A stretch of 37,966 nt of DNA from Clostridia bacterium (lineage in GTDB: Bacteria > Bacillota > Clostridia > Christensenellales > Borkfalkiaceae). A program made the translations under genes and the position numbers. The stretch lies in the NCBI GenBank assembly GCA_021202395.1, contig JAJQDC010000011.1, positions 1 through 37,966 on the forward strand. The letters are read 5' to 3'. Below the pieces are notes generated by a model that saw nothing but the letters and a program-made list of their open reading frames with translations, did no database searches and was not told where the DNA came from. Within the stretch, counting starts at the first letter, position 1, and each line of letters opens with the position of its first letter. Shown here piece after piece: positions 1 through 37,966 of the stretch.

Positions 1-691
1 ATATGCTACTACTTGAATATGAATAATCTTTATTAATAAAATAATCATTGTCATCCACCATAAAGTATGTTACCCGTCCGTCATTTATTTTTATACAATA
101 TGTATATTCCATGCTTTCATATCCCCATGAATCTACAATGTCATAGCTATCTACGTACTTATACATTCCATCTACATATTCAAAATTTGAGAATTCGTCT
201 ATAATGTTTGTTATATATCCGTAAACCGAAGCCACACTGTCATCAAGTGTACCGGCGGAACTATATCTATGCCCATACCACTGATCATCTTCACCTTCTT
301 CCGTATATTTTGCTACATAATAGTAGGAGCTGTCTGTAAATGATTCATAATATGTAGTTGTCCCCGAATAGCCATCGGAATCAGAGCCCTCTGAATAACT
401 ATAACCATTGCCCGTGATACAATCTGCAGAGCTATTTAATTTGAAAGCTGACTTTGAAACCCCACTGCTTTCTGACGTATCCACTACACCGTCAGAATCA
501 GTATCTGAATAGGTGTGTTTAGCATCAACGGTTACGTTTAAAAAGTTTGACGACACCATTGCACTCATCCACTCGTTTTTTGTTACGACATCGCTCGCCT
601 TGCTGTTTTCATCTTCTTCGCCACAAGCAGCAAAAAGGCATAAACTTAATGCGCTGGCAGCAGTTAATAACATTGCAATAAATTTTTTCAT
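1..691 (-). CDS. Putative secreted lipoprotein (C-terminus cut by window edge)
   Basis: The frame stays open from an ATG at 691 to the left edge, so at least 230 residues are present and the C-terminus is missing. Residues 1-22 form a lipoprotein signal peptide: MKK, a hydrophobic core and a lipobox ending LFAAC, then GEEDENS after the Cys that would be lipidated. The mature part is rich in Ser, Asp and Tyr (many YSYS and DSDG stretches) and has no domain I recognise. An AAGGA ribosome binding site lies 8 nt before the ATG and a consensus promoter lies at 747-775. The gene diverges from an XRE regulator whose probable operators sit in this promoter. Likely anchored outside the cytoplasmic membrane; function unknown. 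Confidence 0.8.
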   Translation of the reverse strand, partial: MKKFIAMLLTAASALSLCLFAACGEEDENSKASDVVTKNEWMSAMVSSNFLNVTVDAKHTYSDTDSDGVVDTSESSGVSKSAFKLNSSADCITGNGYSYSEGSDSDGYSGTTTYYESFTDSSYYYVAKYTEEGEDDQWYGHRYSSAGTLDDSVASVYGYITNIIDEFSNFEYVDGMYKYVDSYDIVDSWGYESMEYTYCIKINDGRVTYFMVDDNDYFINKDYSYSSSSI

Positions 692-722
692 TGTTTTTTT
701 CCTTATAATATAGTTTAAAGTT

Positions 723-766
723 CAAGTTACTTGTACTTTAAACATAATTGTACAAATATCTTGTAC
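723..766. promoter_or_regulatory. Palindromic operator cluster between lipoprotein and XRE genes
   Basis: Inverted repeats CAAGTTACTTG (723-733) and GTACAAATATCTTGTAC (750-766) lie in the divergent region, and the hexamer TTGTAC occurs at 731, 748 and 761. The second repeat fills the spacer and touches the -10 box of the lipoprotein promoter. Probable binding site of the adjacent XRE protein (inference). Confidence 0.55.
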
Positions 767-775
767 TATTGTCAA
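747..775 (-). promoter_or_regulatory. Promoter of the lipoprotein gene
   Basis: On the minus strand TTGACA (775-770) is separated by 17 bp from TACAAT (752-747). The expected start near 740 gives a leader of about 48 nt carrying an AAGGA ribosome binding site. Confidence 0.75.
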
Positions 776-779
776 GTAA

Positions 780-992
780 ATGAAGACGAAAATAGCAGAA
801 AATATAAAATTTTACCGTAAACAACTTAATATGACGCAAGACGAGCTTGCCGCAAAACTTTGCAGCAAAAAGAGCCTTATTTGCAATTACGAGCGCGGAT
901 ACAGTACACCCGATATATATACTTTGTGCCGCCTTGCAAAAATTTTTGATGTTACTTTAGATGAGCTTGTAGAATACGAAATAAACGATTAA
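780..992 (+). CDS. XRE-family HTH transcriptional regulator
   Basis: A 70-residue protein that is nearly all one HTH_XRE (Cro/CI-like) domain: residues 5-60 contain KFYRKQLNMTQDELAAKL, the recognition-helix area SKKSLICNYERGYSTPD and the usual closing LAKIFDVTLDELV. It would bind DNA as a dimer. No ribosome binding site precedes the ATG, so the mRNA may be leaderless. It diverges from the lipoprotein gene and the 88-bp gap holds palindromes, so it is likely a repressor of that gene and of itself. A strong hairpin follows the stop. The regulated signal is unknown. Confidence 0.85.
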   Translation: MKTKIAENIKFYRKQLNMTQDELAAKLCSKKSLICNYERGYSTPDIYTLCRLAKIFDVTLDELVEYEIND

Positions 993-994
993 CT

Positions 995-1037
995 ACCATA
1001 CACCGCCGCGGACAGAATGCCCGCGGCGGTGTATGGT
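995..1037 (+). terminator. Strong GC-rich hairpin after the XRE gene
   Basis: A 17-bp perfect inverted repeat (995-1011 with 1021-1037) around a 9-nt loop starts just after the XRE stop codon. It has no T-tract, so it may act as a weak intrinsic terminator or an RNA 3' end stabiliser. Confidence 0.5.
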
Positions 1038-1068
1038 TACCCAATACTTCTAAAATAAAAATTTACTA

Positions 1069-1097
1069 TTGACAAGCAGCTTAATTTAGTATATAAT
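1069..1097 (+). promoter_or_regulatory. Promoter of the toxin-antitoxin operon
   Basis: TTGACA (1069-1074), a 17-bp spacer and TATAAT (1092-1097) form a perfect sigma-A promoter. AAGGAG at 1124-1129 is a good ribosome binding site for the ATG at 1139. Confidence 0.85.
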
Positions 1098-1138
1098 TTA
1101 GCCACAAGCACATAAAATATATTAAGGAGTTTAAATTT

Positions 1139-1396
1139 ATGACTATAGTACCTATGCGTGATTTAAAGGATACCGTTGAGATAGAGCGCAAGTGTGCGGA
1201 AGAAAACGGTCCCGTTTTCGTTACCAAAAACGGCTACGGCAGGCTTGTTGTTATGGATATAGAGTATTACGAACGCACTATGCATAAACTCTATGAAGCG
1301 AAGACGGTAAACGAAGGGCTTGCCGATATAGAAAGCGGCAACACCGTAGACGGCAGCGAAGTTAAGGATATGCTCGGTAAAAAGTATGGATTCTGA
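1139..1396 (+). CDS. Type II antitoxin, Phd/YefM family
   Basis: An 85-residue protein with the Phd/YefM fold: an N-terminal DNA-binding part (TIVPMRDLKDTVEIERKC), the family signature PVFVTKNGYGRLVVMDIEYYE around residues 25-45, and a C-terminal tail (46-85) that would wrap and neutralise the toxin. It has its own consensus promoter and ribosome binding site and overlaps the toxin gene by 11 bp, the usual translationally coupled antitoxin-first order. Family members repress their own operon, more strongly when bound to the toxin. Confidence 0.88.
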   Translation: MTIVPMRDLKDTVEIERKCAEENGPVFVTKNGYGRLVVMDIEYYERTMHKLYEAKTVNEGLADIESGNTVDGSEVKDMLGKKYGF

Positions 1397-1718
1397 ATAT
1401 AAATACCGCTTTACTGATAAAGCCGTAAGCGACCTTGACGAGATACTATCTTATATAACAAACGAACTTTGCAATGCAAAAGCTGCAAAAGACCTTTACA
1501 GCGAGATTTTTGAACAAATAGATAACGTTTGCCAATTCCCCGAATCGGGAACCTTGATAGAAAATGAATATCTTGCGGATAAAACAATACGGCGGTTTTT
1601 GGTGGATAACTACACCGTTTACTATAAACGCGACGATGAAGCCGCAATTATTTATATAGTACGCCTTGCCTACAGCCGCCGTAATCTTAATGAAATTATA
1701 AAAACTTTAAATAATTAA
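1386..1718 (+). CDS. Type II toxin, RelE/ParE superfamily
   Basis: A 110-residue protein with the ParE/RelE layout: FTDKAVSDLDEILSYI helix near the N-terminus, a second helix (AKAAKDLYSEIFEQIDNV), then beta strands carrying IRRFLVDNYTVYYKRDD and IYIVRLAYSRRN, ending in a short helix. RelE-type members cut mRNA on the ribosome and ParE-type members poison gyrase; the sequence alone does not separate them. The YSRRN ending resembles ParE/RelE hybrids annotated as plasmid stabilisation toxins. It starts inside the antitoxin gene, so translation is coupled. Confidence 0.87.
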   Translation: MDSEYKYRFTDKAVSDLDEILSYITNELCNAKAAKDLYSEIFEQIDNVCQFPESGTLIENEYLADKTIRRFLVDNYTVYYKRDDEAAIIYIVRLAYSRRNLNEIIKTLNN

Positions 1719-1729
1719 CACAAGAGGTA

Positions 1730-1758
1730 TTGACAATCTGGAAAAAATATTGTATAAT
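1730..1758 (+). promoter_or_regulatory. Promoter of the DtxR/MntR-like gene
   Basis: TTGACA (1730-1735), a 17-bp spacer and TATAAT (1753-1758). The start codon at 1768 begins 10 nt after the -10 box, which leaves almost no leader. Confidence 0.8.
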
Positions 1759-1767
1759 TATATCACT

Positions 1768-2130
1768 ATGAAACACAACCAGTCTACAGAAGATTATCTT
1801 GAAACCATTTTGCTTTTATCCCAAAAGCAGGAATACGTGCATAAAATAGACGTTGCACGCGCGATAAACGTATCGCAGCCCGCCGTGCAAAAGGCAGTAA
1901 AGCTTTTGGCTGCACAGGGGTTTATTACGTCTGAAGGTATGCACATATACCTTACCGAAAGCGGAAAAACGTACGCAGCAGAAGTGTACGACCGCCACTG
2001 CACGCTTAAAAAATTTCTTGCCGCACATGGCGTTTCTGAAGAGAATGCCGACAAAGACGCCTGCGAGATGGAGCATATTCTGTCTGAAGAAACATACGAA
2101 AAGATTAAAGAATTTTTAGAAAAAGAGTAA
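1768..2130 (+). CDS. DtxR/MntR-family metal-dependent transcriptional regulator (short form)
   Basis: 120 residues: an N-terminal winged helix (1-65, including STEDYLETI and VARAINVSQPAVQKAVKLL) and the metal-binding dimerisation domain (66-120); no SH3-like third domain. Aligned with MntR and DtxR, likely ligands are D9, E12, H77, C99, E102 and H103. The Cys at 99 is the DtxR-type residue, while D9 is the MntR-type one, so Mn or Fe cannot be chosen. I placed the start at 1768 because an upstream in-frame ATG at 1750 lies inside the promoter. No Shine-Dalgarno is visible, so the mRNA may be leaderless. No transporter gene adjoins it. Confidence 0.85.
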   Translation: MKHNQSTEDYLETILLLSQKQEYVHKIDVARAINVSQPAVQKAVKLLAAQGFITSEGMHIYLTESGKTYAAEVYDRHCTLKKFLAAHGVSEENADKDACEMEHILSEETYEKIKEFLEKE

Positions 2131-2212
2131 TTGCCGTGGCAATATGCCGCAATTATTTGATATCTGGTGCAATTATTATTTGATAAAAGATTAATGATTA
2201 TAGTGTAAAAGT

Positions 2213-2247
2213 ACAGCCGATGGCACCCCATCGGCTGTTTTGTTTTA
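2213..2247 (+). terminator. Rho-independent terminator after the DtxR/MntR-like gene
   Basis: ACAGCCGATGG (2213-2223) pairs with CCATCGGCTGT (2228-2238) around a CACC loop and is followed by TTTTGTTTT. Confidence 0.85.
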
Positions 2248-2263
2248 TTATGTAATCGGTAGC

Positions 2264-2445
2264 CGCTGCGTGGCAATCATAGCTAAGTGGTCGCACTGCT
2301 TTTATACGATTCTTCGCTCCGCTCTGAATGACAACCCTTCGGGTTGTACAGCCCCACAGGGACTGTCATTTCGACTGGAGCGTAGCGGAATGGAGAAATC
2401 TCCTGTCCTTCTGCGGTTAATTGCGTATGCTTACCGCCAGATTAC
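2264..2445. repeat. Intergenic repeat, third copy of the composite family
   Basis: This part of the 343-bp gene-free gap at 2131-2473 contains the modules GCGTGGCAATCATAG, TATACGATTCTTCGCT, a GGGTTGTACAG hairpin and TGGAGAAATCTCCTG. The same modules recur near 7106-7240 and 30850-31010. It is non-coding and full of short inverted repeats. Function unknown. Confidence 0.75.
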
Positions 2446-2473
2446 CCGCCATATATTGCCAAATTAACGCAAT

Positions 2474-3547
2474 TTATTCTGCAAGCTGGCGTTCACGCTC
2501 GGCTATCTGCAAAGCTTCTACCATTTCGTCTATGTCGCCCGCCATAAAGCTTTCTATAGAAAACAAAGACAGCCCTATGCGGTGGTCGGTTACCCTGCCC
2601 TGCGGAAAATTGTATGTGCGTATCCGCTCGCTGCGGTCGCCCGTTCCCACCAGGCTTTTGCGGCGGCTGTCGTATTCTGACTGGTTGCGCGAACTGTAGT
2701 AATCGTACAGCCTTGACCGCAAAACTTTAAAAGCTTTATCTTTATTTTTAAGCTGGCTACGCTCGTCCTGGCAAGTTACCACTATGCCAGTGGGGAAGTG
2801 CGTAATGCGTATGGCGGTCTCAGTTTTGTTTACCTTCTGCCCGCCGGCACCTGAAGAGCGGTATACGTCTACCCTTATGTCTTCGTCCTTGATTTCTACG
2901 TCTACATCTTCTGCTTCGGGCATAACCGCCACCGTAGCCGTAGAAGTATGCACCCTGCCCTGAGATTCCGTTTCGGGGACACGCTGCACGCGGTGCACAC
3001 CGCTTTCAAACTTTAAAAGCTTGTACGCCCCCTTGCCGCTTATATTTAAAACCACTTCTTTAACGCCGCCGAGTTCGGTTGCGTTTATGTCTACTTCTTC
3101 CATCTTAAGGCGGTGCTTTTCGCAGTAGCCGCTGTACATACGGTAAAGCGAAGCCGCAAACAGGGCAGCTTCTTCGCCGCCGGCACCCGCTCTGATTTCC
3201 ATAATACAGTTGCGGTCGTCGTTCTTGTCTTTGGGCAAAAGCAGAATCTTAAGCTCTTCTTCTACTGAAGCAAGCTTTGCCCGCAAGGCGTGCTCTTCTT
3301 CTTCAAGTAGTTGCCGCATATCCCCGTCCGTTTCGGCGGAGAGCGCCTGCCTGGTACTTTCAAGATCGGTGTAAACTTTGCGGTATTCTGCGTACTTTAA
3401 AGCCGTTTCAGAGATGTCTGCCTGTTCTTTGGCAATCTTGGTCCACTGTTCGCTGTCGGCGATAATTTCAGGCTGAGCCATCTTGTCTGACAGAGCAAGA
3501 TATTTATCGTAAATTTCCTGTAATTTTTGTGATTTAGTAATATCCAT
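2474..3547 (-). CDS. prfA: Peptide chain release factor 1
   Basis: A 357-residue class I release factor that reads UAA and UAG and triggers peptidyl-tRNA hydrolysis. The codon-reading P-x-T motif is seen as RVPETES (RF2 would have SPF), and the catalytic GGQ loop as SSGAGGQKVNKTE. Its Gln is the residue methylated by PrmC, encoded by the next gene upstream. I start at ATG 3547 (MDITKSQ). An in-frame TTG two codons earlier is unlikely, because the -10 box TATACT lies just 7 nt upstream of the ATG. Length is normal for the family. A terminator separates it from the DUF1385-PrmC gene. Confidence 0.96.
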   Translation of the reverse strand: MDITKSQKLQEIYDKYLALSDKMAQPEIIADSEQWTKIAKEQADISETALKYAEYRKVYTDLESTRQALSAETDGDMRQLLEEEEHALRAKLASVEEELKILLLPKDKNDDRNCIMEIRAGAGGEEAALFAASLYRMYSGYCEKHRLKMEEVDINATELGGVKEVVLNISGKGAYKLLKFESGVHRVQRVPETESQGRVHTSTATVAVMPEAEDVDVEIKDEDIRVDVYRSSGAGGQKVNKTETAIRITHFPTGIVVTCQDERSQLKNKDKAFKVLRSRLYDYYSSRNQSEYDSRRKSLVGTGDRSERIRTYNFPQGRVTDHRIGLSLFSIESFMAGDIDEMVEALQIAERERQLAE

Positions 3548-3554
3548 ACGCAAA

Positions 3555-3584
3555 AGTATACCACGAAACCCGCCGCACTGTCAA
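3555..3584 (-). promoter_or_regulatory. Promoter of prfA
   Basis: On the minus strand TTGACA (3584-3579), an 18-bp spacer and TATACT (3560-3555). The ATG follows after 7 nt, so transcription should start at or next to the start codon. Confidence 0.7.
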
Positions 3585-3655
3585 CACGGTTAAGGTATAG
3601 TAAACAAGGTGCGGTTAATGATAGAAATAACAGACAGAAAAAAAATAAAGTAAAT

Positions 3656-3697
3656 CACGGCAATTTATTTTGGATGTGTCCAAAATAAATTGCCGTG
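3656..3697 (-). terminator. Rho-independent terminator after DUF1385-PrmC
   Basis: An 18-bp perfect stem (3656-3673 with 3680-3697) around a 6-nt loop begins 4 nt after the stop codon. A T-rich tract follows on the minus strand. Confidence 0.85.
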
Positions 3698-3700
3698 AAC

Positions 3701-5524
3701 TTAAAACGCTATTTTTAAGAATCTGTCCTGGCCGTAAAGGTCCTTCATTACTATCGCGTAATCGCGGCGGGTAAATAATTTTAATATCTCTGCCGCCTGC
3801 CCTTCGCCGCACTCAAGTATGAGCATGCCGCCGCGCACCATATAGCGCCCGATCTCTCTGGCTAAACGCCTGTAAAAGTCAAGCCCGTCGTCGCCGCCGT
3901 CTAACGCAACGCGCGGTTCGTACTCCCTTACTTCACGCTGTAAGGTATGGATTTCTGCACTCCTGATATAAGGCGGGTTGCACACAATAACGTTGTACCT
4001 TCCGCGTATCTTATCAAAAAGGTCGGTCTGCACAAACTGTACGGATACGTCGTTGAGCGCCGCATTCTCTTTGGCTACCATAAGCGCCGCATCCGACACG
4101 TCTGCCGCGGTAACGGAAATATGCTTACCCCTGCAGCCCTTTGCAACGGCTATTGCAATGCAGCCGCTTCCCGTGCACATATCCAGCACTTTGTCGCCTT
4201 CTTCTACCGATTTTACGGTAATTTCTGCAAGCTGTTCCGTTTCGGGGCGGGGTATAAGCACCCTTTCGTCCACCTTTATTTTACAGCCGTAAAAGTCTAC
4301 GTCGCCCACTATATACCACAGCGGTCTGCCCGTAAGGCGCTTTTTCTCCAGCTCGCTTATCTCTTTGACTTCTGCGGCAGATACCATGCGCTCTTCGCCC
4401 AGCTCGCTGCGCTTTATGCCAAGCACCAGCGAATATATCCACTCAGCATCGCTTTCGTCTATGCCGTGCTTTGCAAACTTTTCTTTGCTCGCCTTAAGCT
4501 TTTGCGACAGTATCCCCGCAGTAATAAACTCAGTCTCTTCCATTTCGGGGTCGGCGTCCATTTCAAGCACCTTTTTAAAGGCTGCTATCGCCACTTCCAG
4601 CATGTCTTCGGTAGGCTCCCTGGTAGTAAACACCTTTTGCATAAAGTAACCGGGTGCCTTGAATATGTTTACAAATTTATTATCGAACTTGGCTAAAAAC
4701 TTTAATACTTCGTACGATATCCCCGATATAACGGGTAAAAGCACAATCTCTATCCCGATTTTTGCAAGAAACTGCAAAACACCGTTTTCTATACGGGATA
4801 CACCCAGCCCCCAGTTTACAAGGGATATTATAAGTATGTTTATTGCAAGCACTATAAACAGAAACGATGTGCCGCAACGCGCGTGCATGCGCGAACAGCC
4901 CATGGCGTTCTGCGGGGTAAGTTCCAGCCCCTTTTCGTAACAGGTTATAGTTTTGTGTTCCGCCCCGTGGTACATATAAAGGCGGCGTATATCTTTAAGC
5001 AGCAATATTACCCCAAGGTAAACAAAAAAGATTAAAAGCTTTATTACGCCGAGCAAAATATATTCCCAGACAGAACCGCTTAACGAAGGAAAAACCGATT
5101 TAAGCCCGCTTACCGCAAGATTGGGCACAACGAGAAACAGAGCGACAGCCAGCACCACGCCTAAGCAGGCGGATATGATGCTGATTACGCTCATAAGGTT
5201 TACCTTGAATTTTTCTGCAAGCAACTTTTCAAGACGGCTGGCATCTTCCTCTTCCCCGTAAACTTCGGCGGAGCGCATAAGCGTCCCCGTTCCGCGGACA
5301 AGGCTGTTTACCATATTTACAATTCCCCTTACAAAGGGTATCTTGCTTGCCTTTTGTGCTTTAGAAGATTTGTTAAGGCGCTTGGCTTCTATCTGGATAA
5401 CCCCTTCGGGGTCGCGTACGGCGGTAGCCATACAGGTAGAGCCCATCATCATAACGCCTTCAAGAACGGCTTGCCCGCCGATGCTTGAGCAAATCTTTTT
5501 ATTTTTCTTCTTCTTTTCGGACAT
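3701..5524 (-). CDS. prmC: Fusion of DUF1385 membrane protein and PrmC (release factor glutamine N5-methyltransferase)
   Basis: 607 residues in one unbroken frame. The first half (about 11-315) is a DUF1385 (YqhQ-like) domain: GGQAVLEGVMMMG near the N-terminus, hydrophobic segments around the MSVISIISACLGVVLAV and LLGVIKLLIFFVYLGV stretches, and the family signature YHGAEHKTITCYE. The second half is PrmC: an N-terminal helical domain, the RPETE motif, the SAM loop CTGSGC (450-455) and catalytic NPPY (516-519). PrmC methylates the GGQ glutamine of RF1 and RF2; here prfA is the next gene downstream. The start is set at 5524, because earlier in-frame codons run into the rpmE terminator. The ribosome binding site is weak. 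Membrane-attached PrmC is implied. Confidence 0.9.
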   Translation of the reverse strand: MSEKKKKNKKICSSIGGQAVLEGVMMMGSTCMATAVRDPEGVIQIEAKRLNKSSKAQKASKIPFVRGIVNMVNSLVRGTGTLMRSAEVYGEEEDASRLEKLLAEKFKVNLMSVISIISACLGVVLAVALFLVVPNLAVSGLKSVFPSLSGSVWEYILLGVIKLLIFFVYLGVILLLKDIRRLYMYHGAEHKTITCYEKGLELTPQNAMGCSRMHARCGTSFLFIVLAINILIISLVNWGLGVSRIENGVLQFLAKIGIEIVLLPVISGISYEVLKFLAKFDNKFVNIFKAPGYFMQKVFTTREPTEDMLEVAIAAFKKVLEMDADPEMEETEFITAGILSQKLKASKEKFAKHGIDESDAEWIYSLVLGIKRSELGEERMVSAAEVKEISELEKKRLTGRPLWYIVGDVDFYGCKIKVDERVLIPRPETEQLAEITVKSVEEGDKVLDMCTGSGCIAIAVAKGCRGKHISVTAADVSDAALMVAKENAALNDVSVQFVQTDLFDKIRGRYNVIVCNPPYIRSAEIHTLQREVREYEPRVALDGGDDGLDFYRRLAREIGRYMVRGGMLILECGEGQAAEILKLFTRRDYAIVMKDLYGQDRFLKIAF

Positions 5525-5598
5525 ATCGGTTTTGTTCTTTCGGGTAGCCGCAATGCGTAACCTTGCGCACACAGCTTGTTTACTGTAACAAAACAACA

Positions 5599-5622
5599 GC
5601 GCCAAAATTGACCTTTTGGCGC
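5599..5622 (-). terminator. Rho-independent terminator after rpmE
   Basis: GCGCCAAAA (5599-5607) pairs with TTTTGGCGC (5614-5622); on the minus strand it is followed by TGTTGTTTTGTT. It separates rpmE from the DUF1385-PrmC gene. Confidence 0.7.
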
Positions 5623-5635
5623 CGCCTGTTTTACA

Positions 5636-5839
5636 TTACATATTGTATCTTTTCTTGAACTTATCTACGCGGCCGCCTGTATCTACAAGCTTCTGCTTGC
5701 CTGTAAAGAAGGGATGGCATTTGTTGCAGATATCCACTTTAAGGGTGTCCACCTTTTTTGTGGTACCCGTAGTGAATGTGGCGCCGCAAGCGCATACTAC
5801 CGTTACTTCATGATATTCGGGATGTATTTCGGGCTTCAT
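5636..5839 (-). CDS. rpmE: Large subunit ribosomal protein bL31 (zinc form)
   Basis: 67 residues, normal for bL31. The zinc-binding C+ form is shown by CACG and CNKC, four cysteines that hold one zinc ion. The C-terminal part [15 protein letters not shown] is typical. A GAGGTG ribosome binding site precedes the ATG and a consensus promoter lies at 5876-5905. It heads the rpmE, DUF1385-PrmC, prfA group. Confidence 0.96.
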
Positions 5840-5875
5840 AACTTCACCTCGCTGTTTATTCTTCTATACCTGCTT

Positions 5876-5905
5876 ATTATATATCATTTTTTACGGCTAA
5901 GTCAA
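5876..5905 (-). promoter_or_regulatory. Promoter of rpmE
   Basis: On the minus strand TTGACT (5905-5900), an 18-bp spacer and TATAAT (5881-5876), giving a leader of about 30 nt. Confidence 0.75.
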
Positions 5906-5986
5906 TTATTTTACGGGTTATGACAAAAATTTTTACCCCATAAATCTGTAATAAGTGCCATAATTTTCCTTTTTTTCAATTTTTAG

Positions 5987-6015
5987 TTGCTTTAAAACAA
6001 TTTAGCGAGTATAAT
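5987..6015 (+). promoter_or_regulatory. Promoter of the dehydrogenase-like gene
   Basis: TTGCTT (5987-5992), a 17-bp spacer and TATAAT (6010-6015). The ATG at 6027 is 11 nt after the -10 box and no ribosome binding site is visible. Confidence 0.7.
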
Positions 6016-6026
6016 GAATATACGTT

Positions 6027-7049
6027 ATGGATAATTGGATTTTAAAGGGCGCCAACAATCTGGCGAACGAAGTAAAACTTGAAAGGACCGTAAATGCAGA
6101 CGAAGTTAAGGTAAGGGTTACCCACCTTATGGTATCTACCTACGATTCTCTTCTTTTTTCGGGGGAAGTAAAAGCAAAGTATCCCAAAACCATAGGCAGG
6201 TTCGCAATAGGTAAAATTGTAGAGTGCGGACCGGACTGCTACGGCTTTGAAAAGGGGATGCGGGTGTGCCTTAAACCCGTAAGGCGGTGCGGCAAGTGCC
6301 TTGCCTGCAAAACGGGCAAGTACTCTGAATGCGACAACGTGCAGTACGCCGGCAGGGACTTTGACGGCTTTTTGCGCGATTTTGTTGTGTGCAGATACAA
6401 CGAAGTAGCACAGATACCCGATTCCGTTGGGGACATACAGGCACTCAGCATAGAGACGGTTGCCCTTGGCGAAAGGATATACGACAAGCTTAACCTTTCT
6501 GCAGGGCAGTACGTTGCTGTGCTCGGCGGCAACCACGCAGGCATTGTAATAGCACAGCTGCTGCAGTTCCACAGGCTTATACCTATTCTGATAGATAATA
6601 ACCAGGCTTCGCTTGACAGGGCTAAAGCCAGCGGGATAGAGTATACTTTTAAGGCGGACGACGACCTTACCCAGCACATTAAGGAAGTTACCAGCGGGCA
6701 CATGTGCGACGGCAGCGTTTACACTACCTGCTCCCGTCTGGACCCTTCGCTTGCGCTGCAGGTATTGGCGTTTAACAAGGTAGCCATTATGGGCGGCTTT
6801 GCACCCGGTAATTTCAACATACCATCGGGGGAACTTATAGATAAGAGCACCACCCTTATGAGCGTGATAGGCGGCTACGGGTACATTGATTCTGCAATAA
6901 ATCTGCTCTTGCACGGCGCCGTAAGCCTTGACTGCTTTGATAAAGAGATTTTAAGCGAGTACAACCCTGCAGCCATTCTGCGCGACAGCGTCAACGAAGG
7001 CGCCAGCCAGCGCAAAGGCAAACTTACTATTTTTAAGATGATAATATAA
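6027..7049 (+). CDS. Medium-chain dehydrogenase/reductase (zinc alcohol dehydrogenase family) lacking catalytic zinc ligands
   Basis: 340 residues with an N-terminal GroES-like domain and a C-terminal Rossmann domain (VAVLGGNHAG in place of the usual GxGxxG, then ILIDNN). The structural zinc cluster is complete: C88, C91, C94 and C102. The catalytic site is not: the usual Cys of CGTD reads STYD (Ser37), the following His is Leu42, and the GHE motif reads GRF (57-59). The enzyme therefore probably does not use catalytic zinc, or has lost dehydrogenase activity. Substrate unknown. Single gene with its own promoter and terminator. Confidence 0.82.
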   Translation: MDNWILKGANNLANEVKLERTVNADEVKVRVTHLMVSTYDSLLFSGEVKAKYPKTIGRFAIGKIVECGPDCYGFEKGMRVCLKPVRRCGKCLACKTGKYSECDNVQYAGRDFDGFLRDFVVCRYNEVAQIPDSVGDIQALSIETVALGERIYDKLNLSAGQYVAVLGGNHAGIVIAQLLQFHRLIPILIDNNQASLDRAKASGIEYTFKADDDLTQHIKEVTSGHMCDGSVYTTCSRLDPSLALQVLAFNKVAIMGGFAPGNFNIPSGELIDKSTTLMSVIGGYGYIDSAINLLLHGAVSLDCFDKEILSEYNPAAILRDSVNEGASQRKGKLTIFKMII

Positions 7050-7064
7050 ACAGTTAGCTGATAT

Positions 7065-7097
7065 CCCCTTGTCTGTATTTTGCAGACAAGGGGTTTT
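7065..7097 (+). terminator. Rho-independent terminator after the dehydrogenase gene
   Basis: CCCCTTGTCTG (7065-7075) pairs with CAGACAAGGGG (7083-7093), followed by TTTTGTTTG. Confidence 0.9.
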
Positions 7098-7105
7098 GTT
7101 TGCTT

Positions 7106-7380
7106 TGCTTTCCTATGACAGGCGGCATACTGCTTATACAGCACCGCGGTGCTGTCATTTCGACTGAAGCGTAGCGGAATGGAGAAATCTCCTGCCATTC
7201 TACGCTCTGCTTCAGTGCAACGCAAGTTGCAATGCTTTTACACCGCATTATAAAGTCAAATTCAATCAAGAATAAACGTATTATTTTTAAATAACTAATT
7301 TGCCGCCCAACCTGCTGGTCGCCAGTCCTGGCGGGATTGCCACGCGGTAGAGCCCGCTCGCAATGACGGAGAGGCTACTG
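7106..7380. repeat. Composite intergenic repeat, copy I
   Basis: Aligns by eye along its length with 30919-31165. Shared modules in order: TGACAGGCGGC, GCTGTCATTT, GCGGAATGGAGAAATCTCCT, CAAGTTGCAATGCTTTT, ACCGCATTATAA, ATTATTTTTAAA, GCCGCCCAACCTGCTGG, CGCCAGTCCTGGCGGG and GCAATGAC. Many modules are short palindromes. It fills part of the 628-bp gene-free gap at 7050-7677. Confidence 0.8.
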
Positions 7381-7439
7381 CCGTTTATAATAAGGTACGC
7401 AAAGTAGCGCTAACGCTCACGCGCAATGACAGAGAGTGT

Positions 7440-7590
7440 GCTGGCGGTTTTTCTCTTGGCTTCCCCTTCTATGGGGGAAGCTGGCGCGTAGCGACTGATG
7501 AGGGGATATTCCTGCCTTTCCTTATTTTTCTGCTATTCGGCTGACCAAGTACGTCATTGCGAGCGTAGCGTGGCAATCGTAGCTTAGTGC
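7440..7590. repeat. Intergenic repeats (CTTCCCC and CATTGCGAGCG families)
   Basis: GGCTTCCCC...GGGGGAAGC with GACTGATGAGG (7459-7504) is one family, also seen at 18952, 31190, 32370, 32516 and 33852. CATTGCGAGCGTAGCGTGGC (7554-7573) is another, also at 32409. No gene is seen in this stretch. Confidence 0.7.
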
Positions 7591-7642
7591 CATTTATTAT
7601 TCTTTCGTTTACAATAAGGTAAAACAAATATCCCATTTAATT

Positions 7643-7671
7643 TTGACATTCCGCACGGTTTCTGTTATTAT
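7643..7671 (+). promoter_or_regulatory. Promoter of the HAD-phosphoesterase operon
   Basis: TTGACA (7643-7648), a 17-bp spacer and TATTAT (7666-7671). The ATG at 7678 is at the predicted transcription start. Confidence 0.7.
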
Positions 7672-7677
7672 TATGTT

Positions 7678-8463
7678 ATGATAAAATGTATCGCTTCTGA
7701 CCTGGACGGCACTCTGCTGCCTCCGTCTAAAATAATGCCCGAAGAGATTTTTTCTCTTATAAAAGCAATGGGCAAAAAGGGCATTACCTTTGTTCCTGCC
7801 AGCGGCAGGCAGCTGCCCAACCTGCAAAAACTATTTTCCCCCGCTCTGGATGAAATTGCCATCATTGCAGAAAACGGCGGGCTTGCCTGGCGGGGCGGTA
7901 AAATTATCTACTCCAACCCCACCCCTGCAGAAGATATCATCTACGCCCTTGGCATTATAAAGCAGACAGACGGAATATATCCCCTGCTCAGCGGCGTAGA
8001 CTGCGCCTACTACGAAAGCGGTAACGGGCGGTTTAACGAAGTTTTACACAAAAGCTATTCACGTGCAGAGCGGGTAACGGACCTTGAAAGAGCGGCAAGG
8101 GAGCACACTATACTTAAAATATCGGTATGGGATGAACAGCCTGCCGCAGAGCACGCCGCCAACGTGCTCATACCAAAAATACAAGGTTTAAGAACTAAAG
8201 TATCGGGCTACGACTGGCTTGACGTATCGGTGGCTACAGCCAACAAGGGCGAAGCGCTTAAAGCGGTACTTGCCGACATCGGGGCAGACAAAAGCGAATG
8301 CGTTGCCTTCGGCGACCATATGAACGATTTAGAGATGCTGCAGGCAAGCGGATATGCCTATGTAACGGCAAACGGCTTCCCCGAACTTAAAAAACTTGTA
8401 CCGAATATAATACCGTCTAACGCGGAATTCGGCGTAATACAAAAAATTAAGGAGCTTATATGA
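7678..8463 (+). CDS. HAD-superfamily phosphatase, Cof type
   Basis: 261 residues, typical for Cof-type (IIB) HAD hydrolases that dephosphorylate sugar phosphates, nucleotides or flavin precursors. Motif I is DLDGTLL at the N-terminus (nucleophile and acid Asp), motif II VPASGR, and motif IV GDHMNDLEML near the C-terminus; the cap domain lies between. The substrate cannot be told. The promoter's -10 box is 6 nt before the ATG and there is no Shine-Dalgarno, so the mRNA is probably leaderless. The stop overlaps the phosphoesterase start by 4 bp, so the two are translationally coupled. Confidence 0.9.
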   Translation: MIKCIASDLDGTLLPPSKIMPEEIFSLIKAMGKKGITFVPASGRQLPNLQKLFSPALDEIAIIAENGGLAWRGGKIIYSNPTPAEDIIYALGIIKQTDGIYPLLSGVDCAYYESGNGRFNEVLHKSYSRAERVTDLERAAREHTILKISVWDEQPAAEHAANVLIPKIQGLRTKVSGYDWLDVSVATANKGEALKAVLADIGADKSECVAFGDHMNDLEMLQASGYAYVTANGFPELKKLVPNIIPSNAEFGVIQKIKELI

Positions 8464-8987
8464 AATTATTTATAGCGTCTGACCTTCACGGTTCAGCTAA
8501 ATATTGCCGCCTTATGGCAGCCGCCTTCGAAAGGGAAAAGGCAGAAAAACTTGTATTACTGGGCGATATACTTTACCACGGTCCGCGCAACGGCCTGCCC
8601 GAAGAGTACGACCCCAAAGAAGTAATTGCCATACTTACGCAGTATAAAGACAAAATAATGTGCGTACGCGGCAACTGCGACGCAGAGATAGACCAGATGG
8701 TACTGCCCTTCCCCATACTCAGTGAATACGGGTTTATTTATGCAAACGGAGTAAACATCTACCTTTCGCATGGGCACCGCGACGTGCCACCTTTGGGCGA
8801 AAACGACGTATATATAACGGGGCATACACACGTACCCGTAATAGAGCACGTGGGCTACCTGCACCTTAACCCCGGTTCGGTGTCTATCCCCAAAGAGAAC
8901 AGCGAGCACGGCTACATTGTCTTTGAAAACCGCACCTTTACCTTTAAAACGCTTGAAGGCAAAGAGTACAAACAGGTAACCGTATAA
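8460..8987 (+). CDS. yfcE: YfcE/MJ0936-type metallophosphoesterase
   Basis: 175 residues with all calcineurin-like metal motifs: SDLHG (D-x-H) at the N-terminus, LLGDILYHG (G-D), RGNCD (G-N-C-D), LSHGH and GHTH. YfcE enzymes are Mn-dependent phosphodiesterases in vitro with an uncertain natural substrate. AAGGAG about 6 nt before the ATG lies inside the end of the HAD gene, which it overlaps by 4 bp. The pair may act together on a phosphorylated metabolite (inference). Confidence 0.92.
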   Translation: MKLFIASDLHGSAKYCRLMAAAFEREKAEKLVLLGDILYHGPRNGLPEEYDPKEVIAILTQYKDKIMCVRGNCDAEIDQMVLPFPILSEYGFIYANGVNIYLSHGHRDVPPLGENDVYITGHTHVPVIEHVGYLHLNPGSVSIPKENSEHGYIVFENRTFTFKTLEGKEYKQVTV

Positions 8988-9005
8988 TATTTAATATAAT
9001 TTTTT

Positions 9006-9033
9006 AAAGCCCTGCAAAACCTTGCAGGGCTTT
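9006..9033 (+). terminator. Rho-independent terminator after yfcE
   Basis: AAAGCCCTGCAA (9006-9017) pairs with TTGCAGGGCTTT (9022-9033) around AACC. Its end runs into the palindrome at 9032-9077. Confidence 0.8.
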
Positions 9034-9151
9034 CTACTTAAAATTTTTGCGGGTTTCCGCAAAAATTTTAAGTAGAATCTTGACGTTAAAGGCATTATGT
9101 GATAAACTATACTTAACAAAACTGCGGAAACCCGCAAAATTTTTAAGTAGA
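9032..9151. repeat. Long palindrome plus third half-site around the ATPase promoter
   Basis: A perfect 21-bp inverted repeat (9032-9052 with 9057-9077, loop GTTT) lies just before the -35 box. A third, near-identical half-site, GCGG-AAAC-CCGC followed by an A/T run and AAGTAGAA, lies at 9122-9151 between the promoter and the ATG. The shared unit is GCGG/CCGC, AAAAATTTT, AAGTAGAA. Confidence 0.85.
9080..9108 (+). promoter_or_regulatory. Promoter of the AAA ATPase gene
   Basis: TTGACG (9080-9085), a 17-bp spacer and TAAACT (9103-9108); start expected near 9115, upstream of the third half-site. Confidence 0.6.
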
Positions 9152-9154
9152 ACT

Positions 9155-10399
9155 ATGAATATACAGCGCAAATTATACCTTGACAAACTTATTAAAAAAA
9201 AGGGTAACGGACTTATAAAGGTTATTACCGGGCTGCGGCGGAGCGGCAAATCTTACCTTTTATTTAATATCTTTAAAAAACACCTTACCGAAAGCGGCAC
9301 TGCCGCAGACCACATAATAGAGATGTCTTTTGAAGGCTATGAGAACAGACAATACCGCAATGCCGATTTATTTTACCCTTACGTAAAAGAAAAAATTACC
9401 GACAGCAGAACTTACTATATACTTTTAGACGAAGTACAGCTTTTAGACAGCTTTGAAGAAGTACTTAACGGCTTTTTGCATATCCCCAATGCGGACGTTT
9501 ACGTAACGGGCAGCAACGCAAAATTTTTATCCCGCGATATAATTACTGAGTTCCGCGGCAGGGGAGACGAAATTTATATATCCCCCCTTTCCTTTGCGGA
9601 ATTTATGCAATGTTATAGCGGCGACAGGTATATGGGGCTGGGTGAATATATGGCTTACGGCGGGCTGCCTTATCTTATTAACCTGCAATCTCACGAAGAA
9701 AAGGCTGCTTACCTTAAAAATATTTTTGAAGAAACTTATATAACGGATATTATAAACAGACACAGCCTGCGGGGTAAAGCGGAATTTAACGAGCTTATTG
9801 ATATACTGTCATCTTCGGTAGGTTCACTTACCAACCCCAACAAACTGTCTGCCACCTTTAAAAGCGTTAAAAACGTAAAGGTATCGCCGCTTACGCTTAC
9901 TAATTATATAGGGTATCTTGAAGACAGCTTTTTAATAAAGTCGGCGAAGCGCTACGACGTAAAGGGCAAAAAATATATAAATTCACCGTTTAAATATTAT
10001 TTCACCGACGTCGGCTTACGCAACGCAAGGCTGAACTTCAGGCAGACAGAAGAAACACACCTTATGGAAAACGTCATTTATAACGAACTTATAATAAGGG
10101 GATACAACGTAGACGTCGGCATTGTTACTTCTTTCGGCGCAGATGGTAAAACAAGAAAGCAGTCAGAAGTAGATTTTGTATGCAACAGTGCGTCTAAAAG
10201 ATACTATATACAGTCTGCGCTTACCGTTTCAGATGAAGGCAAATCTCAGCAGGAACAGTACTCTTTGCTCCATATTAACGACTCTTTTAAAAAAATTATC
10301 ATAGTAAAAGATCCCATAGTTACCCGCTTTAACGAAAACGGCATACTGCTTATGAATATATATGATTTTCTGCTTAACTACGACAGCCTTGATTTTTAA
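9155..10399 (+). CDS. AAA-family ATPase with DUF4143-like C-terminus
   Basis: 414 residues from ATG 9155 (MNIQRKLYLDK). Walker A is GLRRSGKS (26-33), Walker B YYILLDEVQ, sensor-type TGSNAKFL follows, then the arginine-containing TEFRGRGDE. The C-terminal domain carries SEVDFVC and YYIQSA, matching the PD-(D/E)XK-like end of the AAA_14/DUF4143 ATPases. These are widespread, mostly uncharacterised, and sometimes linked to mobile DNA. I chose 9155 because the frame's earlier codons lie upstream of the promoter. No Shine-Dalgarno is seen; a short hairpin and an A/T run precede the ATG. Confidence 0.88.
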   Translation: MNIQRKLYLDKLIKKKGNGLIKVITGLRRSGKSYLLFNIFKKHLTESGTAADHIIEMSFEGYENRQYRNADLFYPYVKEKITDSRTYYILLDEVQLLDSFEEVLNGFLHIPNADVYVTGSNAKFLSRDIITEFRGRGDEIYISPLSFAEFMQCYSGDRYMGLGEYMAYGGLPYLINLQSHEEKAAYLKNIFEETYITDIINRHSLRGKAEFNELIDILSSSVGSLTNPNKLSATFKSVKNVKVSPLTLTNYIGYLEDSFLIKSAKRYDVKGKKYINSPFKYYFTDVGLRNARLNFRQTEETHLMENVIYNELIIRGYNVDVGIVTSFGADGKTRKQSEVDFVCNSASKRYYIQSALTVSDEGKSQQEQYSLLHINDSFKKIIIVKDPIVTRFNENGILLMNIYDFLLNYDSLDF

Positions 10400-10415
10400 A
10401 ACCCCAAATAAAGCA

Positions 10416-10446
10416 AACCGCCGTTTGCGTAATGCAAACGGCGGTT
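10416..10446. terminator. Bidirectional terminator between convergent genes
   Basis: AACCGCCGTTTGC (10416-10428) pairs with GCAAACGGCGGTT (10434-10446), with a T-rich tract after it on the plus strand. It lies between the ATPase and the convergent small membrane protein gene. Confidence 0.8.
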
Positions 10447-10454
10447 GGTTCTTT

Positions 10455-10670
10455 TTAGATAATGGGGAAAATGTGTTTCGTGAAAATCATGAATATAAGG
10501 TCTAATATCCAGATGATATTAAAACCAAAGAATATACGCACGATTGCAGAAATGTAGTGCTTTTCCTGAACCTTAGTAACAATACCGCAAATCCACGATG
10601 TTACGGGGATGATTGCAAGTATAAGGCTAACGATCCAACTAAGACCAAAATAATCGCCTTTCTTTGCCAT
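10455..10670 (-). CDS. Small membrane protein
   Basis: 71 residues with two hydrophobic segments (about 10-29 and 43-64), ending TKHIFPII. The start at 10670 (MAKKGDYFGL) has GAAGGAG 12 nt upstream; the earlier in-frame TTG lies in that ribosome binding site. The second half (ISAIVRIFFGFNIIWILDLI) resembles the end of the two 82-residue proteins beside it, so the three may be distant paralogues. Likely in the cytoplasmic membrane; function unknown. Confidence 0.75.
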   Translation of the reverse strand: MAKKGDYFGLSWIVSLILAIIPVTSWICGIVTKVQEKHYISAIVRIFFGFNIIWILDLIFMIFTKHIFPII

Positions 10671-10691
10671 TGGTAGTTTCTCCTTCAAAAA

Positions 10692-10749
10692 AATAGATTT
10701 ACAAACATAATTGCAAATCTATTTTATCACAATGTTATTTTATTGTCAA
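10692..10749 (-). promoter_or_regulatory. Promoter with operator-like palindrome, small membrane protein 1
   Basis: On the minus strand TTGACA (10749-10744), a 17-bp spacer and TAAAAT (10726-10721). An inverted repeat, 10692-10704 with 10711-10723, overlaps the -10 box and the start point near 10714. It is better read as a DNA operator than as an RNA hairpin. Confidence 0.65.
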
Positions 10750-10769
10750 TAAAAATTTACTGTAACAGC

Positions 10770-11018
10770 TCAGCCCAAATATGTTTCGCCAAGCAGGAAC
10801 GCATGACCTTTCCAAAGAACCCAGATAAGGTCTACTATCCACATAAAGAACGCACCGGGGATAATGGTAAGAATACCAAGCACTATCCACAAAATGTCAT
10901 TTTTAGCTATACCGTTTATAACGCGGCAAACGCTGTAAAAAATTTCTACGCAAGGTATGCAGAGCAATACTTTTACTATAAGCGGCAAGCCGTTTACGGT
11001 GTCAATAAAGTTTTTCAT
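10770..11018 (-). CDS. Small membrane protein, tandem paralogue A
   Basis: 82 residues with two predicted membrane segments (about 10-30 and 42-68), NGLPL near the start and a cytoplasmic-looking GHAFLLGETYLG tail. It is about 75% identical by eye to the next protein, so the two arose by duplication. AAAGGAG precedes the ATG and it has its own promoter. No known domain recognised. Confidence 0.82.
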   Translation of the reverse strand: MKNFIDTVNGLPLIVKVLLCIPCVEIFYSVCRVINGIAKNDILWIVLGILTIIPGAFFMWIVDLIWVLWKGHAFLLGETYLG

Positions 11019-11040
11019 TTTTTATTTCTCCTTTATAAAA

Positions 11041-11091
11041 TTACAATTCAGATTGTAACCGTATTCTATCACAATGCAAACGTATTGTCAA
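11041..11091 (-). promoter_or_regulatory. Promoter with palindrome, small membrane protein A
   Basis: On the minus strand TTGACA (11091-11086), a 17-bp spacer ending CATTGTGA and TAGAAT (11068-11063). The same spacer end, CATTGTGA, occurs in the promoter at 10721-10749. An inverted repeat TTACAAT/ATTGTAA (11041-11058) covers the start point. Confidence 0.65.
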
Positions 11092-11125
11092 TAAAAATAA
11101 ATGTATTGCAGATAAATGCAACACT

Positions 11126-11374
11126 TTACCCCAAATATGTCTCACCCAAAAGGAATGCATGCCCCTTTGTCAGCACCCACCCAAGGTCAATTATCCACAT
11201 AAAGAATGCTCCCGGTATTATGGTAAGCACACCCAGAATTATCCAAAGTACATCGTTTTTGCTTACGCCGTTTATAATACGGCATACGCCGTAAATAATT
11301 TCTACGCAGGGGATGCACAGTAAAAGTTTAATGACAAGCGGCAGACCGTTTACGCTTTTTATTATATCGTTCAT
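11126..11374 (-). CDS. Small membrane protein, tandem paralogue B
   Basis: 82 residues and collinear with paralogue A: NGLPLVIKLLLCIPCVEI, then INGVSKNDVLWIILGVL and the identical tail GHAFLLGETYLG. Two membrane segments are predicted. AAGGAG lies 6 nt before the ATG. No clear promoter is seen directly upstream. The conserved ends and conservative changes suggest both copies are under selection. Function unknown. Confidence 0.82.
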   Translation of the reverse strand: MNDIIKSVNGLPLVIKLLLCIPCVEIIYGVCRIINGVSKNDVLWIILGVLTIIPGAFFMWIIDLGWVLTKGHAFLLGETYLG

Positions 11375-11476
11375 AAAAGCTCCTTAAAAATTATTTGCCT
11401 TACGGCTAATCTATTTTATGAAGCTATCCCTGCACGTATGACCGATTTACCGTTTGCAATTTAAATTTTTTGACAT

Positions 11477-11686
11477 TCAGTAATCTGAAATTCCTACAAG
11501 GTAATCTATAGATACTTCAAATATTTTCGCTAGCTTAATAAGGTTGCCCATAGTCGGCTCCCTTAAACCGTTTTCCCACAGACTGATTATCCCTTTGCTT
11601 ACGCCACAAAGCTCGGCAAGGTGCGTCTGCCCTATTCCCTTTTCCTTTCGCAGATCCTTTAATCTTTCACAAAATAAAATATTCAT
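11477..11686 (-). CDS. XRE-family HTH repressor
   Basis: 69 residues forming one HTH_XRE domain: RLKDLRKEKGIGQTHLAEL, then GVSKGIISLWENGLREPT as the recognition region and LAKIFEVSIDYLVGIS at the end. It diverges from the PH-domain gene, and the 107-bp gap holds two 18-bp palindromes, one of which fills the spacer of that gene's promoter. It is therefore very likely a repressor of the PH-domain gene and perhaps of itself. No Shine-Dalgarno is evident before its ATG. Confidence 0.88.
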   Translation of the reverse strand: MNILFCERLKDLRKEKGIGQTHLAELCGVSKGIISLWENGLREPTMGNLIKLAKIFEVSIDYLVGISDY

Positions 11687-11696
11687 ATAAAAAAAT

Positions 11697-11743
11697 TTCT
11701 CACAATTGTAAGAAAAATACTTGACTTCTTACTATTGTAAGAA
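11697..11743. promoter_or_regulatory. Two 18-bp operators of the XRE repressor
   Basis: TTCTCACAATTGTAAGAA (11697-11714) and TTCTTACTATTGTAAGAA (11726-11743) share the half-site TTCTTAC/GTAAGAA and are spaced 29 bp centre to centre. The second occupies exactly the -35/-10 spacer of the plus-strand promoter. Confidence 0.75.
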
Positions 11744-11749
11744 TATAAT
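11721..11749 (+). promoter_or_regulatory. Promoter of the PH-domain gene
   Basis: TTGACT (11721-11726), a 17-bp spacer and TATAAT (11744-11749). AAGGAG about 10 nt before the ATG at 11794 is a good ribosome binding site. Confidence 0.85.
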
Positions 11750-11793
11750 GGGTATACCAAATAAAAATACTTATACAAGGAGAAGAAAAAAGT

Positions 11794-12249
11794 ATGAGTT
11801 ACGCAGAAAAACATCTTGCTAAAAACGAAAAAATCATTGTTACACGCAGGCCCAGTTGGGCACCGGTGATAGTAGGTTTGATTTGGTTTCCGCCGATTTT
11901 AGCTTTTATCGTCAGGTTAATCAGAAGAGCAACTACGGAACTGACTCTCACAGATTCCAGAATAATAGGCAAAGGCGGCATAATCAGATCGTTCTCTCTT
12001 GATGCCAAACTCGATAAAATCCAAAACATCTCTGTAAAGAGCGGTTTATTTGGAAAGATATTCGGCTATGGCACTATTGTTATTTCCACCGCAGGCACTG
12101 CTGAAGGCGGTGTTAAGTTTATTGGAATAGGTAAAGCCGAATCTCTTAAACAGCAAATTATGGCACAAGTAGACATTGCCCAGGAAGAAAAGACCAAAGC
12201 ACAGGCGCAGGAAATGGCAAGGGCTATGGCTTCCGCAATGAATAAATAA
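11794..12249 (+). CDS. Membrane-associated bacterial PH-domain protein
   Basis: 151 residues. A hydrophobic stretch at about 22-44 (APVIVGLIWFPPILAFIV) is followed by a bPH_2-type domain (about 48-125: TTELTLTDSRIIGKGGII, LDKIQNISVKSGLFGKIFGYG). A charged coil (EEKTKAQAQEMARAMASA) ends it. Such proteins sit at the membrane and are often stress-related, but their roles are poorly known. Expression should be repressed by the divergent XRE protein, whose operator lies in the promoter. Confidence 0.85.
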   Translation: MSYAEKHLAKNEKIIVTRRPSWAPVIVGLIWFPPILAFIVRLIRRATTELTLTDSRIIGKGGIIRSFSLDAKLDKIQNISVKSGLFGKIFGYGTIVISTAGTAEGGVKFIGIGKAESLKQQIMAQVDIAQEEKTKAQAQEMARAMASAMNK

Positions 12250-12275
12250 ACAAGTTCATCCTTTCCAACTAAACC

Positions 12276-12316
12276 TGCCGTTATACGGAATTTAATCCGC
12301 TATAACGGCATTTTTT
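12276..12316 (+). terminator. Rho-independent terminator after the PH-domain gene
   Basis: TGCCGTTATA (12276-12285) pairs with TATAACGGCA (12301-12310), followed by six T. Confidence 0.85.
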
Positions 12317-12336
12317 GCGGAGAATAGAAAACAAAT

Positions 12337-12879
12337 ATGAAACCAATTAATAGCAATTATTCTTTCTGCCCATCGTGCGGCAACAAAATTTACAACTATG
12401 AAAACCGCTGTTCGGAATGCGGAACGTTTAAAGTGATATTTGAAAACTTAGCACAGGATCCCACTACCACTTGCTGCAAGCGCTGCGGCTGCATTTTACA
12501 AAATGATTTTACATATTGCCCGTCTTGCGGTAATGTCTGTAAAAAAATAGACGATAAAATAGATTACGAAGCGACTAATGGCTTTTTAAAAATGATGCGA
12601 GCCAGCCGCTCTGCACTATTTGCAATCTTTTTTGCAATAAATGCAATATGGAGTTCTATATTCGGCATATTTTATGGAATTATATTTATAATATGTTCGC
12701 TAAGCTGCATAGGCGTACAAATTTATTACAATGTGCGCAAAAAATATCAAGAGCGAAAATTCAGCTATTTTTTTATGGCAATAGCAATTTTACTTCTCAT
12801 CATTGCTGTTATAGTATTAATTGCTATGGCACAACTGCGGGCAGAAGCATTAGATTCCATAATTAACCTGTTGTTTTAA
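12337..12879 (+). CDS. Zinc-ribbon membrane protein
   Basis: 180 residues. Two zinc ribbons lie at the N-terminus: C11/C14 with C25/C28, and C47/C50 with C61/C64. Three hydrophobic segments follow (about 94-108, 110-132 and 143-166), so the ribbons probably face the cytoplasm from a membrane anchor. A GGAG lies about 14 nt before the ATG, a rather long spacing. A terminator separates it from the PH-domain gene. No specific function can be named. Confidence 0.75.
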   Translation: MKPINSNYSFCPSCGNKIYNYENRCSECGTFKVIFENLAQDPTTTCCKRCGCILQNDFTYCPSCGNVCKKIDDKIDYEATNGFLKMMRASRSALFAIFFAINAIWSSIFGIFYGIIFIICSLSCIGVQIYYNVRKKYQERKFSYFFMAIAILLLIIAVIVLIAMAQLRAEALDSIINLLF

Positions 12880-12937
12880 ATTACCCCCTTACTATGCCGA
12901 AATTAATAACGTAATTTTGCTTTTTTATTAACGCCAA

Positions 12938-12968
12938 AATACCCTGTAACGGTCTGTTACAGGGTATT
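12938..12968 (-). terminator. Terminator of the S10-spc-alpha operon
   Basis: AATACCCTGTAAC (12938-12950) pairs with GTTACAGGGTATT (12956-12968). On the minus strand it lies 21 nt after the rplQ stop and is followed by a short T run. It could also stop the convergent plus-strand gene. Confidence 0.8.
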
Positions 12969-12989
12969 GGTTATTTTTAAATTTACAGA

Positions 12990-13496
12990 TTAAACAAGCT
13001 CTATAATGGCTTCTTCGGCAGCGTCGCCGCGGCGTGCACCTAAAAGGTAGATGCGGGTATAACCGCCGCCCTGGCCGCTTTCTTCTGCCCTTTGCGCATA
13101 CTTGGGTGCGATTTCGTTAAAGAGCTTTTCCATAAGCGGGTGCTGTACGTCCTTGGTTCTTGCCTTATATTCAGACTTCTTTTCGTTGAACGCCTTTACT
13201 TCCTGCAGGTCGCGCAGCTTAGACATAATGTCGCGGCGTGCGGCAAGCTTTTCGGGTGAATCTTTAATAGACTTAACCGTAACTTCCTTACCCTTTTTAT
13301 CGGTCGTAACAACGTCTACTTCTTCGTTAAGGTCGTAAACTTTTATAGCCTTAGTAATAATTTTTTCTACGTAAGGCTGAAGCTCCTTCGCTCTCGCCTC
13401 TGTGGTCTGTATTTTGCCGTACCACAGAAGTTCAGAAGCCTGATTTCTGAGTATTGCCATTCTCTGCTTGGTATTTCTTCCTAATTTACCGGGCAT
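12990..13496 (-). CDS. rplQ: Large subunit ribosomal protein bL17 with a long internal insertion
   Basis: 168 residues, against about 115-130 in most bacteria. The N-terminal part (RNTKQRMAILRNQASELL, TTEARAKELQPYVEKIITKA) and the C-terminal part (EIAPKYAQRAEES, GGYTRIYLLGARRGDAAEEA) are standard. The extra sequence lies between about residues 52 and 105 (KVYDLNEEVDVV to SEYKARTKDVQ) and is charged and Lys/Asp/Glu-rich. bL17 is placed early in 50S assembly near the tunnel exit. Last gene of the alpha operon, 4 bp after rpoA. Confidence 0.95.
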   Translation of the reverse strand: MPGKLGRNTKQRMAILRNQASELLWYGKIQTTEARAKELQPYVEKIITKAIKVYDLNEEVDVVTTDKKGKEVTVKSIKDSPEKLAARRDIMSKLRDLQEVKAFNEKKSEYKARTKDVQHPLMEKLFNEIAPKYAQRAEESGQGGGYTRIYLLGARRGDAAEEAIIELV

Positions 13497-13500
13497 TTTA

Positions 13501-14454
13501 TTAGTCCTCCTTGTTAGCGAGTGAAAGTCCGTAAGATTGAAGCTTTAATATAACTTCGTCAAGAGATTTCCTGCCGAGGTTGCGGACCTTTAACATCTCG
13601 TCTTCCGTCTTTCTTGTAAGATCTTCTACTGTGTGTATGTTTGCACGCTTTAAGCAGTTGTAGGAACGTACCGAAAGGTCCATCTCTTCTATAGCCATAG
13701 CAAGTACCTGCTGCTGCTTGTCGTCTTCGTTCTTTACAAGTATATCCATGCCCTTTATAGTATCCGAAAGGTTTACAAAAAGGCTTATGTGGTCCTGCAT
13801 AATTTTTGCAGCCAAAGAAACGATCTCTTTTGCACTGAACGCTCCGTTGGTCCAAACTTCAAGAACGAGCTTATCGTAGTCTGTGTTCTGGCCGACGCGG
13901 GTATTTTCTACGTTGTAGTTTACCTTTTTAACGGGCGTATAGATAGAATCTACGGGGATATAATCTATAAGTTCCGTGCGGGTATGGTCTGCACCCTTGT
14001 AGCCCCTGCCCCTGCCTATGGTAATTTCCATATCGATTTTTGCGCCCGCATCCACGGTGCAAATGTGCTGGTCGCCGTTGATGATTTCTATTTCGGCGTC
14101 CTGCTCTATATCGCTGGCTTTAACGTCGGCGGGCCCTTCTTTGTAAAGGTGCACAACTTTAACGTAATCTCTGTCGGTTATCTTTGTCTTGATTGCGAGG
14201 CTTTTTAAGTTAAGGATGATTTCTGTAACGTCTTCCTTAACGCCGGCAACAGCCGAAAATTCGTGCTTTACGCTGCCGTCTAAAAATCTGATCCCCTGAA
14301 CCGCTGCGCCGGGCAGGGCAGAAAGAAGAATCCTTCTAAGGCAGTTGCCTATTGTAAGACCGAAGCCCTTTTCAAGCGGTTCAACTACGACCTTTGCGTA
14401 AGACTGGTCTTCGCTTTCTTCCACATCGATTTTGGGCATATCCATTTCGATCAT
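13501..14454 (-). CDS. rpoA: DNA-directed RNA polymerase alpha subunit
   Basis: 317 residues, normal length. The N-terminal assembly domain has [20 protein letters not shown] (dimer and beta contact), and the C-terminal domain has [16 protein letters not shown] and [11 protein letters not shown], the DNA- and activator-binding helices. A linker at about residues 230-245 joins them. It follows rpsD by 22 bp and is translated from a GGAGG-type site. Confidence 0.98.
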
Positions 14455-14476
14455 ATTACTACCTCCTTTAAATTAA

Positions 14477-15100
14477 TTACTTGGAGTAAAGTTCGACAAT
14501 CATATGCTCTGCAATCTGGCTGTCGATATCCTCCCTTGCAGGCAGTTCAAGTACTTTACCTTCAAGCTTTTCGGGATTGAATTCTACCCACTTGGGCGTT
14601 GTGCCGGGCTTTGCCGACTTTAATTCTGTAAAGAACTTGTTGCCTTCTTTGCCTTCTTTAACGGCGATAACGTCGCCTTTTTTTACGATGTAAGAGGGGA
14701 TATTAACCTTTTTGCCGTTTACGGTAAAGTGCCCGTGGTTTACAAGCTGCCTTGCCTGTGCACGCGATACGCCGATACCCATACGGTAAATAACGTTGTC
14801 AAGCCTTCTTTCAAGAAGAGAGAGCATGTTTTCACCGGTGATGCCCTTCATCCTGTCCGCCTTTTCGTAGTATTCGCGGAACTGGCCTTCCTGTACGCCG
14901 TATATCCTTTTAACCTTCTGCTTTTCGCGGAGCTGCTGGCCGTATTCGGATACCTTTTTGCGGGATAAACCGTGCTGGCCGGGAGCTACAGGTCTTTTTT
15001 CAAACGGACACTTGCCTGTATAACATTTATCGCCCTTTAAAAAGAGCTTTCCGCCTTCTCTTCTGCAAAGGCGGCACTTTGCTTCTCTGTAAGTAGCCAT
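14477..15100 (-). CDS. rpsD: Small subunit ribosomal protein uS4 (zinc form)
   Basis: 207 residues. The N-terminus has CRLCRRE and CYTGKC, the four-cysteine zinc form. The S4 RNA-binding domain follows ([34 protein letters not shown]). uS4 starts 30S assembly on the 16S 5' domain and in E. coli also represses the alpha operon by binding a pseudoknot before rpsM; a pseudoknot is predicted there in this window at 16044-16108. Confidence 0.98.
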
Positions 15101-15121
15101 ATTCTATATTTACTCCTTTAA

Positions 15122-15520
15122 TTATACTCTGCGGCGTTTAGGGGGCCTGCACCCGTTATGAGGTATAGGTGAAACGTCTGATATAAGCGTAATTTCTACG
15201 TCGCAGGCGGCAATCGCCCTTATAGCAGATTCTCTGCCGGCGCCGGGGCCTTTTACGTAAACTTCTACCGAGCGGAGCCCGTGTTCTTTTGCTGCCTTTA
15301 CTGCAGTTTCACAAACGAGCTGTGCAACAAAGGGTGTACCCTTTCTGCTGCCCTTGTAGCTGAGAGCGCCTGCCGATGACCATGATATTGTGTTACCCTG
15401 CATATCTGTTACGGTAACGATGGTGTTGTTAAAGGAAGCCTGAATATGAACCTGGCCCTTATCAACTTTTTTAAGTTCTCTGCGTTTTCTTGTAGCCGCA
15501 GCTCTTTTAACAGTTGCCAT
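15122..15520 (-). CDS. rpsK: Small subunit ribosomal protein uS11
   Basis: 132 residues. The family regions are clear: [44 protein letters not shown] and the closing [16 protein letters not shown]. It lies in the platform of the 30S near the mRNA exit. The gene sits between rpsM and rpsD with 21-bp gaps, each holding a ribosome binding site. Confidence 0.98.
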
Positions 15521-15541
15521 TTAAATTTAGTCCTCCTTCAA

Positions 15542-15916
15542 TTATTTAGCGCCCTTCTTTTTGGCGACGGTACGGCGGGGACCTTTCCTTGTCCTTGCGT
15601 TCCTTTTAGAAGACTGCCCGCGCACGGGAAGCCCCTTTCTGTGTCTGATGCCGCGATAGCATCCTATTTCCATAAGTCTTTTGATATTGAGCGATACTTC
15701 GGTACGAAGTTCGCCTTCTACCCTTACATTGTGGTCAATATATTCCCTGAGCTTTGATACAGCCTGCTCGTCAAGATCCTTAACGCGGGTATCGGGGTCT
15801 ATTCCCGTTGCCGCAAGGATCTGCTGGGAAGTCTTTAAGCCTATACCGTAGATATAGGTAAGACCGATTTCTATCCTTTTCTCTCTGGGTAAATCTACAC
15901 CGGCAATACGTGCCAT
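15542..15916 (-). CDS. rpsM: Small subunit ribosomal protein uS13
   Basis: 124 residues. [20 protein letters not shown] opens the protein, the helix-turn region [17 protein letters not shown] follows, then [17 protein letters not shown], and a basic tail that contacts P-site tRNA. First gene of the alpha section. The 204-bp gap upstream to rpmJ holds a predicted pseudoknot. The ribosome binding site is CGGAGG. Confidence 0.98.
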
Positions 15917-16043
15917 ACGATTTAGTTCCTCCGTTTAATTTTTACGTGAATTTTATTATTTGTTTTTTATGTCAACCGTACAAACATAATCTTGTATTTG
16001 GAATGATAATAAGAATACGTCTGAACGAAATTATTTTTATATT

Positions 16044-16108
16044 CAGGGCGCAGTAAGCCGTAAAGCTGACACGCCGATGAAAATAAGGCTTTCTGCAGCT
16101 ACGCCCTG
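16044..16108 (-). promoter_or_regulatory. Predicted H-type pseudoknot upstream of rpsM
   Basis: A 7-bp helix CAGGGCG/CGCCCTG (16044-16050 with 16102-16108) encloses two 5-bp helices that cross. AAGCC/GGCTT is 16055-16059 with 16087-16091, and AGCTG/CAGCT is 16064-16068 with 16096-16100. The loops are 4, 18 and 4 nt. It lies in the 204-bp gap between rpmJ and rpsM, where E. coli carries its S4-binding alpha-operon pseudoknot. Regulation is inferred from position. Confidence 0.55.
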
Positions 16109-16120
16109 CGGCGCGCGCAA

Positions 16121-16237
16121 TTAGCCCTGGCGCTGCTTATGGCTCTTGTTTTTAGAACAGATTACCATAACCTTGCCGTTTCTTTTGATAATTTTGCATT
16201 TGTCGCACATAGGCTTTACTGAAGGTCTTACTTTCAT
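16121..16237 (-). CDS. rpmJ: Large subunit ribosomal protein bL36 (zinc form)
   Basis: 38 residues, the normal size. The start is [20 protein letters not shown] and the end [12 protein letters not shown]. Ligands are Cys11, Cys14, Cys27 and the following His, so this is the zinc-ribbon form. AAGGAG (16251-16246) lies 8 nt before the ATG. It is separated from infA by 460 bp holding a truncated copy of the structured RNA element, which ends 26 nt before the start codon. Confidence 0.96.
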
Positions 16238-16263
16238 AATAATTTCTCCTTGAAAAATTTGGG

Positions 16264-16424
16264 TTCACGCAAATCTTTTTGAATTGCTGTTCAAAAACAT
16301 TTGCCGTGATTTGAAAAGACAACCATTCTTGACTTAACAGTCTGCGAATGTTTTTCTTCTCTTTTGCGCATTTGCTCAAAGCATAGATATTATATAATGC
16401 GCAAAATTCACTTCTTTACCTTAA
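16264..16424 (-). ncRNA. Structured RNA element, copy A (truncated), before rpmJ
   Basis: The 3' half of the element only. Helices in plus coordinates: 16265-16283 with 16290-16309 (C bulge and one mismatch), AAAAGA/TCTTCT 16314-16319 with 16355-16360, CATTC/GAATG 16324-16328 with 16346-16350, GACT/AGTC 16331-16334 with 16339-16342, and TTTTGCGCATT 16362-16372 with 16396-16406. It ends at the conserved TTAAGGTAAAGAAG segment. The 5' domain of copies B and C is missing; unrelated sequence with a CATCCTGAGCG repeat takes its place. Family not recognised. Confidence 0.7.
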
Positions 16425-16697
16425 TACAGCGGGGTTTTTGGCATAACAAGTGAAGCCAAAAACTCATTTTTTATTTTTAGAACAAGCCGCTTTTTGCTAC
16501 CGCAAAATAGCGATTTCTACATTACTATAATCGACCGAAACCCAACCGTCATCCTGAGCGTTAGCGAAGGATCCCGCGAGAGCGGCATCGAGCCGCGGCG
16601 CGCGAACAGCTGGTACGACGGCACGCAAGTTATTTAAAAATAATACGTTTATTCTTAAATATTTTTCACCTTATAGAAAGGTAAAACTGCGGAATAG
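16425..16697. repeat. Gene-free stretch with intergenic repeats between infA and rpmJ
   Basis: Contains a GGC...GCC hairpin with flanking A/T runs (TTTTTGGC near 16435-16442 with GCCAAAAA near 16455-16462) and CATCCTGAGCG...GGATCCC (16552-16576). A tract TTATTTAAAAATAATACG (16631-16648) recurs inverted near 7273. No gene is seen. Confidence 0.6.
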
Positions 16698-16919
16698 TTA
16701 CGATTTACTGCGCCAGGTGATTCTGCCGCGCTTTAAATCATAAGGGCTCATTTCTATCTTGACTGTATCGCCTTCTATAATGCGAATATAGTTCATTCTG
16801 AGCTTACCCGAAATATAAGCGTCTATCACATGGCCGTTTGATAACTGGACTTTAAAATTGGCATTGGGCAGGCACTCTATTACCTTGCCTTCCGCTTCAA
16901 TAAGGTCGTTCTTAGACAC
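16698..16919 (-). CDS. infA: Translation initiation factor IF-1
   Basis: 73 residues forming one S1-type OB fold: [20 protein letters not shown], then [20 protein letters not shown] and the end [15 protein letters not shown]-1 binds the 30S A site during initiation. It follows the KOW-protein gene by 18 bp. The spc-operon position after map and before rpmJ is standard for Firmicutes. Confidence 0.98.
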
Positions 16920-16937
16920 AAACCGTTCCCTCCGCTA

Positions 16938-17243
16938 TTATTCTGCGCCCTCTTGGGGCGGCGTAACGTCTGCGGCGTTGTAATTTTTAAGCGCCGAATA
17001 AACTTCGCTGTCAAACACCCTTGCGCCGGAAATCAGCTTATCGCCTATGGTATCTACCCTTTCAGGCAAAAGGTGAAGGTGCTTTATGCTCTTTTTTTTG
17101 GGGGCAGCCAGCTTTTTGCCGTCGCCGTCCGCAACAAGAACATACCCTTCAGGCAGCACTTCTTTTATTAAGTAATATTTTCCTGCGTCGCGGCCCTGCG
17201 TGCTTTTACACACTCCGCCCACAACGGGTTGAATTTTTTGCAT
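16938..17243 (-). CDS. KOW-domain RNA-binding protein (L14e-like)
   Basis: 101 residues. Residues 6-50 form a KOW motif (GGVCKSTQGRDAGKYYLIKEV), as in the L14e/L27e-like proteins found between map and infA in Firmicutes; the rest is Lys-rich then acidic (PPQEGAE). It may help ribosome function or assembly, but the role is not established. The start at 17243 has only a weak AGG, and the last hairpin of structured RNA copy C ends 9 nt before the ATG. Translation could therefore depend on that RNA. Confidence 0.88.
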   Translation of the reverse strand: MQKIQPVVGGVCKSTQGRDAGKYYLIKEVLPEGYVLVADGDGKKLAAPKKKSIKHLHLLPERVDTIGDKLISGARVFDSEVYSALKNYNAADVTPPQEGAE

Positions 17244-17252
17244 ACAAACCTA

Positions 17253-17475
17253 TTCACGAATTTCTTTTTCGTTTGCTGCCGAAAAATAAATTCCGTGATT
17301 TTTGGGAACAAACCAATCTTGCTTACGCTGCGATTGTTATTTTTCCCCTTTTTCGTATTTTTAAGGGCATACGTATTATATAATACGAAAAATTCCCTTT
17401 TTTACCTTAAGCTGCAAGTAGGTTGCAGCAAACAGGGGCGCTCAGGTGTGGCAAAGCTACGCCTTCGCAAGCTAT
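17253..17475 (-). ncRNA. Structured RNA element, copy C, before the KOW-protein gene
   Basis: Same fold as copies A and B with different bases. Helices in plus coordinates: 17254-17271 with 17280-17298 (same C bulge and mismatch), GGGAA/TTCCC 17304-17308 with 17343-17347, CAATC/GATTG 17314-17318 with 17332-17336, TTTTTCGTATT 17349-17359 with 17382-17392, and GCTGCAA/TTGCAGC 17411-17417 with 17423-17429. The TTAAGGTAAA segment and AAACAGGGGCGCTCA are shared with copy B. It fills nearly the whole map-KOW gap. Confidence 0.75.
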
Positions 17476-17518
17476 TATTTTTAAAAATGAGCCGCAATTT
17501 GCTTACGCAAATGTGCGA

Positions 17519-18268
17519 TTACAAGGTAAGAATTTCTGTTCCGTTTTTTGTAATTAACACGGTGTTTTCGTAATGGGCTGCGGGCAGACCGTCGCAAGTG
17601 CGTACCGTCCAACCGTCTTTAGCGTCCTGCCATACCTTGTATGTGCCCATGTTAATCATAGGCTCTATACAGATTGTCATTCCCGCTTTAAGGCGGATAC
17701 CCGTTCCCCTTCTGCCGTAATTCGGCACGGCGGGATCTTCGTGCATATCCCTGCCAATTCCGTGCCCCGTAAGCGCCCTTACCACGCCGTAGCCGTGTGC
17801 TTCTGCATGCGTCTGTACGGCATAGCCGATATCAAACAGGGGCGAACCTTCCTGCAGACCTTCTAACGCTTTAAAAAAGCATTCTTCGGTTACCTTTACA
17901 AGTTTACGCTTTTCTTCTGATACGTTGCCTATTAAAAACGTTCTTGCGGCGTCGCCGTTAAAACCGTTCTTTTCGGCAGTGATGTCTACGCTTACAATAT
18001 CGCCGTCCATAATGATTTTATCTTCAGACGGTATTCCGTGCACTACTACGTCGTTTACCGAAACGCAGCTTGACGCGGGGTAGCCTTCATACCCTAACTC
18101 CGACGGGACAGCCCCGCAGGAAGTTATGTATTTGTAAACAAGGTCGTCTACTTCTTTGGTAGTCATTCCCGCTTTTATGCGTTCGCCGACAAACTGCAAT
18201 GTTTCTTTAACAATGCGGCAGGGTTCACGCATCAATTCAATTTCCTGCGCCGTTTTAATGTGAATCAT
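17519..18268 (-). CDS. map: Methionine aminopeptidase, type I
   Basis: 249 residues. The five metal ligands are in place: Asp in VDITAEKNGFNGD (two Asp), His in GHGIGRDMHE, Glu in TICIEPMI and Glu in YENTVLIT. It removes the initiator Met from new proteins in the cytosol. Its start overlaps the adk stop by 4 bp (ATGA), so the two are coupled. Downstream lies structured RNA copy C. Confidence 0.98.
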   Translation of the reverse strand: MIHIKTAQEIELMREPCRIVKETLQFVGERIKAGMTTKEVDDLVYKYITSCGAVPSELGYEGYPASSCVSVNDVVVHGIPSEDKIIMDGDIVSVDITAEKNGFNGDAARTFLIGNVSEEKRKLVKVTEECFFKALEGLQEGSPLFDIGYAVQTHAEAHGYGVVRALTGHGIGRDMHEDPAVPNYGRRGTGIRLKAGMTICIEPMINMGTYKVWQDAKDGWTVRTCDGLPAAHYENTVLITKNGTEILTL

Positions 18269-18903
18269 TTGTGCGCCTTAAAACTTTCTATTTCTTTGCA
18301 GATCTGTTCAAACACTTCGTCGGGCGAACCTTCTCCGCTCACTACGGTAACAAGCTTGCCCTGCTGGCTGTAGTAATCTATAAGCGGAGCTGTCTGCTCT
18401 ACGTAAGTATTAAGGCGTGCCTGCACGGTGGCGGGGTTGTCGTCTTCCCTTTGGTAAAGCGGTTTGCCGCACTTGGCGCAAGTTGTTCTGCCGCCCAGCG
18501 TAGAAATATGATAACTTTCTCCGCAGCTGCATACGCGCCTGCCGCATATCCTGTCCATCAGAAGGGAAAACTCTACCGAGATGTTCACGCACAAATCTAT
18601 ATGGGCGAACTCATCAAGCTTTGCCGCCTGGAACAGGTTCCTGGGAAAGCCGTCAAGCATATAGCCGCTTGCGGCGTCCTTCCAGGTCAGTCTGTCTTTT
18701 ACAATGTCGCAGGTAACTTCGTCGGGGACGAGCTGCCCTGCGTCTATATACGATTTGGCGAGCTTGCCTATAGGCGTGCCGCCCTTTATGTTTGCCCTGA
18801 ATATATCGCCCGTTGAGATATGCAAAAGATTGTATTTTTGTTCAAGCTTGCTGGCTTGAGTTCCTTTACCCGCACCGGGTGCGCCTAAAAGCACTATATT
18901 CAT
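18265..18903 (-). CDS. adk: Adenylate kinase with an unusual zinc-type lid
   Basis: 212 residues. The P-loop GAPGAGKGTQ is at 7-16, the AMP-binding part is STGDIFRANI and DGFPRN, and the lid begins CGRRVCSCGESYH. It interconverts ATP, AMP and ADP. The lid has C-x-C then C-x2-C (VCSCGE, TCAKCGK), while zinc-type lids usually have C-x2-C twice; zinc binding is likely but altered. A 125-bp gap with an intergenic repeat separates it from secY, and it overlaps map by 4 bp. Confidence 0.97.
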   Translation of the reverse strand: MNIVLLGAPGAGKGTQASKLEQKYNLLHISTGDIFRANIKGGTPIGKLAKSYIDAGQLVPDEVTCDIVKDRLTWKDAASGYMLDGFPRNLFQAAKLDEFAHIDLCVNISVEFSLLMDRICGRRVCSCGESYHISTLGGRTTCAKCGKPLYQREDDNPATVQARLNTYVEQTAPLIDYYSQQGKLVTVVSGEGSPDEVFEQICKEIESFKAHK

Positions 18904-18951
18904 CTTATTTCCCCCATACTATATGCGATATATCGCTTTTATCCTGCACAT

Positions 18952-19006
18952 ACACCTCATCCACCGCAAGCGGTCCTCCTTCCCCTCAAGGGGAAGGCTT
19001 AAGGAC
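18952..19006. repeat. CTTCCCC-family repeat inserted between secY and adk
   Basis: CACCTCATCCACCGCAAGCG, then CTTCCCCTCAAGGGGAAGG (a hairpin), matching the right part of the element at 33852-33990. It sits within the ribosomal operon without separating its transcription by any visible terminator. Confidence 0.7.
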
Positions 19007-19028
19007 TTGCGAAGTATATATGCGGCGA

Positions 19029-20393
19029 TTATTTAAGGAAGCCTTTATAGTTCTTCATCATAAGTTGAGATTGCATTTGTTTCTCTAACTCCAATGCAAC
19101 TGAAACTACGATAAGGATACCTGTTGTAGAGAATACGCTTAACAGGTCTGTGCTGGTTGCGCCTACCGCCGTAAGAATTATACCCAGTATAGAAGGTATA
19201 AACGCTACAAGCGAAAGGTATATGGCACCGAAAAGCGTTATCCTGTTGTTGATTTTTCTTAAGTAGTCTGCCGTGGGCTTGCCGGGGCGGATACCCTGTA
19301 TAAAGCCGCCGTTCTGCTGTATCGTCTTTGATACGTCTTCGGGATTGAACTGCATCGAAGCGTAGAAGAACGAGAATGCAAATATGAGCAGGCAGAGCGC
19401 TACCATGTAAATGAGCTGGCCGTACCAGTAAGGCGACGAGCTTGAGAACCAGTTGGTTACGCCCGTTTCAAAGCCGCTGCCCGGCCAGAACAGGCTTGCG
19501 AGCATGGCGGGGAAGCTGATTATTGCAAACGCAAAAATCAAAGGCATAACGCCGCCGCCGGATATTCTCATGGGGATAACCGACGACTGTCCGCCGTACA
19601 TCCTTCTGCCCTTTACCTGTTTTGCGTACTGTACGGGTATCCTTCTTTCGGAAAGGTCTACCGCAACAATCGCAGCAAATTCCAATATAGTAAGTACTAC
19701 AAAGCCCAGAAGCTCCCACAAGGCGCTTAAATCGCCGCCTGATGTAAAGAGCGTTTCAAACTTTTCTACTATGGTAATACCTGCTGTGGATATGATACCT
19801 ACAAAAATTATAAGCGAGATGCCGTTGCCTATGCCGTATTCGGTAATGCGTTCGCCGATGAACATAATGAGCATTGCGCCGGCTGTGTAAACGACTACAA
19901 GGAATATACCTGCAAGCCATGTTGCAACCGTATCAGACCAGATGCCGTTTGTGCCGCCGCCGAACATTACGGTGTTGATAGCGTCGCCTTCTACGCCTAT
20001 ATTTATTATAATGCCTATTGCCTGGGCAACGGCAAGAGCTATAGTTACATAACGTGTTATCTGGGCAATTTTCTTTCTGCCGTCTTCGCCCTGTTTAGAA
20101 AGGCGCTCTAAGGCAGGTATGCCTACCGTTAACAGCTGTATGATAATGGTGGCATTGATATACGGGCTTATACCCAAAGCAAACAGCGTTGCGTTAGAAA
20201 GTGAATCACCCGTAATAGCCGACATCAGCTCTAAAAACGAATAGCTTGATATCGCGCTTGAAAAGGTGCTGGAATCTATGCCCGGCACGGGAATGTAACA
20301 GCCTAAACGGAAAACCAGCAGCAGAGCAAGAGTTATCCAGATCTTTCTGCGGATTTCCTTTACCTTAAAACAATTTTTTATTGTTTCAAACAT
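19029..20393 (-). CDS. secY: Protein translocase subunit SecY
   Basis: 454 residues with ten predicted membrane segments. It begins MFETIKNCFKVKEIRRK, has the plug region after GCYIPVPGID, and a C-terminal IRPGKPTADYLRKI loop typical of SecY. SecYEG is the channel for secreted and membrane proteins. The gene follows rplO by 52 bp; AAAGGGG precedes the start. Confidence 0.98.
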   Translation of the reverse strand: MFETIKNCFKVKEIRRKIWITLALLLVFRLGCYIPVPGIDSSTFSSAISSYSFLELMSAITGDSLSNATLFALGISPYINATIIIQLLTVGIPALERLSKQGEDGRKKIAQITRYVTIALAVAQAIGIIINIGVEGDAINTVMFGGGTNGIWSDTVATWLAGIFLVVVYTAGAMLIMFIGERITEYGIGNGISLIIFVGIISTAGITIVEKFETLFTSGGDLSALWELLGFVVLTILEFAAIVAVDLSERRIPVQYAKQVKGRRMYGGQSSVIPMRISGGGVMPLIFAFAIISFPAMLASLFWPGSGFETGVTNWFSSSSPYWYGQLIYMVALCLLIFAFSFFYASMQFNPEDVSKTIQQNGGFIQGIRPGKPTADYLRKINNRITLFGAIYLSLVAFIPSILGIILTAVGATSTDLLSVFSTTGILIVVSVALELEKQMQSQLMMKNYKGFLK

Positions 20394-20445
20394 ATTGTAC
20401 CCCTTTCACGGCGCCAAGCGCCGCTTTAAAAATTTGATGGAGAAC

Positions 20446-20907
20446 TTATTCCGCTGCTTCCTGCGCAGATTCTGCTTTGCCGCCTGCCTTTTCTATAGCA
20501 GCCTTGGCAGATTCAGAAAATTTTGCAGCCTTTACAGTAAGCGCAACGTTTATTTCGCCGCCGCCAAGCACTTTAAGGCCGGAATTGTTCTTAACGAATT
20601 TTGCAAGTTTATTTGAAACAACGTAGTCGTAGTCTACTACCGTACCTGCGGGTACGTTTGCAAGCTGCGAAAGATTTATTATAACGTAGCTTGTAGCCCA
20701 CTTATTGTGGAAACCGCGCTTGGGTATCCTTCTTGCAATAGGCATCTGGCCGCCCTCGAAACCGGGGCGTACGCCGCCGCCCGAACGCGCCCACTGGCCT
20801 TTATGGCCCTTGCCGCTTGTTTTGCCTGTGCCTGAGCCGATGCCTCTGCCAAGCCTTTTGGGTGCAATTACGGAACCCTCTGCGGGAGATAACGTATCTA
20901 TTCTCAT
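20446..20907 (-). CDS. rplO: Large subunit ribosomal protein uL15
   Basis: 153 residues. Glycine-rich basic N-terminus ([20 protein letters not shown]), [17 protein letters not shown], then the globular domain. The tail [17 protein letters not shown] is Ala/Glu-rich, like the tails of uL16 and uL24 here. Late-assembling 50S protein next to secY. Confidence 0.98.
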
Positions 20908-20919
20908 ATAACTTACTCC

Positions 20920-21093
20920 TTAAACCTGTTCAACCTTTAAAAGGTAAGCCACCTTTTTAATCTGCCCCATTATTGCGGGGTTTTCTTCAAAGGTGTTGGT
21001 TGAACGGATCTTTTTAAGGCCGAGCGCAGCCACGGTAGCCTTTACAGACTTGACCTCGTTGCTCGGACTTTTAATTAAAGTTACCTTTATCAT
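20920..21093 (-). CDS. rpmD: Large subunit ribosomal protein uL30
   Basis: 57 residues, the usual bacterial size. It begins MIKVTLIKSPSNEVKSVKAT, then LGLKKIRSTN, and ends with VAYLLKVEQV. It lies between rpsE and rplO, its standard place in the spc section, with gaps of 20 and 12 bp and ribosome binding sites in both. Confidence 0.96.
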   Translation of the reverse strand: MIKVTLIKSPSNEVKSVKATVAALGLKKIRSTNTFEENPAIMGQIKKVAYLLKVEQV

Positions 21094-21113
21094 CTTTAAG
21101 CCTCCGTTTAACC

Positions 21114-21644
21114 TTAAATCTCTTCTACGGACTTGCCGCGTGCAGCAGCAACCTGTTCTGCCGTTTTAAGGCCCTTTAAGCCTTCTATAGTGGCCTTTAC
21201 GCAGTTGATGGGGTTGTTTGTGCCGTGCGACTTGGTACGTATATCTTTAATACCTGCCGCTTCCATTACGGCACGCACGGGGCCGCCTGCGATAACGCCG
21301 GTACCTTGTGCAGCGGGCATCATTAAAACTTTGCCCCTGCCGAACACGCCGATTATACCGTGGGGTATAGAAGTATCTTTAAGGTTTACCTTAAACATAT
21401 TCTTTTTAGCCTGTGCGGTAGCCTTTTCTATAGCTTCGGGAACTTCCTTTGCCTTGCCCATACCGCAGCCGATGCTGCCCTTGCCGTCGCCCACAACTAC
21501 GAGCGCTGCAAAACGCATATTCCTGCCGCCTTTAACGGTTTTGGTTACCCTGTTAACCTGTATAAGCTTTTTAACGAGTCCGTCGTCTTCTGCCCTTTTG
21601 AATCTTGATTCTCTTTTTGCAGATCTTTCTTTCTTTTCTTCCAT
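21114..21644 (-). CDS. rpsE: Small subunit ribosomal protein uS5
   Basis: 176 residues with the double-stranded-RNA-binding N-terminal half ([40 protein letters not shown]) and the C-terminal half [19 protein letters not shown]. It shapes the mRNA entry site and influences accuracy. Start placed at [12 protein letters not shown] with an AAGGAG site. Confidence 0.98.
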
Positions 21645-21655
21645 TTCCGCGCTCC

Positions 21656-22024
21656 TTAAAATTCAAGTCCGGCTTCCCTTGCGCCGTCGGCAACAGCCTG
21701 CACCCTGCCGGTGTACAGGTAACCGCCCCTGTCAAACACAACCGTTTTAACGCCCTTTGCAAGCGCCCTTTCGGCTGCAACTTTGCCTACAAGTTTGGCA
21801 GCTTCCGTCTTATTGAGTGAAGCAACCTGTGCCTTGATCTCTTTTTCTACCGTAGACGCAGAAACTATCGTAACGCCTTTTACGTCGTCTATCACCTGAA
21901 CGTAAATGTGGTTAAGGCTCCTGTACACGTCAAAACGGGGAGTTTCAGCCGTGCCGGAAATCTTTTTTCTTACGCGCTCGTGGCGGCGCTTGCGTTCGGT
22001 GTTTTTATCTATCTTATTAATCAT
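21656..22024 (-). CDS. rplR: Large subunit ribosomal protein uL18
   Basis: 122 residues from ATG 22024 ([19 protein letters not shown]); AAAGGAG lies just upstream, and an earlier in-frame TTG is unlikely because it overlaps that site. The family regions [20 protein letters not shown] and [20 protein letters not shown] bind 5S rRNA. The 90-bp gap to rplF holds two short hairpins. Confidence 0.97.
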
Positions 22025-22047
22025 TATTAAATCTCCTTTGAGCAATC

Positions 22048-22102
22048 AACCGCAAAAGCGGTTTATCCTTCCGTCAACCTGATTAAGCCGCATATATAGC
22101 GG
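22048..22102 (-). promoter_or_regulatory. Two short hairpins between rplF and rplR
   Basis: AACCGC/GCGGTT with an AAAA loop (22048-22063) and CCGC/GCGG (22088-22102) lie in the 90-bp gap, longer than the 11-20 bp gaps around it. Role unknown; no T-tract follows. Confidence 0.4.
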
Positions 22103-22114
22103 AATTAACGGAAA

Positions 22115-22663
22115 TTATTTCTTGCCCTTGCCTCCCGTTTTGCCTTCCTTGCGCTCTATTACTTCATCGCTGTAAGCAATGCCGTAACCGTGGTAAGGTT
22201 CGGGAACTCTTATGCCCCTTATATCGGCTGCAACCTGGCCCACAAGCGTTTTGTCTATACCGGAAACCACTATTTCGTTTGCGGAAGGGCATTCAAGCTT
22301 GATGCCAGCAAGTTCTACAACTTCTACGGGGTGGGAATAACCGACGTTCAAAACTACCTTGTTGCCCTGTTTGGCAACCTTCCAGCCGACGCCGTTTACC
22401 TTTAATGTTTTAGAATAGCCCTGGGATACGCCCACAACCATGTTGTGTATAAGCGCCCTGTAAAGGCCGTGCTTTGCGTCTAAAGCGGGGCTGTCATGCT
22501 TTTTTTCTACAAGCACTTCCGCACCCTGCACCTTAACGTCTATATCGCCGGCAATCTCCTGCGTAAGGGTGCCCTTTGCACCCTTTACGGTTACAACGCT
22601 TCCGTCAAAGTTAACCGTTACACCTGCGGGGATAGCTATAGGCATTTTACCAATTCTTGACAT
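22115..22663 (-). CDS. rplF: Large subunit ribosomal protein uL6
   Basis: 182 residues made of two similar domains; the C-terminal signature is VPEPYHGYGIAYSDEVIERK, near the sarcin-ricin loop contact. It begins MSRIGKMPIAIPAGVTV. It follows rpsH by 14 bp. Confidence 0.98.
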   Translation of the reverse strand: MSRIGKMPIAIPAGVTVNFDGSVVTVKGAKGTLTQEIAGDIDVKVQGAEVLVEKKHDSPALDAKHGLYRALIHNMVVGVSQGYSKTLKVNGVGWKVAKQGNKVVLNVGYSHPVEVVELAGIKLECPSANEIVVSGIDKTLVGQVAADIRGIRVPEPYHGYGIAYSDEVIERKEGKTGGKGKK

Positions 22664-22677
22664 ACCTTAAAACCTCC

Positions 22678-23070
22678 TTACCAGATGTAGCAGAGCACTT
22701 CGCCGCCAACGTTTTCGGCTTTTGCCTGCTTGTTTGTCATAACGCCTTTGTTTGTAGAAATTATGGCAATACCCATTCCGTTCATTACCCTGGGCATATC
22801 CTCTACATTGGTGTAAAGGCGAAGGCCGGGTTTAGACGCCCTTTTAATGGCGTTTATAACAGGCTGATGTTTGCCGATGTACTTTAAGGTTATAACGAGC
22901 TTGCCGTTATAGCCGTCTTCTACAAGCTTGACGTCGGATACGTAGCCTTCTGCAAGCATGATATCCGCTATTGCCTTTTTCATATTGGAGGAAGGGATTT
23001 CCACCGTTTCTTTATTTACCATAAGCGCATTCCTGATGCGCGTGAGCATATCTGCTATAGGATCGGTCAT
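22678..23070 (-). CDS. rpsH: Small subunit ribosomal protein uS8
   Basis: 130 residues. TDPIADMLTRIRNALMVNK opens it and GIAIISTNKGVMTNKQAKAE is the conserved C-terminal RNA-binding stretch; it ends GGEVLCYIW. uS8 binds helix 21 of 16S rRNA and in E. coli also represses the spc operon at the rplE site. Confidence 0.98.
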   Translation of the reverse strand: MTDPIADMLTRIRNALMVNKETVEIPSSNMKKAIADIMLAEGYVSDVKLVEDGYNGKLVITLKYIGKHQPVINAIKRASKPGLRLYTNVEDMPRVMNGMGIAIISTNKGVMTNKQAKAENVGGEVLCYIW

Positions 23071-23087
23071 AATCTTTTTCTGCCTCC

Positions 23088-23273
23088 TTACCAGCTCGAC
23101 TTCTTTACGCCGGGTATTTCACCCTTGTATGCAAGTTCCCTGAAACATATACGGCATACGCCATACTTGCGCAGAACGGAGTGCGGTCTGCCGCAGATGG
23201 AGCACCTTGTATATGCCCTTGTAGAGTACTTTGCAGGTCTTTGCTGCTTATTTATCATTGACTTCTTTGCCAT
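23088..23273 (-). CDS. rpsN: Small subunit ribosomal protein uS14, type Z
   Basis: 61 residues, the short zinc form of uS14. CSICGRPH and CRICF provide four cysteines for zinc, and the end is [11 protein letters not shown]. No second zinc-independent copy is in the window. Confidence 0.98.
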
Positions 23274-23285
23274 ACCTTTATCTCC

Positions 23286-23843
23286 TTACCTTTTGAAGGG
23301 CATTCCCATAGCCCTTAAAAGCTCTCTTGCTTCTTCGTCGGTTTTTGCGGTGGTTACGATACATACGTCCATGCCGCGGATTTTTTCTACCTGGTCATAC
23401 TGTATTTCGGGGAATATAAGTTGTTCCTTAAGCCCCATGCAGTAGTTGCCCCTGCCGTCGAAGCTATCCGTGGGAACGCCGCGGAAGTCGCGCACGCGGG
23501 GAAGCGCGATAGAAACGAGCTTGTCGTAAAAGTCGAACATCCTTTTGCCGCGTAAGGTTACTTTGATACCTACCGTCATGCCCTCGCGCACTTTAAAGTT
23601 TGCGACTGACTTTTTAGCTTTTGTAAGGATGGGCTGCTGGCCGGTTATCTGCTTTATTTCGTTCTGCGTAATCTGGATAGATTTCGCATTGTCCTTTATG
23701 TCGCCAAGACCGGTGTTGATAACTATCTTTTCAATCTTGGGTACCTGCATTATATTGGTATAGCCGAATTTTTTTGTAAGGTAAGGTACTACTTCTTCGG
23801 CGTACTGCTTGGCTACCCTGCTTTTATATTCTTTTTCTGCCAT
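23286..23843 (-). CDS. rplE: Large subunit ribosomal protein uL5
   Basis: 185 residues. [39 protein letters not shown] and [16 protein letters not shown] are diagnostic. It binds 5S rRNA and contacts P-site tRNA. It follows rplX by 15 bp. Confidence 0.98.
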
Positions 23844-23858
23844 ATTAGTTCACCTGCC

Positions 23859-24281
23859 TTACTCTGCCTTGTCTTCTGCGGCTGCTTCTGCCTTTGCCGC
23901 ACGCTTTCTGGTACGCTTTTTGGGTTCTTCTTTAACGGCTGCGGCTGCTTTGCCTTTCTTGCCGGCGGTAGCCGTGTCTAACACTGCGCCGCACTTGCCG
24001 CAAACGCGCACGCGCTTGCCGTCTACTACAGAACTCTTTACCCTTATCGCCTTGTCGCAGGCGGGGCAGATTACCATTACGTTAGAAACATCTATAGCGC
24101 CTTCTACGTCTAATATTTTAGAAACGTCGTTGCCACGCTTAGCTTTCTGCGTTTTGTGCTGTATGTTTATGCCCTGTACGGTTACCTTGCCTGCTTTGGG
24201 AGAAGTAGCAATTACCTTGCCCTGCTTGCCCGCATACTTACCGGTGATAACCAGAACATTATCATTCAATTTTACGTTCAT
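23859..24281 (-). CDS. rplX: Large subunit ribosomal protein uL24 with C-terminal tail
   Basis: 140 residues, about 35 longer than usual. The KOW domain (VLVITGKYAGKQGKVIATS) starts 50S assembly. A zinc ribbon with CPAC and CGKC occurs at about 83-103. The extra part is a Lys/Ala-rich then acidic tail (KKRTRKRAAKAEAAAEDKAE). Gap to rplN 17 bp. Confidence 0.97.
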   Translation of the reverse strand: MNVKLNDNVLVITGKYAGKQGKVIATSPKAGKVTVQGINIQHKTQKAKRGNDVSKILDVEGAIDVSNVMVICPACDKAIRVKSSVVDGKRVRVCGKCGAVLDTATAGKKGKAAAAVKEEPKKRTRKRAAKAEAAAEDKAE

Positions 24282-24298
24282 AGCTTAATTACCTCTCC

Positions 24299-24667
24299 TT
24301 AAAGCACTTCGGGAGCGAGAGATATAATCTTCATATAGTTCTTTTCTCTCAATTCCCTTGCAATCGGTCCAAAGATACGGGTGCCGCGGGGCTCCTGGTT
24401 CTGTCCTATAATAACCGCTGCATTGTCGTCAAATCTGATATATGTGCCGTCGTCGCGCCTGATACCTTTTTTGGTACGTACGATAACAGCCTTAACTACG
24501 TCGCCCTTCTTGACGCCGCCGCCGGGAGCCGCCGTTTTTACGGAGCAGACGATTACGTCGCCGATATTGCCCGTTTTACGGAAACTGCCGCCCAGCACTT
24601 TGATGCACATAAGCTCTTTTGCGCCGCTGTTGTCTGCAGCCTTGAGCCTTGTCTGGGGTTGTATCAT
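24299..24667 (-). CDS. rplN: Large subunit ribosomal protein uL14
   Basis: 122 residues, standard. It begins [19 protein letters not shown] and contains [20 protein letters not shown] and [18 protein letters not shown]. It sits at the subunit interface. It is separated from rpsQ by 428 bp of non-coding sequence that holds structured RNA copy B and a further hairpin, whereas most gaps between adjacent genes here are under 25 bp. Confidence 0.98.
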
Positions 24668-24703
24668 ATAAATTCTCCTTGATTTATGTTACTTACAACA
24701 ACC

Positions 24704-24757
24704 GTTACCCCCGATATATAGCCTGATTATCGTATTTTACTATATATCGTCGGTAAC
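24704..24757 (-). promoter_or_regulatory. Hairpin between structured RNA copy B and rplN
   Basis: GTTACC...GATATATAG (24704-24721) pairs with CTATATATC...GGTAAC (24740-24757), 15 bp with a 3x3 internal loop. It ends 36 nt before the rplN start and has no T-tract. A role in rplN control is inferred from place only. Confidence 0.55.
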
Positions 24758-24780
24758 TTTTGCAGAGGACTGTTTTTTTA

Positions 24781-25010
24781 TTCACGCAAATCTTTTTGAA
24801 TTGCTGTTCAAAAACATTTGCCGTGATTTAAGAAGACAACCGTTCTTGACTTAAAAGTCTGCGAACGTTTTTCTTCTCTTTTGCGCATTCTTAAGGGCGT
24901 ACCATAATTTAATGCGCAAAATTCACTTCTTTACCTTAAGCTGCAAGTAGGTTGCAGCAAACAGGGGCGCTCACGCACGGCAAAGCCGCACCTTCGCCCT
25001 GTCTATTATT
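24781..25010 (-). ncRNA. Structured RNA element, copy B (full length), before rplN
   Basis: Five helices in plus coordinates: 24782-24800 with 24807-24826, AGAAGA/TCTTCT 24831-24836 with 24872-24877, CGTTC/GAACG 24841-24845 with 24863-24867, TTTTGCGCATT 24879-24889 with 24911-24921, and GCTGCAA/TTGCAGC 24940-24946 with 24952-24958. Then comes a 5' arm with ACAGGGGCG/CGCCCTGT (24961-24969 with 24995-25002). The 3' hairpin is identical to copy A; the 5' domain is shared with copy C. No T-tract, so it is not an intrinsic terminator. RNA family not recognised. Confidence 0.75.
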
Positions 25011-25095
25011 TAGAATAATACGGAAGCGAATAATCACCAGAAAAAATTAATAAAACAGTCGTGCAAGACGATTGTTAGGAAAAGGCTGTGATAAA

Positions 25096-25353
25096 TTATT
25101 TTGCCTTTTCTATTATTTCTGCCACTCTCCAGTTCTTGTCTTTAGAGAGCTTTCTTGTTTCTACTATCCTTACCTTGTCGCCTATGCCGCACTCGTTATT
25201 TTCGTCGTGCGCCTTAAACTTTGTGGTCCTGGTTATAGTTTTCTTATACAGGGGGTGCTTGCTCTTTTCGGTAATGGCTACGACAACCGTCTTATCCATC
25301 TTGTCAGAAACTACAAGCCCTACCCTTTCTTTACGAAGCGTCGTTCTTTCCAT
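25096..25353 (-). CDS. rpsQ: Small subunit ribosomal protein uS17
   Basis: 85 residues forming an OB fold: [40 protein letters not shown] and [20 protein letters not shown]. It binds 16S helix 11 early in assembly. It follows rpmC by 11 bp; downstream is the long gap with structured RNA copy B. Confidence 0.98.
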
Positions 25354-25364
25354 AAGTGATCTCC

Positions 25365-25559
25365 TTAACCTTTAAGCTGCCTTTGGCGTATAACGGTGTT
25401 TACCCTTGCTATATCCTTTTTGCAGACGTTGATCTGCATAGGATTGTCAAGCTGGCCGCTTGCGTGGCGGAAGCGCAGGTTGAAAAGCTCGGTTTTAAGC
25501 TCTTTCAGATTTGCGTCAAGTTCCGCGTCGCTTAAATTTACTATTTCTTTAGCTTTCAT
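25365..25559 (-). CDS. rpmC: Large subunit ribosomal protein uL29
   Basis: 64 residues, two helices: [20 protein letters not shown] and [18 protein letters not shown]. It is placed near the exit tunnel, where trigger factor and SRP bind. It overlaps the rplP end by 4 bp. Confidence 0.97.
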
Positions 25560-25996
25560 TCTGCTTCACCGCCTTCGGCTGCTTCTGCCGCCTCTTTCTT
25601 GACAAACTTACATTTGATAGGCAGCTTGTGGCTTGCAAGGCGCATTGCTTCCCTTGCAACGTCTTCGGAAACGCCTGCCATTTCAAACATAACCCTGCCG
25701 GGTTTAACTACTGCAACCCAGTATTCCACTGCGCCTTTGCCGCTGCCCATACGGGTATCTGCAGGCTTTTTGGTAACAGGTTTGTGGGGGAATATGTCTA
25801 TCCATACCTGGCCGCCACGTTTGATGAACCTGGTCATTGCAACACGGGCTGCCTCTATCTGGTTAGAAGTTATCCATGCGCACTCTTCGGCTACAAGGCC
25901 GTATTCGCCGTAAGCAACTATGTTGCCCTTCTGCGCCCTGCCCTTCATTCTGCCGCGGTGCTGTCTTCTTCTTTTAACTCTCTTGGGGATTAACAT
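25556..25996 (-). CDS. rplP: Large subunit ribosomal protein uL16
   Basis: 146 residues. [39 protein letters not shown] and [17 protein letters not shown] are diagnostic. A short Ala/Glu-rich tail ([14 protein letters not shown]) follows. It lies near the A site. One base separates it from rpsC, and it overlaps rpmC by 4 bp. Confidence 0.98.
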
Positions 25997-25997
25997 T

Positions 25998-26666
25998 TTA
26001 TTCTTCGCCTCCGTCTGAGATCGTAAGCTTTCTGGAACCGATTACTTCGCCCTTGTATATCCAGCATTTAATGCCCAATACGCCAAAGGTTGTGTGCGCT
26101 TCAGCAAAGCCGTAATCAATATCCGCACGAATGGTCTGAAGGGGAATGGAACCGTCGTGGTAGCTTTCGCTGCCTGCGATTTCCCTGCCGTCAAGCCTGC
26201 CGCTTACGGTAATTTTTACACCCTTTACACCGGTCTTAGAAACTTTGGATATCTGCTGCTTAACAGCCCTTCTGTAAGATACACGCTTTTCAAGCTGGGC
26301 GGCTACCGCTTCGGCTACAAGCTGTGCATCCTGGTCTACTTTTTCTATCTTTTTAACGTTTATTATAACGGCTTTGCCTTTTGTGAGATTAGAAAGAGAT
26401 TTTTTGATAACTTCTACTTCTGCGCCCTGTTTGCCGATAAGCACGCCCGGACGGCCAGTGTAGATGCTTACTTCTACCTTGTTTGCCGCCCTTACGATGG
26501 TTATCTTGCTTATAGCAGCGTCATAATACTTCTTTTTAAGGAATTTACGGATTTCGTTATCTTCTTTGATATATTTAGCGAAATCTTTTTTATCGGCGTA
26601 CCACTGGGTATCCCATGCGTCTATAACGCCTACTCTTAAACCATGAGGATTAACTTTCTGTCCCAT
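25998..26666 (-). CDS. rpsC: Small subunit ribosomal protein uS3
   Basis: 222 residues from ATG 26666 ([13 protein letters not shown]); the in-frame TTG two codons earlier is less likely given the AAGGAG spacing. The KH domain carries [11 protein letters not shown], and the C-terminal domain has [13 protein letters not shown] and [12 protein letters not shown]. It lines the mRNA entry tunnel and has helicase activity with uS4 and uS5. Confidence 0.98.
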
Positions 26667-26678
26667 ACTCAACTCTCC

Positions 26679-27068
26679 TTAAATATTCTTCGCGTCAAGG
26701 ATAACGGTGATGTGGCTCGTTCTTTTAAGAATTGACCTGCCGCGTCCCTTGGATACGGGCTGCATTCTTTTAAGGTGAGGACCGCCGTCTGCAAAAGCTT
26801 CGGCAACGTACAGGTCGCCCCTGTCCATTCCGTTGTTGTGTTCTGCGTTAGCCGCCGCCGAAAGAAGAACTTTTTTAACTTCTTCCGAACCGCCCTTGGT
26901 GCAATAGGTAAGTATGGCTTCGGCTTCTTCTACGCTCTTGCCCCTTATAAGAGCAAGAACTGTTCTGACCTTGTAGGGGGAAATTCTTATATATTTTGCC
27001 GTTGCGTAAGGGCGTCTGTCCTTTGTAGCGGCAATCTTTTCAACTTTTTTATTCATGTTGCTTGCCAT
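26679..27068 (-). CDS. rplV: Large subunit ribosomal protein uL22
   Basis: 129 residues. TAKYIRISPYKVRTVLALIR opens the core and the tunnel-lining beta hairpin region is FADGGPHLKRMQPVSKGRGR, the area that bears macrolide-resistance changes in other bacteria. It follows rpsS by 12 bp, with AAGGAG before the ATG. Confidence 0.98.
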   Translation of the reverse strand: MASNMNKKVEKIAATKDRRPYATAKYIRISPYKVRTVLALIRGKSVEEAEAILTYCTKGGSEEVKKVLLSAAANAEHNNGMDRGDLYVAEAFADGGPHLKRMQPVSKGRGRSILKRTSHITVILDAKNI

Positions 27069-27080
27069 ATCTCATTCTCC

Positions 27081-27353
27081 TTACTTCTTGGTCGTTTTAG
27101 CCGCATGCCCTTTGAAAGTACGGGTGGGGGCAAACTCGCCGAGCTTGCAGCCTACCATATCTTCGGTTATATATACGGGAACGTGCTTCCTGCCGTCGTA
27201 CACAGCTATTGTGTGGCCGACCATCTGGGGGAATATTGTGCTTGCCCTGGACCATGTTTTAAGCACTTTCTTTTCGCCGCTTTCGTTCATGGCCTCTATG
27301 CGGGACATAAGGCGGGCTTCAACGTAAGGTCCTTTCTTAACGCTTCTTGACAT
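27081..27353 (-). CDS. rpsS: Small subunit ribosomal protein uS19
   Basis: 90 residues. [20 protein letters not shown] opens it, followed by [20 protein letters not shown] and the closing [19 protein letters not shown]. It is in the 30S head next to uS13. Gap to rplB is 13 bp. Confidence 0.98.
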
Positions 27354-27366
27354 TTTCTATTCCTCC

Positions 27367-28194
27367 TTAATTTATTCTCTTTAATATGAATTTTGAAGAA
27401 GTGTTCTTCTTCTTTCTTGTCTTGTAACCAAGTGCAGGCTTGCCCCAAGGCGTCATAGGGCCTGCATGGCCGACGGGGCTCTTGCCTTCGCCGCCGCCGT
27501 GAGGGTGGTCGTTGGGGTTCATGACCGAACCGCGGACGGTAGGTCTTACGCCAAGATACCTTGTTTTACCTGCTTTGCCAAGGTGGACGATCTCGTGTTC
27601 AAGGTTGCCGACCTGGCCTATGGTAGCCCTGCACTTTACGGGGATAAGGCGCATTTCGCCGGAAGGCATTTTAATGGTTGCATAAGCGCCTTCCTTAGCC
27701 ATTATCTGTGCGGATATGCCTGCCGCACGGGCTATCTGCGCACCCCTGCCGGGCTGCATTTCTATAGCGTGGACAACGGTACCTACGGGGATATCTTCAA
27801 GGGGAAGCGTGTTGCCAGCCTTGATATCTGCACCCTTGCCGGAGAGCACTTTGTCGCCTACCGTTAAACCTACGGGTGCAAGAATATATCTCTTTTCGCC
27901 GTCGGCATAAACCAAAAGTGCGATGTGTGCCGAACGGTTGGGATCATACTGGATGCTCTTTACCGTTGCGGGTATGCCGTCTTTATTGCGCTTGAAATCT
28001 ATAATTCTGTATTTGGTCCTGTTGCCGCCGCCGATGTGGCGAACGGTAATCCTGCCCATGTTGTTTCTGCCGCCGCTCTTGCGCTTGTCGTGCAGGAGGC
28101 TTCTTTCGGGTTTGTCGCCCGTAAGCTCGCTGTAAGTGCTTACCGTCATAAAACGGCGGGCGGGCGATGTGGGCTTATATCTCTTGATTGCCAT
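27367..28194 (-). CDS. rplB: Large subunit ribosomal protein uL2
   Basis: 275 residues, standard. The conserved peptidyl-transferase-centre loop is [19 protein letters not shown], with the functionally important His. It begins [16 protein letters not shown] and ends in [14 protein letters not shown]. Needed for subunit joining and peptide bond formation. Confidence 0.98.
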
Positions 28195-28209
28195 TATTCA
28201 GATCCTCCT

Positions 28210-28500
28210 TTATGACAATGAGTTAAAGAACTCTATCGCTTTGGAATCGGCTTTAAGCTGTACAATCGCCTTTTTGTAATCGGGGGTGTAACCCTGATTC
28301 CTGCCCATTCTTTTCAGCTTGCCCTTGCAGGATACGGTGTTGACGCTCTGAACCTGAACGCCGAACAGCTTTTCTACCGCAAGTTTGATTTCTGTCTTGT
28401 TTGCCGACTTTGCAACGATGAAGGTGTACTTCTTGTCGGCTATGCCATCGTAGCCCTTTTCTGTAAGCAGGGGCTTAATGATTATGTCTTCTGCTAACAT
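28210..28500 (-). CDS. rplW: Large subunit ribosomal protein uL23
   Basis: 96 residues. [20 protein letters not shown] and [19 protein letters not shown] are typical. At the tunnel exit it is the docking site for trigger factor and SRP. Its start shares one base with the rplD stop, so translation is coupled. Confidence 0.98.
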
Positions 28501-29126
28501 TATTTACCGTAGACCTCCTCGATTCTTTTTACCGCTTCTTTGGTAAGAACAACCTTGTTGTTGGCTACCACTTCGTATGTGGAAATCTGTGCCACGGGAA
28601 GGGTGTTAAGCTTCTGGATGTTCTGTGCTGCGCGGATGACGTTTATATCGTCGTTATCCATAACAACAACAGCCGTTTTGTCAAGGCCCAATGCCTTCTG
28701 GAAGGCTACCATCTCTTTGGTTTTGCCGTTCTTTACGCTAAGGCTGTCTATTACGATAAGTTCGCCGTCGGCTACCTTTTTGGAAAGAGCTGATACAAGT
28801 GCGGCTGACTTAGCCTTCTTGTTCATGTCTTTAGAAAAATCACGGGGCTTGGGTGCGAACACAACGCCGCCTTTTACCCACTGGGGAGCCCTTATAGAGC
28901 CCTGGCGGGCATTACCTGTACCCTTCTGCCTCCAGGGTTTTTTGCCGCCGCCCCTTACTTCTGTACGGGTGAGCGTTGATTTTGTACCCTGTCTTTCGTT
29001 TGCAAGGCGGGTTACTACCGCCTGGTGTATAAGCGCTTCGTTGTACTCTGCGCCGAACACCTCTTCGCTTAAATCTATGGTTCCGGCTTCAGAGCCGTCC
29101 ATCTTATATACTTTTACGCTGGGCAT
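28500..29126 (-). CDS. rplD: Large subunit ribosomal protein uL4
   Basis: 208 residues. The extended tunnel loop is [20 protein letters not shown], followed by [20 protein letters not shown]. Besides its 50S role, E. coli uL4 represses the S10 operon by binding its leader. A possible attenuator lies in the rpsJ leader here (30276-30301). Confidence 0.98.
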
Positions 29127-29140
29127 TTCTCTCGTCCTCC

Positions 29141-29770
29141 TTATTTAACGGTGTCGTTAATAGTTACGACGCTGCCCTCAGGTCCGGGAACGGACCCCTT
29201 AATCAGAATGCAATTTCTTGCAACGTCTACTCTCACGATTTCAAGATTCTGAACGGTTACGTTTTCTACGCCGTAGTGGCCGGGAAGGCGCTTGTTCTTA
29301 AATACCCTTGAAGGGGAGCTGTTTGCGCCCATAGAACCGGGTTCCCTGTGTACGGGGCCGACGCCGTGCGTTTCCTTAAGCCTGTGCTGGTTCCACCTTT
29401 TAATAACGCCCGAAAAGCCGTGGCCTTTGGATACGCCGTGAACGTCTACCTTGTCGCCTGCAGCAAATACGTCAGCTTTTATTTCTGAACCTACGCTGTA
29501 AGAAGAAAGGTCGTTAAGCCTGAATTCCTTAAGCACTTTGCAGGGCTTTACTCCTGCCTTTTTGAACTGGCCGAGTTCGGGCTTGTTAAGGCTCTTTTCG
29601 TCCGTTTCGTCAAAACCGAGCTTTAAAGCGGCATAGCCGTCTTTTTCAACAGTTTTGATTTGCACTACGGGGCAGGGGCCCGCTTCTATTACGGTTACGG
29701 GTATTACCTTGCCCTCTGCCGTAAACACCTGCGTCATGCCTGCTTTACGGCCGATGATTGCTTTATTCAT
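29141..29770 (-). CDS. rplC: Large subunit ribosomal protein uL3
   Basis: 209 residues. It opens [20 protein letters not shown]; the peptidyl-transferase-facing extension is [13 protein letters not shown] and [20 protein letters not shown]. It starts 50S assembly with uL24. A 125-bp AT-rich gap separates it from rpsJ, in which I see only a GGCGACG...CGGCGGG stretch and no clear terminator. Confidence 0.98.
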
Positions 29771-29895
29771 TGATAAAGTTCCTCCGTTTTATTATTGTAA
29801 ATACCGCTCCTTTACGTCCCGCCGCTTTTACTACGTCGCCGGAAAGGTGTAGAGTATTAAAAACTTTTTTAATATATATTTATATGGTATAGGGG

Positions 29896-30195
29896 TTACA
29901 GCTTGATTTTGATATCTACGCCTGCGGGAAGATGGACGGTGTCCAACAGCTTTGCATTGGGGGTGTAGATGTCTATTATCCTTTTATAGGTACGCTGTTC
30001 AAACTGTTCGCGGCTGTCCTTATATTTGTGGGGGCAGCGGAGTATGGTTACTATCTCCCTTTCGGTGGGAAGGGGTATGGGGCCCGATATCTTTGCTCCG
30101 CTCTTTTTCATAGTTTCTACTATGCGCGAAGCCGCAAGGTCTACAAGTTCGTGGTCGTAAGCCGCAAGTTTGATTCTGATTTTCTGTCCTGCCAT
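29896..30195 (-). CDS. rpsJ: Small subunit ribosomal protein uS10 (NusE)
   Basis: 99 residues. [40 protein letters not shown] and [20 protein letters not shown] are diagnostic. In the 30S head; also the NusE partner of NusB and NusG in antitermination. First gene of the operon, with AAAGGAG before the ATG and a long leader. The str genes (rpsL, rpsG, fusA, tuf) that usually precede it are absent. Confidence 0.98.
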
Positions 30196-30436
30196 GTTAA
30201 TTCTCCTTTTTATACTAACAATTTTCTGTTATTAAAACGTGTCAACTGAGCCGTGCGTATCGCGATTTTTTCAATAAAAAAACACCAAACACTATTGGCG
30301 CAATAAAGAAAAGCCACGGTTAGTCGCCGGAGTCTTGCTCCGACAGTTGTCAGCGGAAATTATCTGTTCTGCCGGCTTTAAGGCAGATTTTGCAGTAACT
30401 TTACGCCTCTTCCCATACGCACTTTTATAAACACGC
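30196..30436 (-). promoter_or_regulatory. Leader of the S10 operon with hairpins
   Basis: About 240 nt between the predicted start near 30436 and rpsJ. It contains a CTGCC/GGCAG hairpin near 30365-30385, and GGAG/CTCC inside GTCGG...CCGGCGAC near 30330-30352. The possible attenuator at 30276-30301 follows. Autogenous control by uL4 is known for S10 leaders in other bacteria; whether it applies here is inferred. Confidence 0.55.
30276..30301 (-). terminator. Possible attenuator in the S10 leader
   Basis: On the minus strand GCGCCAA pairs with TTGGTGT (7 bp with two G-U pairs) around a 6-nt loop and is followed by seven T (30282-30276). It lies about 140 nt after the predicted start and 80 nt before rpsJ. 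Confidence 0.5.
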
Positions 30437-30442
30437 TTAGCT

Positions 30443-30471
30443 ATTATAACGTACGCGTAATTTAAAGTCAA
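30443..30471 (-). promoter_or_regulatory. Main promoter of the S10-spc-alpha operon
   Basis: On the minus strand TTGACT (30471-30466), a 17-bp spacer and TATAAT (30448-30443). No comparably good promoter was found inside the operon. Confidence 0.85.
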
Positions 30472-30835
30472 GCGTTTGAAAGCGGTTTTTTAAGGTTTTT
30501 TTGCTCTTTTTTTGCCGATTTGCAGCCGTTTTAAGTATATTTTTATCCGTTAACCGTAAGCAGCTGAACGCACCCAAGATATGGGCTTATACTTGGCATT
30601 TTGCAACAATATCTTGTACAGCCGTGCTGGCGGCAATGAGCCATACGGCAGGTTGTTTTGCAGGTACAAAGCAGAAGAAAATTATCTATAATATTTTCTT
30701 ATACCCCTTTTAAAGAGAAGTTTTAACATAATTTTTGTTACAAACTAACATTTTTGCCCGTTTTTTGGCTTTGTGAAAAAAATTTTATTTAGTGAAATTT
30801 AAGGTACAATAGTATTTAAAAGACGTTCTTGCCTG
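30472..30835. other. Gene-free AT-rich stretch upstream of the S10 promoter
   Basis: No gene is recognised in this part of the 1172-bp gap at 30196-31367. A short inverted pair, AAGATAT (30578-30584) and ATATCTT (30609-30615), is visible. The 70-codon plus-strand frame near 30501 has no ribosome binding site or known domain. Confidence 0.5.
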
Positions 30836-31170
30836 GCTGTCCGCGAGCCGCTATTGCGGCGTGGCAATCGTAGCATAGTGGTAACACCACTTTTATACGA
30901 TTCTTCGCTTGCGCTCTGGATGACAGGCGGCGGCACCGCCTGTACAGCCCTGCAGGGCTGTCATTTAGACTGGAGCAAAGCGGAATGGAGAAATCTCCTA
31001 CCCTTCTGAGCACTGCTGCCGTGCAACGTAAGTTGCAATGCTTTTTACCGCATTATAATAAACATTATTATTTTTAAACATCGCTTCTGCCGCCCAACCT
31101 GCTGGTCGCCAGTCCTGGCGGGATTGCCTTAGTACTGACGCTCACATGCAATGACATATAGTTTCGGTCG
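30836..31170. repeat. Composite intergenic repeat, copy II
   Basis: Second copy of the composite at 7106-7380, with an extra left part (GCGTGGCAATCGTAGCATAG, TATACGATTCTTCGCT) that also occurs at 2264-2330 and 32420-32480. Internal hairpins GGCGGC...GCCGCC-like and ACAGCCC...GGGCTGT are clear. Non-coding. Confidence 0.8.
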
Positions 31171-31189
31171 TTTATAATAAGGTAGAAGA

Positions 31190-31245
31190 TGTCCCCCTCA
31201 TCCGTCCCTACGGGACACCTTCCCCCATAAAAGGGGAAGGCAAGG
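31190..31245. repeat. CTTCCCC-family repeat
   Basis: CCCCCTCATCCGTCCCTACG followed by CTTCCCCCATAAAAGGGGAA, a hairpin; same family as at 7459, 18952, 32370, 32516 and 33852. Confidence 0.65.
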
Positions 31246-31298
31246 TGTGCATTATCTTTATGTTACTCCCCCCTATTTTACTGCAATAAAACTAAAAT

Positions 31299-31323
31299 AA
31301 AGCAGAGTGTGAAGCTCTGCTTT
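31299..31323 (-). terminator. Terminator after the CobW-YcgQ-like gene
   Basis: AAAGCAGAG (31299-31307) pairs with CTCTGCTTT (31315-31323); on the minus strand a T-rich tract follows. Confidence 0.75.
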
Positions 31324-31367
31324 TTAAACATAAAATTATCATTAATTAAGCTATAGTACGGGGGTAA

Positions 31368-32315
31368 TCAATAAAAAGTTGCCACTTCCTGTTCGGGCGG
31401 TTCGGCGCGCTCTACCTTTTCGGCAATAAGAACGGGACCCTTGTCGCGGTAGACGGAGTTATATTCAAACGCCACTTTAGCCGTTATTGTAAGCCAGTCC
31501 TTTGTTTTAATACCCGTGAGAAGATTGCCTACCTTTACGGCAAAACCGTCGTAGGCAATGTCGGCTTCGCAGCACGTCATAATGTATCTGCCGAGCACAA
31601 TATATCCCGCAGGTACCTTTTTACTTACGGCAGCCATACCCTTGAACTTTACCGTTTTACCCACATACTCGTCTATCTTTTCGGCAATATCCCTGTAGAA
31701 CAGAGCAAAGTCTCTGTCTTCCACTTCCACCACGGGTGCGTTTACGTCAAACGGAAGGGGGTCTTCTATCTCGTCATATTCAACTTTGCCCCCGATATAT
31801 TCGTAAACTATGTCTGCCCTGCGCGAAATACCCCTTACTATTTTGTGGTATTCCATACGGTCGTATTCGCCCTTGAAGCGGTTAAAAACAGTCATCTGCG
31901 TCATCTGTATTTTGTCGTATACAAGCTGACGCATATTCTGGTTGTAGCTTGCAAAAGTAGCGGCGTCAAAGAAGGTCATCATCTGGTTTATTACCCAGCA
32001 TTCCGGCATTGCGTCAAAAAACTGCTGCAGCATCCAGGTGCCGTTATATTCCACGATTACACGCTGTGCACGGTGCTTTACCGTAAGCGCAAGAAGGTTA
32101 TCTGCGTTGAGCGCAGTTACGTCTTCAAGCGTTTCTATTGCAACGTTTTTTACCTTGAATTTAGCGGGTTCGTATTCCACTTCCCCTTCTTCACAGATTA
32201 ACAGCATGGTGCGCTCGCCGCTTTCCATACGGGGATCTTCCAGAGTTTCCTGTATAAATTGAGTTTTGCCCGACTCTAAAAAGCCGAGAAACAAATAAAC
32301 GCTTACGTCTTGCAT
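31368..32315 (-). CDS. CobW-like P-loop GTPase fused to a YcgQ/TIGR03943-like C-terminal domain
   Basis: 315 residues. The N-terminal half is a G3E (CobW-type) domain with Walker A GFLESGKT (11-18); the CxCC metal motif of CobW is absent and the NKxD motif reads NRFK. The C-terminal part (about 205-315) resembles the end of YcgQ-type (TIGR03943) proteins: KTVKFKGMAAVSKKVPAGY, LGRYIMTCCEADIAYDGFAV (CC at 248-249), ending in DKGPVLIAEKVE. YcgQ is a zinc-regulated membrane-complex partner in Bacillus. A role in zinc handling, with the CobW protein upstream, is inferred. The permease partner is not in this window. Confidence 0.75.
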   Translation of the reverse strand: MQDVSVYLFLGFLESGKTQFIQETLEDPRMESGERTMLLICEEGEVEYEPAKFKVKNVAIETLEDVTALNADNLLALTVKHRAQRVIVEYNGTWMLQQFFDAMPECWVINQMMTFFDAATFASYNQNMRQLVYDKIQMTQMTVFNRFKGEYDRMEYHKIVRGISRRADIVYEYIGGKVEYDEIEDPLPFDVNAPVVEVEDRDFALFYRDIAEKIDEYVGKTVKFKGMAAVSKKVPAGYIVLGRYIMTCCEADIAYDGFAVKVGNLLTGIKTKDWLTITAKVAFEYNSVYRDKGPVLIAEKVERAEPPEQEVATFY

Positions 32316-32667
32316 AAACTAACTCCGCTCGCTAATTTTTTTCTTAATTGCCACTAAAAGCCTATACTTGGCTTCCCCTTTTATGGGGGGGGGGACAAGG
32401 TGTCGTTGTCATTGCGAGCGTAGCGTGGCAATCGTAGTAAAATACTCGTACCACTTTTATACGATTCTTCGCTTACGCTCTGAATAACAAGTTGCGCTAA
32501 AACATTGTCCCGCCCTTGGCTCCCTTATTAGGGGAGCTGGCAGCCATCAGGCTGACTGAGGGGTTCACCTTGTTATATGCCAAACCCTTCCCCCACTACG
32601 TGGTCCCCCTTCCCTGATAAGGACGGCAAGGAGTATTATTACGTTTTCCTGCCTGTTGAATAATAAT
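32316..32667. repeat. Gene-free gap filled with intergenic repeats
   Basis: Contains TTCCCCTTTTATGGGGGG (32372-32389), CATTGCGAGCGTAGCGTGGC (32410-32429), TATACGATTCTTCGCTTACG (32459-32478) and GGGAGCTGGC...GACTGAGGGG (32532-32565), the same families seen elsewhere in the window. It separates two same-strand genes; no terminator or gene recognised. Confidence 0.7.
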
Positions 32668-33810
32668 TTACACCCCGAATAATTCAGCAAGTTCTTCTTT
32701 GTCTATCTTGCTGCCTATTACGCACAGCCTGCCCGTGTAGGCAGCGCAGCCATCGCGCACTTCGGGTTCACCCGGGACGTAGTCAAAGTGCAGCCAGCCG
32801 CCGTTTTTACCCTTTACTATGCCCTTGGCACGCAATACCGTTCCGTACTGTACGGAGTTTGTAAGCGAAGACAGTGCGGCGGTAAGCTCTTCTTTGGTAA
32901 AGCTCTTAGCCGTCTCTACACCCCAGCTTTCAAATACTTCGTCGGCGTGATGGTGGTGATGGTGTTCATGCTCATGGTCGTGCTCTTCGTGGTCATGGTC
33001 GTGGTGATGGCCGCAGCCGCATTCTTCGCCATGTTCATGCTCATGGTCATGCTCGTCGTCATCATGGTGATGATGTTCGTGCTCTTCATCTTCGTCATGG
33101 TGGCAGTGCCCGTCGTGGTCGTGGTGATGGTGCTCGTGCTCTTCTTCGTCATCGTCATGATGATGGTGATGTTCGTGGCAATGTTCTTTGAGTTCCGCAA
33201 GCATATCGGTAAGGGTATCGCTGTGTTCCATTGCAGCCAATATATCTTTACCGTCAAGCTCCTGCCAGGGGGTAGTTACAAGGGTAGCCTTTGCATTGTG
33301 CTCTCGCACGAGTTCGGCAGCCTTTGCAAGCTTTTCTTCGCCAGCTACGTCGGCATGGCTGAATACAATGCAGTTGGCGGTTTCTATCTGGTCGTTAAAA
33401 AATTCACCAAAGTTCTTCATATACATTTTGCACTTTGCCGCATCCACTACCGCCGTATAGGTGTTAATAACGCTGTCGGGCAGCTCTGCGCTGTATACCG
33501 CTTTTATTACGTCAGAAAGTTTACCTACGCCTGAAGGCTCAATCAAAATTCTGTCGGGATGGTATTCTTCGTAAACTTTGTTCAGCGCCTTGGCAAAATC
33601 GCCCACCAGCGAACAGCAGATACAGCCGGAGTTAAGCTCGTTAATCTTAATTCCTGCTTCGGCAAGGAAACCGCCGTCTATACCGATATCGCCGAACTCG
33701 TTTTCTATAAGAACGAGCTTTTCGCCTGAGTAGGCTTCTTTAATAAGTTTTTTTATGAGTGTGGTTTTACCTGCACCCAGAAAACCGGAAAAAATGTCTA
33801 TCTTTGTCAT
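32668..33810 (-). CDS. CobW/ZNG1-type G3E GTPase with histidine-rich metal-binding region
   Basis: 380 residues. Walker A is GFLGAGKT (9-16), ENEFG and the metal-sensing CICC (63-66) follow, Walker B is ILIEPSGVG, and NKxD reads SHAD. Residues 210-288 are almost only His, Asp and Glu, with about 39 His and a CGCG. A CobW_C domain ends it. Proteins of this type pass zinc (some cobalt or nickel) to target enzymes in the cytosol using GTP. AGAAGG lies before the ATG. No Zur-type site was recognised upstream. Confidence 0.92.
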   Translation of the reverse strand: MTKIDIFSGFLGAGKTTLIKKLIKEAYSGEKLVLIENEFGDIGIDGGFLAEAGIKINELNSGCICCSLVGDFAKALNKVYEEYHPDRILIEPSGVGKLSDVIKAVYSAELPDSVINTYTAVVDAAKCKMYMKNFGEFFNDQIETANCIVFSHADVAGEEKLAKAAELVREHNAKATLVTTPWQELDGKDILAAMEHSDTLTDMLAELKEHCHEHHHHHDDDEEEHEHHHHDHDGHCHHDEDEEHEHHHHDDDEHDHEHEHGEECGCGHHHDHDHEEHDHEHEHHHHHHADEVFESWGVETAKSFTKEELTAALSSLTNSVQYGTVLRAKGIVKGKNGGWLHFDYVPGEPEVRDGCAAYTGRLCVIGSKIDKEELAELFGV

Positions 33811-33851
33811 AAAATACCTTCTTGTAAATCTGGATAGAAAATACTTACCCG

Positions 33852-33990
33852 AAAGGCTTCCCCTTGAGGGGAAGCTGTCAACGATAGTTGACTGATGATG
33901 TGTTGGATATTTTTAAATAACACCTCATCCACCGCAAGCGGTCCCCCTTCTACTGTGTATGCTTCGCTACCCTCAAGGGGAAGGCTCCAT
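33852..33990. repeat. Palindromic CTTCCCC element with inverted ends
   Basis: Begins GGCTTCCCCTTGAGGGG and ends CCCTCAAGGGGAAGGCT, which are inverted copies. Inside are TGTCAACGATAGTTGACTGA (internal palindrome) and CACCTCATCCACCGCAAGCG. No ORF. Looks like a small non-autonomous palindromic element; parts recur at 18952 and 31190. Confidence 0.7.
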
Positions 33991-34111
33991 ATAGTAATAA
34001 ATTTTCTGCCCTTTTATTTTCTACCTTATTATATAACCCGATTTACAAAAAAGCAAACGGTTGAACAGGTTTATTATTGATTATATTATTTTGGGTTTTT
34101 TATTAAAAGTA

Positions 34112-34140
34112 TTGACAAATAAACATATTATAATTATAAT
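34112..34140 (+). promoter_or_regulatory. Promoter of brnTA
   Basis: TTGACA (34112-34117), a 17-bp spacer and TATAAT (34135-34140). The ATG at 34147 is 6 nt further on and falls at the predicted start point. Confidence 0.85.
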
Positions 34141-34146
34141 ATAATT

Positions 34147-34446
34147 ATGGATGAAATACGATTTGAGTGGGACGAAAATAAAAATACCACAAATAAAGAA
34201 AAACATAAAATTTCGTTTGAAGAAGCCCAGACTGTATTTTATGATGAGAACGCATTAGTCATAAGTGATCCCGAACATTCTTATTCTGAAGAAAGGTTCA
34301 TAATATTAGGATTCAGCATTATGGCAAATTTACTTGTTGTATGCCATTGCTACCGTCAGACAGACGAATTAATACGTATTATTTCGGCACGTAAAGCTAC
34401 TAAAAACGAAGAAAAACAATATACAGGAGGTAACAATTATGATTGA
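34147..34446 (+). CDS. brnT: BrnT-family toxin (type II, RNase)
   Basis: 99 residues of the BrnT (DUF497) family: FEWDENKNTTNKEKHKISFE with the conserved FEWDxxK-N-x-KH start, the ISDPEHSYSEERFIILGFS centre and IRIISARKATKNE at the end, which carries the conserved RxISARxA motif. BrnT toxins cut RNA and are blocked by BrnA. The toxin gene comes first, as is normal for this family. No Shine-Dalgarno and a promoter 6 nt upstream suggest a leaderless mRNA. It overlaps brnA by 8 bp. Confidence 0.9.
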   Translation: MDEIRFEWDENKNTTNKEKHKISFEEAQTVFYDENALVISDPEHSYSEERFIILGFSIMANLLVVCHCYRQTDELIRIISARKATKNEEKQYTGGNNYD

Positions 34447-34648
34447 TGAATACGATTTTTCTAATGCAACAAAAAACCCTTACGCAAAAAAATTAAAAAA
34501 GCAAATTACCATTAATCTAAATAACGATACCATTAATTATTTTAAGCAGCTTTCTGACACAACGGGAATACCCTATCAGACGCTGATTAACATGTATCTT
34601 ACTGACTGCGCTAAAAATAAAAGGCAGATTAACATTACCTGGGATTAA
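34439..34648 (+). CDS. brnA: BrnA-family antitoxin
   Basis: 69 residues with YDFSNATKNPYAKKLKKQIT and the ribbon-helix-helix part ITINLNNDTINYFKQLSDTTG then IPYQTLINMYLTDCA. BrnA binds BrnT and represses the operon. AGGAGGT just before the ATG is a perfect ribosome binding site, in contrast to the leaderless toxin, which may favour antitoxin synthesis. Confidence 0.9.
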   Translation: MIDEYDFSNATKNPYAKKLKKQITINLNNDTINYFKQLSDTTGIPYQTLINMYLTDCAKNKRQINITWD

Positions 34649-34680
34649 TACCGTTAATTCCGCCATACTACGGGGTTAAA

Positions 34681-34713
34681 CTAAAAACGGCAGGGGTATC
34701 CTGCCGTTTTTAG
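34681..34713. terminator. Bidirectional terminator between brnA and the DUF2188 gene
   Basis: A 14-bp stem, CTAAAAACGGCAGG (34681-34694) with CCTGCCGTTTTTAG (34700-34713), between convergent genes. Confidence 0.85.
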
Positions 34714-34751
34714 TTTATAATTTTTTATGTAAATTTAACTGCTAAAATAAA

Positions 34752-35426
34752 TTATTTATCAGATTTTTTCTTGTAGTTAAGGCGGCGGAAAGTTCCGTCT
34801 TCTTTATGGATCATAATGCTTGCTTCCTGCCTTTGGGCAAGATCTTTGGCGTAATCTATAGCTTCTGCCTGGGTGTTAAACAGCTTAATGGCTTTGGCGC
34901 CGTTGTTGAACTTTACCTGCCACTTGCCGTCTGCCTTGCGCTTTGTTATATGGTATACCTTGGCAGATTTCTTTTTATCGTCTGCGGCGGAATCGTCTTC
35001 CTTTTCCTGTACGGAAGCATTATCCTGCTTGGCCTTTTCGGTTTTTGCCGTCTGTGCAGAAGGCTTTTCCTGTTTGGTTGTCCGGGCAGCCGCAGGCTGT
35101 TTTGCCGTGGTTGACGGTTTTTCTGTTTTTACCGTCTCCTTTTTAGCAGGCTGGCTCTTTTGCTCAGCAACAGGTTCAACTTTAACTTCTGTAGTTGCGT
35201 CCGCTTCAGAAGGCTGTTCGGGCTGAGATTGTTCCTTTGCAGCTTCTTCCTTTACGGGTTCTTCCTGCTCGGCGATGCGCTCCGCCTTTTTAGTTCTGTA
35301 TATTTTAGCAAGCACTACTGCAATTACAATAATAAGTACTACTATGACAGCCGCTATAACCAGCCACAGCCATACCGGCAAGCCCGCCCATTCGTTTGTA
35401 AAAAAGTTTGAAGCAAATAAAAACAT
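34752..35426 (-). CDS. Membrane-anchored protein with C-terminal DUF2188 domain
   Basis: 224 residues from ATG 35426 (MFLFASNFF), with AAGGGG about 12 nt upstream; an in-frame GTG four codons earlier is less likely. A membrane segment lies at about 15-40 (WLWLVIAAVIVVLIIVIAVV), followed by a Glu/Ala/Gln/Lys-rich low-complexity linker (about 45-150). A DUF2188 domain ends it (VYHITKRKADGKWQVKFNNG, TQAEAIDYAKDLAQRQEASI). DUF2188 proteins are small and unassigned. Both ends of the anchor suggest a cytoplasmic C-terminus. Confidence 0.78.
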   Translation of the reverse strand: MFLFASNFFTNEWAGLPVWLWLVIAAVIVVLIIVIAVVLAKIYRTKKAERIAEQEEPVKEEAAKEQSQPEQPSEADATTEVKVEPVAEQKSQPAKKETVKTEKPSTTAKQPAAARTTKQEKPSAQTAKTEKAKQDNASVQEKEDDSAADDKKKSAKVYHITKRKADGKWQVKFNNGAKAIKLFNTQAEAIDYAKDLAQRQEASIMIHKEDGTFRRLNYKKKSDK

Positions 35427-35477
35427 ATTTACTGACACCCCTTTTGGTGGATTAACGCTTTTGCGTTTTGTACTTTT

Positions 35478-35505
35478 ATTATACTTAAACAGCAGAATTT
35501 GTCAA
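35478..35505 (-). promoter_or_regulatory. Promoter of the DUF2188 gene
   Basis: On the minus strand TTGACA (35505-35500), a 16-bp spacer and TATAAT (35483-35478). Confidence 0.75.
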
Positions 35506-35625
35506 GCATCGGGTGAAGAATATTATACGGTGTTATCAGGGGTTCACATTATTTTACGGTAATGCCCCCTTTGCAACGTCATAAATGTACTGCCGTTAAA
35601 TAAGGTACCCGCCCATATACAAAAA

Positions 35626-35653
35626 CCATTCCCGCCGTGTTGGGCGGGAATGG
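35626..35653 (-). terminator. Rho-independent terminator of the EF-G-like gene
   Basis: CCATTCCCGCC (35626-35636) pairs with GGCGGGAATGG (35643-35653) and is followed by TTTTT on the minus strand. It is about 90 nt after the stop. The rest of 35506-35744 shows no gene. Confidence 0.85.
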
Positions 35654-35744
35654 AATATTTATCTTATTTTCAGTTCAATTCAGCCAGCTAATCATTTCAA
35701 CAATCTCATTATTAAAATTTGCAAGCTTAATATTACGTAAACTC

Positions 35745-37787
35745 TTACTTTAAAAGCGCCTGTAAAACGGTATCGGGAGCCTGCTCATAGCGTTCAAAAG
35801 TTTCTACAAACTTGCCCCTGCCCTGTGTGAGCGAGCGCAATGCCGTTGCATACGTAAGCAGTTCAGACTTGGGTGCTTCTGCCGTAATAACCTGCATATC
35901 GTCCTGCGCGTCCATTCCTATTATCCTGCCGCGGCGCTTATTCAAGTCGCCTAAAACGTCGCCAAGGTACTGTTCGGGTACGCCGATACGCAGTTTGGAA
36001 TACGGCTCTAACAGAACGGGTTTAGCGTTTTTGATGCCTTCTTTAAATGCAATTTCTGCAGCCGCTTTAAAGGCAGCTTCTGAACTGTCTACATCGTGGT
36101 AGCTGCCGTCGGTAAGCACCGCCCTTACCCTGATTACGGGGTAGCCTGCAAGCACGCCGTGGGGAAGGCACTCTATAAGCCCCTTTTCTACCGCAGGGAT
36201 ATACTGCTTGGGTACCGAGCCGCCGACAACTTCTTCTGCAAATTCAAAGTCGTTTTCGCACGGTTCAAAGCGTACTTTGCAATGGCCGTACTGACCGTGG
36301 CCGCCCGACTGCTTTTTGTACTTGCCTTCTGCAAGCGAAGTGCCTAAAATGGTCTCTTTATAGTTTATTGCAGGCGTACGCAGGTCTGCGTCCGCACCGA
36401 ATTTTGCTTTGAGCTTTTTGTTGATAATATCAAGGTGCACTTCGCCCTGGCCGCCGATAAGCGTTTCACCGGTGTCTGCCTGTTTGGTTACGGTAAACGA
36501 TTTGTCTTCTTCCATTAAACGGGAAAGACCTGTAAATACCTTATCTTCCGTACCCTTGACTTTGGCATATACTGCCATGTAGAGCACGGGGCGGGGGAAC
36601 AGTATGGGGTCAAACTGTATGGGCGCACTGTCTGCGCAGAGCGTATCGCCCGTGTTGGTGTTGGTAAGTTTGGATACCGCGCCTATATCGCCCGCTTCCA
36701 GTTCGGATATGGCTTCCTGCTTTTTGCCCTTTACCGAGTAAATGGCGTTGATTCGTTCGGGCTGGCCCGTGGTAGCGTTGAGCACGGTCATGCCCGATTT
36801 AAGCACGCCCCTGCATACCCTTATGTAGTTCATCTTGCCGACGAACGGGTCTACCGCAGTTTTGAATACCTGTGCCGCGAAGGGCTGTTCAGAATCGCAC
36901 TCTACGCTTATAACTTCGTCTTTGGCAATATCAGTGGCAAGAAGATCCCTTCTTTCTGCCGCTTCGGGCATATACTTTACAATCTCGTTCATAAGATTGA
37001 TAACGCCCCTGTTCTGCAGCGCGCTGCCCGCCATTACGGGTATAACGTTTATATTTAAAATACCCTTGCGTATGCCATGTATGATTTCGTCGCGGGAAAG
37101 TTCACCCGTTTCAAAGTATTTTTCCAGAAGGATATCGTCGTTTTCGGCAGCCGTTTCGGTAAGGGATAGTACCATCTCTTCCACTTCTGCAGCCTTGTCT
37201 TCGGGAATGGGTATGTCTTCGGGGCCCGATCCCGTAAAGCGGAACGCCTTGCCGGTGAGCGCGTTAATTACGCCCGTCATTTTGCTGCCTTCCATAATGG
37301 GTATCTGTATGGGAGCAATCTTGCCGTGATACTTTTCCTGCAGAGCGGCCACCGTTGCGTTATAGTCGGCGTTGTCTTTATCCATGCCGTTGATAAAAAT
37401 AACCATGGGCTTGCTGCCTTTAAGGCAAGCCGATATAGCCTTTTCTGCACCCACCGTTACCGTGCCGTTTGCACCCGTAACTACCAGAGCGCCGCCGCAG
37501 GCACGCATTGCCTGGTTAAACTCCCCCTCAAAGTCGTAAAACCCTGGTACGTCTATAAGGTTAATTTTGGTCTCTTCCCAGATTGTGTTAGACACCGAAA
37601 GGGATACCGACATTTTACGGGCTATTTCCTGCTCGTCGAAGTCGCTTACGGTAGTACCGTTATCTACCTTTCCCATACGGTCTATTGTGCCGCCGTTGAA
37701 TAAAATTGCTTCGCACAGGGTGGTTTTACCCTCGCCGCTGTGCCCTATTATTGCGATGTTGCGAATGTTCTTTGCTTTGATACTCAT
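35745..37787 (-). CDS. Elongation factor G paralogue (EF-G-like GTPase)
   Basis: 680 residues from ATG 37787 (MSIKAKNIRN), which has AAGGGA upstream; an in-frame ATG at 37838 would add 17 residues. All five EF-G domains are present (GTPase, domain II, then LLLE-like EGKYKKQSGGHGQYGHCKV domain IV and the C-terminal EF-G fold). The G motifs differ from true EF-G: the P-loop is GHSGEGKT (15-22), G3 is DVPGFYDF (79-86, no catalytic His), and G4 is NGMD (133-136, Gly for Lys). It is probably a second EF-G with altered GTP use. The canonical fusA is not in the window. Confidence 0.88.
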   Translation of the reverse strand: MSIKAKNIRNIAIIGHSGEGKTTLCEAILFNGGTIDRMGKVDNGTTVSDFDEQEIARKMSVSLSVSNTIWEETKINLIDVPGFYDFEGEFNQAMRACGGALVVTGANGTVTVGAEKAISACLKGSKPMVIFINGMDKDNADYNATVAALQEKYHGKIAPIQIPIMEGSKMTGVINALTGKAFRFTGSGPEDIPIPEDKAAEVEEMVLSLTETAAENDDILLEKYFETGELSRDEIIHGIRKGILNINVIPVMAGSALQNRGVINLMNEIVKYMPEAAERRDLLATDIAKDEVISVECDSEQPFAAQVFKTAVDPFVGKMNYIRVCRGVLKSGMTVLNATTGQPERINAIYSVKGKKQEAISELEAGDIGAVSKLTNTNTGDTLCADSAPIQFDPILFPRPVLYMAVYAKVKGTEDKVFTGLSRLMEEDKSFTVTKQADTGETLIGGQGEVHLDIINKKLKAKFGADADLRTPAINYKETILGTSLAEGKYKKQSGGHGQYGHCKVRFEPCENDFEFAEEVVGGSVPKQYIPAVEKGLIECLPHGVLAGYPVIRVRAVLTDGSYHDVDSSEAAFKAAAEIAFKEGIKNAKPVLLEPYSKLRIGVPEQYLGDVLGDLNKRRGRIIGMDAQDDMQVITAEAPKSELLTYATALRSLTQGRGKFVETFERYEQAPDTVLQALLK

Positions 37788-37844
37788 AATATAAAGTCCC
37801 TTACCATAAAATTTGAACGGCGGTAAATTACCCCGCATAAATCA

Positions 37845-37872
37845 ATTATACATTATTTTGGCAAAAAATCAA
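37845..37872 (-). promoter_or_regulatory. Promoter of the EF-G-like gene
   Basis: On the minus strand TTGATT (37872-37867), a 16-bp spacer and TATAAT (37850-37845). The first in-frame ATG (37838) is 6 nt downstream, at the predicted start. Confidence 0.65.
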
Positions 37873-37945
37873 TACCTAAATGTAAACTTATGGCAAAGTG
37901 CATAAAATTGAGTTTGTTTAATTTTAAGTGGTAATAAACCCCACC

Positions 37946-37966
37946 CCGCCGCACAAAGTGCGGCGG
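37946..37966 (-). terminator. Hairpin at the right edge
   Basis: CCGCCGCAC (37946-37954) pairs with GTGCGGCGG (37958-37966) around AAA. Probably the 3' hairpin of a minus-strand gene beyond the window; a T-tract is not visible. Confidence 0.4.

Follow-up and report, generated by a model that had tools for sequence, protein, structure and literature searches.

A dispersed clostridial repeat whose covarying stems and third strand suggest a folded DNA strand with a triple helix

The window analyzed here, a 37,966-nucleotide stretch from a Clostridia genome (G000), contains three copies of a structured element that the initial annotation had taken for an RNA. Our preferred and, on balance, probable explanation from comparison of the sequences is a non-autonomous intergenic repeat that is mobile or once was, with selection acting on a single DNA strand in a fold that contains a class I intrastrand triplex. 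Its repeat nature, the occurrence of copies in both orientations, the Watson-Crick covariation of the hairpins P2, P3 and P4, and a triplet code relating a third strand (s) to the purine arm of P3 (m) are all evident in the copies compared. That these strands change in step as base triplets suggests that evolution has been keeping a folded DNA strand with a triple helix.

The element in the window and its fold

Copies A, B and C had been placed in the window by the initial annotation, and alignment recovered each of them where it had been placed, on the minus strand; this is the strand of the window's genes, and the one on which the element is read here. Their parts, together with those of a solitary hairpin, are as follows.

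17253..17475, minus strand: copy C element, in the gap between map and the KOW gene; 3' end at 17253, 5' end near 17475 (approximate limit)
17411..17429, minus strand: copy C hairpin HB (GCTGCAACCTACTTGCAGC)
17395..17403, minus strand: copy C third strand s (AAAAAAGGG), mirroring the P3 purine arm at 8/9 positions
17349..17392, minus strand: copy C hairpin P2 (TTTTTCGTATT ... AATACGAAAAA)
17304..17348, minus strand: copy C hairpin P3, with purine arm m (17340-17348), inner stem and pyrimidine arm w (17304-17309)
17254..17298, minus strand: copy C terminal hairpin P4
16264..16424, minus strand: copy A core, in the infA/rpmJ gap, with s at 16409-16417, P2 at 16362-16406, m at 16353-16361 and P4 at 16265-16309
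16435..16462, minus strand: copy A alternative 5' hairpin module (TTTTTGGCTTCACTTGTTATGCCAAAAA)
24781..24939, minus strand: copy B core, in the rpsQ (S17)/rplN (L14) gap, with s at 24924-24932, P2 at 24879-24921, m at 24870-24878 and P4 at 24782-24826
24940..25002, minus strand: copy B 5' hairpins, HB at 24940-24958 and HA to about 25002
3655..3698, strand not given: solo P4-like hairpin at the 3' end of a prmC-like gene; a full element stands at the same site in G032, G069 and G084

Read 5' to 3', the element runs from an A/T-rich box through the hairpins HA and HB to the third strand s and then to P2, P3 and P4, with a core of about 120-160 nt and a whole unit of about 190-280 nt. The region 5' of the core is occupied either by HA and HB or by an alternative module, a hairpin whose loop reads TTCACTTGTTAT. 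The length of P3 sets two forms: in type 2 (G000, G069, G032) it is about 50 nt long with an inner stem, and in type 1 about 20 nt.

Every compensated change quoted for the three copies was found again in the alignment. In P2, TTTTGCGCATT/AATGCGCAAAA becomes TTTTTCGTATT/AATACGAAAAA; the inner stem of P3 occurs as CATTC/GAATG, CGTTC/GAACG and CAATC/GATTG, while its outer stem changes from AGAAGA/TCTTCT to GGGAA/TTCCC; and P4 changes from CAAAT/ATTTG to AATTT/AAATT. When 22 near-full cores drawn from blastn matches in G000 were aligned, RNAalifold predicted 34 pairs, and two-sided changes were present at 21 of them. Compared with shuffled sequences, copy C folded with z scores of -3.7 (minus strand) and -3.9 (plus strand) and the minus strand of copy B with -6.7, and four type 1 cores gave strong folding as DNA (z -4.8 to -6.6). 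The earlier reader knew of no Rfam family with this shape, and comparison with Rfam agreed: no covariance model matched the element, either at the gathering score across the window or at E values up to 1 for 16200-17600.

Copy C (17253) is separated by nine bases from the ATG of the KOW gene (17243), as had been reported. The map-KOW gap is 275 nt long here, as against 10-38 nt in 12 of the 15 relatives in which both genes could be placed, the remaining three having gaps of 87, 134 and 183 nt.

The window has other features of note. Further interspersed repeat families (CTGTCATTTCGACTGGAGC..., GCGTGGCAATCGTAG...) occupy intergenic positions 2363-2415, 7129-7239, 30859-31045, 32423-32496, 7279-7341 and 31066-31128, and a minus-strand gene at 32668-33810, which we take to encode a CobW-like GTPase, includes a very long His/Asp/Glu-rich stretch that is probably metal-binding.

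A dispersed family in both orientations

Searches of this genome by blastn and covariance model placed the three copies in a repeat family scattered genome-wide, and the inclusion of relatives added many more cells to the covariation claimed for them. Copy B alone gave 33 blastn matches, some of them short, in the 1.83-Mb genome G000. Within the genus, model R1 had matches in 35 of 61 genomes; G000 contributed 35 (training copies included), G069 27 and G032 18. Model R2, for the shorter form, matched 54 of the 61 with up to 58 matches per genome, 58 being the number scored. An order-wide search with R2 gave matches in 13 of 386 genomes (three genera, all in family f1) and a class-wide search in 2 of 391, both within the genus; these counts are lower bounds, given that the wide searches applied stricter filters and missed remote forms. 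Nor do such low counts prove absence, since a member of another family (G089, family f29) surfaced through one weak R1 match (E 4e-4). In 800 kb of G089 we found, by reading, 14 copies, one interrupted and several in tandem, which are type 2-like and keep the order HA-HB-s-P2-P3-P4 with wholly different P2 and P4 sequences; the short words in common are GTGAAT, GCAGA or a close variant of it, and either GGTTGTC or GGTTTGTC. R1 gave one more weak match, in G177, which on reading bore no resemblance to a relative of the element. All genomes compared are drafts.

Copies lie at unrelated intergenic sites and in both orientations, and on this ground the cis-regulatory role proposed for the spc genes was not upheld. 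The initial annotation had held that scattered copies in both orientations, with no covariation beyond chance, would count against its reading; the scatter is what we found, and the lack of covariation was not borne out. As judged by reading, with long gaps seen only in part, the S17-L14 gap of 19 species holds a forward copy in three (G000, G069, G016), an inverted copy in two (G028, G078) and a solo P4 in G030, with none seen in 13. In the infA-rpmJ gap, judged likewise, four of 20 species have a copy (G000, G032, G016, G030) and two a solo P4-like hairpin (G069, G084); again none was seen in 13, and G024 differs in gene order. The solo P4 hairpins (window 3655-3698; G030; G069 and G084) stand at sites of relatives' full elements, in the manner of solo LTRs.

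At nine shared sites that were compared by reading, s or m differs in eight pairs and the 5' module differs too in four, and the downstream flanks align. Given that related copies occur within a genome and that the 5' module differs at four of the nine sites, such same-site changes may have come about by replacement and not by point mutation. At four loci, units of 187-192 nt stand in head-to-tail arrays, and at two of these an extra P4 precedes the array; reading of the tandem units revealed no evident gene inside, and reading of selected copies revealed no terminal inverted repeats of the element itself.

Two further groups of copies were observed. Nine in G068 (L306-L314) have partly common flanks, several of them lying near contig ends and within a larger repeat whose inverted ends resemble TATAAACGCATA ... 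TATATGCGTTTA, which suggests recent amplification with a larger carrier. In the genome of the window, the copies G000:C1:28924 and G000:C1:49106 do not differ from each other, nor do their near flanks, and both lie ahead of the same gene, presumably kduI-like; they probably arose by a recent segmental duplication.

According to heuristic gene calls, the P4-side gene points away from P4 in 62 of 103 copies and towards it in 40, with one direction undetermined (a cruder earlier count gave 64, 34 and 5). Of those running towards P4, 30 of 40 have their stop codon at most 11 nt away, and on the strand of these antisense genes a short T run, mostly of 3-5 by reading, follows P4. Both observations would suit a transcription terminator or insulator that spread as DNA, with P4 ending the genes that enter from its side and the element kept for that purpose. 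However, a consensus terminator scan of 16100-17700 gave one site, which is not at P4, and no excess over shuffles; the three window copies lie within a ribosomal gene cluster; and HA, HB, P2, P3 and the triplet covariation would be left unexplained. We consider this explanation quite improbable.

The gene positions also bear on a second proposal, a cis-regulatory structured RNA in 5' leaders that folds within the mRNA and governs how the following gene is translated. Among copies from type 2 genomes, 39 of 49 have a right-hand gene encoded on the reading strand, often beginning 8-33 nt past P4 by heuristic calls, and the downstream genes identified by reading include rpmJ, rplN, rplK, def, cysK and leuD. 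On the other hand, we recognized by reading no pathway common to these genes, in 40 of the 102 copies with a gene to the right that gene lies on the opposite strand, its 3' end towards the element, and the S17-L14 copy is inverted in two species and missing in 13 of 19. Together with the near absence of G-T pairs and the report, in the part of PMC4666352 consulted, that purine-motif triplexes do not form in RNA, these data make a regulatory leader unlikely.

Covariation of base pairs and of the third strand

The G-T counts that enter this judgment were obtained with a parser that accepts only Watson-Crick P2 pairs with at most one mismatch, and thus favors intact, G-T-poor copies: with L111 and L104 omitted, G-T pairs account for 25 of 1677 cells (1.5%) in type 1 and 14 of 1572 (0.9%) in type 2, as against 95 of 806 (11.8%) in SRP RNA from the same genus and pipeline. 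SRP RNA (matched in 49 genomes, with 26 distinct sequences among the 30 loci listed) was chosen as the G-U control because the TPP riboswitch passed the cut-off in just 6 of the 61 genomes; it is a single RNA family, with a mean identity of 89% versus 64% and 73% for the element. Among the 22 copies chosen by blastn, G-U was present in 9 of 748 cells. Non-pairs make up 4.7% of type 1 cells versus 0.9% in SRP RNA. The selection on RNA that had been claimed for the three copies is sustained in one part, selection on the fold, with 21 of 34 pairs changed two-sidedly, and not supported in the other, given that G-T pairs are scarce and that the third strand follows a purine-triplex code. According to PMC4666352, in a passage that cites its reference 43, purine-motif triplexes cannot form in RNA. 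Alternatively, the avoidance of G-T could reflect a need for both strands to fold.

The third strand s is purine-rich, lies directly 5' of P2, and mirrors the purine arm m of P3 located past P2. The register between s and m was set by the GAA adjoining P2 and was not fitted; read outward, with T over A counted, the two agree at 9/9 positions in copies A and B and at 8/9 in copy C. Agreement was scored by the code of the purine-motif triplex (G·G-C, A·A-T, T·A-T) in 104 copies, which remained of 130 raw parses after filters and removal of duplicates and of which 103 have a P4.

At positions 1-4 of the 44 distinct s/m pairs the code is followed in 152 of 176 cells, the shuffle maxima being 121 (2000 row shuffles) and 120 (column shuffles). 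T is a known third base over C-G, and adding T·C-G to the code raised the count to 158 of 176 (maxima 123 and 119). Types 1 and 2, taken separately, are each above their own shuffles. With the code fixed, held-out copies from further genomes followed it in 77 of 92 cells (23 distinct pairs; maximum of 5000 shuffles, 69), and the 15 pairs unseen before did so in 50 of 60 (shuffle maximum 46); these counts still include two spurious parses, G205 and G006 had each supplied one copy to an earlier inspection by eye, and of the four matches in G429 one parsed as an element. When shuffling was confined to single genomes, with both spurious parses omitted, 328 of 372 cells followed the code, the shuffles averaging 271 and never exceeding 295 (157 copies, 40 genomes, 3000 shuffles); since this null is itself high, much of the agreement between s and m is shared composition.

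When distinct haplotypes per genome were counted, the third-strand base opposite A was T in 83 cases, A in 48 and G in 4; opposite G it was G in 197, A in 16 and T in 5; opposite C it was T in 17/17; and opposite T it was T once and C once. In genomes with at least two purine-arm alleles the code was followed in 11/13 at position 1, 5/6 at position 2, 15/17 at position 3 and 6/10 at position 4, and agreement declines past position 4. Sliding the register lowered it from 0.86 to 0.41-0.62. A direct-repeat relation of s to m was tried and rejected, its agreement (0.60) being below that of the mirror orientation. Pairing of the P2 loop with the third strand was likewise set aside: by eye, CCCTT suits the GGG and some AAGTG classes and does not suit the GATTG class. 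The converse of T over C-G occurs in two copies of G078 (L275, L278), where a T-A pair, with its T in the P3 purine arm, faces a third-strand C.

This same code is used by the ITxF finder for class I intrastrand triplexes (PMC4666352, in the part consulted), and for GAA repeats the preferences of third-strand orientation are described as subtle (PMC7515735, likewise in part). A pyrimidine-motif triplex (U·A-U, C+·G-C) in RNA of the opposite strand would account for the cells of identity, G with G and A with A, which number 245 of 372 against a within-genome shuffle maximum of 220, but the T opposite A (83 of 135 A cells) and opposite C (17/17) would be illegal triplets, and we regard it as very improbable.

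A different explanation must be weighed for the hairpins. Two-sided changes far exceed one-sided ones (380 to 20 in type 1 and 298 to 13 in type 2, as against 28 to 17 in SRP RNA), the palindromes are near-perfect, and 5' modules differ at four of nine shared sites, all of which would be expected if covariation arose without selection, replication template switching correcting the palindrome arms and gene conversion spreading the alleles. The products of template switching, however, are reverse complements, so that it can yield neither the mirror relation between s and the P3 purine arm nor the T opposite A and C. We therefore judge this explanation improbable.

Scans for triplex-forming sequence were also carried out. 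A relaxed scan of G089 gave 19 mirror, 17 direct-orientation and 3 shuffled hits and is not discriminating alone; by reading, 14 of the 19 mirror hits carry the architecture of the element, and because the scan selects for agreement between s and m, the G089 copies cannot serve to test the code independently. Applied to 332 kb from 20 genomes of other families, the relaxed scan had 4 hits in shuffled sequence, 14 in direct orientation and 9 in mirror orientation, and on reading none of the 9 had the architecture. In the window, a strict scan picked up copies B and C but missed A; it gave 2 places in 400 kb of G089 and 0 in shuffles.

A proposed folded strand, its relatives and the search for a carrier

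In the folded DNA strand that we favor, s is predicted to bind P3 along its major groove, antiparallel and by reverse-Hoogsteen pairing, forming a class I intrastrand triplex of which P2 would be the structured first loop. The strand may become exposed during replication or in a transposition intermediate, where a putative trans-acting recombinase would read its shape and not its sequence; the stems could then drift freely while pairs and triplets are kept. The element would spread among genes in either orientation, make head-to-tail arrays, and leave solo P4 remnants.

The IS200/IS605-derived repeats and REP/BIME are non-autonomous intergenic hairpin repeats presumed to be mobilized in trans as single strands. 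Compared with these the element is far larger and more structured, and the Y1 transposase (PF01797), present in 18 of the 61 genus genomes, is absent from 43, while the element is found in 54. We rejected Y1 as its partner; Y1-free carriers (G069, G002, G030, G077) have 20 to 58 R2 matches, and Y1 is present in the carriers G000, G032 and G083. No transposase or recombinase tied to the element was found, and an accompanying protein gene was rejected in turn, the recurrent flank ORFs (26 largest groups) proving to be element-derived frames or ordinary neighbors, which we take to be nusG-, secE- and glutamate-synthase-like. With regard to phage carriage, two short patterns had no exact match in viral contigs, the window element had no match in phages, and the G089 element had none in phages or plasmids.

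BOX, ERIC and other MITE-like repeats resemble the element in having dozens of intergenic copies with conserved hairpins; we know of no triplex or comparable covariation reported for them. The element is closer in kind to the PIT, BoxC and TMECO elements of E. coli and other proteobacteria (PMC4666352; Hoyne and Maher, its references 22 and 41, as cited there), which the parts consulted describe as interspersed, intergenic, found in both orientations, devoid of any mobility gene found, sharply different in copy number among close relatives, and built on a purine-motif intrastrand triplex. Judged by its triplets, the element appears to follow the PIT/TMECO code (AAT, GGC, TAT), yet it is akin to PIT/BoxC in kind with an architecture that is new. 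In the same source TMECO is a 37-nt sequence of Y-R-RH order (class II), short-looped and almost uniform from copy to copy, whereas the element is RH-R-Y (class I), has HA, HB and P4, and has triplets that vary and covary; its first loop is the covarying hairpin P2, mostly about 40-50 nt (shorter in G089), as against the limit of 1-6 nt given there for PIT/TMECO. Neither the TMECO consensus nor the class II order nor loops of 1-6 nt were found in the element. Integron attC sites, as treated in the parts of PMC2727003 and PMC6393395 consulted, offer a further parallel, being folded single-stranded DNA read by structure, with little sequence conservation and in tandem arrays, but the element has no cassette genes that we could see, has several hairpins and a predicted triplex, and is dispersed rather than confined to a single array.

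We regard as evenly balanced the broader proposal that the unit on which selection acts in a transposable family, present in at least two families of one clostridial order, is a single-stranded DNA fold with a triple helix that coevolves triplet by triplet, the fold being read by shape by an undiscovered recombinase, and that phylogenetic covariation would here support an intrastrand DNA triplex for the first time. Literature on intrastrand and intramolecular triplexes, as covered by titles and abstract openings with subscription papers mostly outside, contained no report of this repeat family or of triplet covariation. The part of PMC4666352 consulted describes triplex formation in vitro and an association with instability, with no settled function.

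A biological role for intrastrand DNA triplexes has been in question ever since PIT was described, and coevolving triplets would be independent evidence that such structures are maintained in nature. The more than 100 natural variants of the element provide ready test pairs for biophysics and bait for a protein that reads the fold. They also carry a warning, that covariation of paired arms does not necessarily imply RNA; if the proposal is true, the family would be a DNA counterpart of structured RNA.
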